DNA from: Hydrogenophaga sp.
GTDB lineage: Bacteria; Pseudomonadota; Gammaproteobacteria; Burkholderiales; Burkholderiaceae_C
DNA: 64,000 nucleotides
Assembly: GCF_026125785.1 (NCBI RefSeq)
Contig: NZ_JAHCKL010000005.1
Span: 1-64,000 of the forward strand
Direction: 5' to 3'
Translations under genes and position numbers: made by a program
Notes under the pieces: generated by a model
Seen by the model: the letters and a program-made list of their open reading frames with translations, nothing else
Database searches by the model: none
Told to the model about the DNA's origin: nothing
Shown: in pieces, positions 1 to 64,000 of the stretch
Numbering within the stretch: the stretch's first letter is position 1
Layout of the letters: each line of letters opens with the position of its first letter

Positions 1-1
1 T

Positions 2-1555
2 GTGCTGGGTCTCAATGGTTCGGGCAAGTCGACGCTGCTCAAGATCATGGCCGGCATCGACACGGAGATCGAGGGCGAGGCGATTCCCATGCCGGGCATC
101 CGCATCGGCTACCTGCCGCAGGAGCCTCAGCTCAATGCCGAGCAGACCGTGCGTGAAGCGGTGGAAGACAGCATGGGTGAGGTGCGTGCGGCGCAGAAGC
201 GGCTGGAAGAGGTCTATGCGGCCTATGCGGAGGAGGATGCGGATTTCGACGCGCTGGCGGCCGAGCAGGCCCAGCTTGAAGCCGTCATCGCCACCGCCGG
301 CACCGACAGCGAACACCAGCTCGAGATCGCGGCCGACGCGCTGCGCCTGCCGCCCTGGGACGCGAAGATCGGCCTGCTTTCCGGTGGTGAGAAGCGCCGC
401 GTGGCGCTGTGCTGCATGCTGCTTTCCAAGCCGGACATGCTGCTGCTCGACGAACCCACCAACCACCTGGACGCCGAGTCGGTCGAGTGGCTGGAGCATT
501 TCCTGCAGCGCTTCCCGGGCACCGTGGTGGCCATCACCCACGACCGCTACTTCCTGGACAACGCGGCGGAGTGGATTCTGGAACTCGACCGTGGGCATGG
601 CATCCCGTACAAGGGCAATTATTCGAGCTGGCTGGAGCAGAAGGAAGCCCGCCTGGAGCAGGAGCAGCGCACCGAGGACGCGCGCATGAAGGCGATGAAG
701 GAGGAACTCAAGTGGGTGCGCTCCAACGCCAAGGGCCGCCAGGCCAAGAGCAAGGCGCGCCTGGCCCGCTTCGAGGAACTGAGCGACGTCGACTACCAGA
801 AGCGCAACGAGACCAACGAGATCTTCATTCCCGTGGCCGAGCGTCTGGGCAACGAGGTGATCGAGTTCAACGGTGTCTCCAAGTCGTTCGGCGACCGCCT
901 GCTGATCGACAACCTGAGCTTCAAGGTGCCGGCCGGTGCCATCGTGGGCATCATCGGCCCCAACGGCGCGGGCAAGTCCACGCTGTTCAAGCTCATCACG
1001 GGCAAGGAGCAGCCGGACAGCGGCGAGGTCAAGATCGGCAAGACCGTGAAGATCGCCGCGGTGGACCAGAGCCGCGACGGCCTGGCGGGTGACAAGACCG
1101 TGTGGGAAGACATCTCGGGCGGCCTGGACATGATCACTGTGGGCAAGTTCCAGATGCCCAGCCGCGCCTACTGCGGGCGTTTCAATTTCTCGGGTGGCGA
1201 CCAGCAGAAGCAGGTCAAGAACCTCTCGGGTGGCGAGCGCGGCCGCCTGCACCTGGCCAAGATGCTGGCCGAGGGCGGCAATGTGCTGCTGCTGGACGAA
1301 CCCTCGAACGACCTCGACGTGGAAACCCTGCGCGCGCTGGAAGAGGCTTTGCTGGAGTTCGCCGGCAGCGCGCTGGTGGTCAGCCACGACCGCTGGTTCC
1401 TCGACCGCATCTGTACCCACATCCTGGCCGCCGAAGGCGACAGCCAGTGGTACTTCTTCGACGGCAACTACCAGGAATACGAAGCGGACAAGAAGAAGCG
1501 CCTGGGCGAGGAGGGTGCGAAGCCCAAGCGCGTGCGCTACAAGGCCTTGAAGTAA
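2..1555 (+). CDS. ettA: Energy-dependent translational throttle protein EttA (ABC-F), 5' truncated
   Basis: ABC-F family ATPase that binds the ribosomal E site and gates the first steps of elongation according to ATP/ADP; cytosolic. Two ABC cassettes are visible. The first Walker A (GLNGSGKST) lies at nt 8-34, with signature LSGGEKRRVAL and Walker B followed by DEPTNHLD. The charged inter-domain linker (KWVRSNAKGRQAKSKARL) is typical of ABC-F proteins. The second cassette has GPNGAGKST, LSGGERGRLHL and DEPSNDLD. There are no membrane segments. The window opens inside the gene: 517 codons are present against about 555 in EttA, so about 38 N-terminal residues, including the first strands of cassette 1, lie upstream. 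The GTG at 2-4 is an internal Val codon, not a start. Identification as EttA rather than Uup or another ABC-F rests on the linker and C-terminus. Confidence 0.95.
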   Translation: MLGLNGSGKSTLLKIMAGIDTEIEGEAIPMPGIRIGYLPQEPQLNAEQTVREAVEDSMGEVRAAQKRLEEVYAAYAEEDADFDALAAEQAQLEAVIATAGTDSEHQLEIAADALRLPPWDAKIGLLSGGEKRRVALCCMLLSKPDMLLLDEPTNHLDAESVEWLEHFLQRFPGTVVAITHDRYFLDNAAEWILELDRGHGIPYKGNYSSWLEQKEARLEQEQRTEDARMKAMKEELKWVRSNAKGRQAKSKARLARFEELSDVDYQKRNETNEIFIPVAERLGNEVIEFNGVSKSFGDRLLIDNLSFKVPAGAIVGIIGPNGAGKSTLFKLITGKEQPDSGEVKIGKTVKIAAVDQSRDGLAGDKTVWEDISGGLDMITVGKFQMPSRAYCGRFNFSGGDQQKQVKNLSGGERGRLHLAKMLAEGGNVLLLDEPSNDLDVETLRALEEALLEFAGSALVVSHDRWFLDRICTHILAAEGDSQWYFFDGNYQEYEADKKKRLGEEGAKPKRVRYKALK

Positions 1556-1585
1556 GGTCCATCCCTTCAGCGTGCCGCCTCTGCC

Positions 1586-2131
1586 ATGACCGACGACGAC
1601 GTGATTGCCGCTACCCGCCTCTGGATCGAGAAGGCGGTGATCGGGTTGAACCTGTGCCCGTTCGCGCGGTCGGTGTACGTGAAGAACCAGGTGCGGATCG
1701 TGGTGAGCCGGGCTCGGCATGTCGATGGGTTTCTCGACGATCTGGACCGGGAGCTGGACCTGCTGGCGGACACGCCGGCCGAGGAGATCGACACCACGCT
1801 GCTGGTGCATCCGGCGCTGTTCCCGGATTTTGAGCTGTTCAATGACTTTCTCGGGGTGGTGGACGGTGTGGTCGAGGAGCATGGGCTGGAGGGGGTCATC
1901 CAGGTGGCGCCTTTTCATCCCGGCTTCCAGTTCGAGGGCACCGAACCCGACGATGTGACCAACTGCAGCAACCGTTCGCCGTTTCCCACCCTGCACCTGT
2001 TGCGTGAGGACAGCGTGGAGCGCGCGGTGGCCACCGACGGGGGCGATGCCGACGCCATCGTCGAGCGCAATATGCGCACCCTGCGCGAGCTGGGGCCCGC
2101 CGGCTGGGCGGCGCTCTGGGCTAAGCCCTGA
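1586..2131 (+). CDS. DUF1415 family protein
   Basis: 181-residue soluble protein of the DUF1415 family, function unknown. Recognisable pieces are the N-terminal WIEKAVIGLNLCPFAR segment, the central HPALFPDFELFNDFL stretch, and the conserved run of His, Asn and Pro in APFHPGFQF and NRSPFPTLHLLRE. It contains few cysteines (residues in LNLCPF and VTNCSN) that are conserved-looking and could be functional. The gene starts 30 bp after the ettA stop on the same strand, so co-transcription is likely. No signal peptide or membrane helix is seen. Confidence 0.85.
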   Translation: MTDDDVIAATRLWIEKAVIGLNLCPFARSVYVKNQVRIVVSRARHVDGFLDDLDRELDLLADTPAEEIDTTLLVHPALFPDFELFNDFLGVVDGVVEEHGLEGVIQVAPFHPGFQFEGTEPDDVTNCSNRSPFPTLHLLREDSVERAVATDGGDADAIVERNMRTLRELGPAGWAALWAKP

Positions 2132-2252
2132 ACTGTCAGGTTTTACAGGTTTCTTTTCCGGGTTTGTGCGGTTACGCTCTCGCCACAATGGGTTGTGGAT
2201 ACCCTTACGCCCACCTGTTTTTGCCTGACCCCGACCGAAAGAGCCCGTCTGC

Positions 2253-4376
2253 ATGGACGACCGTAATTCCCAGGCCTATGACGCCTGCCTCAAGGAGGCG
2301 CTCGCGCAGACGCGCGAGTGGATGCCGCGCTGGCTCTCGCACTTGCAGTCTGCGCTGCGTGACCGTGAGTCGTCGGCCAGCCAGATGCATGAAAAACAGT
2401 TGTTGATAGAAGCCCGGCGGGCCCTGGAGGGCCAGCGCGAGCGCATTGCCACGGGATTCCTGGCGGCGATGGCCGAGTCGGTGGAACGCTCTTTGCCGCG
2501 CGGCGGCAGCGCCACGGGCCGCCGCCCGCAGTCGGTCAGTTTTGACGAACTGGAGCTCATGGGCGACGACCAGGTCCAGGAAACGGTGGAGCTGGCGCGT
2601 GTGCAGCAGGTGGTGCAGATGTCGGTGGACGAGGAGCAGCTCGCGTTGACGGCGCTGTTGTCCACCGCTCGGGGGTTCGAGGTCATCAACCAGGACGCCA
2701 ACCCCTTGCGGGCCGAGATCATCGTCGCGGCGCTGATGAACACCCTCAAGGGCCTGAAGGTTGAGCCCGCGGTGCGCGCGCGCTGGCTGCAGGCCGGTGC
2801 GCTGTCGCTGGGCAACGAGCTGCGCGACGTCTACGTGCACCTGAGCCTGTTGCTCGACCAGATGGGCATAGAACCGGCCGGCTACGCGGTGATCCAGGCG
2901 CCCGAGAGCCGCCAGGCGCCCATGGCGGCGCCTGCCAACGAGCGTCCCGCGGGCGCCGCTGGCGAGGAAACGAACGACGGTGATGTGGTGCTCACGCTCG
3001 ACCACCTGCACCAGTTGCTGGTGGGCAATCTCGACCAGGCGGGCAGCGACGCACCGAGTGACCAGGGCGCTTCCGGGTCGGGCAATGCCATGGTGCGCAC
3101 GCTGGCCAGCGAGGTGGTCTCGCTCATGCTCAAACGCATCGCCGCGGACGAGCGCCTGTTGCCCGCGGTGCGCGACATGCTGCAGGACATGAAGCCTGCC
3201 TTGTTGCAACTGGCGCGTTCGGAGCCCCGCTTTTTTGCCGACCGGCAGAACCCCGCCCGGCGCATGCTCGACGCCATCACCGAGCGCAGTCTGGCGTTCA
3301 CCACCGAGCAGGACCGGGGCTACGGCCCGTTCGCCGCGCAGGTGCGCAAGATCCTGCAGGCGGTCCAGAAGCCCGGGCCGGACATCTCCGACCGCCTGGA
3401 AGGCCTGCTGGCGGAACTGAACCGCTCCCAGGAGGAGGCCGTGGCGCCGGCCCAGGCGCAGGCGCGCGGCCTGGCGGTGCAGACGCTGGTGCGCGTGGAG
3501 CAGCGCCACCTGCTGGCCGAGCGCGTGGCCGGCGAAATCCGCGGCCGCAACGACTACGAGAAAGCACCGGGCGTGGTCCGCCGTTTCCTGACCAGCGCCT
3601 GGTCGCAGGTCATTGCCCAGGCCCGGCTGGAAGAGGCGGACAAGCCACCGCTCAAGCCAGGGGAGTCTCCCGCGTCGCGCTATGGCGACATCCTGCCGGA
3701 CCTGCTGTGGTCCAGCCAACTGGCGCTGGCCAGCCTGAACCGCCCACGCTTGGTCAAGGTGATCCCCAGCGTGCTGCGTACCCTGCGCGAAGGTTTGGAC
3801 TCGATCGAGTACCCGCGTGAGCAGACGGAGGCTTTCTTCCAGGCGCTCATGGGCCTGCACGAGGCGGCCTACAAGACACAGCGCAGCGAACCACCACGTG
3901 GCTCGGCGCCTGGCGACGACCCGCCCAGCGTGCAGCCGGAGCAGGACGACGACCCCTGGATTCCCCGCACCGAGGCGCGTGATTCCTGCCTGATGGAAGA
4001 CGCCTTCGTGGATTCTCCGCCGCTGACCTCGACGCAGCCGGCGTTCCAGGAAACCATGCCCATGCAACGCGACTGGGCGGACCTCAAGGCGGAAATGGCG
4101 GGCCAGCGCGGCGCCGCGCTGGCCGTGGGCACCTGGGTCGACATCTACCAGGACGGCCAGGCCATCCGTTGGCAGATCACCTGGGCCAGCCCCCATGGCA
4201 CGCTGTTCCTGTTCACGGGCGATGACGGCCGTTCGCTGTCCATGACCAAGCGCGGCCTGGAGCGCCTGATGGAACAGAACCGCCTGCGTGTGGTGGCCGA
4301 CCACGGCGTGGTGGACGAGGCACTGGACGAAGTGGCTCGCCAGGCCTGGCTCAACAGCGCCAAGACCAAGTCTTAG
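2253..4376 (+). CDS. DUF1631 family protein
   Basis: 707-residue, mostly alpha-helical cytosolic protein of the DUF1631 family, found in beta- and gammaproteobacteria and sometimes mislabelled thymidine phosphorylase; no biochemical role is established. The N-terminus (DDRNSQAYDACLKEALAQ) and the C-terminal beta-rich module of about 100 residues (WADLKAEMAGQRGAALAVGTWVDIY onward, ending in LRVVADHGVVDEAL) match the family layout. The C-terminal part resembles a small PilZ-like barrel, but I see no RxxxR plus DxSxxG signature, so c-di-GMP binding is not claimed. A low-complexity acidic linker (EQDDDPW) precedes it. The ATG follows a 121-bp gap, so it probably has its own promoter. Its stop overlaps that of the convergent TAXI gene by 3 bp. 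Confidence 0.85.
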   Translation: MDDRNSQAYDACLKEALAQTREWMPRWLSHLQSALRDRESSASQMHEKQLLIEARRALEGQRERIATGFLAAMAESVERSLPRGGSATGRRPQSVSFDELELMGDDQVQETVELARVQQVVQMSVDEEQLALTALLSTARGFEVINQDANPLRAEIIVAALMNTLKGLKVEPAVRARWLQAGALSLGNELRDVYVHLSLLLDQMGIEPAGYAVIQAPESRQAPMAAPANERPAGAAGEETNDGDVVLTLDHLHQLLVGNLDQAGSDAPSDQGASGSGNAMVRTLASEVVSLMLKRIAADERLLPAVRDMLQDMKPALLQLARSEPRFFADRQNPARRMLDAITERSLAFTTEQDRGYGPFAAQVRKILQAVQKPGPDISDRLEGLLAELNRSQEEAVAPAQAQARGLAVQTLVRVEQRHLLAERVAGEIRGRNDYEKAPGVVRRFLTSAWSQVIAQARLEEADKPPLKPGESPASRYGDILPDLLWSSQLALASLNRPRLVKVIPSVLRTLREGLDSIEYPREQTEAFFQALMGLHEAAYKTQRSEPPRGSAPGDDPPSVQPEQDDDPWIPRTEARDSCLMEDAFVDSPPLTSTQPAFQETMPMQRDWADLKAEMAGQRGAALAVGTWVDIYQDGQAIRWQITWASPHGTLFLFTGDDGRSLSMTKRGLERLMEQNRLRVVADHGVVDEALDEVARQAWLNSAKTKS

Positions 4377-5707
4377 GCGGGTTCTTCCACCCGCCGCAGT
4401 TTCTTGCGCACCAGGTGGATGTTGTTGCGCAGCGCGTAGAGCTCGTCGGTGTAGGACAGGGGCACCACGATCTTTTCCACCTTGTCCTCCAGGGCTTCCA
4501 GCCGGGCCTGCAGCTCCTGCGGGTTCTCACCCCCTTGCTCGTGGTGCTGCTCGATGTCGCGCAGTTCCGCGTACCAGCGGAACACGCGTGAGCGGATGCG
4601 GAAGGCGTAGAGCGGCGGCACGATGCGAGAGAGCGGCAGCGCCAGCGCGATGATCAGGCCCATGGCCAGCCACATGCGTTCAACGAGGTTGGCCAGCCAG
4701 AAGGGCAGGTAGCGCTGCAGGAAGGGCAGGCCGCCCCGGATGGCGCGTTGTGCCTCGGGCGAGATGGGGACTTCGCTGTGCTCCAGGCTGGGGTACTCGC
4801 GCGCCCGGCTGAACCAGCTCGCGCCGCCGTGCAGGCTGGTGGCGGTCTGTGCGAACAGCTGCAGGATGGCGGGATGGGTGTCGACGTGCGCGAGCAGGCT
4901 GGTGGTGGACGCCACCAGGCGCACATTGCGCGCCGGAATGTTCTTGGCCAGGTCGACCACGCCTTGCGGCATCACCACCGGCGTGAGGTAGCCGAAGCGG
5001 CGCGAGTAGGCTTCACTCTGGGCGAAGTCCAGCAGCTTCACGCCCGGTGTCTGCAACAGCATCTGCACCATGAGCGATTCGGGTGCCGAGGCGAACACCA
5101 CCGCATCCAGTTCGCCGTTGAGAAAGGCCACGGTGGCCGGGGTCTGTTCGAGCTGGCTCAGCTTGAGTTGCGAGGGCGCGATGCGGTTCACGTCCAGCAG
5201 CGTATTGAAGAGGCGCGGCACGCCGCTGCCCGGCGTGCCGACGTTGACGCGCCAGCCCTGCAGTTCGGCCAGGCTGCCGATCACGGGGGACTTGCGCAGC
5301 CGCCGCGCGGCGTCTTCGCGGTAGAACAGCCACAGCGGCTCGACGAACAGGCTGCCCAGCGAGGTCAGCGTGTCCTCCTCGTCGTACCCGATGTCGGCGG
5401 TGCCGCCCTGCACGAAGCCCAGGTCGGCTTGCCGGTTGCGCAGCTTGTCCAGGTTGTCGGAAGAGCCCTGGGTGGTCAGCAGCTCCACCTCGATCCCGTA
5501 GCGTGCCAGGGCTTCGGCATAGCGCTTGCCGAAGGTCTCGTAGGCGCTTTGCTCGGGGCCCGTGGCCAGCACCACGCGCTTGGGTGGGTTGGGGTTGAGC
5601 CACCAGTAGGTCAGCGCCAGCAGGGCAATGGTCAGCAGGGCGAACGGGCCGGCCGACAGCAGCATCTCGCGCAGGGACAGCAGGGTGTAGCGCAGGGTCT
5701 TGGGCAT
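4373..5707 (-). CDS. Membrane-anchored TAXI-family TRAP-type substrate-binding protein
   Basis: 444-residue protein with a TAXI (TRAP-associated extracytoplasmic immunogenic) solute-binding domain, residues about 40-310: LATGPEQSAYETFGKRYAEAL, then the conserved GSSDNLDKLRNRQADLGFVQ block. Unlike a free periplasmic receptor it has an N-terminal helix (about 17-37) that lacks a signal-peptidase site and a second helix near 345-365 (MWLAMGLIIALALPL), followed by a C-terminal coiled-coil tail of about 75 residues. The binding domain is thus tethered between two membrane helices with a cytosolic tail. No DctQ/DctM permease genes are adjacent. ATG at 5707 was chosen because it opens directly onto the membrane helix; longer upstream frames are Pro/Trp-rich and implausible. 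Convergent with the DUF1631 gene. Confidence 0.8.
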   Translation of the reverse strand: MPKTLRYTLLSLREMLLSAGPFALLTIALLALTYWWLNPNPPKRVVLATGPEQSAYETFGKRYAEALARYGIEVELLTTQGSSDNLDKLRNRQADLGFVQGGTADIGYDEEDTLTSLGSLFVEPLWLFYREDAARRLRKSPVIGSLAELQGWRVNVGTPGSGVPRLFNTLLDVNRIAPSQLKLSQLEQTPATVAFLNGELDAVVFASAPESLMVQMLLQTPGVKLLDFAQSEAYSRRFGYLTPVVMPQGVVDLAKNIPARNVRLVASTTSLLAHVDTHPAILQLFAQTATSLHGGASWFSRAREYPSLEHSEVPISPEAQRAIRGGLPFLQRYLPFWLANLVERMWLAMGLIIALALPLSRIVPPLYAFRIRSRVFRWYAELRDIEQHHEQGGENPQELQARLEALEDKVEKIVVPLSYTDELYALRNNIHLVRKKLRRVEEPA

Positions 5708-5759
5708 GGGCGCGACATTAGCATGCCCTACGGTCCAGGGTGTATCCGGGTGTGGGCGC

Positions 5760-7346
5760 TCAGGCCATGGCCAGGGAGCCCCGGCGCTCCAGGCGGAAGA
5801 TGCGCACCGCCTCATTCATGACCTTGGCCTGGGCCTGCAACGAGGCCGCTGCCGCGGCCAGCTCTTCGACCATCGCGGAGTTCTGCTGCGTGACCGAATC
5901 GAGCTGGCCGACCGCCTGGTTGATCTGGGCCAGGCCCATGGCCTGTTCCTGCGTGGCGCCGGTGATCTCGGCGATCAAGCCGTTGACCTGTTCGACCGCC
6001 CCCACCACCTCGGACATGGTCTTGCCCGCGCTGTGCACCAGCTCACTGCCGGCGGCCACCTGGCCGGCCGACTCGTCGATGAGCTGCTTGATCTCGCGCG
6101 CCGCGGTCAAGGTGCGCTGCGCCAGGCTGCGCACCTCGCCGGCCACCACCGCGAAGCCTCGGCCTTGCTCACCCGCGCGCGCCGCCTCCACGGCCGCGTT
6201 GAGCGCGAGGATGTTGGTCTGGAACGCAATGCCGTCGATGACGCCGATGATCTCGCCGATGCGGCCGGACGATTGGCTGATGCCGTCCATGGTGGCGATC
6301 ACCTCACCCATGGCCCGGTTGCCCTGGCGCGCGATCGCGGCGGAGCGCTCGGACAGGCGCGAGGCTTCGCGCGAGGAGTTGGCACTTTGCTGCACCGTGC
6401 TGCTGAGTTCCTCCATCGAAGCCGCTGTCTCCTGCAGGCTGCTGGCCTGTGATTCGGTGCGGGCAGAGAGGTCCTGGTTGCCGCTGGCGATCTCGCTGGA
6501 GGCCACCTGCACGCCTTCCACCTCATGGCGCACGTCGGACACCACCGCCTGCAGGTTCACGTTGAGCTGGTTGAGCGCGCGGGCCAGTTCGCCGAACTCG
6601 CCGCCCGCAGCGCCTTCGTAGCGCGCGCACAGGTCGCCGGCCGCCATGCGGTTGGCGAACCCCACGGCACGGCCCAGTGAGCCCAGCACCTGGGTGCGCA
6701 GCCACCACGCGCCGGCGGCCGCGAAGGCGAGTACAGCCACCGCAGCGGCGACGTGGATGGAGAGGCCCCGCGGCGCGGCCCACTCGCCCACCGCGAGCCC
6801 GGCAATGGCCACGGCCGTGGAGGCCAGGCCGATGCGGCCGGCCAGGTTGAGCTGAGCCATGCGGCGCAACCGGCCGGCCAGGCCCGCGCGCTCCACCTGT
6901 CCACGGTGCAGCACGGTGCGCAGGCGACCCTGCTCCTGCTCGCCGCGCATGCACGCATACAAGGCCTCCGCCTGCTGGACTTGCTCGCGCGTCGGCTTGG
7001 TGCGCACCGACATGTAGCCCACGGTCTGGCCACCTTCGACCACGGGGGTGGCGTTGGCCACCACCCAGTAGTGGTCGCCGTTCTTGCGCCGGTTCTTCAC
7101 CAGTGCCGACCAGGGCGAACCGCTGGCCAGCGTGGCCCACATGTCGCGGAAGGCCTCGGCCGGCATGTCGGGGTGTCGCACCAGGTTGTGGGGTTGGCCG
7201 ATCAGCTCCTCGCGTGAGAAACCGCTGACGGCGACGAACGCCGGATTGCAGTAGGTGATGCGGCTTTGCAGGTCGGTCGTGGAGACCAGGGTGACGCCAT
7301 CAGGGATGACGAACTCTTGCTGTGAAACGGGCAGGTTGCTGCGCAT
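5760..7346 (-). CDS. Aer-like methyl-accepting chemotaxis protein with PAS domain
   Basis: 528-residue chemoreceptor. N-terminal PAS domain (about 10-115) carries the Aer hallmark GQPHNLVRHPDMP followed by EAFRDMW, expected to bind FAD and report redox or oxygen. Two membrane helices close together (about 170-188 and 197-215) leave only a tiny periplasmic loop, as in Aer. A HAMP-like segment follows (about 222-280), then the signalling domain with hairpin tip (EQGRGFAVVAGEVRSLAQR) that contacts CheA/CheW. The C-terminus ends without a CheR/CheB-tethering pentapeptide. The start at 7346 gives the family N-terminus. A candidate FNR/Anr box lies 145 bp upstream on this strand (7491-7504), which would fit oxygen-dependent expression of an aerotaxis receptor. 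Confidence 0.9.
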   Translation of the reverse strand: MRSNLPVSQQEFVIPDGVTLVSTTDLQSRITYCNPAFVAVSGFSREELIGQPHNLVRHPDMPAEAFRDMWATLASGSPWSALVKNRRKNGDHYWVVANATPVVEGGQTVGYMSVRTKPTREQVQQAEALYACMRGEQEQGRLRTVLHRGQVERAGLAGRLRRMAQLNLAGRIGLASTAVAIAGLAVGEWAAPRGLSIHVAAAVAVLAFAAAGAWWLRTQVLGSLGRAVGFANRMAAGDLCARYEGAAGGEFGELARALNQLNVNLQAVVSDVRHEVEGVQVASSEIASGNQDLSARTESQASSLQETAASMEELSSTVQQSANSSREASRLSERSAAIARQGNRAMGEVIATMDGISQSSGRIGEIIGVIDGIAFQTNILALNAAVEAARAGEQGRGFAVVAGEVRSLAQRTLTAAREIKQLIDESAGQVAAGSELVHSAGKTMSEVVGAVEQVNGLIAEITGATQEQAMGLAQINQAVGQLDSVTQQNSAMVEELAAAAASLQAQAKVMNEAVRIFRLERRGSLAMA

Positions 7347-7490
7347 GGGGCTCTCGCGGTGTCGTGCTGAAGGGGCGGTGGCGCCGTCTGCCGACGGACG
7401 CCGAACCGGACACCTTCAGTATCGACAGCAGGCCGGCGCGCAAGAGGGGGATATCAAGGCCTGAACCGGGTTTTTATTTCGCTTCGGCGT

Positions 7491-7504
7491 TTGACCTGGA
7501 TCAA
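7491..7504 (-). promoter_or_regulatory. Candidate FNR/Anr box upstream of the Aer-like receptor
   Basis: The strand facing the chemoreceptor reads TTGAT-CCAG-GTCAA, one mismatch from the FNR/Anr consensus TTGAT-N4-ATCAA. It sits in the 207-bp gap 7347-7553 between the receptor start and the DUF411-CusF stop, and is followed on the same strand by an AT-rich stretch (7476-7488) in otherwise GC-rich DNA. A clear sigma-70 -10 element at the class II distance is not obvious, so the site is a candidate only. Confidence 0.5.
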
Positions 7505-7553
7505 GTTCGCCATTCAAGTACCGCGCGCCATGGCCGAGGGGTTCCAGGGATCT

Positions 7554-8282
7554 TCAGGGGGCCGGTTCGATCCGGGTCACGGTGTAGACGCCATCGATCT
7601 TCTCCGCGCGAAACCGCACCTTGTCGCCCACCTTCACGGCCGACAGCATGGCCGGATCGCTGACCTGGAACACCATGGTCATCGGTGGCATGTCCAGGTT
7701 CTTGATCTCGCCATGGCGCAGCGTGAGCTTGCCCGTGCGGATGTCCACCCGGCGGACCTCGCCTTCGCTCATGGTCTGTGCGGCGGCGTCGCCCGACGTG
7801 GGCTTGAGTCCGCCGGCCGAGCTGCCCGCGTAGTGCTGGTACACGCTCGAACGACCATCTTGCTGCACCAGCAGGACCCCGTAGGCGTCACGCCGTGCGC
7901 CGTACACCGGGCCGTCCATGCCGGGGCTGCCCACCGGCATGCCCGGTACGGCCAGGCCAAGTGCCCGCGGCCGCTCGGCCATCAGCCGCCTGATCTCGCG
8001 CGCCGGCACATGGCCTTCGACCACGTAGCCGTCGATCCATCCGGTGTGGCACGAACCGTAGCGCTCGGGCATGCCCAGGCGCTTGCGCACGGCCACGTTG
8101 CCGCTCTCGAAGACCTCGACCTTGAAGCCGTTCTGGCGCAGGTGCTCGACCCAGTCGGTGCAGCAGCCGCATTGCGGGTCTTTCCATACCTGCAGTGTGG
8201 CGGGCCGCGGTGACTGGTCCTGGGCCTTGGCCAGCATCGGCAGCCCGGTGAGGGCGGCCAGAAGCAACGATCGTCTTTGCAT
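7554..8282 (-). CDS. Exported DUF411-CusF fusion protein (copper binding)
   Basis: 242-residue predicted periplasmic protein made of two metal-linked modules. An N-terminal signal sequence (RRSLLLAALTGLPMLAKA, cleavage near residue 20) is followed by a DUF411 domain (about 28-150) with the DPQCGCC cysteine cluster at residues 35-41 and further Cys/His in YGSCHTGWIDGYVVEGH. The C-terminal 75 residues are a CusF-like OB-fold domain (GKLTLRHGEIKNLDMPPMTM): the His and the MxM-type methionines that bind Cu(I) in CusF are present, but the position of the CusF tryptophan is a Met (NLDM rather than NxW). Last gene of a copper module running from 11536 down to here. ATG 8282 has an upstream GGAGA-like site (cttcacaggagaacaccATG). 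The role in copper chelation or delivery is inferred. Confidence 0.85.
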   Translation of the reverse strand: MQRRSLLLAALTGLPMLAKAQDQSPRPATLQVWKDPQCGCCTDWVEHLRQNGFKVEVFESGNVAVRKRLGMPERYGSCHTGWIDGYVVEGHVPAREIRRLMAERPRALGLAVPGMPVGSPGMDGPVYGARRDAYGVLLVQQDGRSSVYQHYAGSSAGGLKPTSGDAAAQTMSEGEVRRVDIRTGKLTLRHGEIKNLDMPPMTMVFQVSDPAMLSAVKVGDKVRFRAEKIDGVYTVTRIEPAP

Positions 8283-8307
8283 GGTGTTCTCCTGTGAAGG
8301 TGGGGTG

Positions 8308-9720
8308 TCAGTGAGCGTGCCGTTGCGCCGCAGGTTTGCGGGCGCTGGCGGCGGGCTGGGAGGTGGTGGCGCTGGACGGTGGGGTGGGCGATGACGGCGC
8401 CGGATCGGGCGGCCCCTGCACCTCGCGGGCCTGGCTGCCGGGTGGCTGCGCGTACCAGCCTGGGTCGCCGTAGTCGCCGGCCTTCTGGTCGGCGCGGACC
8501 TTGAGCAGGGTGAACATGCCGCCCATCTCGATCGGGCCATACGGACCACGGCCGGTCATCATGGGGAAGGTGTTGGCCGGCAGTTCCATCTCCATGTCGC
8601 CCATGTCCGCCATGCCGCGTTCGCCCATCACCATGTAGTCGGGCGCGGCGCGCTGCAGGCCGCCCACCAGGCCCCGGTGGTCGACGCCGATCATGGTCGG
8701 AACGCCGTGGCCCATGGCGCCCATGGTGTGGTGGCTCTTGTGGCAGTGCAGGGCCCAGTCGCCCGGTTCGTCGGCGATGAACTCGATCTGGCGCATCTGG
8801 CCCACGGCGATGTCGGTGGTCACCTCGGGCCAGCGGGCCCCTTTGGGGGTGGGACCGCCGTCGGTGCCGGTGACCTCGAACTCGATGCCGTGAATGTGCA
8901 CCGGGTGGTTGGTCATGGTGAGGTTGCCCACGCGCACGCGCACGCGCTCCCCCAGCCGCGCCACCAGCGGTGAGATGGCCGGAAACACGCGGCTGTTGAA
9001 ACCCCAGATGTTGAAGTCCAGCATGGTGTTGATGCGGGGCGTGCGGCTGCCGGGCTCGACGTCGAAGGCATTGAGCAGAAAGGCGTAGTCGCGCTGCACG
9101 TCCTCGATCAGGGGGTGCTTCTGCCGGGGGTGCGTGATCCACAGGCCCATCATGCCCATGGCCATCTGCACCATTTCGTCGGCGTGCGGGTGGTACATGA
9201 AGGTCCCGGGGCGCCGCGCCACGAACTCGTAGACGAAGGTCTTGCCCGGTGCAATCTGGGGCTGGTTCAGGCCGCCGACGCCATCCATGCCGTTGGGCAG
9301 GCGCTGGCCATGCCAGTGGATGGTGGTGTGTTCGGGCAGCCGGTTGGTGACGAAGATGCGCACGCGGTCGCCTTCCACCACCTCGATGGTCGGGCCGGGG
9401 CTCTGGCCGTTGTAGCCCCACATGTTGACCAGGAAGCCGGGTGCCATTTCGCGCACCACCGGTTCGGCCACCAGATGGAACTCCTTGGCGCCGTCTTTCA
9501 TGCGCCAGGGAGCGGTCCAGCCGTTGAGCGTGACCACCGGGTTGTAGGGGCGGCCGGCGCCGGTCACGCCGGGGGGTGTCCATGGGCCGGCGGTGTCTGC
9601 GCTGTCGCGCTGGGCCATGTCGGGCAGGGCGGCCAGGCCGGCCGCATTCACGCTCGATGCGGCCACCGCCGTGGCGGCGCTGCCGGCCAGAAAGTGTCTT
9701 CGGTTGAAAGAAGGGTTCAT
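8308..9720 (-). CDS. Multicopper oxidase, Tat-exported
   Basis: 470-residue periplasmic laccase-type multicopper oxidase. All four copper-ligand motifs are visible in order: HWHG, HPHADE, HPVHIHG and HCHKSHHTMGAM, the last carrying the type 1 Cys, His and axial Met. The N-terminus has a Tat signal (NRRHFLAGSAATAVAAS). A Met-rich stretch (MVQMAMGMMG and later MADMGDMEME) suggests Cu(I) binding or cuprous oxidase activity, as in CueO/CopA. I start at ATG 9720 because it places the twin-Arg motif at residues 7-8. An in-frame ATG at 9777, right after the TolC-like stop, would add 19 residues and allow translational coupling. Flanked by the TolC-like gene and the DUF411-CusF gene in one apparent operon. 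Confidence 0.9.
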   Translation of the reverse strand: MNPSFNRRHFLAGSAATAVAASSVNAAGLAALPDMAQRDSADTAGPWTPPGVTGAGRPYNPVVTLNGWTAPWRMKDGAKEFHLVAEPVVREMAPGFLVNMWGYNGQSPGPTIEVVEGDRVRIFVTNRLPEHTTIHWHGQRLPNGMDGVGGLNQPQIAPGKTFVYEFVARRPGTFMYHPHADEMVQMAMGMMGLWITHPRQKHPLIEDVQRDYAFLLNAFDVEPGSRTPRINTMLDFNIWGFNSRVFPAISPLVARLGERVRVRVGNLTMTNHPVHIHGIEFEVTGTDGGPTPKGARWPEVTTDIAVGQMRQIEFIADEPGDWALHCHKSHHTMGAMGHGVPTMIGVDHRGLVGGLQRAAPDYMVMGERGMADMGDMEMELPANTFPMMTGRGPYGPIEMGGMFTLLKVRADQKAGDYGDPGWYAQPPGSQAREVQGPPDPAPSSPTPPSSATTSQPAASARKPAAQRHAH

Positions 9721-9778
9721 GTCGGTGTTCCGGAAAGGGGTTTCCAGCGGCCCCATCGGGCCGTGGGTGGTGTCCATG

Positions 9779-11107
9779 TCATTCGGCGCCGGCCAGCAAG
9801 GCCTGCAGATCGGCGCGGGCCTGCCAGGCCTCGGCGCGTGCCTGGGTGGCATCGTCGAGCGCGCGCATGCGTTCGCGTGCGCTTGCCAACAGGTCCCAGG
9901 TGCTCTGCAGCATGCCGTTGTAGCGGAGCAGGGTTTCCTGCTCCAGGCCGGCCTGCAGCCGTGCCACCACGTCCTGTGCGTGGCTGGCCAGCGCATGCGT
10001 GGCCTGCACGCGCAGCCAAGCTTCACGCACCCGGGAGCGGCGCTCCACCGCCTGGCGCAGCACACCGGCCCGGGCCTGGATGGTCTGGGCGAGCGCGGCA
10101 TCCCGCAGCAGTTGCAGGTCGTTGATCTGTGGCGGATTCGCTGTCTGAAGGGCATCGGGCCGGGCGCCGATGGCGGCCTCCACCGCTGCGTCCCAGTTCC
10201 GCTGGCGCGGGGCAGCCGAGCCCGCCTGCAGCCGTTGCAGTTGCTGCCGATCCTGCGCCAGCCCGGGCAGGGCGTGCAGGGCCTGGGCTTCCAGCCCGCG
10301 GGCATCGCCGGGCTCCAGGGGCGGCAGTCCGGGCAGTGTCTCGGGCAGACTGGCGGCCATCTGGCGCACGGCCTCGGCCGTCCACACACCCAACAGCCGG
10401 GCCAGCCGCTCCTGCGCGACCAGGGCGCGGGCCTGCGCCTTCACGCTGGCTTGCCAGGCCTGGGCCTCGGCCAGACGCTCGGCGGCTTGCCGCGCCTGGC
10501 TCCAGTTGCCGGTGGCCCACATGCGCTCACCCAGTTCGGTGCCGGTGCGGGCGGCGTCGCGCATGCCGTTCTGCAGGTGCCAGGACTGCTGCGCGGCGAC
10601 CGCCTCGATCCAGGCCTGCTGTACCTCCCGCACATGCCCCGCGTAGGCGGCGCGCACGCGTGCGCGGGCCAGGGCATTCATGTCCGCGTGGATGAACAGC
10701 TCAGGGCGCCAGCGCAGCGAACGGGCGACCGCTTCGTCCAGGCCCAGCCGGTCTTGCGAGACCGCGGTGGTGGTCGCACTGGCCTCGTGGGTCGGCGGCT
10801 GACGGGACTCCCAGCGCAGCAGGTCGGCATGGCCGCGCGGGAACTCCGCCACGCGTGCATGAGCGTCGCGCCAGACCGCGCGCGCGGTATCCATGTCCGC
10901 TGGCGGCGCGGGCAGTTCCGCCGTGCGGATCGGCGGCAAGACCAGAGGGCTTGCGCCGGTCACGGGGCTGTCGGGATCGGCGGCGCGGAGCGCGGCATCG
11001 GCGTCCTGCGCCGCCGCAGGCAGCCAGGTCGCGGCGGCCAGGCAGAGTGAAAGAGCGGCCCGCCCGATGGCAGGCCTGCGCGGCGACATTCGCCGGAAAG
11101 GGGTCAT
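9779..11107 (-). CDS. TolC-family outer-membrane efflux protein
   Basis: 442-residue predicted outer-membrane channel of the TolC/CusC class. After a signal peptide (AALSLCLAAATWLPAAAQ) the protein is dominated by long amphipathic helices rich in Ala, Gln and Arg (ARVRAAYAGHVREVQQAW; ARERMRALDDATQARAEAW), with two internally similar halves as in TolC. There is no lipobox cysteine, so it resembles TolC more than the lipidated CusC/OprM type. ATG 11107 is preceded by AGGAG at 7 nt. It is followed within 2 bp by the longer multicopper-oxidase start. The surrounding genes point to copper export, but no RND pump or adaptor is encoded beside it, so the inner-membrane partner must lie elsewhere. Confidence 0.8.
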   Translation of the reverse strand: MTPFRRMSPRRPAIGRAALSLCLAAATWLPAAAQDADAALRAADPDSPVTGASPLVLPPIRTAELPAPPADMDTARAVWRDAHARVAEFPRGHADLLRWESRQPPTHEASATTTAVSQDRLGLDEAVARSLRWRPELFIHADMNALARARVRAAYAGHVREVQQAWIEAVAAQQSWHLQNGMRDAARTGTELGERMWATGNWSQARQAAERLAEAQAWQASVKAQARALVAQERLARLLGVWTAEAVRQMAASLPETLPGLPPLEPGDARGLEAQALHALPGLAQDRQQLQRLQAGSAAPRQRNWDAAVEAAIGARPDALQTANPPQINDLQLLRDAALAQTIQARAGVLRQAVERRSRVREAWLRVQATHALASHAQDVVARLQAGLEQETLLRYNGMLQSTWDLLASARERMRALDDATQARAEAWQARADLQALLAGAE

Positions 11108-11188
11108 GGAAATCTCCTGAAGGCACGAACCAGCGCCCGCGAGCGACCCTCTGAGGGGGTGTCGCGGACGCACCTCGGGTGTGTGCGC

Positions 11189-11536
11189 TCAGGAAATGGG
11201 TGGTTTGATCACCTGCGGCGGGTCCAGGCTGGCAAAGCGCTCGCTGCCAGACACGCGGATGCCCTGGGGGTGGGGCTTGGCCTGCGCATCGGCCACGCGC
11301 CCGGCGATGGCCGGGCCGTTGCAGATGTCGCAGTGCGCATGGGTGTGGCTGCCTGGGTTGTCACCGGCGTCGCCGGGCACGCTGGCGGCGTGATCGGGGC
11401 AGGGCGGCGCACTGGTGTGTTGTGCCTGCCCGCCGGCATGGGCCGGTGGCGCCAGCATGGCGAGGGCCATGGCATCGCCCATCCAGCCGCGCACGGGCAG
11501 CAGGGCGATCATGAGGGCGAGCAGGAGATGGCGCAC
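11189..11536 (-). CDS. Small exported His/Cys-containing protein of the copper module
   Basis: 115-residue hypothetical protein. A GTG at 11536 gives a good signal sequence (VRHLLLALMIALLPVRGWMG, then AMAPPAHA-like cleavage region). The mature part has a short metal-ligand-like cluster HTHAHCDIC (around residues 64-72) plus CPDH. This is the style of small metal-responsive proteins in copper clusters (compare DUF2946), but I do not assign it to a family. No Shine-Dalgarno precedes the GTG; a TATCAT element ends 7 nt upstream, so the message could be leaderless. It is the first gene of the minus-strand module that continues with the TolC-like protein, multicopper oxidase and DUF411-CusF. Confidence 0.6.
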   Translation of the reverse strand: MRHLLLALMIALLPVRGWMGDAMALAMLAPPAHAGGQAQHTSAPPCPDHAASVPGDAGDNPGSHTHAHCDICNGPAIAGRVADAQAKPHPQGIRVSGSERFASLDPPQVIKPPIS

Positions 11537-11543
11537 GCGGAAA

Positions 11544-11573
11544 ATGATACGCCGCGCGGGAGGAAGTTCCTCC
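11544..11573 (-). promoter_or_regulatory. Candidate promoter and palindromic operator of the copper module
   Basis: In the 44-bp gap before the GTG at 11536 there is a TATCAT -10-like hexamer (11544-11549) and, 9 bp further upstream, a perfect 15-bp inverted repeat GGAGGAA-C-TTCCTCC (11559-11573, as read on this strand). No TTGACA-like -35 is evident, which would suit an activator-dependent promoter. The regulator is not in the window. Confidence 0.4.
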
Positions 11574-11580
11574 GGTCTGG

Positions 11581-12672
11581 TCAGGGCAGTTCGGGCGCGA
11601 CGCCGAAGCGCGCGGGCGAAGACGTGGTGGTGGCGCGCACCGCCGACACCTTGGCCTTTGCCTCGGGCACGATGACCTGCGGGGGCAGCGCCATGCCGCG
11701 CCGCTGCATCACGGTGCGCAGGCGGTCCGGGTAGTCGGTGATCAGGCCGTCCACGCCCCAGTCGATCAGGCGTGCCATGTCCGTCATCTCGTTGACCGTC
11801 CAGGGGATCACGCGCAATTCGAGTGAGCGCGCGCGTTCGATCAGCTTCTGGTCCAGGTCGCCGAAGTGGGGCGACCAGACCTTGCCGCCGGCGGCGACCA
11901 CCATGGCGGGGGCGTCGGGGAAGTCGGCCAGGCGCAGGCCATCGGTCCATTCGCCGCTGACCAGCGTGTTGTAGCGCGGCAATTGCGCCGAGAGGTGGAA
12001 CACCGGCATCTCGGGCGCCAACTGGCGCACGGCTTTCTGGATGCGCCAGTCAAAGCTCTGAATGCCGACACGGCGGGCCATGTCGTGGGATGCGATCACG
12101 TCCAGCACCGCCCGCACGAAGGTTTCGGGCGTCGGCGATTCGTCGGGACGGCCGGGATGGATCTTGAGCTCGATGTTGAAGCGCACGTGTTGCGCGCCGA
12201 GTTGATGCACCCGTTCGAACAGCGCAGCCAGGGTGGGAATGCCCTGGCCATCGCGTGCCACCTGCTGGCCGAAATCGCGCGCGTAGCGCGTGGCGGGATT
12301 GATGCGGCCCACGTCCCAGGCTGCGATGTCGGCCAGCGCGAGGCGGTTGAAGGACGGACCCCGCGCCTGCAACCAGCGGCCGCTGGCATCGCGCGTGATG
12401 TCGGGGTTGGGTGTGGTGTCGTGCGAGATCAGCGGCACGCCCTCGGCACTGAGCACCACGTCGAGTTCCAGGGTGCTGACGCCGATGGCCAGGGCGCGTT
12501 CGAAACCGGCGATGGTGTTCTCGGGCGCCAGGCCACGCGCGCCGCGATGACCTTGCAGGTCGAAGGCCAGAGCCGCGCTGGCGCACCAGAGCGACAGACC
12601 TACGGCAGTGGTGCAACTCCAGCGCAGCCAGGTCAGGCGCTGCACGGAGAGGGCGGGGTCTGGTCGGTTCAT
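11581..12672 (-). CDS. Glycerophosphodiester phosphodiesterase
   Basis: 363-residue GDPD-family phosphodiesterase that hydrolyses glycerophosphodiesters to sn-glycerol 3-phosphate and an alcohol. Catalytic motifs are present: HRGARGLAPENT (His and Glu-Asn), ELDVVLSAEGVPLISHD with the metal-binding Glu-Asp and second catalytic His, and the barrel-closing WGVDGLITDYPDRL. A hydrophobic N-terminal segment (LRWSCTTAVGLSLWCASAALAF) is a signal peptide or anchor, so it probably acts in the periplasm. ATG 12672 was preferred over an upstream in-frame alternative because the signal sequence then lies near the N-terminus. A C-terminal tail of about 40 residues follows the barrel. Confidence 0.9.
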   Translation of the reverse strand: MNRPDPALSVQRLTWLRWSCTTAVGLSLWCASAALAFDLQGHRGARGLAPENTIAGFERALAIGVSTLELDVVLSAEGVPLISHDTTPNPDITRDASGRWLQARGPSFNRLALADIAAWDVGRINPATRYARDFGQQVARDGQGIPTLAALFERVHQLGAQHVRFNIELKIHPGRPDESPTPETFVRAVLDVIASHDMARRVGIQSFDWRIQKAVRQLAPEMPVFHLSAQLPRYNTLVSGEWTDGLRLADFPDAPAMVVAAGGKVWSPHFGDLDQKLIERARSLELRVIPWTVNEMTDMARLIDWGVDGLITDYPDRLRTVMQRRGMALPPQVIVPEAKAKVSAVRATTTSSPARFGVAPELP

Positions 12673-12718
12673 GGTGCGCAGTGTGACAGCGCACCATGAC
12701 CGATGCAAGACAGCGATT

Positions 12719-13462
<744 letters not shown>

Positions 13463-13473
13463 GCTGGTTTCCT

Positions 13474-14586
13474 TCAACGCGCCTTGCTGGCGCTGAGTTG
13501 CTTTTCGACCCACAGGCTGTAGCGCGACATGGCGAAGCAGAACGTGAAGTACAGGAGGGTGATGAAGAGGTAGGCCTCAAGCTTGAACGGGCGCCAGTTG
13601 ACGTCCGAGTTCAACGCCAGCGCGAGCGCGCCGGTGAGCTCGTAGAGCGAGACGATGGTGACCAGCGAGGTGTCCTTGAAGATGGAGATGAAGTTGTTCA
13701 TCATGCTCGGCACCACCATGGCCAGCGCCTGCGGCAGCACGATCTTGCGCTGCGTCTGCCAGTACGACAGGCCCAGCGTGTCCGCGGCCTCCAGCTGGCC
13801 CTTGGGGATGGCTTGCAGGCCGCCGCGGATGATCTCGGCCATGTAGGCAGCCGCGAACAGCGTGATGCCCGCGATGACCCGCACCAGGACGTCCAGCGAA
13901 ACGCCGTGGGGCATGAACAGCGGGAACATGAAAGACGCCATGAAGAGCACGGAGATCAGCGGCACGCCGCGGATGAGCTCGATGTAGACGATGCAGGCCG
14001 AGCGGATGGCCGGCAGCCGGCTGCGCCGGCCCAGGGCCACCACCACCGCCAGCGGAAAGGCCAGGAAGATGGACAGCGTGGCCAGCATCACGGTCAGCGG
14101 CAGGCCGCCCCAGAGATCGGTGCGCACCTTGCTCAGGCCCAGTGCGCCGCCGCCCATGAGCAGGAAGAACACCGCCAGCACACCGATCCACATGAGCGCC
14201 AGCCACGGCTTCCAGAAGAAGCGGATACAACTGAGTACCAGGCCGCCCACCATGAGCGCAGTGGCGACCAGGGGTCGCCACTGCTCGTCGTACGGGTAGC
14301 GACCGAACAGCAGCACGCGGTACTTCTCGGTGACCACGCCCCAGCAGGCACCGATGCCGCGCGCGGCCTGGCAGGCGTCCGCGTCGGCTCGCACGATGGA
14401 TTTGAAAACCAGCCAGTTGGACAGGCCGGGCAGTGCGTAGACGATGATGGCCAGGATGAACAGCGTGGCCAGCGAGCTGCGCCAGTCGGCGAAGAGGTTT
14501 GTGCGGACCCAGGGCACGAAGCCGGTGGTCCTGACCGGCGAGGGCCGGGGGGCGATGGGGGTGAAAGTGGCGTTGGCCATGGTCAT
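13474..14586 (-). CDS. aapM: Amino-acid ABC transporter permease (AapM type)
   Basis: 370-residue inner-membrane permease of the HisMQ family. It has an extended N-terminal region with two helices before the core, typical of AapM, then the conserved permease core ending in the EAA loop ([23 protein letters not shown]-binding-protein docking) and the final [11 protein letters not shown] segment. The ATG at 14586 overlaps the aapQ stop as ATGA, so the two permeases are translationally coupled and presumably heterodimerise. A second ATG two codons in (14580) is possible. Confidence 0.9.
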
Positions 14587-15758
14587 CGCTCCTTGATGGC
14601 CATGCGCTGGTTGTACCAGTTCATGAGCAGAGAGGTGGTGAGCGAGGTACTCAGGTACACCAGCATGATGATGGCGATGCACTCTACGGCGCGCCCGCTC
14701 TGGTTGATGGTGGTGTTGGCGATGGAGACCACGTCCGGGTAGCCCACTGCCACCGCCAGCGACGAGTTCTTGGTGAGGTTGAGGTATTGGTTGGTCAGCG
14801 GCGGGATGATCACGCGCATGGCCTGCGGCAGCACGACCAGTTTCATCTTCTGCCCGGGGTTGAGGCCCAGTGCTGCGGCCGCCTCGTCCTGCCCGCGGCT
14901 GACCGACTGGATGCCGCCCCGCACCACCTCGGCGACGAAGGCCGCGGTGTAGACCGTCAGGCCGATCAGGATGGCCATGAACTCCGGCGTCGCGGCCACG
15001 CCGCCATCCACCATGAAGGCCAGTTGTTCGGGCACTTTCCACTGCGTCGGCATGCCGGCCACCACCCAGCCCACCAGGCCGAAGACCACGATGAAGGCGA
15101 TGGGCGCCCAGATGCGGTCGCCGTCCTGCCCGGTGAGTTCAAAGCGCTTTTGTGCGCGCTGGCGCCACAGCCAGCCGGCGATCAGGCCCACGCCCATGCC
15201 CGCCAGGACGTGCGGTACGCCGACCGCAGGAAAGGGAAAGGAGAAGCCGCCCTTGCTCAGGTAAAAGAGGCCGGCCACGTTCCAGGCCTCGTTGGAGGGT
15301 GGCAGGATTTCGATGAAGACCAGGTACCACATCAGCAACTGCAGCAGGATTGGCACGTTGCGGAAAGTCTCGACATAGCCGTAGCACAGGCCACGCACCA
15401 GGGCATTGCGCGAGAAGCGCCCCACACCGACCGCCACGCCGACGATGGTGGTGAGGATGATGCCGATCACCGCCACCTTGAGCGTGTTGAGCACGCCCAC
15501 CCAGATGGCCTTGCCGTAGCTCTCGCTCGGGTCGTAGGGAATGAGGGTTTCGCCGATGTCGAAGCCGGCGCTGGCGCCCAGGAAGTCGAAGCCGCTCTGG
15601 ATGCCGCGGATGCGCATGTTTTCCTGCGTGTTGTGCGCGAGGAACCAGACACCGGCGGCGATGAGCACCAGCGCGATCGCCTGGAAGATGAGCCCGCGCG
15701 TGGCCCGGCTGTTGAGCGACCAGTTTCTGCGCTTGGGAGGGGGGAGTTGAGGTTTCAA
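14583..15758 (-). CDS. aapQ: Amino-acid ABC transporter permease (AapQ type)
   Basis: 391-residue inner-membrane permease, partner of AapM. The N-terminus (NWSLNSRATRGLIFQAIALV) with an early membrane helix, a long periplasmic loop containing SGFDFLGASAGFDIG and the C-terminal EAA loop (GGIQSVSRGQDEAAAALGLN) are characteristic of AapQ. No ATG gives this N-terminus: the best start is TTG at 15758, preceded by GAGG at about 5 nt; the next in-frame ATG would remove the first helix. The gene lies 135 bp downstream of aapJ, a gap that in such operons allows higher expression of the binding protein. Confidence 0.88.
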   Translation of the reverse strand: MKPQLPPPKRRNWSLNSRATRGLIFQAIALVLIAAGVWFLAHNTQENMRIRGIQSGFDFLGASAGFDIGETLIPYDPSESYGKAIWVGVLNTLKVAVIGIILTTIVGVAVGVGRFSRNALVRGLCYGYVETFRNVPILLQLLMWYLVFIEILPPSNEAWNVAGLFYLSKGGFSFPFPAVGVPHVLAGMGVGLIAGWLWRQRAQKRFELTGQDGDRIWAPIAFIVVFGLVGWVVAGMPTQWKVPEQLAFMVDGGVAATPEFMAILIGLTVYTAAFVAEVVRGGIQSVSRGQDEAAAALGLNPGQKMKLVVLPQAMRVIIPPLTNQYLNLTKNSSLAVAVGYPDVVSIANTTINQSGRAVECIAIIMLVYLSTSLTTSLLMNWYNQRMAIKER

Positions 15759-15893
15759 GACTGCCTCGCCATCCGTGAATGAGGATATCGATGGTCACCG
15801 CCACACCTGGGGCGCGGGCTCCAGGCATGGCGGCACGGCATGTTCAGCGCCAGCGGCCCGGCAGGGGCGCGCTGTGCAGGCTGAAGGAGGCGG

Positions 15894-16931
15894 TCAGCGG
15901 ACCGGCGGGGCGTACATCAGGCCGCCCTGGGTCCAGAGGTTGTTGGCGCCGCGCGGCAGGCCAATGGAGGTCTTGGGGCCCACGTGGCGCTCGAACTGTT
16001 CGCCGTAGTTGCCCACGGCCTTGATGGCGCGCAGCGCCCATTCCTTGTCCAGGCCGAGCAGCTTGCCGGTGTCTTCGTTGCCGGCACCCACCAGGCGCAT
16101 CACGTTGGGGTTGGTGCTGCTCTTCATGGAGTCGGCGTTGGCCTGCGTGATGCCGTATTCCTCCGCCTCGATCAGCGCATAACCCACCCACTTCACGATG
16201 CTGAAGAACTCGTCGTCGCCACGGCGCACCGCGGGGCCCAGGGGTTCCTTGGAGATGAGTTCGGGCAGGATCATGTGGTCTTCAGGCTTGGGCGTTTCCT
16301 TGGCGCGGATGGAGGCCAGACCCGAGGCGTCGGTGGTGTAGGCCTGGCAGCGGCCGGCCACGTAGGCGGCGGTGGCGGCTTCCACTTTCTCGAACACCAC
16401 CGGCTTGAGGTTGAGGTTGTTGGCGCGCGAGAAGTCGGTCAGGTTCAGTTCGGTGGTGGTGCCGGATTGCACGCACACCGTGGCGCCCTTGAGTTGCTTG
16501 GCGCTCTTGACATTGAGCTTCTTGGGCACCATGAAGCCCTGGCCGTCGTAGAAGTTGACGCCGGCGAAGTACAGGCCCAGCGAGGCGTCGCGGGTGAGCG
16601 TCCAGGTGGTGTTTCGGGCCAGCATGTCGATCTCGCCGGACTGCAGGGCGGTGAAGCGCTGCTGGGCCGTCAGGGGCACGAAGCGCACCTTGTCCGGGTT
16701 GGAGAGGATGGCGGCAGCCACGGCGCGGCAGACGTCCACGTCCATGCCGCTCCATTTGCCCTGGCTGTCGGCCGCGGAGAAGCCCGCGAGGCCGGTGTTC
16801 ACGCCGCAGATCAGTTCGCCGCGCTTCTTGATCGCGTCGAGGTCCTTGCCGGCGTGGGCGGGCAGGCTGAGCAGGGTGGCTGCTGTCGCGGCCAGGCCCA
16901 GGGCCGTCAGTTTCAGGGTGGTCTTTTTCAT
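15894..16931 (-). CDS. aapJ: Amino-acid ABC transporter periplasmic binding protein (AapJ type)
   Basis: 345-residue periplasmic receptor for the aapQMP transporter. After a signal peptide (MKKTTLKLTALGLAATAAT, cleavage after AHA) the mature protein begins GKDLDAIKKRGELICGVN and carries the family-3 binding-protein block GFSAADSQGKWSGMDVDVCRA, followed by RNTTWTLTRD, typical of AapJ/BztA receptors for Glu, Gln, Asp, Asn and other L-amino acids. ATG 16931 has GGAG at 8 nt. First gene of the minus-strand operon, divergent from the acyl-CoA ligase across 320 bp. Confidence 0.93.
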   Translation of the reverse strand: MKKTTLKLTALGLAATAATLLSLPAHAGKDLDAIKKRGELICGVNTGLAGFSAADSQGKWSGMDVDVCRAVAAAILSNPDKVRFVPLTAQQRFTALQSGEIDMLARNTTWTLTRDASLGLYFAGVNFYDGQGFMVPKKLNVKSAKQLKGATVCVQSGTTTELNLTDFSRANNLNLKPVVFEKVEAATAAYVAGRCQAYTTDASGLASIRAKETPKPEDHMILPELISKEPLGPAVRRGDDEFFSIVKWVGYALIEAEEYGITQANADSMKSSTNPNVMRLVGAGNEDTGKLLGLDKEWALRAIKAVGNYGEQFERHVGPKTSIGLPRGANNLWTQGGLMYAPPVR

Positions 16932-17251
16932 CGGTCTACTCCGTTTGTGGTTGGAAAAGGATCTGCCGGGTCGAGCCCGCACCGATTGGGTGCGGGCTCC
17001 GACCGCGCCTCAATGTAGCCCCGCGCTTTTGAGCAGGGGATCGGGGTTTACGTGGGAACGTCATGCAAAATCGTCATGGCACCATGGTGCAAAGCCCGCA
17101 GGTCGGCGGTCGAGCGCCAGGTGCTCGCAGGTTCTGTGCCACCTGTCCCGTTGCGCGCGGTCTCAGGAGCGACAGTTCGGCCTTCACGGGCCGGGCCTGC
17201 CGACCGTATGCTTGCCCGCCATCCGCGCCCCAAAAAAACAGGAGACAGGCG
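16932..17251. other. Divergent intergenic region aapJ / acyl-CoA ligase
   Basis: 320 bp without a convincing gene between two divergent starts, so it should hold both promoters. The most structured part is a perfect 12-bp palindrome GCACCATGGTGC at 17079-17090, flanked by the direct repeat TGCAAA (17064-17069 and 17088-17093). The ligase has AGGAGA at 8 nt from its ATG. I see no clear sigma-70 pair. Confidence 0.5.
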
Positions 17252-18991
17252 ATGAGCAGCAGCATGCCCGCTGGCGACGGCGCGCCCGCGCCCGCATCCC
17301 GACCGCACCACCGCTTCTGGCCGGCGCGTTTGCCGCACCGCATCACGCCGCCGGCCACTTCGTTGTGGCACAACCTGGCCATCAGCGCGCTGCGCTACCC
17401 TGACAAACCGGCGCTGGTCTTCTTCGATCGCACTTTCAGCTACCGCGAGTTGCTGTGGCAGGCCGAGCGACTGGCGGCTCACCTGCACGCGCAGGGTGTG
17501 CGCGCAGGAGACCGGGTCATCCTCATGATGCAGAACTGCCCGCAGTGGGTGGTGGCGCATTTCGCCATCCTGCGCGCCAACGCGGTGGTGGTGCCGGTGA
17601 ACCCGATGAACCGCGCCGAAGAGCTGCGCCACTGCATCACCGATCCGGACGTGAGCGTGGCCATCTGCGCCGCCGACTTGGCCGGTGAACTGCTGCGGGC
17701 CAGCGATGGTCTGCCCGAGGCCCAACGGTTGCGGCATCTGGTCGTCACCCACTACAGCGATGGTTTCGGCTCCCAGGCTGAAGTTCCTCCGATGTGGGTG
17801 GACTGGCTGGGCGCACGCCACGCGCTGCCCGAACCGCAGGGCGGTACCGCCGTGGGATGGCTGGATGCCCTGGCCTGCGAGGGCGCGCTGCCCGAGCACG
17901 ACCGTGGTCCCGACGACCTTGCCGTGCTGCCCTACACCAGCGGCACCACCGGCTTGCCCAAAGGCTGCATGCACCCGCACCGCACCCTCATGCACAACGC
18001 GGTGGCGGTCGGGCTGTGGACGCAAAGCACCGCGCAGAACATCGGCCTGCTGGTGGTGCCGCTGTTCCACATCACCGGCATGGTGGCGGGCATGCACGCG
18101 GCCATCTACATCGGTGCCACCATGGTGCTCATGCCGCGGTGGGACCGCGACCTCGCCGGCCAGCTGATTTCGCGCTGGCGCGTCACCCACTGGACCAACA
18201 TCCCCACCATGGTGATCGACCTGCTGGCCAGTCCCCGCTTTGACCAGTACGACCTCTCCAGCCTGGTGCTGATCGGCGGCGGCGGCGCGGCCATGCCGCA
18301 GGCGGTGGCGCAAAGGCTGCTGGAGCAGTACGGCCTGCGTTATTCGGAGGGCTACGGGCTGACGGAGACCGCCGCGCCTTCGCACAACAACCCGCCCGAC
18401 CACCCCAAGCAGCAGTGCCTGGGCATTCCTTTTCTGAGCACCGAAGCGCGCGTGGTCGACCCGGTCACGCTGCAGGAGATGCCGCAGGGCGAGACCGGCG
18501 AAATCATCATCCATGGGCCCGAGGTGTTCGACGGCTACTGGAAACGGCCGGAGGCCACCGAGGCGGCGTTTGTCACCTTCGAGGGCAAGCGCTTCTTTCG
18601 TTCGGGCGACCTCGGCCGCGTGGACGAGGACGGCTATTTCTTCATCACCGACCGCCTCAAGCGCATGATCAACGCCAGCGGCTTCAAGGTCTGGCCTGCC
18701 GAGGTCGAGGCCCTGATGTTTCGCCACCCCGCGATCGCCGAGGCCTGCGTGATCGCCACCCGGGATGCCTACCGCGGCGAAAGCGTGAAGGCCGTGGTGG
18801 TGTTGCGCGAGTCCGCGCGGGGCAGTACGAGCGAACAGGACATCGTGGACTGGTGCCGCGAGCACATGGCGATCTACAAGTGCCCGCGCACCGTGGAGTT
18901 CGTGGCCTCCTTGCCCAAGAGCGGCAGCGGCAAGGTGATGTGGCGCCTGCTGCAGGAGCAGGAGAACGCCCGGGAGGCCTCGGCACAATAG
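17252..18991 (+). CDS. AMP-forming acyl-CoA ligase
   Basis: 579-residue member of the ANL superfamily that activates a carboxylic acid through an acyl-adenylate and transfers it to CoA. The P-loop-like motif YTSGTTGLPKGCMH, the A5 motif YGLTETAAPS, the A7/A8 hinge RSGDLGRVDEDGYFFITDR and the C-terminal catalytic Lys in KSGSGKVMWRLL are all present. Length and motifs match long- or medium-chain fatty-acyl-CoA synthetases; the substrate cannot be read from sequence. The ATG at 17252 has AGGAGA at 8 nt. It is followed after 4 bp by a small membrane protein and then by an AcuI-type acrylyl-CoA reductase, which hints at a short-chain or acrylate substrate. Confidence 0.9.
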   Translation: MSSSMPAGDGAPAPASRPHHRFWPARLPHRITPPATSLWHNLAISALRYPDKPALVFFDRTFSYRELLWQAERLAAHLHAQGVRAGDRVILMMQNCPQWVVAHFAILRANAVVVPVNPMNRAEELRHCITDPDVSVAICAADLAGELLRASDGLPEAQRLRHLVVTHYSDGFGSQAEVPPMWVDWLGARHALPEPQGGTAVGWLDALACEGALPEHDRGPDDLAVLPYTSGTTGLPKGCMHPHRTLMHNAVAVGLWTQSTAQNIGLLVVPLFHITGMVAGMHAAIYIGATMVLMPRWDRDLAGQLISRWRVTHWTNIPTMVIDLLASPRFDQYDLSSLVLIGGGGAAMPQAVAQRLLEQYGLRYSEGYGLTETAAPSHNNPPDHPKQQCLGIPFLSTEARVVDPVTLQEMPQGETGEIIIHGPEVFDGYWKRPEATEAAFVTFEGKRFFRSGDLGRVDEDGYFFITDRLKRMINASGFKVWPAEVEALMFRHPAIAEACVIATRDAYRGESVKAVVVLRESARGSTSEQDIVDWCREHMAIYKCPRTVEFVASLPKSGSGKVMWRLLQEQENAREASAQ

Positions 18992-18995
18992 ACGC

Positions 18996-19250
18996 ATGTC
19001 TTCCGCACCCTCGTCCCTGCGCCGCCTGTGGCAGCCGCGCAACCCGCTGTTCTGGATGGTGGTTGTCCTGCAATTGCTCTCAGGACTCATCGTGCTCTAC
19101 ATACAGCTCCGTGAGCCGCCCGACAGCCTGCGGCTGCTGCTCGGCCTCATGGCACTGTCCGACTCGGCGCTGGCCTGGTGGTTGACCGTGCGCCTGTGGC
19201 GCACCGCACCGCCGCCCGCGGACGCGCAACCCGATTCACCGCTCAGGTAG
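18996..19250 (+). CDS. Small two-helix membrane protein, unknown function
   Basis: 84 residues, with two predicted membrane helices (about 19-36, FWMVVVLQLLSGLIVLYIQ, and about 46-66, LLLGLMALSDSALAWWLTV) and a Pro-rich tail. No family recognised. It begins 4 bp after the ligase stop and its own stop TAG overlaps the Shine-Dalgarno of the following acuI-like gene, so all three are very likely one transcript. Confidence 0.65.
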   Translation: MSSAPSSLRRLWQPRNPLFWMVVVLQLLSGLIVLYIQLREPPDSLRLLLGLMALSDSALAWWLTVRLWRTAPPPADAQPDSPLR

Positions 19251-19259
19251 GAGGCTTCC

Positions 19260-20258
19260 ATGTTCCAGGCCTTGTTGATCACCCAGCCCGATACCGGTTA
19301 CCGCTGCGAGCTTGCGCGCCTTGAGGACAAGCAGTTGCCCGCGCTGGGCGACGTGACGGTGCGTGTGGCCTGCTCGACCCTCAACTACAAGGATGGCCTG
19401 GCCATCACCGGCCGTTCGCCGGTGGTGCGCAGCTTCCCCATGGTCCCAGGCATCGACTTCGCCGGCAGCGTGGTGCAGAGCGACCATCCGCGCTGGAAGG
19501 CCGGCGACCGCGTGCTGCTCAATGGGTACGGGGTGGGCGAGACACACTGGGGCGGCCTGGCCCAGATGGCGCGCGTCAAGGGCGACTGGCTGGTGCCGCT
19601 GCCCGACACCCTGAGCGAACGCGAGGCGATGGCGATCGGCACGGCTGGCTACACCGCCATGCTGTGCGTGCAGGCCCTGCAGCGGCATTGGGCCGAGGCC
19701 GGCGTGCTGCCGGGCAGTGGGGAGGTGCTGGTCACCGGCGCCAGTGGCGGTGTGGGCAGCGTGGCGGTATCCCTGCTGGCCGGCCTGGGCCATACCGTGG
19801 TGGCGTCCACGGGCCGGCCGGAGGAGGCGCCCTACCTCACCGCGCTGGGCGCGGCCAGCGTCATCGACCGCCAGACCTTGAGCGCACCCGGCAAGCCGCT
19901 GCAGCGCGAACGCTGGCTTGGCGTGGTCGACGCGGTGGGCAGCCACACGCTCGCCAACGCCTGCGCCAGCACCCGCTACGGCGGTGCCGTGGCGGCCTGC
20001 GGTCTGGCCCAGGGCATGGACCTGCCCGCCAGCGTGGCGCCCTTCATCCTGCGCGGGGTCACGCTCTACGGCATCGACAGCGTCATGGCGCCCATGCCAC
20101 GCCGGCTGTCGGCCTGGGAGACTCTCGCGCGCACGCTGGACCGCCGCCGCCTGGCGTCCATGACGCGCGAGATCGGTCTGGCCGATGCCATGGCGGTGGC
20201 CGGGGAGATTCTGGCGGGCAAGGTGCGGGGTCGGGTGGTGGTGGATGTGAACCGCTGA
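19260..20258 (+). CDS. acuI: Acrylyl-CoA reductase AcuI / YhdH-type quinone oxidoreductase
   Basis: 332-residue medium-chain dehydrogenase/reductase of the AcuI/YhdH subgroup. These enzymes reduce toxic acrylyl-CoA to propionyl-CoA with NADPH. Family marks: N-terminal [44 protein letters not shown]-binding [20 protein letters not shown] and the late [13 protein letters not shown]. No zinc ligands are present, as expected. Strong GGAGG at 6 nt from the ATG. Third gene of the ligase cluster. The equivalent E. coli protein is YhdH. Confidence 0.88.
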
Positions 20259-20293
20259 GAGGCCTGTTCACCCAGCCCTGACGCGCATCTCAC

Positions 20294-21109
20294 TCACTGC
20301 CCCTCGCTCACCAGTTGCCGGTACGCATGCCAGGTGGCATGTCCCACCACAGGCCCCACCACGAACAGACCCAGAAACCACGGCAGCATCGCCAGCACGA
20401 TCAGCACCGTGATGAGTGCGCCCCACCAGAGCATCACGCCCGGGTTCTGCAGGCAGGCGCGGATGCTGGTCAGGCCGGCTGAGATGGCGTCCACCTGGCG
20501 GTCGAGGATCATGGGAATGGAGATGGCGCTGGTGACGAAGATCAGTCCGGCAAAAATGCCGCCCACCACGGTGTAGGTGATCAGGAACTCGATGTTCTCC
20601 AGGCTGAGCAACTGCGCCAGCAGGTTTTCGGTGGAAGGCATGGTGTTGAACGTGACCGCGAACACCACCAGCGAGGCTCGGCCCCATAGCATCTCCAGGA
20701 TCAACAGCACGCCAGCGAAGATCGCCATCGTGCCCAGCGTGGGTTTCCAGGCCATGAGGGATGCCCCCAGTGTGGGCCGGCTGCCTGCCTGCAGCGCGCG
20801 GCTCGCGTGGTAGAGGCCCAGGCAGAGAAAGGGGCCCATCAGGAGGAAGCCTGCGCTGAGCGCCAGCACGTAGGCCGGCGCGGCGCGGAAAACCGCCAGC
20901 AGCGCATGGCCCATGAGGAAAAAGCACAAGCCGTAGAACAGGCCGATGCCGGGACAGCGCAGGAAGTCGGTCCAGCCCAGCCGCAGCCAGCGCAGCGGAT
21001 CGCCCGCCCGCAAGTCGGCCAGTGGAAGGTTGAACACGGACGAAGGTGGTCCGTCCGCGGGCTTCAAAGGGGGCGCGCCGGTGCCCGTCTCCTGCGGTTC
21101 GTCTGCCAT
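20294..21109 (-). CDS. DUF2189 family integral membrane protein
   Basis: 271 residues with about six membrane helices and the DUF2189 pattern: an N-terminal soluble stretch with LADLRAGDPLRWLRLGWTDFLRCPGIGLFYG, the LMGPFLCLGLYHASRALQAG region, and a C-terminal GHATWHAYRQLV. Function unknown; the family is common in betaproteobacteria. ATG 21109 is preceded by GAGGAGA. The bacteriohemerythrin gene lies 34 bp upstream on the same strand. Confidence 0.85.
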   Translation of the reverse strand: MADEPQETGTGAPPLKPADGPPSSVFNLPLADLRAGDPLRWLRLGWTDFLRCPGIGLFYGLCFFLMGHALLAVFRAAPAYVLALSAGFLLMGPFLCLGLYHASRALQAGSRPTLGASLMAWKPTLGTMAIFAGVLLILEMLWGRASLVVFAVTFNTMPSTENLLAQLLSLENIEFLITYTVVGGIFAGLIFVTSAISIPMILDRQVDAISAGLTSIRACLQNPGVMLWWGALITVLIVLAMLPWFLGLFVVGPVVGHATWHAYRQLVSEGQ

Positions 21110-21143
21110 GTCTGTCTCCTCGTTGTCATTGTCTTGTCCGCGT

Positions 21144-21557
21144 TCACATCGTCGTGGTGGGCTCGCCATGCCGGGTGCGTCGCAGGTGCAGCGCCAGCGC
21201 CGCGTCCTGCGACTGTGTGTGCCTCAGGAACCAGGACCACAGTTCCCTGGCCATCTGCCTCACCGGCGCCAGTTGCCCTTGCCCAGCCTGCTCCAGGCCT
21301 TCGCGCATCAGGTTGAGCACCACCCGGTGCTCCAGCATGTGCTGCGAAGAAGAAGGGTAACCGGTGCTCAGCATGCCGTCGTCCTCCGAGCCGAAATGCT
21401 GCTCGGTGTGCGCCACCATGTTGGCCCAGGCCTGCGGCAGGTCTTGGTCGCTGGCGTCCTGCGCGCGCGCCAGCAGCACCGCGAAGGCGCGGTGCTCGTC
21501 GTCCATGGGAGCGTAGCCCAGCAGCAGGGCGGGACTCCATTTCGCGGTACTCATCAT
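21144..21557 (-). CDS. Bacteriohemerythrin
   Basis: 137-residue four-helix-bundle protein with the di-iron ligand set of hemerythrins: His22 in MDDEH, His50/His54/Glu58 in HTEQHFGSE, His73 and His77 in HMLEH, and the C-terminal His plus Asp in RHTQSQD. It should bind O2 reversibly for oxygen storage, delivery or sensing; cytosolic. Two consecutive ATGs (21557 and 21554) are possible starts. Divergent from the 2OG-Fe dioxygenase gene, an O2-using enzyme, across 139 bp. Confidence 0.85.
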   Translation of the reverse strand: MMSTAKWSPALLLGYAPMDDEHRAFAVLLARAQDASDQDLPQAWANMVAHTEQHFGSEDDGMLSTGYPSSSQHMLEHRVVLNLMREGLEQAGQGQLAPVRQMARELWSWFLRHTQSQDAALALHLRRTRHGEPTTTM

Positions 21558-21696
21558 CTCGGGGGTGTCCTTTGCCTTCAGCTTCGCAGGCCGGCGTGCG
21601 GCGCGGTTTGATCCAGCGCAGAAAAGCCGCGAATCGCTCATGGACTGTGGCTGGCCCGTCGCTGGGGATTGGTGCGCGGCACTACACTGCCTCGCC

Positions 21697-22440
21697 ATGA
21701 CCACCAGCGAATTCCAGCCGCCTTATGCACCGCCCGCCCGACTCGACGGACTGCTCCGCAGCCAGGGTTACGCCCTGATCAGCGCGGCCGGTGTGGCCGA
21801 CTGGCTGCCTGCCGCCTTCGAGGAGCTTCAGGCTCTGCACCACGCCTGGAACGATCTGCCTGCGGACGCCTATCTCAAGGATGGCGGACGCTACCGCAGC
21901 CGGCGCCACAGCTGTTTCGTGGTCGAGGGCCGCGAGGTGCAGCAGGTGCCCCACCGCGCGCATTGGCAACCGCTGGAATACAACGCCCTGCACGGAGGCA
22001 TGCAGCGCTGGTTCGAGCCCATGGCGGCCGCCACCGTCGCACTGCCGGTGTGGAGCCGCCTGCTGGCGCGCCTGGGGGAGGCCGCCTCGCTCCTGCATGG
22101 CGAGCAGCCCTGGTACGTCGAAGCGCATCCCTTCCGCATCGACACCACCGACGGCATCGGACGCCCCACGCCCGAAGGCGCGCACCGCGACGGGGTGGAC
22201 CTGGTGGCCGTGTTCATGGTCGAGCGCCATGGCATCAAGGGCGGCGAGAGCCGCGTGTTCGACGCCAATGGCCCGGCGGGCCAACGCTTCACGCTGCGCG
22301 AGCCCTGGTCCCTGCTGTTGCTCGACGATGCCCGCGTGATCCACGAAAGCACGCCGATCCAGCCGCTGGAGCCAGGCACGCTCGGCTGGCGCGACACCCT
22401 GGTGCTGACCTACCGAAGGGGCGGTTTCCAGGGCGGTTGA
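21697..22440 (+). CDS. 2-oxoglutarate/Fe(II) dioxygenase family protein
   Basis: 247 residues matching the 2OG-Fe oxygenase family that includes free amino-acid hydroxylases such as isoleucine dioxygenase. Iron-binding triad HxD...H is visible: HRDGVD (about residues 165-170) and VIHES (about 213), followed by an Arg in the C-terminal strand (GWRDTLVLTYRR) suited to binding 2-oxoglutarate. The substrate is unknown. Convergent with the thiolase gene, with a stem-loop between them. Confidence 0.8.
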   Translation: MTTSEFQPPYAPPARLDGLLRSQGYALISAAGVADWLPAAFEELQALHHAWNDLPADAYLKDGGRYRSRRHSCFVVEGREVQQVPHRAHWQPLEYNALHGGMQRWFEPMAAATVALPVWSRLLARLGEAASLLHGEQPWYVEAHPFRIDTTDGIGRPTPEGAHRDGVDLVAVFMVERHGIKGGESRVFDANGPAGQRFTLREPWSLLLLDDARVIHESTPIQPLEPGTLGWRDTLVLTYRRGGFQGG

Positions 22441-22454
22441 AGGTTGCCCGGCGC

Positions 22455-22475
22455 TGCCGGCCACGGGGGCCGGCA
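22455..22475. terminator. Stem-loop between convergent dioxygenase and thiolase genes
   Basis: Perfect 8-bp stem TGCCGGCC / GGCCGGCA with a 5-nt loop in the 42-bp gap between two convergent stops. No T-tract on either side, so termination efficiency is uncertain. Confidence 0.5.
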
Positions 22476-22482
22476 TGGGGTG

Positions 22483-23667
22483 TCATACCCTCTCGAAGAT
22501 CGCCGCGATGCCCTGGCCGCCGCCGATGCACATGGTGACCAGCGCATAGCGGCCCTGGATGCGCTGCAGTTCATGCAGGGCCTTGACGGTGATCAGCGCG
22601 CCGGTGGCGCCGATGGGGTGGCCCAGCGAGATGCCCGAGCCATTGGGGTTGACCTTGGCCGGATCCAGGCCAAGGTCGCGCGTGACGGCGCAGGCCTGGG
22701 CTGCGAAGGCTTCGTTGGCCTCGATCACGTCCAGGTCCTTCACGCTCAGGCCGGCCTTCTGCAGGGCCAGTTGGGTGGCGGGCACCGGTCCGATGCCCAT
22801 GTACTTGGGGTCCACGCCGGCGTGGGCATAGGCCACCAGACGGGCCAGCGGGCGGGCGCCGCGTGCCTTGGCCACGCCGGCTTCCATCAGCACCACGGCG
22901 GCGGCGGCGTCGTTGAGGCCGGAGGCGTTGCCGGCGGTGACGGTGCCGTTCTCCTTCAGGAACACGGGCTTGAGCTTGCCCATGTCCTCCAGCGTGGCGT
23001 TGGGGCGGAAGTGTTCGTCGGTGGCATAGGCCACCTCGCCCTTCTTGCTCTTGAGCATCACGGGCACGATCTGGTCCTTGAAGTAGCCGGCTTCGGTGGC
23101 CTTCTGCGCGCGGTTGTGGCTTTCCACGGCCAGGCGGTCCTGGTCTTCGCGCGTGATGCCCCATTTGGCGGCGATGTTCTCGGCCGTCACGCCCATGTGG
23201 ATGGCGTGGAACGGGTCGTGCAGAGCGCCGACCATCATGTCCACCATCTGGGTGTCGCCCATGCGGGCTCCCCAGCGCGTGTTCAGGCTGGCATAGGGCG
23301 CGCGGCTCATGCTCTCCGCACCGGCGCCAATGGCGATGTCGGTGTCGCCCAGCAGGATGCTCTGCGAGGCCGAGACGATGGCCTGCAGGCCGGAGCCACA
23401 GAGGCGGTTGACGTTGAAGGCGGGCGTGCCCTCGGCGCAGCCGCCGTGGATGGCGGCCACGCGGGAGAGGTACATGTCCTTGGGTTCGGTGTTGACCACG
23501 TGGCCGAACACGACGTGGCCCACTTCCTTGCCATCCACGCCGGCGCGTGCGAGGGATTCGCGCACGACGAGGGCGCCGAGCTGGGTGGGTGGCTGGTCCT
23601 TGAGGCTGCCGCCAAAGGTGCCGATGGCGGTGCGCACGGCGCTGACGACGACGACTTCTCTGCTCAT
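22483..23667 (-). CDS. Acetyl-CoA acetyltransferase (thiolase, BktB-like)
   Basis: 394-residue thiolase that condenses or cleaves acyl-CoA and acetyl-CoA. Nucleophilic Cys in NRLCGSGLQA (about residue 90), His in GHPIGATGA (about 349) and the second Cys in TMCIGGGQG (about 379) are all present. N-terminus SREVVVVSAVRTAIGTFGGSLKD resembles BktB/PhaA beta-ketothiolases of Burkholderiales, used in polyhydroxyalkanoate synthesis or fatty-acid and branched-chain degradation. ATG 23667 has AGGAG at 7 nt. No phaB or phaC neighbour, so the pathway is open. Confidence 0.92.
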   Translation of the reverse strand: MSREVVVVSAVRTAIGTFGGSLKDQPPTQLGALVVRESLARAGVDGKEVGHVVFGHVVNTEPKDMYLSRVAAIHGGCAEGTPAFNVNRLCGSGLQAIVSASQSILLGDTDIAIGAGAESMSRAPYASLNTRWGARMGDTQMVDMMVGALHDPFHAIHMGVTAENIAAKWGITREDQDRLAVESHNRAQKATEAGYFKDQIVPVMLKSKKGEVAYATDEHFRPNATLEDMGKLKPVFLKENGTVTAGNASGLNDAAAAVVLMEAGVAKARGARPLARLVAYAHAGVDPKYMGIGPVPATQLALQKAGLSVKDLDVIEANEAFAAQACAVTRDLGLDPAKVNPNGSGISLGHPIGATGALITVKALHELQRIQGRYALVTMCIGGGQGIAAIFERV

Positions 23668-23740
23668 GAAGATACTCCTGGTGGTGAATCGGTTCACCCA
23701 GAATCGTACCCCCAGGCGCAGAGCCCGGTCTTGACCGGCG

Positions 23741-24319
23741 TCAGAAGGCCTCGCGGGCCAGCACCCGCAGGCGGTTGGTGGGGCCTGGCCGCACGAGGAA
23801 GATCTCGCCCATGGCGGGGGTCTCGCCGGTGAGGGCGGTGATGTTGACCTGGTGGGTGACCAGTGCCAGGTTGCGCGGCGCCATCCAGCCTGACAGGGCG
23901 GCTTGCACCTCGCGCGTCTGCCGTTCACGGCCATCGCTGCCAAAGAAGGAGTTGATGGGCGGCCATGCCGTGCTCTGCCCGAACGCCAGCATGGCGGTGT
24001 CCACACAGCGGCACCAGGCGCTGCTGCGCACCTGGTCGATCCTGACCCGTTCGCGCACCAGCGCGGCCGCCACGCGCCGGGCCTGCTGGCGGCCGGCTTC
24101 GCTGAGGTTGCGCTGGGTGCCGCAGTCGCCCAGCCGGAAGTTGGGCGGGTCGCCCACACCGGGTTCGGTCTGCGCGTGGCGCATCAGCAGCACACAGCCG
24201 CCCTCGCGCAGCAGGGTCCAGAAACCGGAGCCGCTGCCCTGGGCGTGCGCCCGGTGGCCAGCGAGCGCCAGCGCGGTGCCGGCCGTGAACCGGCGGCGGG
24301 TGAGGAGCGCTTGGGGCAT
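23741..24319 (-). CDS. Exported histidine phosphatase family protein
   Basis: 192 residues. Twin-arginine signal (RRRFTAGTALALAGHRAHAQ) followed by a phosphoglycerate-mutase-like fold. The catalytic RHG is RHA here (VLLMRHAQTEP) and the second Arg and His appear in VRSSAWCRCVDTA and ALVTHQVNITALTG. Targets are probably small phosphoesters in the periplasm. ATG 24319 has GGAGG at 7 nt. The start lies 14 bp downstream of the SDR stop. Confidence 0.82.
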   Translation of the reverse strand: MPQALLTRRRFTAGTALALAGHRAHAQGSGSGFWTLLREGGCVLLMRHAQTEPGVGDPPNFRLGDCGTQRNLSEAGRQQARRVAAALVRERVRIDQVRSSAWCRCVDTAMLAFGQSTAWPPINSFFGSDGRERQTREVQAALSGWMAPRNLALVTHQVNITALTGETPAMGEIFLVRPGPTNRLRVLAREAF

Positions 24320-24332
24320 GGAAGAACCTCCG

Positions 24333-25115
24333 CTAATCGCGCACGTCGGCGACGGGGCGCTCGCCAAAGTCGGCACGGTCCAGCCAGGCCAGCACCCGCG
24401 CGGCAGCGGCGTCTGGCGATGTGAGCTGGCCCTGGCGCTGGAGTTCCACGAAGCGGCCCAGATCGGGAAAGGCCGAGGGATCGCCGGCGCGCAACTGGGC
24501 CTGCATGTCGGTGTCGATCACGCCAGGCGCCAGGGACACCAGGCGCGCACCCTGTTCGCGCTGCGCTTCGTCCAGCGCGCTGCAGCGGGTGAAGTGGTCC
24601 ATGCCGGCCTTGGCCGCGCAGTACGGGGCCTGGGCTGCCATGGCATTGCGGCCCAGGCCGGAGGAGATGTTGAGCACCTTGCGCGGACCGCGCCAGCCGG
24701 CGTCGACCCAGGCGCCGCTGGCGCGCAGGAACGCAGCGGTCAGTTGCATCGGTGCTTCCAGCCCGACGCGCAGGGCACGAGCCAGTTCATCGGGCGGGCA
24801 GTCGTCCAGTGGGCCTATGCGCGGGATCACGCCGGCGTTGTTGATCAGCGTGGCGCTGGCCAGGGTGCTGGCATCCTGCTGCTTCAGCCAGTCGTGCAGG
24901 CGGGCGGCCGCAGAGGTGGTGTCGGCCAGGTCCTGCTGCCACTGAATGAGCGGTGCACCCAGGCGTTCGGCCTGGGCGGCCAGTTCGTCGTTGGCACGGC
25001 GGGAGATGCAGAGCAGGCGCCGGCCGGGCGCCAGCAGTTGGCGGGCCATGGCCAGGCCCATGCCGCGTGAAGCGCCGGTGAGGATGGTGAGATCTTGTCG
25101 TGCGTCGGTGTTCAT
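24333..25115 (-). CDS. Short-chain dehydrogenase/reductase
   Basis: 260-residue SDR. Cofactor-binding TGASRGMGLAMA, NNAG in LINNAGVIPRIG, and catalytic Ser ... YCAAKAG (Tyr-x3-Lys). The SRRANDELAAQAERLG stretch after strand 2 suggests NADP preference. The shape is like sepiapterin/benzil reductases. ATG 25115 follows the pseudouridine synthase stop by 4 bp, so they form one operon with the PPOX-like gene (26255 to 23741). Confidence 0.88.
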   Translation of the reverse strand: MNTDARQDLTILTGASRGMGLAMARQLLAPGRRLLCISRRANDELAAQAERLGAPLIQWQQDLADTTSAAARLHDWLKQQDASTLASATLINNAGVIPRIGPLDDCPPDELARALRVGLEAPMQLTAAFLRASGAWVDAGWRGPRKVLNISSGLGRNAMAAQAPYCAAKAGMDHFTRCSALDEAQREQGARLVSLAPGVIDTDMQAQLRAGDPSAFPDLGRFVELQRQGQLTSPDAAAARVLAWLDRADFGERPVADVRD

Positions 25116-25119
25116 GGGG

Positions 25120-25767
25120 TCAGAACGGGCAGGGGCTGTGGAATTCGATGGTGCGCCCATCGAGCGGGTGAGGGAGTTGCAGCCAGTGTGCGTGCAGCAG
25201 CAAGCGCCCGGCCAGGGCTTGCTGCGCGGCGTCGGCGTACAGCGCGTCGCCGGCGATGGGGTGGCCGATGGCTTGCAGGTGCACGCGCAACTGGTGGGTG
25301 CGCCCGGTCACGGGTTCGAGTTCCAGCCGCGTGGCTTGGGCGATGGGCGCAGGGGCCGCGTCCAGCCGCCAGCGCGTGAGACTGGGCTTGCCCAGTGTGT
25401 GGCTCACGATGCTGCGCGGCCGGTTGGGCCAGTCGATCGTCAGTGGCAGATCGATGGTGTTCCAGCCGTTGTCCGGCGTCGGGTTGGTCAGCGTTCCCGC
25501 CACCACGGCGGTGTACCGCTTGTGCACGCGGCGGGTCTCGAAGGCGCTGGAGAGGGTGCGCTGGTGATGAGGCCCCAGCGCCATGGCGACCAGGCCCGAA
25601 GTGGCCATGTCCAGTCTGTGCACGACACGGGCGTCGGGCCAGCGCGCCTGGGCGCGCGCGCTCAGGCAGTCCTGCTTGTCCGGGCCGCGCCCGGGCACGG
25701 CCAGCAAGCCGGCGGGCTTGTCCAGGACGAGCAGGGCTTCGTCCGCGTGCACGACACGCAGGCTCAC
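25120..25767 (-). CDS. RluA-family pseudouridine synthase
   Basis: 215-residue pseudouridine synthase with catalytic Asp in HRLDMATSGLV and the C-terminal RTHQLRVHLQAIGHPIAGD motif. There is no S4 domain, so it is of the short RluA/TruC-like type and could modify rRNA or tRNA; the exact site cannot be told. The GTG start at 25767 overlaps the upstream stop as GTGA, indicating translational coupling with the PPOX-like gene. Confidence 0.88.
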   Translation of the reverse strand: MSLRVVHADEALLVLDKPAGLLAVPGRGPDKQDCLSARAQARWPDARVVHRLDMATSGLVAMALGPHHQRTLSSAFETRRVHKRYTAVVAGTLTNPTPDNGWNTIDLPLTIDWPNRPRSIVSHTLGKPSLTRWRLDAAPAPIAQATRLELEPVTGRTHQLRVHLQAIGHPIAGDALYADAAQQALAGRLLLHAHWLQLPHPLDGRTIEFHSPCPF

Positions 25768-26255
25768 GGCGCAAGCCGGAGCGCGCGCACCACCTCGTCG
25801 GCCTCCAGGCTGCGTGCCGCGCCGAAACCCGCCACCTGGCGGGCGCCCAACGGGGTGAGCGCGACAAAGCTGAAGTCCCCCAGCGCGGTCATGTGCGCGG
25901 CTTCCGGGAAACGCTGCAGGTAGGCGTTGCGTGCGCTGAGTTCGGCCTCGCTGCCGGATTCCAGCGTCTGCGCCTGTGTCACCAGCATGGCCCGGGGCAG
26001 GGCGTGCACCGGTTCGCCGGCCACTTCGGCCTGCGACACAAGCAGGGAGGCGCGTGCGTCACGGCGCAGGTTGGCGGTGTGCTGGGCCAGGGCACTGACG
26101 TGCAGCACCAGCACGCGCAGGGCCGTGTCGACGGCAAAGGGCACCAGCGAGACCCAGGGAGCACCGTCCATGCCCAGGGTCCCCAGTGCGCCGACGCGCT
26201 GGCGGGTCAACAGTTCACGCAGTGCCTGTGACAGGCGGGGTTCATGGGATGACAT
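25764..26255 (-). CDS. Pyridoxamine 5'-phosphate oxidase-like (PPOX) protein
   Basis: 163-residue FMN-binding split-barrel protein of the HugZ/PPOX type. N-terminal helix SQALRELLTRQRVGALGTL followed by WVSLVPFAVD, then the SALAQHTANLRRDARASLLV block seen in heme-utilisation-like PPOX proteins, and a C-terminal FSFVALTPLGARQVAGFG. It lacks the full C-terminal DUF2470 domain of HugZ. Divergent from dusC by 61 bp and coupled to the downstream pseudouridine synthase. Confidence 0.8.
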   Translation of the reverse strand: MSSHEPRLSQALRELLTRQRVGALGTLGMDGAPWVSLVPFAVDTALRVLVLHVSALAQHTANLRRDARASLLVSQAEVAGEPVHALPRAMLVTQAQTLESGSEAELSARNAYLQRFPEAAHMTALGDFSFVALTPLGARQVAGFGAARSLEADEVVRALRLAP

Positions 26256-26316
26256 GGCTTGCGGATGGTAGCGTGCCGTTCCTGGGCTGTGGCGTGCAGC
26301 GTGGTGAAATACCACC

Positions 26317-27312
26317 ATGCTGTTGCTCGCCCCCATGGAAGGCCTGCTGGACGCGACCCTGCGCGACGTGCTCACGCGCACGGGCGGCATCGATCGCTGC
26401 GTCAGCGAGTTCATCCGCGTAACCCACACCCTGCTGCCCGAGCGCGCCTTCGTGCGTGTGGTGCCCGAGTTGTTGAACGGGGGGTGCACCCGCGCGGGCG
26501 TGCCGGTGCGTCCCCAACTGTTGGGCTCGGACCCGGTCTGCCTGGCGGAGAACGCGGCCCGGCTGGCCGGCCTGAACCCTCCGGGGATTGATCTCAACTT
26601 CGGTTGCCCAGCCAAGACGGTGAACCAGAGCCGGGGAGGCGCCGTGCTGCTGGACGAGCCCGAACTCGTGGGTCGTATCGTGGCGGCGGTGCGCCGCGCC
26701 GTGCCGGCCCATGTGCCGGTCTCCGCCAAGATGCGGCTGGGCTACCGCGACGGCTCCGTGGCAGAGGCTTGCGCGCAGGCGATCGCCGAGGGCGGCGCGG
26801 ACGAACTGGTGGTGCATGCGCGCACCAAGGCCGATGGGTACCGCCCGCCGGCGTACTGGGAGCGCATTGCCGACCTGCGCGCGCTGCTGCCGGCCACGCT
26901 GCCGGTGATCGCCAATGGCGAGATATGGAGCGTGGCGGATGCCGTGCGCTGCCAGGCGGAGAGTGGCTGCACCTCGCTCATGGTCGGCCGTGGCATGGTC
27001 AGCGACCCCGGCCTGGCGCTGGCCATCCGGGGGCGGGGCGGCGTGCCCTGGACATCCATCGAACCCTTGCTCACGGTGTTCTGGGAGCGCGTGAGTGCGC
27101 GCGTGGAGCGGCGCCACCGTGCCGGCCGGCTCAAGCAATGGCTCAACCTGTTGCGCCGGCGGTACCCAGAGGCCCAGGCCGCGTTCGATGAGTTGCGTCT
27201 GGTCAACGACCCGGCGGTCGTTGACGCCTGGCTGCTGCGCGGCGCGGGCGGCACGGCGCCTACCACAGAGCCCATCCGGGCGCTGCCTGCAGAAATGGGC
27301 CAGCCGTGGTAA
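26317..27312 (+). CDS. dusC: tRNA-dihydrouridine(16) synthase DusC
   Basis: 331-residue FMN-dependent enzyme that reduces a uridine in the tRNA D-loop. N-terminal MLLLAPMEGLLDATLRDVLT, catalytic Cys in NFGCPAKTVNQSRGG, substrate/FMN motif KMRLGY and HARTKADGYRPPAYW, plus the C-terminal helical RNA-binding domain. The MEGLLD start and the HARTKADGY stretch distinguish DusC from DusA/DusB. ATG 26317. Confidence 0.9.
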   Translation: MLLLAPMEGLLDATLRDVLTRTGGIDRCVSEFIRVTHTLLPERAFVRVVPELLNGGCTRAGVPVRPQLLGSDPVCLAENAARLAGLNPPGIDLNFGCPAKTVNQSRGGAVLLDEPELVGRIVAAVRRAVPAHVPVSAKMRLGYRDGSVAEACAQAIAEGGADELVVHARTKADGYRPPAYWERIADLRALLPATLPVIANGEIWSVADAVRCQAESGCTSLMVGRGMVSDPGLALAIRGRGGVPWTSIEPLLTVFWERVSARVERRHRAGRLKQWLNLLRRRYPEAQAAFDELRLVNDPAVVDAWLLRGAGGTAPTTEPIRALPAEMGQPW

Positions 27313-27349
27313 CTTCCGGCCCCCGGACCCGAATCTCCACGACGCCTGT

Positions 27350-28915
27350 ATGACCTCAATCCCACATCGGCTGGATGCCCTCACCGGGGAACGCCTGCGC
27401 GGCATGCGTCGCGGGCTCGAGAAGGAAAGCCTGCGCGCGTTGCCCGATGGCCGGCTGGCGCTCACGCCGCATCCGGTGGCACTGGGCAGCGCGCTCACCC
27501 ATCCGCACATCACCACCGACTACAGCGAGTCGCAGCTCGAACTCATCACCGGGGTGCACGACAGCGTGGCCTCGTGCCTGGCCGAACTCAACGAGGTGCA
27601 CCAGTACACCGTTCGCAGTCTGCGCGCGGTGGGCGACGAGATGCTCTGGGCGTCCAGCATGCCCTGCGGCCTGCCGCCGGACGAGACCATTCCGATCGGC
27701 CGCTACGGTTCCTCCAATGTGGGGCGCGCCAAGAGTGTCTACCGCATGGGGCTGGCGCACCGCTATGGCCGGCGCATGCAGACCATCTCCGGCATCCACT
27801 ACAACTGGTCGCTGCCGGACGTGGACAACGACGGCTACTTCGCGCTCATCCGCAACTTCCGGCGCCACGCCTTTTTGCTGCTCACACTGTTCGGCGCCTC
27901 GCCGGCCGTGTGCTCCACTTTCGTCGAAGGTCGCCAGCATGAGTTGCAGAAGCTGGGGGCCGGAGGCACCCTCTACATGCCGCATGGCACCTCGCTGCGC
28001 ATGGGGCGCCTGGGCTACCAGAGTGAGGCGCAGGCCACGCTGGCGGTGAGCTACAACGGCCTGGAAGGCTATGCGGCGTCGCTGCACGACGCGCTCACGC
28101 GGCCCTGGCCCGCCTACGAAGCGGTGGGCATCCGCAACCCCGGTGGCGACTACAACCAGCTCGCCACCACGCTGCTGCAGATCGAGAACGAGTTCTACGG
28201 CACCATCCGCCCCAAGCGTGTGATCTACCCGGGCGAGCGGCCGCTGCACGCCTTGCGCGAACGCGGCGTGGAGTACATAGAGGTCCGGCTGATGGACCTG
28301 AATCCTTTCGAGCCCCTCGGCATCAGTGCAGCCACGCTGCGCTTCCTGGACGTCTTCCTGCTGCACTGCCTGCTCAGCGACAGTCCGCCGGACACGCCCA
28401 CCGAGATCCAGGAGCTCGCGCACAACCAGCACCTCACCGCGGCGCGCGGCCGCGAGCCGGGCCTGCAGCTCATGCGTGCCGGTCAACCGGTGTCGCTGGT
28501 GCAATGGGGGTTGGAGATCATCGATCAGTTGGTGCCGATTGCCGACGCGCTCGACGGCGCGCAGAACAGCCTGGACCACAGCCAGGCGGTGGCGCTGGCG
28601 CGTGCCGCTCTGCGGGACCCGCAGACCCTGCCCTCGGCGCGCGTATTGCAGGCCATGCACCAGTACCACGGCGATTCCTTCGTGGCCTTCGCCCGCGCGC
28701 AGTCCCAGGCGACGCACCAGCATCTGCTGGCCCAGCCCTGGAGCGCCAAGCAGCAGGCTCGCTACGAGGCCATGGCGGCCCGTTCGATCGAGGACCAGCG
28801 CGCCATCGAGGCCGCCGACACCATGCCGTTCGAGATCTACCGGCAGGAATACGTGTCCGCTGCGCGCCTGGGCCGTCCGCGCAGCGAAGCGGCGGCTTCG
28901 CCGATCACCGCCTGA
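27350..28915 (+). CDS. gshA: Glutamate-cysteine ligase
   Basis: 521-residue gamma-glutamylcysteine synthetase of the proteobacterial GshA type, first step of glutathione synthesis (Glu + Cys + ATP). The conserved GLEKESLR near the N-terminus, TTDYSESQLELITG, the GIHYNWSLPD block, and YIEVRLMDLNPFEP are visible. Full length compared with the E. coli enzyme (about 518). The ATG at 27350 lies 37 bp after the dusC stop. Followed by a dienelactone hydrolase gene. Confidence 0.95.
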   Translation: MTSIPHRLDALTGERLRGMRRGLEKESLRALPDGRLALTPHPVALGSALTHPHITTDYSESQLELITGVHDSVASCLAELNEVHQYTVRSLRAVGDEMLWASSMPCGLPPDETIPIGRYGSSNVGRAKSVYRMGLAHRYGRRMQTISGIHYNWSLPDVDNDGYFALIRNFRRHAFLLLTLFGASPAVCSTFVEGRQHELQKLGAGGTLYMPHGTSLRMGRLGYQSEAQATLAVSYNGLEGYAASLHDALTRPWPAYEAVGIRNPGGDYNQLATTLLQIENEFYGTIRPKRVIYPGERPLHALRERGVEYIEVRLMDLNPFEPLGISAATLRFLDVFLLHCLLSDSPPDTPTEIQELAHNQHLTAARGREPGLQLMRAGQPVSLVQWGLEIIDQLVPIADALDGAQNSLDHSQAVALARAALRDPQTLPSARVLQAMHQYHGDSFVAFARAQSQATHQHLLAQPWSAKQQARYEAMAARSIEDQRAIEAADTMPFEIYRQEYVSAARLGRPRSEAAASPITA

Positions 28916-28963
28916 GCGGCGAAACCACGACCGCCGGCCGGTCATGTGAAGAGGTCTGTCACC

Positions 28964-29860
28964 ATGCCCCGACTCACCGCTGCCGATTTCGACCAGGAAC
29001 TGCTGATCCTCTTCGATGCCTATGTGCATGGCGATCTCGATCGGCGGGGTTTCCTGGAGAAGGCGTCGAAATTCGCTGTCGGCGGTGCAACCGCCGCCGG
29101 GCTGCTGGCCGCGCTGAGTCCCGATTTCGCCAGCGCCCAGGTCGTGGCCGCCAACGACACCCGCCTGCGCACCGAGGTGGTCAGCGTCCCCTCACCGCAG
29201 GGCTACGGCACGGTCAAGGCCTACCTGGCGCAGCCGGTGAATCCCCCGCTGGGTGGGCGCATGCCGGGAGTGCTGGTGGTGCATGAAAACCGGGGCCTGA
29301 ATCCACACATAGAAGACATCGCGCGCCGTCTTGCGCTGGAGGGCTACACCGCCTTCGCACCCGACGCGCTCACGCCCTTGGGCGGCTATCCGGCGGACGA
29401 GGACAAGGCACGCGCACTGTTCCCGCAACTCGACCAGGCGAAGACGCGGCAGGATTTCCTGGCAGCGGCCGCCGCGCTGCAGGCGCGACAGGACGGCATC
29501 GGCCGTATCGGCGTGGTCGGGTTCTGCTATGGCGGGGGCATGGCCCATTTTCTGGCGACGCAGCGGCCGGATCTGGCCGCCGCCGTGCCGTACTACGGCA
29601 ACTTTCCCCCGGCACAGGAGGCTGCGCGCGTGAGGGCGCCGCTGTTGATCCACTTTGCGGCGGTGGACGAGCGCATCAACGCCGCATGGCCCGCCTACGA
29701 AGCCGCCCTCAAGGCCGCGGGCGTGCGCTACACCGCACACCAGTACCCAGGCACGCAGCACGGCTTCAACAACGACACCACGCCGCGTTACGACGCCGCG
29801 GCCGCGCGCCTGTCCTGGGACCGCACGCTGGCGTTCTTGCGCGAGCACCTGCGCGCCTGA
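28964..29860 (+). CDS. Dienelactone hydrolase family protein, Tat-type N-terminus
   Basis: 298 residues. The N-terminal segment contains a helical stretch with a twin-Arg (LDRRGFLEKASKFAVGG) then a hydrophobic core and FASAQ, a YghX-like Tat signal offset from the N-terminus. The alpha/beta hydrolase domain has VHENRGLNPHIEDIARRLA, the nucleophile Cys in VGFCYGGG (as in dienelactone hydrolase), Asp in AVDERIN and His in GTQHGFNND. Substrate unknown. ATG 28964 preferred over GTG 28946 because it is preceded by GAGG at about 8 nt. Confidence 0.87.
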   Translation: MPRLTAADFDQELLILFDAYVHGDLDRRGFLEKASKFAVGGATAAGLLAALSPDFASAQVVAANDTRLRTEVVSVPSPQGYGTVKAYLAQPVNPPLGGRMPGVLVVHENRGLNPHIEDIARRLALEGYTAFAPDALTPLGGYPADEDKARALFPQLDQAKTRQDFLAAAAALQARQDGIGRIGVVGFCYGGGMAHFLATQRPDLAAAVPYYGNFPPAQEAARVRAPLLIHFAAVDERINAAWPAYEAALKAAGVRYTAHQYPGTQHGFNNDTTPRYDAAAARLSWDRTLAFLREHLRA

Positions 29861-29873
29861 GGCACGCGCTCGC

Positions 29874-30344
29874 TCAGGCTTCGCCGCCGAAGCGTTTGAT
29901 GAGGTTGGCGATGTACTTTTCGACCAGTTTCTCGAACTCGCCTTCCACCACCGGCGCCACCACCATCTTCATGAGGCCAGGCAGAGGCACCTCAATCTCG
30001 CCCTGGATCGCCAGGGTCAGTCCGGTGGACTTCTTGTTGTCCACGATCTTCCAACTGCCGCCCACCTGGGCATTGCCCACGCCCTTGACCGGTGTCCATT
30101 TCACCGTGCCGCGCGCCTTGTCGCTCACGTACTTGCTGGCATACACCGTCTGGATGTTCACCTGCGCGGTGCCGACCTTCTCCATCTCCCACTGGTAGAC
30201 ACCGCCGCCCATGTCGGTGAGTTTCTCGACCTTGGGAAAGTGGCTGACCGATTCGGGCACGTCCGAGAGCACGGCGAACACATCGGCCGCCTTGGCCTTG
30301 ACGTCGAATTCGTAGCCCAGATCGATCTTGACGGTGATGGCCAT
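29874..30344 (-). CDS. SRPBCC (START-like) family protein
   Basis: 156 residues with a polyketide-cyclase/CoxG-like fold: an N-terminal KIDLGYEFDVKAKAADVFAVLSDVPES helix-grip start, alternating strands, and a long C-terminal helix (VEGEFEKLVEKYIANLIKRFG). Such proteins bind hydrophobic ligands; no specific function can be assigned. Convergent with the hydrolase gene (13-bp gap) and divergent from ylqF. Confidence 0.75.
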   Translation of the reverse strand: MAITVKIDLGYEFDVKAKAADVFAVLSDVPESVSHFPKVEKLTDMGGGVYQWEMEKVGTAQVNIQTVYASKYVSDKARGTVKWTPVKGVGNAQVGGSWKIVDNKKSTGLTLAIQGEIEVPLPGLMKMVVAPVVEGEFEKLVEKYIANLIKRFGGEA

Positions 30345-30470
30345 GGGGCGCCTGCCTTGGGGTGGTTGCGTTGAAACCCATTGTAGGTAGCGCGCCCGTC
30401 GGGCTGCCCCGGGGGTTCTACCAAGGCACAATCCCTGCTCTCGCCGCCAACCTGACCTGACAACACCGCC

Positions 30471-31403
30471 ATGAGCATCCAGTGGTTTCCCGGACACATG
30501 CACCTCACGCGCAAGGCGATCGAGGAGCGCGTGAAAGGCATCGACGTCGTGGTCGAGATGCTCGACGCCCGGTTGCCCGGCTCCAGTGCCAACCCGCTGC
30601 TGGCCGACCTCACCCACGGCAAACCGACGCTGAAGGTGCTGAACAAGCAGGACCTGGCCGACGCCGAGCGCACCGCGAACTGGCTGGCGCACTACAACGC
30701 ACAGCGGGCCACGCGGGCCATCGCGCTGGACGCAGGCATGGGCACGCCGGCACGCGCCATCATCGCGGCCTGCCATGAACTGGCTCCCGAGCGTGGTGGC
30801 ATGGTCAAGCCCATGCGGGTGCTGATCTGCGGCATTCCCAACGTGGGCAAGTCCACGCTCATCAACACCCTGAAGGGCAAACGCGCAGCCAAGACCGGCG
30901 ACGAGGCCGGCATCACGCGCACCGAGCAGCGCATCGTGCTGGCCGACGACTTCTATCTCTACGACACGCCAGGCGTGCTCTGGCCGCGCATCATCGTGCC
31001 GGAGAGCGGGGCCAACCTCGCGGCCAGCGGCGCCGTGGGTCGCAACGCCTACGATGACCAGGAGGTGGCGCTCGATCTGCTTGGGCGCCTGAAGGCGGAC
31101 TACCCGCAACTGCTGGAGGAGCGTTACCGGCTGGGCCTGGATGCACAGGCGATCTCGCAGGCGCACGAGGAGGAACTGCTGGGTGCCATCGGACGCAAAC
31201 GTGGCGCGCTGGCCGCTGGCGGCGTGGTGAACCTGCAGAAGGCGGCCGAGCTGGTGATCGCGGACTTCCGCAGTGGCGCGCTCGGGCGCATCACGCTGGA
31301 GACACCCGAGGACTTCGGTGTCTGGCTCGCGGCCGGCCGCAAGGCCGATGCAGAGCGCCAGGCACGGCGCAAGGAAGAACGCGCCGCACGCCGCAGGACT
31401 TGA
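30471..31403 (+). CDS. ylqF: Ribosome biogenesis GTPase YlqF/RbgA
   Basis: 310-residue circularly permuted GTPase that assists late 50S maturation. The G4 motif NKQD (about 60) precedes G1 GIPNVGKST (about 122) and G3 DTPG (about 163), the permuted order G4-G5-G1-G2-G3. The N-terminus WFPGHMHLTRKAIEE is diagnostic for YlqF. The C-terminal helical domain is present; the last residues are Arg/Lys-rich (ARRKEERAARRRT), a likely RNA contact. Its stop codon lies inside a candidate FNR box. Confidence 0.92.
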   Translation: MSIQWFPGHMHLTRKAIEERVKGIDVVVEMLDARLPGSSANPLLADLTHGKPTLKVLNKQDLADAERTANWLAHYNAQRATRAIALDAGMGTPARAIIAACHELAPERGGMVKPMRVLICGIPNVGKSTLINTLKGKRAAKTGDEAGITRTEQRIVLADDFYLYDTPGVLWPRIIVPESGANLAASGAVGRNAYDDQEVALDLLGRLKADYPQLLEERYRLGLDAQAISQAHEEELLGAIGRKRGALAAGGVVNLQKAAELVIADFRSGALGRITLETPEDFGVWLAAGRKADAERQARRKEERAARRRT

Positions 31404-31413
31404 TCCTGGTCAA
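31400..31413 (+). promoter_or_regulatory. Candidate FNR/Anr box upstream of a flavodoxin-fold oxidoreductase
   Basis: TTGAT-CCTG-GTCAA, one mismatch from the FNR/Anr consensus TTGAT-N4-ATCAA. The box centre is about 74 bp before the ATG at 31481; a class II promoter would start transcription near 31448, giving a 33-nt leader. The corresponding -10 region (GAGCAT at 31436-31441) is weak. The box also contains the ylqF stop codon, so part of its sequence is constrained by coding. Confidence 0.45.
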
Positions 31414-31480
31414 GGCCGGGGGAGGCGCCCGGTGGGAGCATGGCGCTGGTCCTGCAAGGCCAGCCACCGGAGTGCCCGCC

Positions 31481-32086
31481 ATGAACACAGCCCCTTCCAC
31501 CACCCGTCGCATCCTGGTCATCGAAGGCCATCCAGACAAGCAGACGCCACACCTCAACCAGGCCCTCGCCGATGCCTACGCGCAGGGTGCCAGCGACGCC
31601 GGGCACGAGGTGCGCCGCATCGCCGTGGCGGACCTGGACTTCCCGGTCCTGCGCCGCGTCAGCGACTGGCATCAGGGCGAGGTACCGCCAGCGCTCAAGG
31701 CGTCGCAGGCCGACATCCTCTGGGCGCAGCATGTGGTGTTCTTCTTTCCCTTGTGGCTGGGCGAGATGCCAGCCCTGCTCAAGGCGTACCTGGAGCAGGT
31801 GGCTCGCCCCGGGTTCGCCATCGGGCGCGAAGGCCCGAAGGAGTTTGGACGCAAACCGCTGAGCGGCCGCTCGGCACGCGTGGTGGTGACCATGGGCATG
31901 CCGGCGTTGGTCTACCGCTGGTATTTCCGCGCGCACAGCCTCAAGGCACTGGAGCGCAACATCCTCGGGTTTGTCGGTTTCGGGCCCATTCACGAAACGC
32001 TGGTGGGCTCGGTGGAGCAACTGGGCGATGGGGGTGTCGCCCTCTGGTTGGCGCGCCTGCGGCGCCTGGGCCGCAAGGGCGGTTGA
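31481..32086 (+). CDS. NAD(P)H-dependent flavodoxin-fold oxidoreductase
   Basis: 201-residue member of the Flavodoxin_2/NQO family, two-electron quinone or KefF-like reductases binding FMN or FAD. N-terminal RILVIEGHPDKQTPHLNQAL, central VVFFFPLWLGEMPALLKAYLEQV (isoalloxazine-contact loop), then SARVVVTMGMPALVYRWYFR. No signal peptide. GGAG at 8 nt from the ATG. The candidate FNR box just upstream suggests induction at low oxygen. Confidence 0.85.
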   Translation: MNTAPSTTRRILVIEGHPDKQTPHLNQALADAYAQGASDAGHEVRRIAVADLDFPVLRRVSDWHQGEVPPALKASQADILWAQHVVFFFPLWLGEMPALLKAYLEQVARPGFAIGREGPKEFGRKPLSGRSARVVVTMGMPALVYRWYFRAHSLKALERNILGFVGFGPIHETLVGSVEQLGDGGVALWLARLRRLGRKGG

Positions 32087-32114
32087 ACGCCCGGCGGCAC
32101 CCCGCCGGCGTGGC

Positions 32115-32255
32115 TTACTTGTTCTTTTCCTTGCCGCGCGGAATGACGGACGTGACCGGTGCCACCGGGCGGTCCGAGTTCACCGGTCCCTTGGGGATGG
32201 TGCTGTCCTTCTTGGGCTTCTTGCTCATCTTCTCGTTGCGCTGTTCCTTGCCCAT
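32115..32255 (-). CDS. Small basic protein of unknown function (46 aa)
   Basis: 46-residue reading frame starting MGKEQRNEKMSKKPKKD and ending PRGKEKNK: 13 Lys/Arg in total, no hydrophobic core, likely disordered and nucleic-acid- or ribosome-associated. A strong GGAGG lies 4 nt from the ATG, and composition is non-random, so I believe it is real. Convergent with the oxidoreductase and downstream of nothing on its strand except the CPHC protein (start 66 bp away from that gene's stop). No family assigned. Confidence 0.6.
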   Translation of the reverse strand: MGKEQRNEKMSKKPKKDSTIPKGPVNSDRPVAPVTSVIPRGKEKNK

Positions 32256-32321
32256 GGGGCCTCCATAAACTGCCGCGACGCGCGGCCCGACCGCGCGATG
32301 GTAAGCGAGAAGGCCGCCGGT

Positions 32322-32921
32322 TTACTGCCCCATGCCCAGGAACTGGGCCAGCGCCTCGGTGCCCATGGCGCCGGCCACGCTGACCACCTGGCCGCTGCCC
32401 TGGTGCTTGGCCACGATGTAGGGCACCGAGGTGGCGCCCAGGCGGTTGAGCAGCGCGGTGTTCTGCTTGATGGAGGCCTCGACCTCCGGCGGGATGCTGG
32501 CGGAAGCGGAGGTGCCTCCCTGGCCGTCGAGCAGGCTGCGCTCGTGGGCATTCATCGCTTCCTGCGGGTTGCTCGCGGCCACGATGGCCGCACCCTGCGG
32601 CAGGCTCTTGGCATTGAGAATGGCCACGGGCAGCCAGGTGAACTTGACCCGGCTCTGCAACGGGATGGACGACTGCCACAGGTGGCCGCAGTGCGGGCAC
32701 TGCGGGTCGAACAGCACGTACACCGTGTTGGCGGCCATGAGCGCACCGACGGTAAAACCCTTGCCCTCCTGGGCCAGCGTGTCGTAGGCCTGTGCGGGCG
32801 GAATGGGCGGGCCGTCGGCGGCGGCCGAGGGCGCCGCCGTGTTGTCCTGCCGGGAACAGGCGGCCAGGGCGAGCGTGGCGGCGGAAGCGATCAGGGCGAG
32901 GGTGGCTTGACGGCGTTGCAT
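32322..32921 (-). CDS. Thioredoxin-fold lipoprotein with CPHC motif (DsbG/DsbC-like)
   Basis: 199-residue predicted periplasmic lipoprotein: signal ending LALAACSRQ (lipobox Cys about residue 22) and a thioredoxin-fold domain with VYVLFDPQCPHCGHLW, where CPHC is the redox motif and the second His matches DsbA/DsbG. A cis-Pro in TSVPYIVAKH follows. No N-terminal dimerisation domain like that of DsbC is present, so it is a single-domain thiol-disulfide protein. ATG 32921 chosen over the TTG at 32930. Confidence 0.82.
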   Translation of the reverse strand: MQRRQATLALIASAATLALAACSRQDNTAAPSAAADGPPIPPAQAYDTLAQEGKGFTVGALMAANTVYVLFDPQCPHCGHLWQSSIPLQSRVKFTWLPVAILNAKSLPQGAAIVAASNPQEAMNAHERSLLDGQGGTSASASIPPEVEASIKQNTALLNRLGATSVPYIVAKHQGSGQVVSVAGAMGTEALAQFLGMGQ

Positions 32922-32984
32922 GGCGGGCAATCGAAAAAGTTGTGCTGGCCCGGATCATCGCAGAGAAGCCATGGCCCCGTGGGC

Positions 32985-33389
32985 TCAGCGGCTGAGGATC
33001 AGGCTTGCGATCAGGCCGGTGGCAATGGCCACCAGCACGTAATCACCGCCGACCTGCACCCAGTGGTAGCCACGCGGCGGCGCGTACAGGTGGTGCGTGC
33101 GGTAGTTCGTCACCACATACTGCGGCCTGCGGTATTCGCGTGGGATGTAGCGTCCGCGCTGGAACTCCGGGCCGCGTGCGCCGGGGTAGTAGACATGGCG
33201 CGGCGGCACCGGTCGATAGTCCCGGCGTTCGATGCGGTGGTCGTGGCGTGGGCCATGGCGGTGGTCGTACCGCTGGTCGCGGCGGTCGTCGTGGCGCGGG
33301 CCGGGGCCGTAGCCCTGCGCGAAAGACAGCGATCCCGTGCCCAGGGTGGCGACAGCGACGGCGAGGACGACAAAGGTGCGGGCTTTCAT
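32985..33389 (-). CDS. RcnB-like periplasmic protein
   Basis: 134 residues: signal peptide (MKARTFVVLAVAVATLGTG, cleavage after SFA), a very Arg/His/Asp-rich central part (HDDRRDQRYDHRHGPRHDHR), then the RcnB signature near the C-terminus (YRTHHLYAPPRGYHWVQVGGDYVLVAIATGLI). RcnB of E. coli modulates Ni/Co efflux, but most homologues are uncharacterised; the His-rich linker would bind metals. AGGAG at 6 nt from ATG 33389. Confidence 0.82.
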   Translation of the reverse strand: MKARTFVVLAVAVATLGTGSLSFAQGYGPGPRHDDRRDQRYDHRHGPRHDHRIERRDYRPVPPRHVYYPGARGPEFQRGRYIPREYRRPQYVVTNYRTHHLYAPPRGYHWVQVGGDYVLVAIATGLIASLILSR

Positions 33390-33533
33390 GGCAGTCTCCT
33401 GTGGGTTGGAAGAGGAGGCCTCATGGTCTGTCCGGCATGTATCGCTTGCGTGAACCCCTCGTTGGCGCAACGCAAAGCTGCGTAGCCGACTGTAGGGCCT
33501 GTTCACACCCATTTCCTGGGCCAGGGCGCCAGC

Positions 33534-34025
33534 TTATGCCGGTCCCCCGCGCATTTTCATGGTCTGCTGGGCATGCAGCTTGGCGGCGATGTATTCGCCA
33601 TGGGTCACGTGCAACAGGCCGGCCACCTTGCTGATGACGTGGTTCTCGTGTGCGTCCAGATGCTGGTCGGCGTACGCCACTTCCCACATCGCGTCCACCA
33701 CGCGTATTTTTTGCGTCTGCGAGAAATGGTCGTTGAGGCTGCGTGTGAAGCGCTGGAAATCGTAGGCGGTGCGGGCGGTCTCGTGAGCCAGGTCCAGCAG
33801 GCGCTGCAGTTCGTCCGGGGTCAGCGCAAACTTGCCGCGCAGCGCGTGGATGACCGCATCGCGTTCGGCGTCGCTCAGCGTGGGCTCGGCGCGCATCACC
33901 TCCACCAGCAGCACCGCGGTGGCCAACTGCAAGGTGTGCTCCTGCTCGGCAGCAGGCAATGCCCCTGCTGGCGACTGCAGCCGGGTGGCGAGGTTGTCGA
34001 ACAGGTCTTTGAGGTTTCTCAGCAT
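33534..34025 (-). CDS. TerB-like (tellurite resistance domain) protein
   Basis: 163-residue all-helical protein with TerB-type halves: LATAVLLVEVMRAEPTLSDAERDAVIHAL and MWEVAYADQHLDAHENHVISKVAGLLHV, each with the acidic metal-binding loop. Cytosolic. Such stand-alone TerB proteins in betaproteobacteria have no proven role. The start ATG is 34025. The gap to the upstream GGDEF gene holds a strong hairpin (34060-34084). Confidence 0.82.
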   Translation of the reverse strand: MLRNLKDLFDNLATRLQSPAGALPAAEQEHTLQLATAVLLVEVMRAEPTLSDAERDAVIHALRGKFALTPDELQRLLDLAHETARTAYDFQRFTRSLNDHFSQTQKIRVVDAMWEVAYADQHLDAHENHVISKVAGLLHVTHGEYIAAKLHAQQTMKMRGGPA

Positions 34026-34059
34026 GGCTGGATCCGTCGTGCAAAGGCACTGTGAGTTC

Positions 34060-34084
34060 GCGCGGGAAGCCGAGGTTCCCGCGC
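34060..34084 (-). terminator. Stem-loop after the GGDEF-like gene
   Basis: Perfect 9-bp stem GCGCGGGAA / TTCCCGCGC with a 7-nt loop, 29 bp downstream of the GGDEF-like stop and 35 bp before the TerB-like start. No T-tract. It could reduce read-through between the two genes. Confidence 0.5.
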
Positions 34085-34112
34085 CGCGTGCACTGCCGAC
34101 TGGCGCGATGCC

Positions 34113-35333
34113 TCAGGTCAGCGGCATGGGCTCGGTCTCGAGTTCGCTTTGCGCGATACGCCCATGCAGCAGCACCCGCGCCAGCGCCTGGCGCTCGGCG
34201 TCGTTGAGCACATCCATCGGATGGGCACCATGCGGATCGAGCGAGACCGTACCCATGCCCAGGCGCGGCCTGAAGATCTGGCGTTCCTTGCGGTCGTTCA
34301 TCACCGTCATCGGGTGGGAGACGGCATGGCGCAACTTGGCCACCGTCTCGGTGATCGGCGGCGCGTGGCGGTCCGCCGTGAGCACCACCACGAAACAACG
34401 CGGATGGTAGAGACCCACCACACCCCTGAAGCCGGCGGCGCGGCGGATGCGGGCGGCCATGGTGACGAGAATCTGCGACTCCACGCCCGCGCCCGCCGAG
34501 TCCGCCAGTTCGTACAGGTTGCTCACGTACAGGCAGATCACCGTGCATTCCCCATCGTTCTGGGCGGTGCGCCAGAAGAAATGCTCCACCTGGGCGAGCA
34601 GGGCGGCACCCGTGGGCAGGCCGGTGGCGGGATCCGAACCCTGTTGCAGGCGAGACAACCGGATGAGTTCGCGGTTGTGCCGGTTGCGCAGCAGGCCCAG
34701 CACCGTGGCCATGAGGAAGTACAGCACGGTGGCCGTGGCGGTGAGCAGCCAGGCGCCCAGGCCCAGGCCCTGCACGTCGAGGCCGCGCAGGTAGAGGCCA
34801 CAAGTCATTACCGCCAGACACACCAGGGCCAGCAGCATGCGTGGCGCAAGCGGGTCCCCCAGGCGAGCGGCGCGCATCACGGCCACGAAGGCGAGCAGCA
34901 CCGGCACCAGGTTGACCACGGCGGAAAACAGCATCAGCTCGCGGAACTGCTCGGCGTGAACCTGCGTGGCCGCTGCGGCCAGGCCCAGCGCGGCCAGGCC
35001 CAGAACGACCGCGGCCCATGCGGTGAGGCGGTGCACCATCGCATCCTCCCGCACGCCACCGAGCCAACTGCCCAGGTAGTACAGCGCCATCGCACCCGCG
35101 GCAGGCCCCATGCCGGCCTTGAGGACCATCAGCACGCGCGGCGGCAGTCCGGGCACGAGCTGTTCCGGCAGGCCGGTGATGACCACGCAGCTCGCGCCTG
35201 TGATGAACACGAACAGGAGATTGCGCACCGAGCTTTTGGATCGGCTGTCCAGCACATCGGCCAGTGCCAGGGCGGCCAGCGTCAGCACGCCACCCAGCAT
35301 GGCTGACCAGATCGCGACCTCGGGAAACGACAT
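34113..35333 (-). CDS. Membrane protein with degenerate GGDEF domain
   Basis: 406 residues: six or seven predicted membrane helices in the first ~215 residues, then a GGDEF-like domain starting DPATGLPTGAALLAQVEHFF (the usual DxLTGLxNR). The active-site GG(D/E)EF loop is replaced by GLYHPRCF, and the metal-binding Asp of the first strand region is not evident, so diguanylate cyclase activity is unlikely. It may be a c-di-GMP or GTP sensor, or purely structural. ATG 35333 chosen; a TTG 33 bp upstream is less likely. Flanked by promoters on both sides. Confidence 0.75.
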   Translation of the reverse strand: MSFPEVAIWSAMLGGVLTLAALALADVLDSRSKSSVRNLLFVFITGASCVVITGLPEQLVPGLPPRVLMVLKAGMGPAAGAMALYYLGSWLGGVREDAMVHRLTAWAAVVLGLAALGLAAAATQVHAEQFRELMLFSAVVNLVPVLLAFVAVMRAARLGDPLAPRMLLALVCLAVMTCGLYLRGLDVQGLGLGAWLLTATATVLYFLMATVLGLLRNRHNRELIRLSRLQQGSDPATGLPTGAALLAQVEHFFWRTAQNDGECTVICLYVSNLYELADSAGAGVESQILVTMAARIRRAAGFRGVVGLYHPRCFVVVLTADRHAPPITETVAKLRHAVSHPMTVMNDRKERQIFRPRLGMGTVSLDPHGAHPMDVLNDAERQALARVLLHGRIAQSELETEPMPLT

Positions 35334-35500
35334 GGGCGAATTATGGGTTGGGTATCGATGGCTCAAGCGGACCTATTGCACGCTTGCGCGAGGTATCCAT
35401 GGTCGCGCAGACAACGCGCCGCTGTCCCGTGGAAAAGACCTCGAAAGGACCGGCTCATTGGCCGAACAGGTCCCGGACCGGCACAAGGCCGGAACCGCTT
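35334..35500. other. Intergenic, upstream of the GGDEF-like gene
   Basis: 167 bp between the GGDEF-like start and the stop of the next minus-strand gene. It must carry the GGDEF-like promoter; I see no recognisable operator or terminator in it. Confidence 0.4.
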
Positions 35501-35890
35501 TCAGTGCCGGCTCATCAGCCCTTCGGCTTGCACCCGGTGGGAGGCGCGCTGCCGGCTGCTGCGGTCCTCGCCATGACGGCTGCGGGGCCGCAGCTTGGGC
35601 ATGGGCTCCAGAAAGGTGGAATGCTGGCGCAGCAGCATATGGGCCTCCACCTGCGTTCGCCGCTTGCGCCAGACATGCAGCACCAGCAGGCCGACCCCCA
35701 GGGCCAGCGCCATCCAGGCCGGGGCGAGCAGGGCACGCGCGGCCATGCGGAGGTCTTCCTTGACACTCATCACGATGGACAGCAGCCACAGGCCGGTGCC
35801 ACCCACCATCGCCCCCAATGCGTTGTCCAGCAAGGTCTGGCTGCGACGGCGTCGGGTGGAACGCCGGCGCCGTGGCGTCGGGTGGCTCAT
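35501..35890 (-). CDS. Hypothetical membrane protein
   Basis: 129 residues: an Arg-rich N-terminus (PTPRRRRSTRRRRSQ), two membrane helices (about 22-42, NALGAMVGGTGLWLLSIVM, and about 54-72, LLAPAWMALALGVGLLVLHVW) and a basic, polar tail. No family recognised. The Arg-rich head should face the cytoplasm. Confidence 0.55.
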   Translation of the reverse strand: MSHPTPRRRRSTRRRRSQTLLDNALGAMVGGTGLWLLSIVMSVKEDLRMAARALLAPAWMALALGVGLLVLHVWRKRRTQVEAHMLLRQHSTFLEPMPKLRPRSRHGEDRSSRQRASHRVQAEGLMSRH

Positions 35891-36069
35891 GCAGTGAAAA
35901 CGGATGACTGAGGTGTGAAGGAGCGGCGATCATGCGCCGGCACCGTGCACTTGCCGCTCACGTCCCGACGAAAAGGACGATTGGCCGGCTGGCCGTAAGA
36001 ACCATTAAGCACTTGGTTCTGATGTGCTGCGCGGCTGTAGGCCAAAGGCCTGAGCGGGCGCTCTGCAGG
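35891..36069. other. Intergenic region with hairpins
   Basis: 179 bp with no gene. It contains two inverted repeats: AGAACCA / TGGTTCT (35998-36020, 9-nt loop) and AGGCC / GGCCT (36039-36051, 3-nt loop). The second lies 19 bp beyond the FAD oxidoreductase stop and could be its terminator. The left part should hold the promoter of the 129-residue membrane protein. Confidence 0.4.
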
Positions 36070-37728
36070 TCAGGCGGCCTTGGCCAGCGCCGGTGCCGCG
36101 GCTGCGTTCTGGTAGCCCGTGCGCATGAGTGGCGTGAGTGCGCCGTAGCGTGGCCACTCCAGCAGCACGCCCTGTTGGCGCAACTGGTGCTGGAAATCGG
36201 CGAGCAGGCGGGGACTGCTGCGCACGGCGCGCGCAGGCGCGCCGTGGTTCAGCGCGAAGGCCGCGAGGCTGCCTGCGGCTTCGCCGATGCTCCACTCCGT
36301 GGCGTGTTCGCGGAAGGCGCCGTTGGTGATGCGCGTGGTACCGATGTTCTTGCAGGCGGGCAGCAGGTTGTCCAGGCGTTGTGGCAGCAGGGCGCCCAGC
36401 GGAATCTGGAATGGGTAGGCGTCGATGTCGACGGTATTGCGCCCACGCGTGCTGGGGTGCAGATCGATGCGGTAGGCGCCGATGCCCACGCTGTCGTGGA
36501 AGGTTTCGGCGCTGCCGTGCCCTGCGCGCGCGGCAACGCCGATGTGCTGTTCGAGCACGGTGAATTCGGCCTGTATGCGGCGTCCCTCGCGCCAATAGAC
36601 CTGTTGCGCCATGCCATCGGCGGAGCCCAGCACGTCGCCACGCAGCCGCAGGCCCGCGTAGCCCTGGCCACCGTCGTGCCGAGGGGCTTCGGTCTGCATC
36701 CAGTAGAAGAAACCCAGGCTGAAGAGACGTGCTTCGCGCAGCGCCTGCTGCTCTTCCTCCGGCGCCACGCCGATGAGGGGCTTCTCCCAGTAGTCCATCT
36801 GCGGCCAGTTGGCCAGCGTGATGTCGCTGGCGTAGGCGCCGGGGCGGAAGTGACCGCGCCAGGCAATGCGCCGTGCGTGCCAGAGGTCGTAGAGGCCGCT
36901 CTGGTCCGTGGGTCCCGCGAACAGGGGCCGCGTGCGGGGCTGGTGGGTGACGAAGTCCGACAGGGTCCAGCTGTACTGCGCGTTGGGCCAGCAGGGCAAT
37001 TGCAGTGTGCGAAAGCGGTCGTACCCTTCGGGCTTGTCGATGACGTGGTTCTCGCCGGGGTGGTATTCCATGGCAAAGCACCATGTCACGGCCTGCTGGT
37101 CCCAGGGATCGGCCTGCGGCAGCGCGTGGGGCTCTTGCGTGGCCGACTGGGCTTCGGCGCCAAAGACGTGCTCCGCGCCTGCCAGCGGCAGCAGGTGCCC
37201 GGTCTCGGTGGCGTCGATGAAGATGGCCGCTTCCAGCAAGCCCTCGTGGCCACTCTCGGTGGACCGCAGTCGCAGCGCCCGTACGCGGTCGCTCTGCAGG
37301 TCCGCCTGCACCACGCGGTGGCGCCGCAGCAGCATCAGGGTGCCGCTGGCTTCCCAGGGGGCCAGCAGTTCGTCGATGACGCGGGCGGCGACCCAGGGTT
37401 CGTGGCAGAGCGTGCTGACGTTGCCCTGGCCGGGATTGAGCAGCCAGGCGCGCGCGGCTTCGGCGGTCAGTGGCAGGTGGCGGCGGTAGTAGGCGCGGAT
37501 GCGGTGGCGCAGGTGGGCGTAGCTCTGCGATGCATGCAGGGACTCGATCCAGGGGTACTCATCCGGCGGCACGCCTTGCGCGGTGAGCTGGCCGCCGAGC
37601 CACCCGAGTTCCTCGACCAGCACCACGCGGCGCCCCAGACGCAAGGCCGACAGCGCGGCCGATACGCCGCCCAGGCCACCGCCGACGATGGCCACATCCG
37701 TTGTCCAGCCGCCTTGCACCGCTGCCAT
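36070..37728 (-). CDS. FAD-dependent oxidoreductase (FAD_oxidored family)
   Basis: 552-residue flavoprotein. The dinucleotide-binding motif is at the extreme N-terminus (VAIVGGGLGGVSAALSALRLGRRVVLVEE, residues 13-41), followed by GWLGGQLTAQGVPPDEYPWIES as in the FAD_oxidored (PF12831) family. A second conserved region IFIDATETGHLLPLAGAEHVFG marks the substrate-side FAD contact, and TTRITNGAFREHATEWSIGEAAG the C-terminal FAD end. Soluble; substrate unknown. The start is 8 bp before the stop of the upstream Bug gene, so both form one operon divergent from a LysR gene; this layout suggests catabolism of an organic acid or similar inducer. Confidence 0.85.
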   Translation of the reverse strand: MAAVQGGWTTDVAIVGGGLGGVSAALSALRLGRRVVLVEELGWLGGQLTAQGVPPDEYPWIESLHASQSYAHLRHRIRAYYRRHLPLTAEAARAWLLNPGQGNVSTLCHEPWVAARVIDELLAPWEASGTLMLLRRHRVVQADLQSDRVRALRLRSTESGHEGLLEAAIFIDATETGHLLPLAGAEHVFGAEAQSATQEPHALPQADPWDQQAVTWCFAMEYHPGENHVIDKPEGYDRFRTLQLPCWPNAQYSWTLSDFVTHQPRTRPLFAGPTDQSGLYDLWHARRIAWRGHFRPGAYASDITLANWPQMDYWEKPLIGVAPEEEQQALREARLFSLGFFYWMQTEAPRHDGGQGYAGLRLRGDVLGSADGMAQQVYWREGRRIQAEFTVLEQHIGVAARAGHGSAETFHDSVGIGAYRIDLHPSTRGRNTVDIDAYPFQIPLGALLPQRLDNLLPACKNIGTTRITNGAFREHATEWSIGEAAGSLAAFALNHGAPARAVRSSPRLLADFQHQLRQQGVLLEWPRYGALTPLMRTGYQNAAAAPALAKAA

Positions 37729-37733
37729 GCCGC

Positions 37734-38726
37734 TCAGTCGACCTTGATGCCCAGGCGGCGGATGGCCTCGCCGTAGCGCTGCGTGTCCGACTCGATGAGT
37801 TTCTGGAACTCTTGCGGCGAACCACCGCCCAGTTCGAGGCCGAGGCTGGAGAGCCGTTCGCGCACGTCGGGTGCCTGCAGGATGGTGTTGATCTCCCGGT
37901 TCAGGCGGGCCACTACAGCCTGCGGTGTGCCGGCGGGCGCCAGCACGCCGAACCAGCCGACCACGTCGAAGTTGGGAATGCCCTGCTCGATGGCGGTGGG
38001 CACGTCCGGCAGTGCCGAGCTGCGTGTGCGTGAGGTCACCGCGAGCGCGCGCAGGCGTCCGGCCTGGATGTGTGGCAGCGCGCTGGAGGGAATCTCGAAG
38101 CCCACCTGGACCTCCCCCGCGAGCAAGGCGGTCAAGGCCGGCCCCGAGCCCTTGTAGGGGATCTGCATCATGTCGATGCCGGCGTCCTTTTTCAGGAACT
38201 CGGCCGCCAGCGCCGTGGTGGTGGCGCCGCCGCCACCGGCGGCGTAGTTGAGGCTGCCAGGCGCCTTGCGCGCACCGGCCAGCAGTTCCTGCAGGGTCTT
38301 CCAGGGCTGGCTCGCTGGGGTAACCACCACCACCGGGGTGGCCGCCACCTTGATCACCGGCTCGAACGCCTTGACCGGGTCGTAACGCAGCGAGCTGTAG
38401 AGCGCACCGCTGCCGGCATGGCCGCTGGTGACGAAGAGCAGGGTGTGGCCGTCCGGAGCGGCCGCGGCTACAGCGGCGGTGGCGATGGTGGCGCCAGCGC
38501 CGGGCTTGTTCTCGATCACCACCGGCTGCCCCAGGCTGGTGGCCAGCTTCTGGCCGATGGCGCGCGCCAGGATGTCGGCCGAACCGCCCGGCGCGAAACC
38601 CACCACGAGGCTCACGGGCTTGGCGGGCCAGGCGGGCGCCTGGGCGTGCGCGGTCAGCGTGGCGCCTGCGCACAGCGTGGCCGCGAAGAGGGTGTGCACC
38701 AGGGTGCGGCGGGTGATGGGGAACAT
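37734..38726 (-). CDS. Bug-family tripartite tricarboxylate transporter receptor
   Basis: 330-residue periplasmic binding protein of the Bug/TctC family, greatly expanded in Burkholderiales. Signal peptide ends AHAQAPAWPAKP; then the diagnostic VSLVVGFAPGGSADILARAIGQ and VIENKPGAGATIATAAVA loops, and late GWFGVLAPAGTPQAVVARLN. It captures carboxylates or aromatic acids, but no TctA/TctB membrane genes are nearby, as is usual. ATG 38726 has AAGGAGA at 7 nt. The gene opens the operon with the FAD oxidoreductase. Confidence 0.92.
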   Translation of the reverse strand: MFPITRRTLVHTLFAATLCAGATLTAHAQAPAWPAKPVSLVVGFAPGGSADILARAIGQKLATSLGQPVVIENKPGAGATIATAAVAAAAPDGHTLLFVTSGHAGSGALYSSLRYDPVKAFEPVIKVAATPVVVVTPASQPWKTLQELLAGARKAPGSLNYAAGGGGATTTALAAEFLKKDAGIDMMQIPYKGSGPALTALLAGEVQVGFEIPSSALPHIQAGRLRALAVTSRTRSSALPDVPTAIEQGIPNFDVVGWFGVLAPAGTPQAVVARLNREINTILQAPDVRERLSSLGLELGGGSPQEFQKLIESDTQRYGEAIRRLGIKVD

Positions 38727-38821
38727 GGTTGTCTCCTTCAATGCGGACTCCAGCAGTCCTGTGAGCCCGGAATCCTAGGAGGCACAGGCCATTCCATCCA
38801 ATACCATTCAACCACTCAGGA

Positions 38822-38836
38822 ATAACATCAAGTTAT
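38822..38836 (+). promoter_or_regulatory. LysR-type T-N11-A palindrome in divergent promoter
   Basis: ATAAC-ATCAA-GTTAT, a perfect 5-bp inverted repeat with 5-bp centre, giving the T-N11-A core (T38823, A38835) recognised by LysR-type regulators. It is 22 bp before the lysR-like ATG and 96 bp upstream of the Bug-gene start, in AT-richer DNA of the 131-bp divergent gap (38727-38857). Likely recognition site for the adjacent regulator. Confidence 0.6.
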
Positions 38837-38857
38837 GCAAAACAGGAGCCCGTTGCC

Positions 38858-39781
38858 ATGAATCTGCGCCAGATCGAGGTGTTCCGCGCGGTCATGACCA
38901 CCGGGTCCACCACGGAGGCGGCCCGCCTGCTGCATGTCTCCCAGCCAGGCATCAGCCGGCTGGTGCGTCATCTGGAGCTGCAGCTCGGCGTGTCCCTGTT
39001 CGAGCGCCGCAGCGGGCGGTTGGTGCCCACGGCCGAGGCGCGAGAGTTGCAGGCCGAGATCGAAAAGGTGTACCGGGGGGTGCAGCATGTGCGCGATGTC
39101 GCGGCGCACCTGCGCTTCGGTACCCACACCACCCTGCGCGTGCTCTCCAGTGCCAACACGGCGCTGCAACTGGTGCCGCGCAGCATCGCCGCGCTCGTCG
39201 GGCAGTTTCCGGCTGCGCGTGTGCTGTTCGAGTCGCTGCCCACGCGCGAGATTGTCAAGCTGCTCGTGTCCGAGGAGGCGGACGTCGCCCTCTCCAGCGC
39301 ACCGCTGGACCACCCGGCACTGGAGATCGAGGAGATCGGCCGCTGGCAGTTGCTGTGCGCGCTGCCCGCCGGACATGCGCTGCTCAGGCAGCGCAGGCCC
39401 TCGCTGGCCTCTGCACTGACAGGCCGCCTGGTGGTCTACAGCCCGGAGGCGCCGCAGAGCGCGGTGATCGAGCATTGGATCCAGTCGCACGGGGTGGCGC
39501 GCAACGTGGCCGCGGAGGTGCGCTCCGGGCTGGCCGCGTGTTCCGTCGCGGCCACTGGCGTGGCCATGGCGTTCGTGGACGATCTGTCGGCGCGTGCGCA
39601 CCGGCCCGAAGGCCTGGTGTATGCCGCCATCGAGGGGGCGCCGAGTTTTCCGATCTTTGGCGTGCGCAACCGGCACCGCCCGCTCTCTCGCCTGGGTAAG
39701 TCCTTTCTGGAGATCGCGCGCGGCCAACTGGACCTGCTGCAAGCCTCCGGACTGCCGATCAGCGACAAGCCGCTGGCCTGA
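38858..39781 (+). CDS. LysR-family transcriptional regulator
   Basis: 307 residues. N-terminal winged helix-turn-helix (residues 1-60): LRQIEVFRAVMTTGSTTEAARLLHVSQPGISRLVRHLE. The C-terminal effector domain (about 90-295) has the periplasmic-binding-protein-like fold. AGGAG at 11 nt from the ATG. Divergent from the Bug receptor/FAD oxidoreductase operon, so it most likely controls that operon in response to its substrate and represses itself at the T-N11-A site between them. Confidence 0.93.
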   Translation: MNLRQIEVFRAVMTTGSTTEAARLLHVSQPGISRLVRHLELQLGVSLFERRSGRLVPTAEARELQAEIEKVYRGVQHVRDVAAHLRFGTHTTLRVLSSANTALQLVPRSIAALVGQFPAARVLFESLPTREIVKLLVSEEADVALSSAPLDHPALEIEEIGRWQLLCALPAGHALLRQRRPSLASALTGRLVVYSPEAPQSAVIEHWIQSHGVARNVAAEVRSGLAACSVAATGVAMAFVDDLSARAHRPEGLVYAAIEGAPSFPIFGVRNRHRPLSRLGKSFLEIARGQLDLLQASGLPISDKPLA

Positions 39782-39876
39782 CGCGCACAAGCTGTGCGTT
39801 CTCTTGCTGCGGGTTGCAGCGAAACCTCAGGGGCGTAGGATGGGTGGCCTCCCAACCCGCCACCGTTGAAGAGGCC

Positions 39877-40773
39877 ATGAACGAACGTCCCCCATCTCCA
39901 CCTCCACCGAAGTCCCTCATGCCCATTGCCGCCTTGGTGGCGGTGGGGATCCTGGCCGTGGCCGGCTACTTCGGTTGGCAGCACCACCAGGCTTCGCGCC
40001 AGACACCACCGGTGCCTCCGATGCCCGACGCGCCGGTGGCGGCAGCACCCACCGAGCCTGCCGCTTCCGCGCCCCCCGCATCGCCGCCGGCCATCGAGCA
40101 CCCGGTGGAAGAGCCGCTGGCGCAGGAGGGTGGCGGTTCCACGCCCCTGCCCGCGCTGGCCGATGCCGACCCGTATGTGCGTGAGCGTCTCATCGAACTG
40201 ATCGGGCGCCAGAACGTTCTGGGTTTCCTGCAGGTGGATGGTTTCGTGCGCCGCGCCGTGGCCACGGTGGACAACCTGGCACGCTCGCACGCGCCGGTGA
40301 TGGCCTGGCCCTTCAACCCCACGCCTGGCCGTTTTGCTACGCGCAAGGCCGAGGGCGGCTCCGCAGCGGAAACCATCCATCCGGACAACGGTGCGCGCTA
40401 CCAGCCCTGGGTGCGCATGGTCGAATCCGTGGACAGCGACCGGGCTGTCGCCTTGTACCGCCGCCTCTACCCGCTGCTCCAGCAGGCCTATGAAGACCTG
40501 GGTTTCCCAGGGCGGTACTTCAACGACCGCCTGGTCCAGGTGCTGGATCACCTGATCGCCACACCGGTGCCCGATGCGCCACCCGCCGTGACGCTGGTCG
40601 AGGTCAAGGGCCCCGTGCCTTCGGCGCGGCCGTGGGTGCGCTACGAGTTCGCCGATCCGTCGCTGGAGGCGCGCTCGGCCGGTCAGAAGATCCTGCTGCG
40701 GGTCGGGCCGGACAACCAGCGTCGCCTGCAGGCCAAGCTGGTCGAGATCCGTGCCCGTGTGGCCCGTCGTTGA
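39877..40773 (+). CDS. DUF3014 family membrane-anchored protein
   Basis: 298 residues: Pro-rich cytosolic head (NERPPSPPPPKS), one membrane helix (LMPIAALVAVGILAVAGYFG, about 14-33), a Pro/Ala-rich periplasmic linker (about 42-85), then the DUF3014 domain (about 90-290) with DADPYVRERLIELIGRQNVLGFLQVDGFVRR and NDRLVQVLDHLIATPVP. Function unknown. Own promoter likely in the 95-bp gap after lysR. The next gene starts 26 bp downstream. Confidence 0.82.
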   Translation: MNERPPSPPPPKSLMPIAALVAVGILAVAGYFGWQHHQASRQTPPVPPMPDAPVAAAPTEPAASAPPASPPAIEHPVEEPLAQEGGGSTPLPALADADPYVRERLIELIGRQNVLGFLQVDGFVRRAVATVDNLARSHAPVMAWPFNPTPGRFATRKAEGGSAAETIHPDNGARYQPWVRMVESVDSDRAVALYRRLYPLLQQAYEDLGFPGRYFNDRLVQVLDHLIATPVPDAPPAVTLVEVKGPVPSARPWVRYEFADPSLEARSAGQKILLRVGPDNQRRLQAKLVEIRARVARR

Positions 40774-40799
40774 GTCCCTGCATGAGGTAGATTGTCGCG

Positions 40800-41453
40800 A
40801 TGCCGACCGCCCCACGCCCCATGGTTCTGCTCACCGGCTTCGATGCCTTCGGAGGACAGTCCGTCAACCCGAGCTGGCTCGCGGTGCAGGCGTTGGACGG
40901 GTGGCGCGTGCTGGGCCATACCGTGACGGCGGTGCAACTGCCCACCGTCTTCGGCGCGGCGCTGCAGGGGCTCAACGCGGCGCTTGAGACGCACCGGCCC
41001 GCGCTGGTCATCTGCGTGGGCCAGGCGGGCGGGCGCCGCGCGATCTCGCTGGAGCGCGTGGCCATCAACGTGGACGACGCCCCCATCGCCGACAACGCGG
41101 GAGCGCGGCCTGTCGATACCCCCGTGTTGCACGGTGCGCCCGCGGCCTATTTCACCGGCCTGCCCATCAAGGCCATGCTCAGCGCGCTGCAAAAGGCCGG
41201 CGTGCCGGCGGAGGTCTCGCAGACCGCCGGCACCTTCGTCTGCAACCACCTGTTCTTTGGCCTCATGCATGCCTTGCACACGCAGCGCGCGCTGCGGCAC
41301 ACCCGGGGCGGTTTCGTGCACGTGCCCTGGTTGCCCGAACAGGGTTCGCCCAGCATGGCGCTGGACGACATTGCGCGTGGCCTGAGGCTGGCCGTGCGTT
41401 GCGCGCTCAAGGTGCAGAAAGACGACGCGCTCGCGGCGGGCGCCACGCACTGA
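40800..41453 (+). CDS. pcp: Pyroglutamyl-peptidase I
   Basis: 217-residue cysteine peptidase (C15) that removes N-terminal pyroglutamate. Start LTGFDAFGGQSVNPSW, catalytic Glu region VGQAGGRRAISLERVAIN, catalytic Cys in GTFVCNHLFF (about 144) and His in GGFVHVPWLPEQ (about 168). Cytosolic. 26 bp after the DUF3014 stop, so co-transcribed. Its stop codon is part of a 16-bp palindrome shared with the convergent gene. Confidence 0.93.
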   Translation: MPTAPRPMVLLTGFDAFGGQSVNPSWLAVQALDGWRVLGHTVTAVQLPTVFGAALQGLNAALETHRPALVICVGQAGGRRAISLERVAINVDDAPIADNAGARPVDTPVLHGAPAAYFTGLPIKAMLSALQKAGVPAEVSQTAGTFVCNHLFFGLMHALHTQRALRHTRGGFVHVPWLPEQGSPSMALDDIARGLRLAVRCALKVQKDDALAAGATH

Positions 41454-41465
41454 GGACGTCCTCAG
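41450..41465. terminator. Palindrome joining two convergent stop codons
   Basis: CTGAGG-ACGT-CCTCAG: a 6-bp stem with 4-nt loop, perfect 16-bp palindrome, containing the stop codons of pcp (TGA 41451-41453) and of the convergent GIY-YIG-like gene (TGA, 41464-41462). It could serve as a short shared terminator, although there is no T-tract. Confidence 0.45.
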
Positions 41466-41785
41466 GCCTGCCAGACGCCGAAACCGGCCGAGCGCAGATC
41501 GATCGCCACCTCGATCTCCTTGTCCACCGCCTCCTCGTAGCGCATGGGGTTGAACCCCTCGTACAGGTCCGGCAGCAGCCGCAGGCCGTACTTCATCACG
41601 TAGGCGTTGGCCTGTATGCCAGCCTTGTGGCGGTCAAAGCGCAGGTCCGGGTCCAGCCCCGTCATGCCCACGTACACGCAGGGCCTGCCGTCCAGGTACG
41701 CCGGATTGCACGCACGGAACCTGCGCTCCCCGAGCACATCCGGGTGCAGCTCGATCACGTAGACGTTGTGGTGCGGGCGGGGCAT
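41462..41785 (-). CDS. GIY-YIG-like small protein
   Basis: 107 residues with a GIY-YIG-like core: VYVIEL (residues 8-13) and PCVYVGMTGLDPDLRFDRHKAG (about 35-56) supply the paired Tyr, Gly, Arg and His, and EEAVDKEIEVA (about 84-94) could offer the metal-binding Glu. The first motif lacks the typical Gly. It may be a nuclease-like DNA or RNA cutter or an inactive relative; no homologue is named. Cytosolic. Confidence 0.6.
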   Translation of the reverse strand: MPRPHHNVYVIELHPDVLGERRFRACNPAYLDGRPCVYVGMTGLDPDLRFDRHKAGIQANAYVMKYGLRLLPDLYEGFNPMRYEEAVDKEIEVAIDLRSAGFGVWQA

Positions 41786-41824
41786 GGATCACCTGGGGGA
41801 GGCGCCTGTGCCAGGCCGGCAGGC

Positions 41825-42232
41825 TCAGAGCCAGACACGCCCCGGTGCCGGCCCGGTGTCGATGGTGAACTCCGGCGTGCCGCCGAGCACGAAAGCCCCC
41901 AGCACCAGGCTGAGCAGCGCCATGAACAGGCTGGCCCAGAACGCGGTCCAGAAGCCGTCGAGCTTGAAGCCATCGACCAGCCTGGCCACCAGCAGCAGCA
42001 TCAAGGCGTTGATCACCAGCAGGAACAGTCCGAAGGTGACCAGGGTGAGCGGCAGCGTCAGCAGCACCAGCAGCGGCCGCACGATCGCATTCGCCAGGCC
42101 CAGCAGCAGCGCCGAGACCGCGAGCGACCCCGTACTGCTGAAGTGCATGCCTTTGAAGACATGGCTGGCTACCCAGAGCGCGAAGGCGGTGAGGGCCCAG
42201 TGGAGGAGGAAGGGGGTGAGGTTGGCGAGCAT
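41825..42232 (-). CDS. Four-helix membrane protein of the YvlD/phage-holin IV family
   Basis: 135 residues with four hydrophobic segments: LLHWALTAFALWVAS, the conserved ALLLGLANAIVRPLLVLLTLPLTLVTFGLFLLVINALMLLLVARL pair, and FWASLFMALLSLVLGAFVLG. This is the widespread DUF (phage holin superfamily IV) protein whose name comes from remote similarity only; there is no prophage here. Located directly downstream of glnS on the same strand (32-bp gap). Confidence 0.85.
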   Translation of the reverse strand: MLANLTPFLLHWALTAFALWVASHVFKGMHFSSTGSLAVSALLLGLANAIVRPLLVLLTLPLTLVTFGLFLLVINALMLLLVARLVDGFKLDGFWTAFWASLFMALLSLVLGAFVLGGTPEFTIDTGPAPGRVWL

Positions 42233-42252
42233 GCGGTGGTTTCCTTGGCCGG

Positions 42253-42264
42253 GGCCTGTTCACA
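42253..42264. repeat. Copy of recurrent 12-mer GGCCTGTTCACA
   Basis: The 12-mer abuts the glnS stop codon. The same word occurs at 33496-33507 after the terB-like gene, and its first 11 bases at 20261-20271 near the DUF2189 stop. All three copies are intergenic and lie just downstream of a minus-strand gene, reading TGTGAACAGGCC relative to that gene. Confidence 0.5.
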
Positions 42265-44106
42265 CTACTTTCCCCAGGAGTCCTTCAAGCCGGTTACCCG
42301 GTTGAACACGGCCTTGCCGCCGACCCCATGGTCCACCCGGTCGGCCACGAAGTAGCCGTGCCGTTCGAACTGGAACTTCTGGTCCGCGCGGGCCGTGGCC
42401 AGGGAGGGCTCCACGAACGCCGTCGCCACGCGCAGGCTGTGCGGGTTCAGCGCGGCCAGGAAGTCCTTGCCGCCCGCGTCGGGGTGCGGGTCGCTGAACA
42501 GCCGGTCGTACAGGCGCACTTCGGCCGCGATGCCGTCGGCCACGGCCACCCAGGTGATGGCGGCCTTGGCCTTCACACTGTCGGCGCCGGGGGTCCCGCT
42601 CTTGGTGCCGGGAATGACCCTGGCGTGCACCTCCGTCACGCGGCCGTCGGCATCCTTCGCGCCAACGCCGGTGCATTCGATGACGTAGCCGCCCTTGAGG
42701 CGCACCACGTTGCCGGGAAACAGGCGCTTGTAGCCTTTGGGCGGCGTTTCCTCGAAGTCTTCGCGCTCGATCCACACCTCCCTGCCGATCTTGAACACGC
42801 GATCCGGCACAGCGGCCTGGCCTTCGGCGATGGCCGAGTGGGGCAGGGCGGGCTGGGTGCAGTCTTCGGTGTAGCTGTCGCTGCCGAAGACCTCGGCCCA
42901 GTTGGTGAGGACCAGCTTGACCGGGTCGAGCACGGCCATGGCGCGGTGGGCCTTGTGCTCCAGGTCTTCGCGCAGGCAGCCTTCGAGCACGCTGTAGTCG
43001 ATCCACGAATCGCTCTTGGTCACGCCGATGCGCTCCGCAAAGAGCTGAATGGCTTCGGGCGTGTAGCCGCGGCGGCGCAGCCCGACGATGGTGGGCATGC
43101 GCGGATCGTCCCAGCCGGACACGCGCTGTTCGTTGACGAGCTGCGCGAGCTTGCGCTTGCTGGTGATGACGTAGGTCAGGTTCAACCGCGCGAACTCGTA
43201 CTGGCGCGGTGGCGGCGCCTGGAGCAGGCCGGCTTCGGCCAGGCGTTCCAGCAACCAGTCGTAGAACGGGCGCTGGTCCTCGAACTCCAGCGTGCAGATG
43301 CTGTGCGTGATCTGCTCCAGCGCGTCCTCGATCGGATGCGCGTAGGTGTACATGGGGTAGATGCACCACCGGTCGCCGGTGTGGTGGTGCGTGGCGCGGC
43401 GGATGCGGTAGATGGCTGGGTCGCGCAGGTTGATGTTGGGCGACGCCATGTCGATCTTCGCGCGCAGCACGGCCGCGCCGTCGGGCAGCCGGCCGTCGCG
43501 CATCTCTCGCAGCCGCGCGAGGTTTTCCGCCGGCGTGCGGCTGCGAAAAGGGCTGTCCTTGCCCGGCGTGTTGAAGTCACCCCGGTTGGCGCGCATGTCC
43601 TCGGCGCTCTGCTCGTCCACGTAGGCATGGCCACGTTCGACAAGCGCTTCGGCGGCGCGGTACATGAAGTCGAAATAGTCGCTGGCCTGGTAGAGGTGGC
43701 TGATGCCGCCGGCCTCCCAGGAAAACCCCAGCCACTTGACCGCGTCGATGATGCTGTTGACGAACTCGGTGCTTTCCTTCTCCGGGTTGGTGTCGTCGAA
43801 GCGCAGGTGGCAGATGCCGCCATAGTCGCGTGCCAGCCCGAAGTTCAGGCAGATGCTCTTGGCATGGCCCACATGGAGGTAGCCATTGGGCTCGGGCGGG
43901 AAGCGGGTGCGGATTTTCGCCGGATCGGGCTGGCCGCTGGCCTGGTGCGCGGCGTCGCCGGGGCTGCCCGCCCAGCGCCGGCTGGCGTAGGTGCCCTCGG
44001 ACAGGTCGTTTTCGATGATCTGGCGCAGGAAGTTGCTGACTTTGGGTTCGCCTTCTTCGGCGGAGGCGTTGTGCGGCGTCTTGTGGCCTGGATTGCTGGA
44101 GGTCAT
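42265..44106 (-). CDS. glnS: Glutaminyl-tRNA synthetase
   Basis: 613-residue class I synthetase that charges tRNA-Gln. The HIGH-type motif is in PEPNGYLHVGHAKSI (about residue 75), and the KMSKS equivalent is VITSKRKLAQLV, the variant used in GlnRS. The C-terminal beta-barrel anticodon domains are present (EVRLYDRLFSDPHPDAGG and FQFERHGYFVADRVDH). Somewhat longer than the E. coli enzyme (about 554) because of an N-terminal extension and insertions. ATG 44106. Its stop is followed immediately by the recurrent 12-mer. Confidence 0.96.
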   Translation of the reverse strand: MTSSNPGHKTPHNASAEEGEPKVSNFLRQIIENDLSEGTYASRRWAGSPGDAAHQASGQPDPAKIRTRFPPEPNGYLHVGHAKSICLNFGLARDYGGICHLRFDDTNPEKESTEFVNSIIDAVKWLGFSWEAGGISHLYQASDYFDFMYRAAEALVERGHAYVDEQSAEDMRANRGDFNTPGKDSPFRSRTPAENLARLREMRDGRLPDGAAVLRAKIDMASPNINLRDPAIYRIRRATHHHTGDRWCIYPMYTYAHPIEDALEQITHSICTLEFEDQRPFYDWLLERLAEAGLLQAPPPRQYEFARLNLTYVITSKRKLAQLVNEQRVSGWDDPRMPTIVGLRRRGYTPEAIQLFAERIGVTKSDSWIDYSVLEGCLREDLEHKAHRAMAVLDPVKLVLTNWAEVFGSDSYTEDCTQPALPHSAIAEGQAAVPDRVFKIGREVWIEREDFEETPPKGYKRLFPGNVVRLKGGYVIECTGVGAKDADGRVTEVHARVIPGTKSGTPGADSVKAKAAITWVAVADGIAAEVRLYDRLFSDPHPDAGGKDFLAALNPHSLRVATAFVEPSLATARADQKFQFERHGYFVADRVDHGVGGKAVFNRVTGLKDSWGK

Positions 44107-44216
44107 GCGCCATTCTATTGATCCCGCGCCGCATCGGGTTCCCGTGGTTTGGCCCCCTGCAGGGTTTCGGCTATCGTGGCGTGCCCAGGCCGTGGAGGCA
44201 GGAAGGACCCCAAGCG

Positions 44217-45464
44217 ATGAGCAGCAGCGACAACCCGGACACCATGCCCAGCGAAGAACCCACGCGCTGGGAAATCACGCAGACGGAGGACGTGTTCCTG
44301 CCCTCGGTGCGGGTGCAACTGGGCTGGATGGACGTGCAGGCGGCCGTGGAGCGCGGGGCCATTCTGCCCTCGGAAGCGCATGCGCTGTGGGCCTCCTGGG
44401 CCTCGCCCGGCAGCCCTCTGCGTGTATCGGCTCCCACCATGGGCCTGGACACCGAACCCCAGCCTCTGGAGACTGCTTTGGCGGTCCCGGTGGCGCCCGC
44501 TTCTCAGGCGCGGCATGTCGGACCGGTGTTCTCGTTCACCAACACGCTGTACTACTTCGGCGGCATGCTGGCCATCGGTGCCATGACGCTGTTCATGAAC
44601 CTGGGCTGGGAACTGTTCGGTGCCTGGGGCGTGTTCGCCCTGGCCCTTGGCTACCTCGTGGGGGCGCTGTCGGTGGCGGGCCATCTGCTGCGGCGCGACC
44701 TGCGCACGCCCGCCGGCATTCTGGCCACGCTGGCGGTCTGCCTGGTGCCGCTGGCCGTGTGGGCTTTCCAGTCGGGCATCGGCCTGTGGCCCGAAGGCGG
44801 CCCGGACAACTACCGCGACTACCACCGCTACATCGATTGGCGCTGGCTCACCCTCGAACTGGCCACCCTGGCCGCGGCCGTCGTGATGCTGTGGCGCTAC
44901 AAGCTGCCCTTCATGGTGATGCCGGTCGCGGTCACGCTGTGGTACCTGAACATGGACCTGGCGCACATGCTGATGCAGAAGGACGGCTACGACTGGCCTT
45001 TCACCCGCAAGGTATCGCTGGTGTTCGGCCTGGCCACCTGCGCCGTGGCGATGTGGGTGGATCTGCGCACCCGCCGCGCCACCGAGGCCGAGGACCGGCA
45101 GGACTTTGCCTTCTGGCTCTACATCTTCGGCGCCATCATGTTCTGGGGAGGGCTGAGCCTGAGCAACAGCAACTCCGAACTCAACAAGTTGCTCTACGCC
45201 TTGCTCAACGTGGGCCTGGTCTTCCTCGGCGCGGCCATAGGCCGGCGCATCTTCACCGTGCTCGGCGCCCTGGGCGTGGCCGGCTACTTGGGGTACCTGG
45301 CCTACCGCGTGTTCGAAGACAGTCTGCTGTTTCCCTTCGCGCTGAGCCTGCTGGGCCTGGGCGTGGTGGCGCTGGGCATCTGGTGGCAGCGCAACGAAAC
45401 GGCCATCCACGCCCGGCTCGTGAACTGGCTGCCCGCCGCGCTCAAACCTCTCGCATCGGGCTGA
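44217..45464 (+). CDS. DUF2157-like multispanning membrane protein
   Basis: 415 residues: a cytosolic N-terminal segment with WMDVQAAVERGAILPSEAHALWASW (DUF2157-like helix) and about ten predicted membrane helices (FFGGMLAIGAMTLFMNLGWEL onward). Function unknown. The start ATG 44217 has GGAAGGA at about 9 nt. Divergent from glnS (110 bp). Its end is immediately followed by the tandem-repeat locus. Confidence 0.7.
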   Translation: MSSSDNPDTMPSEEPTRWEITQTEDVFLPSVRVQLGWMDVQAAVERGAILPSEAHALWASWASPGSPLRVSAPTMGLDTEPQPLETALAVPVAPASQARHVGPVFSFTNTLYYFGGMLAIGAMTLFMNLGWELFGAWGVFALALGYLVGALSVAGHLLRRDLRTPAGILATLAVCLVPLAVWAFQSGIGLWPEGGPDNYRDYHRYIDWRWLTLELATLAAAVVMLWRYKLPFMVMPVAVTLWYLNMDLAHMLMQKDGYDWPFTRKVSLVFGLATCAVAMWVDLRTRRATEAEDRQDFAFWLYIFGAIMFWGGLSLSNSNSELNKLLYALLNVGLVFLGAAIGRRIFTVLGALGVAGYLGYLAYRVFEDSLLFPFALSLLGLGVVALGIWWQRNETAIHARLVNWLPAALKPLASG

Positions 45465-45470
45465 GCGAGC

Positions 45471-45554
45471 TTCCGTTTGGGCATAGCCAGCTTCCGTTTG
45501 GGCAGAGCTAACTTCCGCCCGGGCAGAGCCAGCTTCCGTTTGGGCAGAGCTAAC
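45471..45554. repeat. 21-bp tandem repeat array
   Basis: Four complete 21-bp units (45471-45491, 45492-45512, 45513-45533, 45534-45554), each beginning TTCCGTTTGGGC or a one- to three-base variant and ending in AGC or AAC. A fifth, partial copy begins at 45555 and runs into the left arm of the extragenic palindrome. The consensus resembles the start of that arm, as if amplified from it. Confidence 0.85.
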
Positions 45555-45558
45555 TTCC

Positions 45559-45625
45559 GTTCGGGCTGAGCCTGTCGAAGCCTTGCCCGCGCATTGGCGG
45601 GCCCTTCGACAGGCTCAGGGCGAAC
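45559..45625. repeat. Extragenic palindrome with inner hairpin
   Basis: Inverted repeat of 22-bp arms (45559-45580 and 45604-45625; core CTGAGCCTGTCGAAG), which pair with two adjacent mismatches. The 23-bp loop contains a second perfect hairpin GCCCGC / GCGGGC (45585-45602). The arm sequence is of a type that I recall as a common dispersed intergenic element in Comamonadaceae and Xanthomonadaceae; that recollection is not checked here. Its two flanks carry unrelated-length tandem arrays. Confidence 0.8.
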
Positions 45626-45753
45626 GGACCAGGGCGAACGGACCAGGGCGAACGGACCAGGGCGAACGGACCAGGGCGAACGGACCAGGGCGAACGGACC
45701 AGGGCGAACGGACCGGGGCGAACGGACCGGGGCGAACGGACCAGGGCGAACGG
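45617..45753. repeat. 14-bp tandem repeat array
   Basis: Nine full head-to-tail copies of AGGGCGAACGGACC (copies 8 and 9 begin GGGGCG) plus an 11-bp partial at 45743-45753. The first copy includes the last 9 bases of the palindrome's right arm, so the array appears to have grown from it. Nine spacer-free copies rule out CRISPR. It ends 5 bp before the stop of the choice-of-anchor I gene. 14 is not a multiple of 3, so no coding role is expected. Confidence 0.9.
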
Positions 45754-45758
45754 TGGGT

Positions 45759-47642
45759 TCAGTACCGCAGGTTCAGTTGCAGCACCGCCGTGGTGCCGCT
45801 GACCTCGTTGCCCACGACCAGCAGGGGCTTGCCGTTGGGCGAATCCTTGGCCGGGATGAACACCAGGCCCTCGGGGCCGAGATCACCCGCGGTGGCCAGG
45901 TCGGGCGGGTTGGTCAGCCACTCGTCGCGGGTGTTCAGGTAGTCCATGAACACGGGTGACGCGGGGTTGCTGATGTCGTACACCAGCACGCCGCCCATGC
46001 GCTCCAGGCCGATGAAGGCAAAGGTCTTGTCTCCGATCTTGCCGAGTGCCAGGCCTTCGGGTTCGGGGCCTTTGGCGTCGCTGCGGCTGTCCTTGGCGTT
46101 GCCCTCGTCGTGTCCGGAGTTGAAGAAGTCGGCGCAGGGAATGCTGCGGTCCCGGCCCAGCTTGCAGTCCGCGCTGGCCAGGAACTTCTCGATAGCGGCT
46201 CCCGAGTCCCACACCAGCGCACCGCTGGCATTCCAGATGCTGAAGGAGCGCGCGCCGTAGGCGTAGAGCTGGTCGTACATGAGCCGGTTGCCGGCGGGAT
46301 CCTGCGCACCGGCGGCATTGAACATCATGGGTGAGCCGTCGGGGTTGGTGCGGTAGCCCATGGTCCAGCTGATGTTCAGGCGGCCCAGCGCGGCGTCGGC
46401 GCGGCATCCCGCGGGGTCGCCGGCGATGGCGCCGCAGTAGCCGAAGGTGGCCGGATCGAGCAGGCCACCGGCGGCCATGGCATTGAGCTGGGGTGGCAGA
46501 TCGTCGCCCGCACGGGAGGCCCAGCCGTTCTTGTTGACCAGGTGCTTGACGCGGAACTCTTCCACGAAACCCTTGGTGGCATCGCCGCCCCAGTAGGCCG
46601 CGTTGTCTTCGCCCCAGGCACGGGCGTCGCCTTCGTTGGCCGTGACCAGGTAGGTCTGGCCGCCCACGGTGTAGGAGGCCATGGCATCGGGCTGGTACAT
46701 GCCCCGCACGCCAGGCCAGGTCCGGATGTTGATGGTCTTGCCATCGGTGTCCGAGGCGTCGAGTTCGTTGCCCGCCACGCCATGGTCCTTGGTGCCCAGC
46801 GGCAGGATGTCGGTGACCGTGGCGCTGGCGATATCGACCTTGGCGAGTGCGTTGTTCTCCTGCAGGGTCACCCAGGCGGTGGCGCCGTCGGCGGAGACGG
46901 TGATGTATTCGGGTTCAAGGTCTTGCGCCACGCTGGCGCCGGGGCCATAGATGCGCACGCCTGCGGCGCGCAAGGCAGCCGCCTGCCCATTGAATGCGGC
47001 AAAGCCGGCGGTGCGCACCACCGGCGCGGCGAGGTTGCGCACGTCGATCACGCTCACGCTGCCCTCGGGGTCGATCTGGTAGTCGTCGCTGGGTTCTCCC
47101 TCGTTGGCCACCAGCACCGTCTTGCCGTCAGGCGTGAAGGTCACCATGTCGGGCAGCGCGCCGACGGTCACGGCGCTGATGAAGGACAGGTCGCTGGCGC
47201 GGTACAGCGCCATGCGCCCCGGATCGGTCTTGACCGGTGCCTGGATGGCCACGGCCACGATGCCATCGTGCACCGCCACGCTGTTGATCTCCGCGCCGGC
47301 GAGCACCGCGGTGGCATCGAGCACGCTGACCTTCACCGGGTGGGCGGGGTTGGAGAGGTCGAGCACGTCGACCGCGCCCAGTTGGGCATTCACCACGAAG
47401 AGCCGCTTGCTCGCGGCGTCGTAGGCGGGGATTTCAGCCGCGCTCACGCCGAACTGGCCGGTGCTGAAGCCGCCGATCTTTTCCAGCGTGAGGCCAACGG
47501 GCGTGGCCTCCGGGGTCGGGGCCGGCGTGGTGGGGTCGGGGGTGGGTGTGGGCGCGCTGTCGCTGCCACCGCCGCAGGCGGCGAGCACGGCAAGCATGAC
47601 AAGGGAGGCGGAGAACAGGCGCAGTCGGATGGGTGGTCTCAT
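45759..47642 (-). CDS. Choice-of-anchor I lipoprotein (beta-propeller)
   Basis: 627-residue exported protein: lipoprotein signal ending LAVLAACGGG, a Pro/Thr-rich tether (about 30-50), then a beta-propeller of the choice-of-anchor I family with repeated LDLSNPAHPVKV and YDISNPASPVFMDY type strands, VTANEGDARAWGED, and GPEPEGLALGKIG. These proteins resemble secreted phosphatase- or esterase-like propellers, but no activity is proven. Expected location: outer-membrane-tethered or cell surface. ATG 47642. The 14-bp array begins 5 bp after its stop, so the mRNA end runs into repeat DNA. Confidence 0.85.
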   Translation of the reverse strand: MRPPIRLRLFSASLVMLAVLAACGGGSDSAPTPTPDPTTPAPTPEATPVGLTLEKIGGFSTGQFGVSAAEIPAYDAASKRLFVVNAQLGAVDVLDLSNPAHPVKVSVLDATAVLAGAEINSVAVHDGIVAVAIQAPVKTDPGRMALYRASDLSFISAVTVGALPDMVTFTPDGKTVLVANEGEPSDDYQIDPEGSVSVIDVRNLAAPVVRTAGFAAFNGQAAALRAAGVRIYGPGASVAQDLEPEYITVSADGATAWVTLQENNALAKVDIASATVTDILPLGTKDHGVAGNELDASDTDGKTINIRTWPGVRGMYQPDAMASYTVGGQTYLVTANEGDARAWGEDNAAYWGGDATKGFVEEFRVKHLVNKNGWASRAGDDLPPQLNAMAAGGLLDPATFGYCGAIAGDPAGCRADAALGRLNISWTMGYRTNPDGSPMMFNAAGAQDPAGNRLMYDQLYAYGARSFSIWNASGALVWDSGAAIEKFLASADCKLGRDRSIPCADFFNSGHDEGNAKDSRSDAKGPEPEGLALGKIGDKTFAFIGLERMGGVLVYDISNPASPVFMDYLNTRDEWLTNPPDLATAGDLGPEGLVFIPAKDSPNGKPLLVVGNEVSGTTAVLQLNLRY

Positions 47643-47740
47643 GGGGTTCGACGGTCGGGGGAGAATGGAAACCCCCGGTTGTATGAGCCCGATGTGACGT
47701 TGTCGTGACCCGTGCAGGTCGTTCCGATGACGCTGGGGCG

Positions 47741-48367
47741 CTACTGGCCGAAGCGCGGCCCGTCCTTGAGAAAGGCGATTTCCTCGGCGGTGCTGTGCCG
47801 GCCCAGCGCCGCGTTGCGGTGCGGAAATCGGCCGAACCGCAGCACGATGTCCCGGTGCAGCCGCGCGAAGTGCAGATGGCGTTGCAGCGTCTCGCGCAAC
47901 TCGGGCGCGCAGGTCTCGCACAGGCGGGCGAAGTGGCCCACGCTCTGGTCTTGCAGGGCCAGGTCTTCGGCATGCACCAGCGGCATGTAGAGAAATACGC
48001 GCCCCACGGTAGCCAGGTGCTCGTCCTGTCCTTCTGCCAGGGCCTGGCGCACCAGCGCCTGCGCCCGGGGGTCGCCGGCAAACGCGCGGGCCTGGCCTCG
48101 GAAGGCGTTGCGGGTGAACTGGTCCAGCAGCAGCACCAGCGCCAGGCGGGTGTCTATACGGGCTTCCCAACCTCGCAGGCCGCCGTCGACGGCCTGTGCC
48201 ACCAGGTCGCCGAAGCGCTCGCGGATGCGGGCGTCGAGTTCGGCCCCGCCGCCGAACCAGAGATCGTCGCGCTGGTCGGAGCACCAGCCGCGCCGCAGGC
48301 CATCACCCAGCCAGAAGTCCAGCACGGCCTGGGCGCCGGTCGGGTCAGAAGGGTGGGTGTTCGTCAT
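47741..48367 (-). CDS. DUF924 family protein
   Basis: 208-residue all-helical, TPR-like soluble protein. Recognisable: AVLDFWLGDGLRRGW, WFGGGAELDARIRERFGDLV, LALVLLLDQFTRNAFRGQARAFAGDP and the FLYMPLVHAEDLALQDQSV block with HRDIVLRFGRFPHRNAALGR near the end. Function unknown although the family is widespread. ATG 48367; divergent from the Tyr/Pro-rich protein across 131 bp. Confidence 0.88.
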   Translation of the reverse strand: MTNTHPSDPTGAQAVLDFWLGDGLRRGWCSDQRDDLWFGGGAELDARIRERFGDLVAQAVDGGLRGWEARIDTRLALVLLLDQFTRNAFRGQARAFAGDPRAQALVRQALAEGQDEHLATVGRVFLYMPLVHAEDLALQDQSVGHFARLCETCAPELRETLQRHLHFARLHRDIVLRFGRFPHRNAALGRHSTAEEIAFLKDGPRFGQ

Positions 48368-48498
48368 TGGGCTCCCAAGTTCAAGAGGGCGAGTTACGTC
48401 TGGCAACGACTTTGACTGTGCATATGGAACAGGTTAACGCGGGATTGCCTGTAATACACCCACGGGGCGCCCAGCCGCCCTGACCAAGGAGTCCCCTC

Positions 48499-48918
48499 AT
48501 GAACACCCAGACCTTCCAAACCCCCTGGAGCCGGACGTCCGCCTGGGCCCGTGGCTTGAGCATCGCGGCGCTGGCCGCTGGTGCCTGGGCCTTGTCCACC
48601 GTGGGCTCCCAGGCCCATGCCCGCAGCGACGTGTACTGGTCCATCGGCGTGAACTCTCCGGGCGTGGCCGTGGGCGTGTCCAACGCACCGCCGGTCTACT
48701 ATGCGCCGCCACCCGTGTATGTGGCGCCGCGTCCGGTGTATGTCGCACCCCGTCCCGTCTATTACGCGCCGCCACCGGTCTACTACGCACCGCCGCCGGT
48801 GTACTACGCGCCGCGCCCGGTGGTGGTGGCGCCGCGTCCCGTGTACGGCCCCGGCTGGGGTTACGGGCCGCGCTGGGATGACCGCCGTGGTCACCGCCAT
48901 CGCCATGGCCACCGCTGA
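48499..48918 (+). CDS. Exported Tyr/Pro-rich repeat protein
   Basis: 139 residues. Signal peptide (about 15-41, cleavage after AHA), then SDVYWSIGVNSPGVAVGVSNA, a repeat zone of about 50 residues built from 8-mers such as PPPVYYAP, RPVYVAP and RPVVVAPR, and a His/Arg-rich tail (DDRRGHRHRHGHR). Similar exported proteins of unknown function are common in betaproteobacteria. It could be an envelope or surface component. GGAG at about 9 nt from the ATG. Confidence 0.7.
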   Translation: MNTQTFQTPWSRTSAWARGLSIAALAAGAWALSTVGSQAHARSDVYWSIGVNSPGVAVGVSNAPPVYYAPPPVYVAPRPVYVAPRPVYYAPPPVYYAPPPVYYAPRPVVVAPRPVYGPGWGYGPRWDDRRGHRHRHGHR

Positions 48919-48941
48919 GCAGCGCGCGGGCGGTGGGTTGA

Positions 48942-49769
48942 TCACATCGCCTTGAAGCGCTCGGCATAGAGCCGGCTCACGGCCAGTGCCTCGGGCCTGC
49001 CGCGCACGCGCAGGCTCAGGCGTCCCGCTTCGTTGCGTGTCACGCTGTCGATGGCGTCGGCGCGCACCACGGTGCCACGGTGGATCTGCCAGAACTCGGC
49101 CGGGTCCAGCTGTGGCAGCAATTCCTTGAGCGGCGTGCGGATCAGCACCTCGCCACCCGCTGTGAGTACGCGAACGTACTTGTCGGCTGCCTCGAAGACC
49201 AGCACGTCGGCGAGCGGCACCATGCGGATGCTTTGCCCGACGCTGGCCGCGATCATCTGCAGGCGCGGCGCGGCGACCACCGCAGGCGCTGCCGTGGCGG
49301 CGTCGCCTGCGGCCAGCAGGGTGCGCAGGCGCGACAGCGTGCGCTCGTCCAGCAGCGCGTCGACCGGGGACGAGCGCCGCTGGGCCAGCACCTGCTGCAC
49401 ACGCCGCACGGTGCGTTCCAGCCGCTGTGATTGCACCGGTTTGAGCACGTAGTCCACCGCCTGGGTCTCGAAGGCCTGTACCGCGTAGTCGTCGTAGGCG
49501 GTGACGAACACCAGCGCGGGAAACGGGCGACCTCCCTGTGACGGCCATTCGTCGGCCAGGTCGGCGGCGGCCTGCAGGCCGCTCTGGCCTGGCATGCGAA
49601 TGTCCAGGAACAGCACGTCGGGCTGCAGGGACAGGGCCTGCGCCACGGCGCTGCTTCCATCGCCCACCATGGCCACGACCTGCAGCGCCGGCCACGCGCG
49701 GGCCAGTTCGGCCTGAAGGGCTTGCGCCAGCAAGGGCTCGTCTTCGGCGATCAGGGCGGTGGCGTTCAT
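48942..49769 (-). CDS. LytTR-type response regulator
   Basis: 275 residues: N-terminal receiver (1-120) with acidic pocket (IAEDEP), phospho-acceptor Asp in FLDIRMPGQSG (about 54), Thr in FVTAYDDY and Lys in YVLKPV. The C-terminal LytTR DNA-binding domain (about 175-275) contains VFEAADKYVRV and FWQIHRGTVVRADAI. The start ATG overlaps the kinase stop (ATGA), so translation is coupled. It acts with the kinase below; target genes unknown. Confidence 0.9.
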   Translation of the reverse strand: MNATALIAEDEPLLAQALQAELARAWPALQVVAMVGDGSSAVAQALSLQPDVLFLDIRMPGQSGLQAAADLADEWPSQGGRPFPALVFVTAYDDYAVQAFETQAVDYVLKPVQSQRLERTVRRVQQVLAQRRSSPVDALLDERTLSRLRTLLAAGDAATAAPAVVAAPRLQMIAASVGQSIRMVPLADVLVFEAADKYVRVLTAGGEVLIRTPLKELLPQLDPAEFWQIHRGTVVRADAIDSVTRNEAGRLSLRVRGRPEALAVSRLYAERFKAM

Positions 49770-50839
49770 GGGGCAGCGGTAAGCGGGTTGTCGTTGGGCC
49801 AGGGCAGTGTCAGCACGGCCCGGGTGCCTGCGCCCGGACCACTGTGCCAGGCAAGGTTCGCGCGGCCGCCGTAGGCATTGGCGAGACGTTCGCGCACCTG
49901 CGCATGGCCAAAGCCGGGAGCCGGTGACGCTTCGCAGCCGACGCCGGTGTCGCTGACCTCCAGTACCAATCCGCCACCCTCGCGCCGCGCACCCACATGC
50001 ACTTCGCCGCCGGTCCGGCTGGGCTCCAGACCGTGGCGTATGCAGTTCTCCACCAGCGGCTGCAGCAGCAGGGGTGGCATGGGCAGGCCAGCCAGTTCCT
50101 CGGGCAGGTCCAGTTGGTAGCGCAGGCGCGGGCCCATGCGCACGGCCATGAGTTCCAGATAGTCCCGCAGTCGGGCGAACTCGTTGGCCAGGGTGTGGCG
50201 GCCAGCGGTGGCTTCGCTGCGCGAGGCGGTCAGCGTGGCGCGCAGGAAGTCGTTGAGGCGGTCCAGCATCGCCGTGGCGCGCGCGGGATCGGTGCCGATC
50301 AAGGCCCTCAGGTTGGCCAGGGTGTTGAACAGCATGTGGGGTTCGAGCTGGCTCTCCAGCAGGCGCAGCCGGGCTTCGCTTGCCTGGCGCTGGGCCTCTT
50401 CCTGGGCCAGGCGTGCGCCGGCCAGCATGGCCCGGCTGGTGAAGTAGTAGGCGCCGAAGGCGGCTGCGCTCAGCGACATCAGAAGCAGGCCCACGGTGGC
50501 GCGCGGGAAGTTGTTCAGCCCGTGCATCCAGTCGCGTTGCAGCAGCAGGTTGGCGACGATGGCGCCCGCCGGGTAGGCGACCAGCACCGCGCCGAACACC
50601 AGCATCGCCATGGGGACGACGCCGGGCCAGCCGCTGGGGTGGAGGAGGTAGCGCCCACCGTCGATCAGCAGCCAGATCGACAGGCCAATGCACTGGGCGT
50701 ACAGGAGGTTGTAGGCGAATCGGTCTCCGAGCACGGCGGTGATCGCCAGCGCGATGACGGTGTTGAACACCGCGGCGCGCAGCGCGTGGCGAACAACGGT
50801 GGCACGGGAGATGGGCGGCATGGTTCCAGTATCCCGCAT
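49766..50839 (-). CDS. LytS-type sensor histidine kinase
   Basis: 357 residues. Four membrane helices in the first ~150 residues, then a His_kinase (PF06580) domain: phospho-accepting His in ESQLEPHMLFNTLANLRAL, and the HATPase part with LLLQPLVENCIRHGLEP (N box), VSDTGVGCEASPAPGFGHAQVRERL (G1/G2). No large extracellular sensor. Two in-frame starts (50839 and 50821) are possible. Paired with the LytTR regulator; preceded on the same strand by a 2TM protein (14-bp gap). Confidence 0.88.
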   Translation of the reverse strand: MRDTGTMPPISRATVVRHALRAAVFNTVIALAITAVLGDRFAYNLLYAQCIGLSIWLLIDGGRYLLHPSGWPGVVPMAMLVFGAVLVAYPAGAIVANLLLQRDWMHGLNNFPRATVGLLLMSLSAAAFGAYYFTSRAMLAGARLAQEEAQRQASEARLRLLESQLEPHMLFNTLANLRALIGTDPARATAMLDRLNDFLRATLTASRSEATAGRHTLANEFARLRDYLELMAVRMGPRLRYQLDLPEELAGLPMPPLLLQPLVENCIRHGLEPSRTGGEVHVGARREGGGLVLEVSDTGVGCEASPAPGFGHAQVRERLANAYGGRANLAWHSGPGAGTRAVLTLPWPNDNPLTAAP

Positions 50840-50852
50840 GTCGGTGCTGCGG

Positions 50853-51155
50853 TCAGCGACCGCCCTGGCGCTGGCGCTGCAGGCGTTCGCGTTCCTCGGC
50901 CACCAGCCGTTCCTGCAGACCACCACCGCCCAAGGCGAACCACACGCCCACGCCATGCAGCAGCAGGCCCAGGCCCCAGCCCAGCGCCGGGTAGATCGCC
51001 CATTGGCGGCCGCTGCTGAAGGAGAGTGCGGCGAGCATGGCGTTGACGACCAGGAACACCAGGGCGTGGATGTACCAGCCCATGCGGGCACCAGCCCGGC
51101 GGCGGGCGTGGCGTTCAAGTTCCTCATCGGACAGGTGTGTGATGGCGTGGCGCAT
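50853..51155 (-). CDS. 2TM domain protein
   Basis: 100 residues with the 2TM (PF13239) pattern: a soluble head (HLSDEELERHARRRAGARMGWYIHALVF), two helices (WYIHALVFLVVNAMLAAL and YPALGWGLGLLLHGVGVWFAL), and a polar basic tail ERERLQRQRQGGR. 2TM domains often stand beside LytTR regulators and are fused to LytS-like kinases in other species. ATG 51155 has GGAGA at 6 nt. Confidence 0.82.
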   Translation of the reverse strand: MRHAITHLSDEELERHARRRAGARMGWYIHALVFLVVNAMLAALSFSSGRQWAIYPALGWGLGLLLHGVGVWFALGGGGLQERLVAEERERLQRQRQGGR

Positions 51156-51186
51156 GGTGATCTCCGTGGTTGGATGGAAAAGGGGG

Positions 51187-51603
51187 TCAGAGCAGGCCCA
51201 GCCACTGGCCCCACACCAGTTGGCCGAGGTAGCGGTTGGGCAGCAGGGTGAAGGCTCCCGCCACGACACACGCCCCGAGGTAGAGCCCGATCATGGCGGC
51301 ACGGTGGCCGCGGATGTTGCCGCGCAGCAGGTACCTGAAGGCCAGGAACAGCCCGCCCAGGGACACCGGCACCAGCAGGTGGATGGGGGTGTAGCCGGCG
51401 ATGTTTGGCAGCGAGAAGTCGCGGATGAAAATGGCCGAGATGGCGGTGACCAGCATCAGCGTGGCCCAGGCGTAGCCGGCGGCCCGGTGCAGCCTCGGGC
51501 GCGGCCCGGACGCCTGGCGCCGTGCCCAGAGGGCGACCGGGCCGATGGCCAGGGCCGCCAGGGCGGCGGTCATGTGGACGGCAACAAGGGGTGTGAGGGT
51601 CAT
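51187..51603 (-). CDS. DUF2306 family membrane protein
   Basis: 138 residues with four membrane helices, His-rich conserved positions (VAVHMTAALAALAIG, RPRLHRAAGYAW, GYTPIHLLVP, RGHRAAMIGLYLGA) typical of DUF2306, possibly heme- or quinone-binding. Function unknown. First gene of the LytS/LytTR cluster (51603 down to 48942). Confidence 0.82.
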   Translation of the reverse strand: MTLTPLVAVHMTAALAALAIGPVALWARRQASGPRPRLHRAAGYAWATLMLVTAISAIFIRDFSLPNIAGYTPIHLLVPVSLGGLFLAFRYLLRGNIRGHRAAMIGLYLGACVVAGAFTLLPNRYLGQLVWGQWLGLL

Positions 51604-51811
51604 CGCTCGGGTCTCCGTGAGGGGCTGGGTCCGCACTGTGACCGGCACCCGGACCGCCCGCCAGCGGCATGCGACGGAGGCGCGGAGTCGTGGCGCCAGA
51701 TGCCGCCGGCGGGCGTGAAATGCAGGCGACGGCGTGCGGCTTTACACAAGCGATACCCTCTGGAAACCCGCTGGAGACGTGGGGCGCGGGGCGGTTCCTA
51801 CAATGGGAACC

Positions 51812-53251
51812 ATGAAGAAAACGAAGACCTGGATATCGAGCCTCGTGGTGCTGGCGCTGCTCGCGGGTGGTGGCTGGTGGTGGGCTCAGCGCCATGCGCA
51901 GCCGGCCGTGCAGTACCGCACGGCCGTGATCGAGAAGGGGCCTTTGCAAGCGTCGGTGTCGGCCAGCGGCACGGTCAACCCGGTCACGCAGGTGTCGGTG
52001 GGCACCCAGGTTTCGGGCCAGATTCGCGCGGTGCACGTGGACTTCAACACCGAGGTCAAGGCCGGCCAGCTCATCGCTGAAATCGATCCCCAGACTTTCG
52101 AGTACCGGGTTCGCTCCGCCCAGGCCGATGTTGACGCGGCGCGTGCGGCGGTGCAGATCGCGATGGCCAATACCGCTTCCAGCCGGGCCAATGTGTCGCG
52201 TGCGGAGACCGACCTGGCCGAGGCGCGGCGTGCGCACGAACGCAATGTCAGCCTGGTGGCGCAGGGCTTCATCGCGCAGAGCGAGGCCGACCGCACCCGC
52301 GCGGCGCTCAACTCGGCGCAGGAGGCGCTCAAGGCCTCGCAGGCCCTGCTGGGCGTGAGCCAGGCGCAGATCCAGAGTGCGCAGGCCAACGTGGCGCAGC
52401 GCGAAGCGGCGCTGGCGCAGGCGCGGGTGGACCTCTCGCGCACCCGCATCACCTCGCCGGTCGATGGCATCGTCATCAAGCGCACGGTAGAGCAGGGGCA
52501 GACCGTGGCCGCCAGCCTGCAGGCGCCGGAGCTGTTCGTGATTGCCCAGAACCTCTCCGACATGCAGGTCGATGCCAGCATCGACGAGGCGGATGTCGGG
52601 CGCATCCGACCGGGGCAGAAAGCCAGTTTCACGGTGGACGCGTTTCCCGGTCAGCACTTCGAGGGCGAGGTGAGCCAGGTCCGCAAGGCGGCCACCAACG
52701 TGTCCAACGTGGTGACGTATGTCGCCGTGGTGAGTTTTGCCAACCACAGTGGCCGGCTGCTGCCGGGCATGACGGCGAATGTGCGCGTGGTCACCGCCTC
52801 GCGCGAGAGCGTGCTCAAGGTGCCCAACGCCGCCCTGCGCGTGCGCTTGCCTGGTGTGGAGCCCGCCACGCGGGCGGCGCCCGCAGGTCCGGCGGATGCG
52901 CCGCAGGCGGCCGCGTCGGCGCCAGGCGGCAACGCGAACGGTGGCGCGCCGGCCCGGGCGGGCAGTGGTGCGCCGCAGCGCGCCACGGCCGCTGGTGGCG
53001 GCTTCGGACGCGGGGCCAGCTCGCGCGGGCGCCTTTTCCTGCTGGAGGCCGATGGCAAGCCCGTGGCCTACGACGTGCGCCTGGGCGTGAGCGACGGCAC
53101 CAGCACCGAATTGCTGGTGTCTCCTGATTCGCCGGATGCCGCGTCGCTGGTCGAAGGTGCCACGGTGGTTACTGGCGTCATCGGCGGCGCGGCCAGTGCC
53201 AGCGGCAGCACACCCGCCCGGGGAGCGACCGGTCCTCGCATGCCGTTCTGA
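51812..53251 (+). CDS. macA: MacA-type periplasmic efflux adaptor
   Basis: 479-residue membrane-fusion protein. N-terminal membrane anchor (WISSLVVLALLAGGGWWW), lipoyl/barrel-sandwich halves around GQIRAVHVDFNTEVKAGQLIAEIDP and TRITSPVDGIVIKR, an alpha-helical hairpin of about 110 residues (ADVDAARAAVQIAMANTASSRANVSR ... ALAQARVDLS) and a beta-barrel domain. A Gly/Ala/Pro-rich insertion (about 355-400) is unusual. The ATG at 51812 is preferred over 51803. Couples the macB-like ATPase/permease to an outer-membrane channel. Confidence 0.9.
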   Translation: MKKTKTWISSLVVLALLAGGGWWWAQRHAQPAVQYRTAVIEKGPLQASVSASGTVNPVTQVSVGTQVSGQIRAVHVDFNTEVKAGQLIAEIDPQTFEYRVRSAQADVDAARAAVQIAMANTASSRANVSRAETDLAEARRAHERNVSLVAQGFIAQSEADRTRAALNSAQEALKASQALLGVSQAQIQSAQANVAQREAALAQARVDLSRTRITSPVDGIVIKRTVEQGQTVAASLQAPELFVIAQNLSDMQVDASIDEADVGRIRPGQKASFTVDAFPGQHFEGEVSQVRKAATNVSNVVTYVAVVSFANHSGRLLPGMTANVRVVTASRESVLKVPNAALRVRLPGVEPATRAAPAGPADAPQAAASAPGGNANGGAPARAGSGAPQRATAAGGGFGRGASSRGRLFLLEADGKPVAYDVRLGVSDGTSTELLVSPDSPDAASLVEGATVVTGVIGGAASASGSTPARGATGPRMPF

Positions 53252-53259
53252 GGATGGCC

Positions 53260-53991
53260 ATGAACAGCAGCAGCGCCCCTCTCATCGATGCGCGGGACCT
53301 CGTCAAGACCTATGCCATGGGCGACCAGGAAGTGCATGCCCTGGACGGCGTTTCCCTGCAGATCGAGAAAGGTGGCTTCGTGGCCATCATGGGTGCGTCG
53401 GGATCGGGCAAGTCCACGCTGATGAACATCCTGGGTTGCCTGGACCGCCCCACCAGTGGCCACTACAGCCTGGCCGGTGAAGCGGTGGAATCGCTCGACG
53501 GCGACGCTCTGGCCCGGGTGCGCAACCGGCGCATCGGCTTCGTGTTCCAGCAGTTCAACCTGCTGCCGCGCACCAGCGCCCAGGAGAACGTGGAACTGCC
53601 CATGGTCTACGCCGGGGTGTCCACGGCCGAGCGTCACCGGCGTGCCCTGCTGGCGCTGGACCGCGTGGGCCTGGGCGCGCGAGCCGGCCACACGCCGGCC
53701 GAACTCTCCGGAGGCCAGCAGCAGCGCGTGGCGATCGCGCGCGCCCTGGTCAACGAGCCACAGCTCATCCTGGCCGACGAACCCACCGGCGCGCTGGACA
53801 CGCGCACCAGCGAAGACATCATGCGGCTGCTGGCCGACCTCAACGACCAGGGCATCACGGTGGTGCTGGTGACGCACGAACCCGACATCGCTGCCTGGGC
53901 GCGCCGCCGCCTGGTGTTCCGCGACGGTCGCATCGTCGAGGATGTGGCGCAGACCCCGGTGCGCCATGCCACCGAGGAGGCCGCGCCATGA
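53260..53991 (+). CDS. MacB-type ABC transporter ATP-binding protein
   Basis: 243-residue ATPase homologous to the N-terminal half of MacB and to LolD/Ykn[24 protein letters not shown] (Walker A), [19 protein letters not shown] (signature), LADEPTGALDTRT (Walker B/D-loop). ATG 53260 chosen because GAGG lies 6 nt before it; ATG 53254, 2 codons upstream, would have no room for a binding site. 8 bp after macA's stop; the permease ATG overlaps its stop (ATGA). Confidence 0.9.
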   Translation: MNSSSAPLIDARDLVKTYAMGDQEVHALDGVSLQIEKGGFVAIMGASGSGKSTLMNILGCLDRPTSGHYSLAGEAVESLDGDALARVRNRRIGFVFQQFNLLPRTSAQENVELPMVYAGVSTAERHRRALLALDRVGLGARAGHTPAELSGGQQQRVAIARALVNEPQLILADEPTGALDTRTSEDIMRLLADLNDQGITVVLVTHEPDIAAWARRRLVFRDGRIVEDVAQTPVRHATEEAAP

Positions 53992-55220
53992 ACTTTCTTG
54001 CCGCCCTGCGCAGTGCCTGGCGCGCGCTGGCCTCCAACGCGCTGCGCTCCATCCTCACCATGCTGGGCATCATCATCGGCGTGGCGGCGGTGATCACCAT
54101 GATCGCGGTCGGTGCCGGTGCCACGGCCCGCGTGCAGGAGCAGATGAAGGGCCTGGGTTCGAACATCATGCTGGTCATCCCGGGAGGCGTGACCTCCGGC
54201 GGCGTGCGCCTGGGCGCGCAGACCAGCCAGAGCCTCACCGAGGACGATGCGCAGGCGATTGCCCTGGAAGTGCCAGAGGTGCAGGTGGCCGCGCCGAGCT
54301 CGCGCACCAGTGCCCAGGTGGTGGCAGGCAACACCAACTGGGCGACATCGGTGTTCGGCACCACCAACGACTACCTGGAGGCGCGCGACTGGCCGCTGGC
54401 CAATGGCCGGCTGTTCGAGGCGGCCGAGATGCAGGGTGCCGCCAAGGTGGCCATCGTCGGCCAGACCGTGGCCCGTGAGCTCTTTGGTGACCAGGATCCC
54501 ATCGACCAGGTGATTCGCATCAAAGGGGTGCCGGTCACCGTGATCGGCTTGCTGGAGCGCAAGGGCCAGAACTCGATGGGCCAGGACCAGGACGACGTCA
54601 TCGTGGTGCCCATCGCGACCTACCGCAACCGCATACAGGGCAGTGGCGGCGGACGCCTCAAGCGCGTGGGCTCCATCAACGTCAAGGTGTACGAAGGCCA
54701 GAGCATGCAGGTGGCCGAGGACGCCATCAAGGAACTGCTGCGCCAGCGCAAGCGCGTGCAACCCGGTGCGGACGATCCCTTCACCGTGCGCAACCTCACC
54801 GAGATCCTGCAGGCGCAGGAGGCGTCCAGCCAGGTGATGACGTTGCTGCTGTCGGCGGTGGCGGGCGTGAGCCTGGTGGTGGGCGGCATCGGCATCATGA
54901 ACATCATGCTGGTGAGCGTGACCGAGCGCACGCGCGAGATCGGCCTGCGCATGGCGGTCGGCGCCAGAGCGCGCGACATCCTCACGCAGTTCCTGATCGA
55001 GGCGGTCACGCTCAGCCTGTTGGGTGGCGCCATCGGCGTGGTGCTGGGGGCCGTGGCCACCTGGGCGGTCGGACAGTTCGCCGGCTGGCAGGTGAGCATG
55101 ACGCTGAACTCCATCGTGCTGGCCGCGGGCTTCTCCGCTTTCGTGGGGGTGTTCTTCGGCTTCTACCCCGCCCGGCGCGCATCGATGCTGCTGCCCATCC
55201 AGGCCTTGCGGCACGAGTGA
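53988..55220 (+). CDS. MacB-type ABC transporter permease
   Basis: 410-residue permease corresponding to the C-terminal half of MacB: N-terminal helix (LRSILTMLGIIIGVAAVITMIAVGAG), a large periplasmic domain (about 50-285), then three more helices with the FtsX-like signature (GGIGIMNIMLVSVTERTREIGLRMAVGARARDI) and EAVTLSLLGGAIG. With the preceding ATPase it makes a split MacB, as in Bacillus YknYZ. Together with MacA and a TolC-type channel it exports peptides, macrolides or siderophore-like compounds; the substrate here is unknown. Convergent with the histidine kinase. Confidence 0.9.
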   Translation: MNFLAALRSAWRALASNALRSILTMLGIIIGVAAVITMIAVGAGATARVQEQMKGLGSNIMLVIPGGVTSGGVRLGAQTSQSLTEDDAQAIALEVPEVQVAAPSSRTSAQVVAGNTNWATSVFGTTNDYLEARDWPLANGRLFEAAEMQGAAKVAIVGQTVARELFGDQDPIDQVIRIKGVPVTVIGLLERKGQNSMGQDQDDVIVVPIATYRNRIQGSGGGRLKRVGSINVKVYEGQSMQVAEDAIKELLRQRKRVQPGADDPFTVRNLTEILQAQEASSQVMTLLLSAVAGVSLVVGGIGIMNIMLVSVTERTREIGLRMAVGARARDILTQFLIEAVTLSLLGGAIGVVLGAVATWAVGQFAGWQVSMTLNSIVLAAGFSAFVGVFFGFYPARRASMLLPIQALRHE

Positions 55221-55224
55221 GCGA

Positions 55225-55254
55225 GGGCTGACACCTCGTGGCGGGTGTCAGCCC
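55225..55254. terminator. Strong stem-loop between convergent genes
   Basis: Perfect 11-bp stem GGGCTGACACC / GGTGTCAGCCC with an 8-nt loop, starting 4 bp after the permease stop. The right arm includes the stop codon of the convergent histidine kinase (55248-55250). No T-tract; probably a bidirectional terminator or mRNA 3'-end stabiliser. Confidence 0.6.
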
Positions 55255-57158
55255 AGCGTGAAGCGGAAGGTCGCGCCCTGGCCTGGCGCCGCTTCGGCCT
55301 GCATGTCGCCTCCGTGGCGCTGCACGATGCGGCGGGCCGTGGCCAGACCGATGCCCAGCCCACTGAACTCGTGCGGCATGTGCAGGCGCTGGAAAGGCTG
55401 GAACAGTTTGGCCGCGCGCGCCATGTCGAAACCCGCGCCGTTGTCGCTGACGCAGAAGTACCCGGAAGCTCCGCGCTGTTCGCGGTAAACGCGCACCAGG
55501 GCCTGCGGTGTCTGCGCGGTGTACTTCCAGGCGTTGTGCAGCAGGTTCTGCAACAGCGCTTCCACCAGCGGCGGGTCGCCCGACGCCAGCAGGCCAGGCT
55601 CCACTTGCCATTGCACCTGGCGTTGCGGCTCGGTGGCGGCGAACTCTTCCAGCAGCCGGGTGGCGATGGCGCTGAGGTCCAGCGGTTCGCGCCGCAGTTC
55701 TCCGCGCGCGAACTGCGAAAGCGAGAGCAGCCCGTCGATCAGTTCGCCCATCTTCTTGCTCGCACCCATGATGCGGTCCAGGTGGGACTGGCTCTGTGTG
55801 TCCATGGCCGGGTTGTCTTCGCGCAGCGCCTGGGCGAAGCCGTTGATGATGCGCAGCGGCGATCGCAGGTCGTGCGCCACCGCATAGGAGTAGCTCTCCA
55901 GCTCTTCGTAGGCGTCGGCCAGGGCTTGCGTGCGCTGGCCTATGCGCTGCTCCAGCGTGGCATTGAGCCGCTGGATCTCCATCTCATGGCGTTTGCGGTG
56001 GGTCACGTCCTGCGTCACGCCCAGCGCACGCACCGCGCGCCCCTTGGCATTGCGCTCGAACTCGGCCTGCACCCAGAACCAGCGCTCCTCGCCGCCAAAC
56101 AGCAGCCGGTAGATGATGTCGTACTTGCGTTCTCCCTTGACCGCCTGTGCCCAGCGCTGCATGACCATGGCGCGGTCGTCGGGGTGTGTCATCGCCAGCA
56201 GTTCCTCGTCGCTGAACTCGGCGTTGGGCAGGTTCAGCATCTCGTGCGAGCCGGCCAGCGTGGTGAAGCGGCGCGTTGCGACGTCGGCCTGCCAGCTCGA
56301 CAGGCCGGCCATGCGGTGGGCCTGGCGCAGCAGCTGTTCGTTGGTGCGCAGCGCCTCTTCCGTCATCTTGCGCGCCGTGATGTCCTGCACCACCGCGATC
56401 AGGTAGTCCGGCTCGCCGGACTCGGTGCGCACCAGGGAGAGGGTCAGGTTCACCCAGATCGTGTGGCCTTGCTTGTGGATGTAGCGTTTCTCGAAGCTGT
56501 AGTGCGTGATTTCGCCATCGAGCGTGCGCTGGAGCTGGTGCATGTCCAGCGCCAGATCCTGCGGGTGGGTGAAGTCGCGGAAATGCAGGCGCGCCATCTC
56601 CTCCTTGGTGTAGCCCACGATGTCGCAGTAGGTCTGGTTGAACCGTATCCAGCGGCCGTCGATGTGGCTGTGCGCCATGCCGGTGGCGCCTTGTTCGAAG
56701 GTGTCGGAAAGCTTGCGGTGGCTTTCCTTGAGCAGCGCCGAGGTCTCGCGCAGGGCGCGGTTCTGTCTCTGCATGAAAGAGATCGAGCCCACCACCACGA
56801 ACTGCGTGACCAGGTGCCAGAGGTTGAGCCAGAAGGCGTCCGTCGGGTCCTCGAAGGAAAAGCTGAAGTACGGCCGCACCATGAGGAAGTTGACCAGCAC
56901 CATGCCCACCAGGGTGCTGAACATGCCGGCGCGAAAACCGCCGTAGAGCGCGGCGATGGCCGCGGCCAGCGAAAGCGAAATGAACCGCCCACCCGCTTCC
57001 GCGGGCGCCAGCACGGTGCGCAGCCACGCCGCCAGCAGCGTGACCGCCAGGGCCAACGCATAACGTTTCCACTGGTTTTGCCGCTCGGGGTCCCACTCTG
57101 CCAGTTTCTGCCAGAGCCGCTGGGTCCGGGACGTCCCCTGTGGCGTGGTGGTGGTCAT
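55248..57158 (-). CDS. PAS-domain sensor histidine kinase
   Basis: 636 residues: N-terminal membrane block with four helices and a KdpD-like DUF4118 pattern (SLAAAIAALYGGFRAGMFSTLVGMVLVNFL), then two PAS/PAC domains (about 150-275 and 280-405; each ends with ...VQDITARK or VTQDVTHRKR), a coiled linker, phospho-accepting His in SYAVAHDLRSPLRIINGF (about 438) and HATPase with NLLHNAWKY, DNGAGFDM and GLGIGLATARRI. Like the bacteriophytochrome/KinB-type kinases it lacks a linked regulator. Convergent with the MacB-type permease. Confidence 0.9.
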   Translation of the reverse strand: MTTTTPQGTSRTQRLWQKLAEWDPERQNQWKRYALALAVTLLAAWLRTVLAPAEAGGRFISLSLAAAIAALYGGFRAGMFSTLVGMVLVNFLMVRPYFSFSFEDPTDAFWLNLWHLVTQFVVVGSISFMQRQNRALRETSALLKESHRKLSDTFEQGATGMAHSHIDGRWIRFNQTYCDIVGYTKEEMARLHFRDFTHPQDLALDMHQLQRTLDGEITHYSFEKRYIHKQGHTIWVNLTLSLVRTESGEPDYLIAVVQDITARKMTEEALRTNEQLLRQAHRMAGLSSWQADVATRRFTTLAGSHEMLNLPNAEFSDEELLAMTHPDDRAMVMQRWAQAVKGERKYDIIYRLLFGGEERWFWVQAEFERNAKGRAVRALGVTQDVTHRKRHEMEIQRLNATLEQRIGQRTQALADAYEELESYSYAVAHDLRSPLRIINGFAQALREDNPAMDTQSQSHLDRIMGASKKMGELIDGLLSLSQFARGELRREPLDLSAIATRLLEEFAATEPQRQVQWQVEPGLLASGDPPLVEALLQNLLHNAWKYTAQTPQALVRVYREQRGASGYFCVSDNGAGFDMARAAKLFQPFQRLHMPHEFSGLGIGLATARRIVQRHGGDMQAEAAPGQGATFRFTLG

Positions 57159-57216
57159 CGGCGGGAAGAGAGGGGGTGGTGCGGCTGGGGTGGGCGGTGG
57201 CTGGACGCTGACCGCG

Positions 57217-58077
57217 TTATACCGGATCGCCTCGGGATCGTGCGAGCTTCTGGAGCAGGGTGTCGATGGCGGTGGCGGTTTCTTGCGGCCTTTCCATCGG
57301 AAAGAGGTGGCTCCCCTCCACCATGACGAGGCGCTCTGGGTGCTGTCGACCCACGAGCCTGTGCGTCATGCCCATGCCCACCTGTTTCATCTCCAGCGAG
57401 CGGGTGCCGCCGATGAAGCCTACGGGGCACTGCAGCGGATGGCGGCGCAACAGGCGGTCCAGGTTGTGGGGCAAGGTGTTGTAGATGGCCGTCTCGACAT
57501 CCCGCTCGAAGGCGAGCACGCGCTGAGGCCGGCCCTGTGCATCGATGTGCGCCAGCGTGCCGTGTTCCACATAGTCGTGCAGCACCTGCGGGTCCCAGGC
57601 CGCGAAGGCCTTCTTGGAGGCAAAGTGCGCGCGCACCGCCTCGGTGTCGGGCCATTGGTGCCGGCGCCGCCGGCTGATCTTGCCGGGCGAGACCGAGCCC
57701 ACGAGCTGTGTGCGCTTGATGAGCTCCAGCGTGCGAGCGCGCCAGCCTCCCAGCACGGGGGAGTCGATCAGCACCACGCCGCGCACGGCATGGCCGCCGA
57801 GCCGGGGATGGCGCGCCGCGCACATGAGGCTGAGGAAGCCGCCCAGCGAATGCCCGACCAGCCAGGCACCGCGCCCATGGCGCTGAATCTCCGGAGCCGC
57901 GAAGTCGGCCAGTTGTTGGACCAGATGTGGCCAGTTGCTGGTGACGGGGTAGCGCGGATCATGGCCGAAGCGATCCACCGCACGCACCGCATGGCCGCGC
58001 CCGCGCAGCGACTTGAACAGCACCGCGTAGGTGCTGGCCGGAAAGCTGTTGGCGTGCGAGAAGATGATGAGGGACAT
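57217..58077 (-). CDS. Alpha/beta hydrolase
   Basis: 286-residue alpha/beta hydrolase. Nucleophile elbow VGHSLGGFLSL (Ser about residue 97), oxyanion motif SHAN at the start, catalytic Asp/Glu and His near FIGGTRSLE and GSHLFPMERPQET. Soluble; substrate unknown. On the same strand upstream lies the Anbu gene, separated by 82 bp with short tandem repeats. Confidence 0.85.
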   Translation of the reverse strand: MSLIIFSHANSFPASTYAVLFKSLRGRGHAVRAVDRFGHDPRYPVTSNWPHLVQQLADFAAPEIQRHGRGAWLVGHSLGGFLSLMCAARHPRLGGHAVRGVVLIDSPVLGGWRARTLELIKRTQLVGSVSPGKISRRRRHQWPDTEAVRAHFASKKAFAAWDPQVLHDYVEHGTLAHIDAQGRPQRVLAFERDVETAIYNTLPHNLDRLLRRHPLQCPVGFIGGTRSLEMKQVGMGMTHRLVGRQHPERLVMVEGSHLFPMERPQETATAIDTLLQKLARSRGDPV

Positions 58078-58081
58078 GGGT

Positions 58082-58158
58082 GTTGAGCGTTGAGCGTTGG
58101 GCGTTGGGCGTTGGGCGGGGACTCCGCTTCACTCAACGCCGAACGCTCAACGCCGAAC
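58082..58158. repeat. 7-bp tandem units forming an imperfect inverted repeat
   Basis: Five head-to-tail heptamers (GTTGAGC twice, GTTGGGC three times, 58082-58116) face the reverse-strand units GTTCGGC, GTTGAGC, GTTCGGC, GTTG (58134-58158) across a 17-bp centre. A large imperfect hairpin can form between the Anbu stop and the hydrolase start; it may act as a terminator or as an mRNA stabiliser. Confidence 0.7.
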
Positions 58159-58159
58159 C

Positions 58160-58987
58160 TCAGATGAGTTTTTCTTTCGGGTTGGTGATCTTCTTGAGGG
58201 GCTTGCTGCGTGGGCCGCTGCACAGCAGAGGCACCTCGGTGTGCGCACCGTCCCAGGTCGGGTGCTCGATGCTGTCAAACACCTCGCGCAGCTTCTGTCC
58301 CCAGGTGTTGTGCACCATGCGGAAATAGGGGTTGTTGTCGTCGATGCAGGTGATCTTGTCCGACTGCAGGCGGTTCACTTCGTACACCGCCAGATCCAGC
58401 GGCAGGCCCACGGAGAGGTTGGATTTGAGCGTGGAGTCCATGGAGACCAGCACACACTTGGCGGCTTCGTCCAGCGGCGTCTCGGGCGTGATGACGCGGT
58501 CCAGCACAGGTTTGCCGTACTTGGATTCGCCGATCTGGAAGAAAGGGGTTTCGGACGTGGCTTCGATGAAGTTGCCCGCCGAATAGACCTGGAACAGGCG
58601 CATGCCCTCGCCGTGGACCTGGCCGCCGAAGATCATGGAGACGTTGAACTCCACGCCGGCGCGCTGCAAGGCCTCGCCGTCGCGTTCGTACACGTGCCGC
58701 ACCGCCGAGCCCAGCACGCGTGCGGCATCGAACATGCTTTTGGCATTCCAGATGGTGATGGGCTCGCCGCCATCGGCATCCTCTATCTGTTCGATCTGCA
58801 GAATTTCGCGCACCGATTGCGAGATGCTCAGGTTGCCCGCCGAGAGCAGGCACATGAAGCGATCGCCCGGTTTTTCATAGACGATCATCTTGCGGAAGGT
58901 GCTGATCTGGTCCAGGCCCGCGTTGGTGCGCGAGTCCGAAAGGAAGACCATGCCCGCGTTGAGTTTGACGGCGACGCAGTAAGTCAT
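58160..58987 (-). CDS. Anbu proteasome-like protease (HslV-related Ntn-hydrolase)
   Basis: 275 residues of the bacterial proteasome-homologue family Anbu. After removal of Met the N-terminal nucleophile is Thr1 (TYCVAVKL), with Asp17 in SDSRT and Lys32 in TFRKM at the catalytic spacing of Ntn-hydrolases; the GG-containing and GSAVRH blocks and the C-terminal extension agree with Anbu, not HslV (about 175 aa). Known Anbu assemble into open helical rings with peptidase activity still debated. The ATG overlaps the mutS stop (ATGA), so it is translationally coupled to mutS. None of the usual Anbu partners (alpha-E, ATP-grasp, transglutaminase-like) is in this window. Confidence 0.88.
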
Positions 58988-61617
58988 GATGAAGTGGCGA
59001 GTTTCTTGAGGGTGTAGAGCTGTTCCAGCGCTTCGCGTGGACTCAGGGTGTCGGGGTCTATCGCGGCCAGCGCCGTCTCCAGCGGATGTACTTCAGGTTC
59101 CAGTGTGGCAGGCGGTGGCGCGAACAGGTCGACCTGGCTGCGGCTTTCCTCGCTTTGCGCTTCGAGGGCCGCCAGCGCGTGGCGCGCATGCTGCACCACG
59201 CCGCCGGGCACGCCGGCCAGCCGTGCAACCTGGATGCCATAGCTGCGGCTGGCCGGTCCCGGTTCGATCTGGTGCAGGAACACGATGCCCCCGGACTTGC
59301 CGCCGGCCTCCGTGGCGCTCACGTGCACGTTCACCGCTGCGTGGTGGCCGGCGGGGAATTCGGTGAGTTCGAAGTAGTGCGTGGCGAACAGCGTGAAAGC
59401 GCGTGATTTGTCGTGCAGGTGGGTGGCAATGCCGCCGGCCAGGGCCAGGCCGTCGAAGGTGGAGGTGCCTCGGCCGATTTCGTCCATGAGCACCAGGCTC
59501 TCGGGGGTGGCCGCGTGCAGGATCTGCGCGGCCTCCGTCATCTCCACCATGAAGGTGGACTGCGCGTTGGCCAGATCGTCGGCCGCGCCAATGCGGGTGT
59601 GGATCGCATCGATCGGCCCCAGGCGGCAACTGCGCGCGGGCACGCAACTGCCCATGCTGGCCAGCAGCACGATGACCGCGACCTGCCGCATGTAGGTGCT
59701 CTTGCCGCCCATGTTGGGGCCGGTGATCACCTGCATGCGCTGCCTGGGACCCAGCACGGTGTCGTTGGCGATGAAGCTGCCGCCGCTGGTTTCATTCAGG
59801 CGAGCCTCCACCACCGGGTGGCGTCCGCCGCGTATGTCGATGCACGGCTCGGGCACGAACTGAGGCTCGCACCAGTTCAGGGTGAGCGCGCGCTCGGTCA
59901 GGGCGCAGAGCGCGTCCAGCGCCGCCATCGCTCGGGCCAGCCTGGTCAGCGCGGGCACCTGGTCCTGCAACTGGTCCAGCAACTGGTCGTAGAGCCATTT
60001 TTCGCGCGCCAGGGCGCGGTCCTGCGCGGACAGGGCCTTGTCCTCGAACGCCTTGAGTTCGGGGGTGATGAAACGCTCCGCATTCTTCAGCGTCTGGCGG
60101 CGGCGGTAGTCGTCGGGCACCTTGGCGGCCTGGCCTTGCGTGACCTCGATGTAGAAGCCGTGCACCTTGTTGAACTGCACGCGCAGATTGGCAATGCCGG
60201 TGCGCGCGCGCTCGCGCTGCTCCAGGTCCACCAGGAAACCATCGCAATTGTTCTGGATGCCGCGCAGTTCATCGAGTTCGGCATCGAAGCCATCGGCGAT
60301 CACACCACCGTCGCGCACCAGGGCGGCGGGCTCGGGCAGCAGCGCCGCTCGCAGCAGCTCGGCGCAGCCGTCCGGTGGCGTCAACCGGCCAGCGATGTCC
60401 TGCAACAGGCCGCCGGCATCCTGCGGACCCAACTGGCGCGCCAGGTGGCGGGCGCGTTCCAGCGTCTGACCCAGGCCCACCAGTTCGCGCGGCTTGACCT
60501 GGCGCAGCGCCGTGCGGGCGGTGATGCGCTCCACGTCGCTGGCGCCCTTGAGCGACTGCCGCAGGGTCTGCCACAGTCCGCCGCGCAAGCTGGCGATGGC
60601 GGCGAGCCGTGCGCGTGCTTCGCTGCGATCTCGCCGGGGTTCGAGCAGCCAGTGGCGCAGCATGCGGCTGCCCATGCCGGTGCAGCAGGTGTCCAGCAGC
60701 GAGAACAGCGTGGGGCTGGGTTCGCCACGCAGGGTCTGGGTGAGCTCCAGGTTGCGGCGCGTGTTGGCCGGCAGGTCGATGCGCTCGTCGCTGCGCGCCA
60801 CCTGCAGGCTGCGCACATGGGTGAGCGCCCGGCCCTGGGTGTGCTCGGCGTACTGCAGCAGCGCGGCGGCGGCAGCGTGCGCGTCGGGCAGGTCCTGGGC
60901 GTCCCAGGCGGCCAGGCTCGCGGCCTCCAGCTGCTCCAGCAGCTTGCGCTGGCCCAGCCCGGCGTCGAAAGCCCACGCCGGGCGCACCACGGCGACCAGC
61001 CGGTTGCCTTGCGCACCGCTCTGGCCGGACAGCGACAGCACGCTTTTTTCGAATGCGGGGGTGGCGTCGGCGCTGTAGAGCAGTTCGCCCGGTGCCACGC
61101 GCGCCACCCAGTCGCCGAGTTCGTCGCTGGCGCACTGGGCCAGGAACACGATGCCCTGCGTGACCGACATCCAGGCCAGGCCACAGCCGGTGCGCGCGCC
61201 AGGGTGCACCGCCATCAGCAGCGCCTCGGCCTTGTCGGAGAGGAGTTCGCTGTCGGTCAGGGTACCGGGCGTGACCACACGCACCACCTTGCGTTCGACC
61301 GGTCCCTTGGCGGTCGACACATCGCCGACCTGCTCGCAGATCGCCACCGATTCGCCCAGCTTGATCAGCCGGGCAAGGTAGGTATCGACCGAGTGGAAAG
61401 GCACGCCGGCCATGACCACCGGCACGCCCGCCGACTGGCCGCGCTGCGTGAGTGTGATGTCCAGCAGCCGCGCGGCCTTTTCCGCATCGGCATAGAACAG
61501 CTCGTAGAAATCGCCCATGCGGTAGAACAGCAGCGTGTCCGGGTACCCTGCCTTGAGGCTGAGGTACTGCTGCATCATCGGCGTGTGCTTGGAGAGTTCG
61601 GAGGCGTGTGGGCTCAT
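58984..61617 (-). CDS. mutS: DNA mismatch repair protein MutS
   Basis: 877-residue mismatch-recognition ATPase. The mismatch-binding Phe-x-Glu is in [12 protein letters not shown] (about residues 34-44); the Walker A of the ABC-type ATPase is [13 protein letters not shown] (about 637), signature STFMVEMTE and [12 protein letters not shown] follow. Full length compared with E. coli MutS (853). The C-terminus carries the MutL/beta-clamp and tetramerisation segment. ATG 61617. Co-transcribed with Anbu downstream; divergent from an EamA transporter. Confidence 0.97.
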
Positions 61618-61753
61618 CGGGGCGGCGTTCGCGGAGGCGGCGGCGGGCGGGGGGCGCCAGCGCAGCCCGACATCTTATGGGATGGCTGCCGGCTGGCCAG
61701 GCCGACGTGCCACACAATAGGCCTCTTTCCCCTTGACGCCCTGACCTCTCCCG

Positions 61754-62629
61754 ATGATGTCGCTGACCTGGCCCGTCGTGGCCGCCGTGCTGGCCGGTGC
61801 CCTGATGCACGCGGGCTGGAACGCGCTCATCAAGAGCGGTGGCGACAAGGCTCTGGACACCGCGCTGCTGCACTTGCTGGGCGCCGTGGTGGCCTTGCCG
61901 CTGCTCGCGGTGGTGGGCCTGCCCGGTGCGGCCAGCCTGCCCTTCATCGCCGCCTCGGCACTCATCCATGTGGGCTACTACATCGCGCTGGTGGGCGCCT
62001 ACCAGCATGGCGAACTGGGCCTGACGTATCCCATCATGCGCGGCCTCGCGCCGCTGCTGGTGGCCCTGGGCAGCGGCAGCCTGATCGGTGAGTCGCCCAG
62101 CGCGATGGCCTGGATCGGCGTGGTTGGCATCACCTGTGGCGTTGCCCTGGTCGGGCTGGCCCGGCCCGGGGAGGCGCTGCACCACCGCAAGGCCTTGCTG
62201 TATGCGGTCGCCAATGCCGTCATCATCGCGGCCTATACCGTGGTTGACGGCCTGGGAGTGCGTACCGAGGCCAGCGCCGGAGGCCACGCCTTGCGCTATG
62301 TGCTGGCGCTGTTCGTCGCCAACAGCCTGGCCTACCCTGCGCTCCTGTGGTGGCAGCGCGGGCCGGCCGGCCGGGTGCAGGCGATGGCCTATGCGCGCGG
62401 CCGCTGGCCTTGGGCGCTGCTGGGCGGCGCAGCCTCCCTGGGTTCGTATGCCATTGCGCTGTGGGCCATGACCCGCGCGCCGGTGGCCAGCGTGGCGGCC
62501 CTGCGCGAGACCTCGGTGCTGTTTGCCGCCATATTGGGCACGGTGCTGCTGAAAGAGAAGTTCGGCCTGCAAAGGGCCATCGGCACCGGGGTCGTCGTCG
62601 CTGGCGTGATGGCGCTGCGCCTGGGCTGA
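61754..62629 (+). CDS. EamA-family (DMT) transporter
   Basis: 291 residues with ten membrane helices in two EamA repeats (GALMHAGWNALIKSGGDKALDTALLHLLGA ... and LLGGAASLGSYAIALWAMTRAPVASVAALRETSVLFAAILGTVLLKEKFG, the latter with the typical helix-helix pattern). Such exporters handle amino acids or small metabolites. Two successive ATGs at 61754 and 61757 are possible. Own promoter in the 136-bp gap shared with mutS. Confidence 0.87.
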   Translation: MMSLTWPVVAAVLAGALMHAGWNALIKSGGDKALDTALLHLLGAVVALPLLAVVGLPGAASLPFIAASALIHVGYYIALVGAYQHGELGLTYPIMRGLAPLLVALGSGSLIGESPSAMAWIGVVGITCGVALVGLARPGEALHHRKALLYAVANAVIIAAYTVVDGLGVRTEASAGGHALRYVLALFVANSLAYPALLWWQRGPAGRVQAMAYARGRWPWALLGGAASLGSYAIALWAMTRAPVASVAALRETSVLFAAILGTVLLKEKFGLQRAIGTGVVVAGVMALRLG

Positions 62630-62737
62630 CCGCCGCATCCGTTTGCCGCCGGGCGCCGGAGACAGGTGGGGTGCCGATCATCCGGCACAATTTGTGCGTG
62701 ATCCGGTGTTCTTCCCGGGCCCCCAACCACCGCACGC

Positions 62738-64000
62738 ATGGCCGCCGCCACTTCCCATTCCTCCGCCCCCGACCCGGGCCGTCCGCCCGCCTTCGACGCG
62801 ACGACAGGCCTGCCGTTCGAGATGTTCTTCATGGCGTCGCCCTTGGCGGCCAGCATTTCGCGCGTGAGCGACGGCATGCTGCTGGCCGTCAACGACGCCT
62901 GGCTGGCGCTGACAGGGCTGGGCCGCGAGGCGGCCTTGGGCCGGACCACGGTCGAACTCGGCCACTGGAAGGACCACGATGAACGCAAGCGTTTCCTGGC
63001 CCGCCTGGAAAACGGGGCCGGCGACGACCTGCAGTACCTGTGCCTGCGTGATGGCGTGGCCCACCGGGTGCGCCTGCACACCCGTGTGCTGGATGCAGGG
63101 CCGGAGCCGCTGATGCTGGTCTACCTGACCGAGGCCACGCGCGAGTTCGAGGCCGTGAACGCGCTGCGCTCGGCCAATGCGGAGCTGCAGCAGCAGGTGG
63201 CCTTGCACGCGGCCATCGAGAAGCTGGCCCAGGTGGGGCACTGGACCAACGTCGAGAACGAAGACGAGGTGGCCTGGTCGCTGGGCCTGTACGAGATCGC
63301 CGGGCTGCAACCGCAGGAGCGCATCGGCCGCAGCGAGGGGCGTGGCGGCATCCATCCCGATGATCGGCCGGCCTGGCTGGCCGCACGCGCCGCGCTCGAT
63401 GGCCGTGAGGTGAGGTTCCGCTGGCAGCGTCCCGATGGCCAGCAGCGCTGGTTTCGCACGCGCATCAGCCAGACCACGGTGGCCGGGCAGCCGCAGACCG
63501 ATTTCGGCGTGGTGCAGGACATCACGGGTGAAGTCGAGGCGCAGGCACGCCTGGCCGAGCAGCTCAAGCTGCTGCAGAACATCACCGCGCGCGTGCCCGG
63601 CATGATGTACCAGGCCCGCCTGCTGCCCGACGGGCGCAGCGTGATTTCCTACGTCAACGACGCGGCGCGCGAGATGCTGGAGGTCGAGCCGCAGGACTTG
63701 CAGCGCGATGCGCGCATCCTGTTCGACCGCGTGCACCCGGAGGACCGGTCGGCGGTGATCCAGTCGCTGGCGGTATCGGCCCGGCACCTCACTTCGTGGC
63801 GCCAGACCTACCGCGTTTGCCTGCCGCGCGGCGGCATCCACTGGTACAGCGTGGAGGCGGTTCCTCAGTGCGAGCCGGACGGCACGGTCATCTGGCATGG
63901 CTTCACCACCGAGGTGACACAGAGCCGCCTGGCAGCGCAGAAGCTGGAACGCCAGCACCGCATGCTGGAGGCTGTGCGCCTGGCGCAGGCGGTCTACATC
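62738..64000 (+). CDS. Multi-PAS sensor protein, truncated by window end
   Basis: The window holds 421 codons of an open frame that continues past the right edge, so length and output domain are unknown. Three PAS-like regions can be read: about 25-135 (ending ...LMLVYLTEATREFE), 150-265 (HWTNVENEDEVAWSLGLYEIAGLQPQERIGR ... FGVVQDITGEVEAQARL) and 270-410 (RVPGMMYQARLLPDGRSVISYVND ... WHGFTTEVTQSRLAAQKLERQHR). The last helices and ERQHRMLEAVRLAQ look like the linker to a further PAS, GGDEF or histidine kinase domain. No membrane segment, so it is probably cytosolic. No strong ribosome site before ATG 62738. Confidence 0.8.
   Translation, partial: MAAATSHSSAPDPGRPPAFDATTGLPFEMFFMASPLAASISRVSDGMLLAVNDAWLALTGLGREAALGRTTVELGHWKDHDERKRFLARLENGAGDDLQYLCLRDGVAHRVRLHTRVLDAGPEPLMLVYLTEATREFEAVNALRSANAELQQQVALHAAIEKLAQVGHWTNVENEDEVAWSLGLYEIAGLQPQERIGRSEGRGGIHPDDRPAWLAARAALDGREVRFRWQRPDGQQRWFRTRISQTTVAGQPQTDFGVVQDITGEVEAQARLAEQLKLLQNITARVPGMMYQARLLPDGRSVISYVNDAAREMLEVEPQDLQRDARILFDRVHPEDRSAVIQSLAVSARHLTSWRQTYRVCLPRGGIHWYSVEAVPQCEPDGTVIWHGFTTEVTQSRLAAQKLERQHRMLEAVRLAQAVYI

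Follow-up and report, generated by a model that had tools for sequence, protein, structure and literature searches.

REP-like hairpin pairs and the tandem arrays that begin at their arms in Hydrogenophaga and related genomes

Two unlike tandem arrays flank a palindrome between the 3' ends of two genes in a Hydrogenophaga sp. genome (NCBI RefSeq assembly GCF_026125785.1), which raises the question of whether palindrome and arrays belong together and, if so, how the arrays were formed. The window, i.e., the whole stretch of DNA analysed, comprises 64,000 nucleotides (positions 1 to 64,000 of contig NZ_JAHCKL010000005.1). At the locus (about 45458-45758), two REP-like hairpins stand head to head (HH), each with a tandem array on its outer side, and the 294 bp between the stop codons of gene A (45462-45464, plus strand) and gene B (45759-45761, minus strand) hold the palindrome and both arrays. 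Gene A (44118-45464, plus strand; start codon provisional) had no Pfam match at E ≤ 0.001, and its 3' end abuts the left array, while gene B (45759-47648, minus strand; start approximate) encodes a choice-of-anchor I domain protein (PF22494, E 1.5e-112) and its stop codon lies 5 nt from the right array. An earlier note on this DNA had called the gene pair divergent or convergent and had placed the structure 5 bp from a stop codon; the pair is convergent, so that the first of these two options falls away, and the distance is correct for the stop codon of gene B. A search of positions 45300-45900 against Rfam gave five matches at E ≤ 1, all far under the gathering scores. Farther along the window, at 48691-48845, an ORF contains internal 21/42-bp repeats encoding PVYYAPP-like peptide repeats.

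The left arm, of the CC type (45556-45580, minus strand), reads TTCGACAGGCTCAGCCCGAACGG on the minus strand at 45557-45579, and the right arm, of the GG type (45604-45628, plus strand), reads TTCGACAGGCTCAGGGCGAACGG at 45605-45627. Between the two heads lies a spacer (45581-45603) with an inner hairpin inside. The arms are 25 nt each, 23 nt apart and 92% rather than 100% complementary because the CC and GG stem types differ, which leaves a GG/GG mismatch in the long stem. Folded as single-stranded DNA, the whole palindrome reached -33.3 kcal/mol (z -7.95), including the inner hairpin, and none of 200 shuffles was as good. The single arms folded only weakly when taken alone (-3.8 and -2.8 kcal/mol, z about 0), and the own short stem of the left arm has one mismatch (AGGC/GCCC).

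The left array (45458-45554, minus strand), detected with TRF and as a direct repeat family, is made of degenerate 21-bp units, each a half-arm foot plus a 7-nt spacer, and runs outward to the stop codon of gene A. TRF reported a period of 21 with 5.5 copies and 79% matches at 45458-45572, a span that includes the arm, and four to five degenerate units lie outside it. The right array (45616-45753, plus strand) is composed of the foot of the arm and nine extra, nearly identical 14-bp units, CAGGGCGAACGGAC (TRF: period 14, 9.9 copies, 98% matches); its 28-base pattern was found at no other place in the same genome at up to 3 mismatches, all 9 overlapping places being at the locus. The copy numbers of both arrays are provisional as they were taken from a 46-contig assembly. 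Both arrays begin in register with the arm ends. TRF, an inverted-repeat search and folding together bear out the earlier description and coordinates of a palindrome with an inner hairpin and two unlike flanking arrays. The left array reaches, and by similarity runs across, the stop codon of gene A (GGGCTGAGC, 45458-45466). Six relatives with an empty site (L011, L012, L015, L312, L313 and L328) already have GGCTGA or GGGCTGA at this stop codon, so the stop-codon part of the likeness, and with it that of the outermost partial unit, may be older than the insertion.

The hairpin arm is a dispersed repeat. The right arm was found at 112 places in its own 4.17-Mb genome at up to 3 mismatches, and the reversed control at none. 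In 115 arms read with their flanks at up to 5 mismatches, the design is a stem of four variable bases plus T/A, a loop TCGACARGCTC and a tail GAACGG, the stem being a 5-bp covarying NNNNT/ANNNN helix and the tail conserved and unpaired. All four variable stem pairs are formed in 176 of the 253 arms from this and other genomes, with 8 distinct perfect stems, and of the middle two pairs 1.92 are paired on average as against 0.905 after shuffling (maximum of 1000 shuffles: 1.079), arms being treated regardless of kinship. This covariation argues that the arm evolves as a hairpin, despite the weak fold of single arms and the mismatch in the left-arm stem of the window. A variant loop, TTCGATACCTCAG, occurs in some genomes (G045, G083 and G099), and there too next to arrays (L186, L190, L203, L247-L251, L259 and L270). 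The flanks analysed in the own genome contain 30 HH pairs with 14-37 nt between the arms, 20 of them at 26 or 29 nt, and the palindrome of the window is one such pair, with the CC-type arm on the left and the GG-type arm on the right. The earlier note knew no name for the structure; its core, an HH REP-like dimer, is nevertheless an object of a known kind.

The arrays likewise proved to be a property of the repeat. We defined the foot as CTCAGnnCGAACGG, the 14-nt 3' half of the arm, and walked outward from each arm in search of further feet in the same orientation, 12-28 nt apart and with up to 4 mismatches each. At least two extra feet were present outward of 43 of the 114 own-genome arms, and 28 of 47 own loci have such an arm; mononucleotide-shuffled flanks and first-order Markov flanks each gave 0.5%, and the inward walk found at least two extra feet in only 2 of 253 arms. 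The set of own-genome arms covers about 100 of the 112 places, neighbours in the same flanks and one array place; it is nearly complete and its members are partly non-independent, some loci being tandem duplications. Since 52 of the 114 arms are bare, i.e., have zero extra feet, the association of palindrome and array is frequent, not obligatory. The search for further copies that the earlier note had proposed therefore found arrays at many of them, and its alternative of a palindrome that is always bare describes those 52 arms and is contradicted by the 43. We thus discarded the idea that the locus is a singleton curiosity, the pattern recurring at other arms and in other genomes.

A standard arm stands at the start of 29 of 31 clusters of at least three feet in the own genome and of 37 of 42 in other genomes, where 70 loci had been chosen for holding the array pattern (L176 and L193, unrelated, and L181, L199, L200 and L202, overlapping or duplicates of own-genome loci, were left out). 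These counts, and the derivation of each unit from the abutting arm end, agree with the proposal that each array expanded outward from one end of the palindrome. A standard arm is missing from 27 of the 156 clusters of at least two feet. In 11 of these an arm with a variant loop lies at the first foot, and in another 11 an arm on the same strand stands at most 100 nt further inward; one is cut by the end of the stretch, and four (the two-foot clusters at L101, L129, L143 and L189) have none by pattern. Arrays standing elsewhere without the palindrome, which according to the earlier note would speak for chance, are accordingly rare (4 of 156). In 727,715 bp of loci from other bacteria, a mild control since low-GC genomes are included, 10 foot pairs were found, none of them touching an arm. 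L176 and L193 had been considered as arrays without a palindrome and were rejected as unrelated sequence; L176 (G197:C1:556324) is a tandem repeat of 12 bp, GGCCTGCCGTTC, which seems to have nothing to do with the REP. Tandem repeats not made of feet also occur near REP arms, namely at L131:587-646 (16 bp x 3.8, perfect) and at L103:240-428 (63 bp x 3.0).

The two arm types differ in how often they carry arrays. At least two extra feet were found at 36 of 61 CC-type arms as against 7 of 43 GG-type arms (Fisher p=1.6e-5). Because arrays are so much rarer on GG-type arms, a pair with arrays on both arms, as in the window, is the less usual case, and it is the GG-side array that stands out.

The pattern is shared among genomes, though unevenly. 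The exact arm was found in 54 of 200 genomes of the family, patchily even within genera, and a two-foot pattern (at least one pair of feet 2-14 nt apart) in 20 of 200, and 19 of these 20 also have the exact arm. The match in the twentieth, G139, was rejected as a chance one in unrelated sequence, as was one place in G197. Fifteen of the 19 genomes with at least 20 arms show the two-foot pattern, and it is absent from the REP-rich genomes G005, G110, G116 and G187. With a stricter pattern, 4 of 398 genomes across the phylum were positive, one of them (G556) from another family of the order. Overall, the array pattern recurs in many genera.

The bases between the feet bear on where the arrays were made. 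In 45 arrays with 7-nt spacers, spacer identity is 0.76 within an array and 0.43 between loci, and since spacers are alike within an array and unlike between loci, the arrays arose where they stand. On the strand of the foot, the spacers are rich in G (0.54) and poor in C (0.08). It is hardly credible that mis-joined short reads, or chance, made the arrays: the genome is indeed a 46-contig assembly, but the spacers are locus-specific and the pattern is also present in the single-contig genomes G099 and G197 and in many separate assemblies. A mobile composite element, in which CC arm, array, tail and GG arm in tail-to-tail (TT) orientation disperse as one unit and of which the window would hold a truncated copy, would account for the 29 TT pairs of neighbouring arms counted in the flanks of the own genome, in many of which an array separates the arms, and for the spacer, tail and part of the flanks that L121, L124 and L138 share by eye, although these loci were unpaired by tail BLAST. 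We regard it as very unlikely, considering that spacers differ between most loci, that the arrays of the window are not closed by further arms, and that the same tail seems to be present in L129 and L134, with the array in one and not in the other (rough alignment; unpaired by tail BLAST).

Array growth can be followed where copies of the same element are compared. In TT-element copies, arms and tail stay alike and the arrays differ by unit-sized gaps: the copy at L125 has a 24-nt gap and is identical at 154 of 157 positions elsewhere, that at L120 has gaps of 36 and 19 nt plus 1-2-nt gaps, and that at L119 has gaps of 19 and 38 nt plus one of 35 nt, which is no simple multiple. Copies thus seem to differ mostly, not always, by whole units. 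These are copies within a genome; the relatives found at the gene A locus, only about 75-87% alike in gene A, are too distant for the comparison of copy numbers among strains.

The relatives are informative about the site itself. Both flanks of the gene A 3' end could be aligned in 14 of them (duplicates L307-L309 and L317 counted once), and 13 are without the element, 7 of these with 3-16 nt between the flanks. In the remaining one, L013 in genome G597, the element is present but its two arm types are swapped, and only towards gene B is there an array, with units of 20-21 bp. A single flank was available at 15 loci; the element was found at one of them, L331 in genome G618, where gene A is followed by another gene, and its GG arm bears an array of two 22-bp steps. 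The element is therefore present in three arrangements at the 3' end of gene A, and three configurations at one site speak for separate births of the arrays. In L013, at 7244-7300, a REP arm appears to supply the stop codon of gene A (CCC TGA GC), which would make the protein a few residues longer. In two Hydrogenophaga relatives (L010:6837-6956 and L014:7341-7503), a different GC-rich repeat, which contains CCGAGGGTCCGGCTCCGCCGGCCCCAGGTG, replaces the REP at the gene A 3' end, and this site seems open to several repeat families.

Considering these observations, we propose that each flanking array is a local tandem duplication, made by replication slippage and seeded at the outer foot of the adjacent arm, and that the palindrome is an HH dimer of a dispersed REP-like hairpin; we give this reading a probability of about 60%. 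The duplicated segment would be the 3' half-arm plus a few flanking bases, most often 7, giving units of about 21 bp, and in the right array of the window zero flanking bases would have been added, giving the 14-bp unit. When the replication fork passes, an arm would fold in the single strand, and the growing end would slip back by about one unit and copy it again; once two units are present, ordinary slippage or unequal exchange could add or remove units. Local, in-register, outward duplication with gain and loss of mostly whole units beside a hairpin fits slippage at the hairpin, and the palindrome itself seems to provoke local duplication of DNA. The evidence for slippage is wholly comparative, and it is from such comparisons that we infer slippage as the process, the hairpin as its trigger and the absence of a selected function. 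Some results run counter to parts of this scheme. Plain hairpin-triggered slippage does not predict the preference for CC over GG arms. Growth by new units next to the arm would leave a gradient along the array, and what was seen of it is weak (p=0.03 in the own genome, p=1.0 in the others, p=0.07 for both combined). The weak folds of single arms and the imperfect stem in the left arm of the window also count against it, as do the four REP-rich genomes without the two-foot pattern and the gaps in L119 and L120 that are not whole units. Microhomology at the junctions is slight and not locus-specific.

The length of the unit is the feature on which further readings can be built. The most frequent unit length within an array is 21 bp for 15 of the 43 own arrays and for 23 of the 50 from other genomes (range 14-27), 24 is the second commonest unit in the other genomes, and the 14-bp right unit of the window is an outlier. 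A scan for periods of 5-60, run outward from the foot, showed strong periodicity in 36 of the 114 own arms, 18 of them at 19-24, 17 at the multiples 38-44 and one at 55; a best period of 42 can also arise from three 14-bp units. Units divisible by three occur in 22 of 43 arrays of the own genome and in 36 of 50 from elsewhere, largely on account of the 21-bp units. A strict ruler set by hairpin length (21 = 5+11+5) was rejected: the one-base-shorter variant loop (TACC) predicts units of 20 and shows 21-24 (about ten arrays, by eye), and the peak at 21 persists where stems are imperfect. It is possible that the length of about 21 bp is set by a ruler of roughly two helical turns, by a binding-site function or by the geometry of a stalled end.

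If the foot were the site of a DNA-binding protein (REP-binding, or acting on the nucleoid or on topology), a spacing of about two turns could be kept because the copies cooperate, with slippage only supplying the variants. The peak at 21 is as such selected arrays would have it, as are the periods of 35 of the 36 strongly periodic own arms at 19-24 or 38-44 and the higher likeness of foot columns than of spacer columns between neighbouring units (0.875 vs 0.790, p=0.003), although this last contrast is biased as the units were found by their feet. On the other hand, the arrays lie beside an arm almost without exception, the 14-bp units of the window amount to one and a third turns, and 24 ranks second in the other genomes, so that we think selection for binding sites unlikely. 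A more speculative extension, which we also hold to be improbable, treats the arms as "satellite nurseries": some process in the cell, measuring off about two helical turns, would time and again copy the 3' half of a REP arm in the outward direction and favour one stem type over the other. Each genome would thereby make locus-specific arrays from the same dispersed seed, and these arrays might serve as multi-site platforms for a foot-binding protein.

Slippage is also to be weighed against an enzyme. In the earlier note, repeated cutting and copying at a hairpin end was suggested, and an enzyme that acts on hairpins (a RAYT-type Y1/HUH nuclease, or another) could nick the arm, copy the foot again and so build the array. 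Such an enzyme would suit the inner boundary of the unit, which lies inside the loop and is sharp and constant, with likeness extending at most 2 nt further; a stem that covaries while loop and tail are conserved is likewise to be expected if a protein recognises the structure. Nonetheless, an arm was found within about 1.5 kb at none of 30 inspected Y1 loci (30 of 36 listed, from 25 genomes; 20 of the 30 in REP-rich genomes; one cut short by its contig), and the REP-rich genomes G193 and G197 had no Y1 match at E ≤ 0.001. In the own genome the Y1 gene is flanked, by eye, by a different short repeat. These data leave the suggestion of cutting and copying unsupported, and we judge an enzymatic origin to be quite unlikely. 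The only Y1 transposase-like match of the own genome (L144:1320-2180, G000:C9) has short repeats of the AAATGGGG type on both sides, which do not resemble the REP.

Slippage seeded at the foot invites comparison with other tandem and dispersed repeats. Bacterial minisatellites or VNTRs are head-to-tail units that are gained and lost whole. The arrays described here differ from them in that nearly every array starts at, and draws its unit from, the foot of a dispersed hairpin.

As far as the parts of the sources available to us go, the element resembles the REP, BIME and REPIN repeats of E. coli, Pseudomonas and Stenotrophomonas in being a short hairpin repeat with more than 100 copies, close inverted HH and TT pairs and dimer clusters in tandem (PMC3733652, PMC3116915). 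The locus of the window is also REP-like in being extragenic, between two convergent 3' ends, and the inverted pairs with regular spacing (30 HH, 29 TT) are a BIME/REPIN trait. The GTAG or CGTC tetranucleotide next to the stem, which marks the GTAG and CGTC superfamilies of REPs, is absent, with a tail GAACGG / CCGTTC in its place, and a Y1 gene flanked by the same REP, a trait of RAYT-mobilised REPs, was found at none of the 30 inspected loci (about 1.5 kb). Published tandem clusters repeat whole REPs or REPINs with their flanks, in the accessible part of that account, whereas here the tandem unit is a half arm plus flank of about 21 bp (PMC3116915).

The beta-proteobacterial repeat element BRE, with a unit of 75-91 bp in Bordetella, Polaromonas, Acidovorax and Delftia, is likewise Betaproteobacterial, GC-rich and tandem with variable copy number, and, according to the portion of the report at hand, mostly intergenic (PMC3110155). 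In unit length, as described in that portion, it differs from the present repeat (PMC3110155). The CGTC REPs, including dRS3 of Neisseria, are described in the available text as mostly HH dimers, with heterodimers predominant in some families, and as being without a dedicated transposase (PMC3733652). The present element is like these in its HH dimers and in that no Y1 gene was found beside its arms at the inspected loci. It carries a tag other than CGTC, and half-arm arrays are not described for CGTC REPs in the same text (PMC3733652). A search of the open PMC literature, with subscription papers and supplements outside its scope, found no half-arm arrays, and the letters of the repeat itself gave nothing relevant there.

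Judged by its sequence, the element is organised like REP, BIME and REPIN repeats, lacks the GTAG/CGTC tag and the RAYT neighbour, and has its half-arm arrays as the new part, BRE being compared by description only. With it, the known REPs and BIMEs are joined by a REP-like family that apparently has no RAYT. The birth of arrays in bacteria is usually hard to see as the seed is lost, while in the present family the conserved hairpin arm, as the seed, is still found next to its array. With many loci and genera, arms lacking arrays to serve as controls, and copies one unit longer or shorter than each other, the birth of arrays, their unit length and the preference for one arm become testable in an environmental genus.
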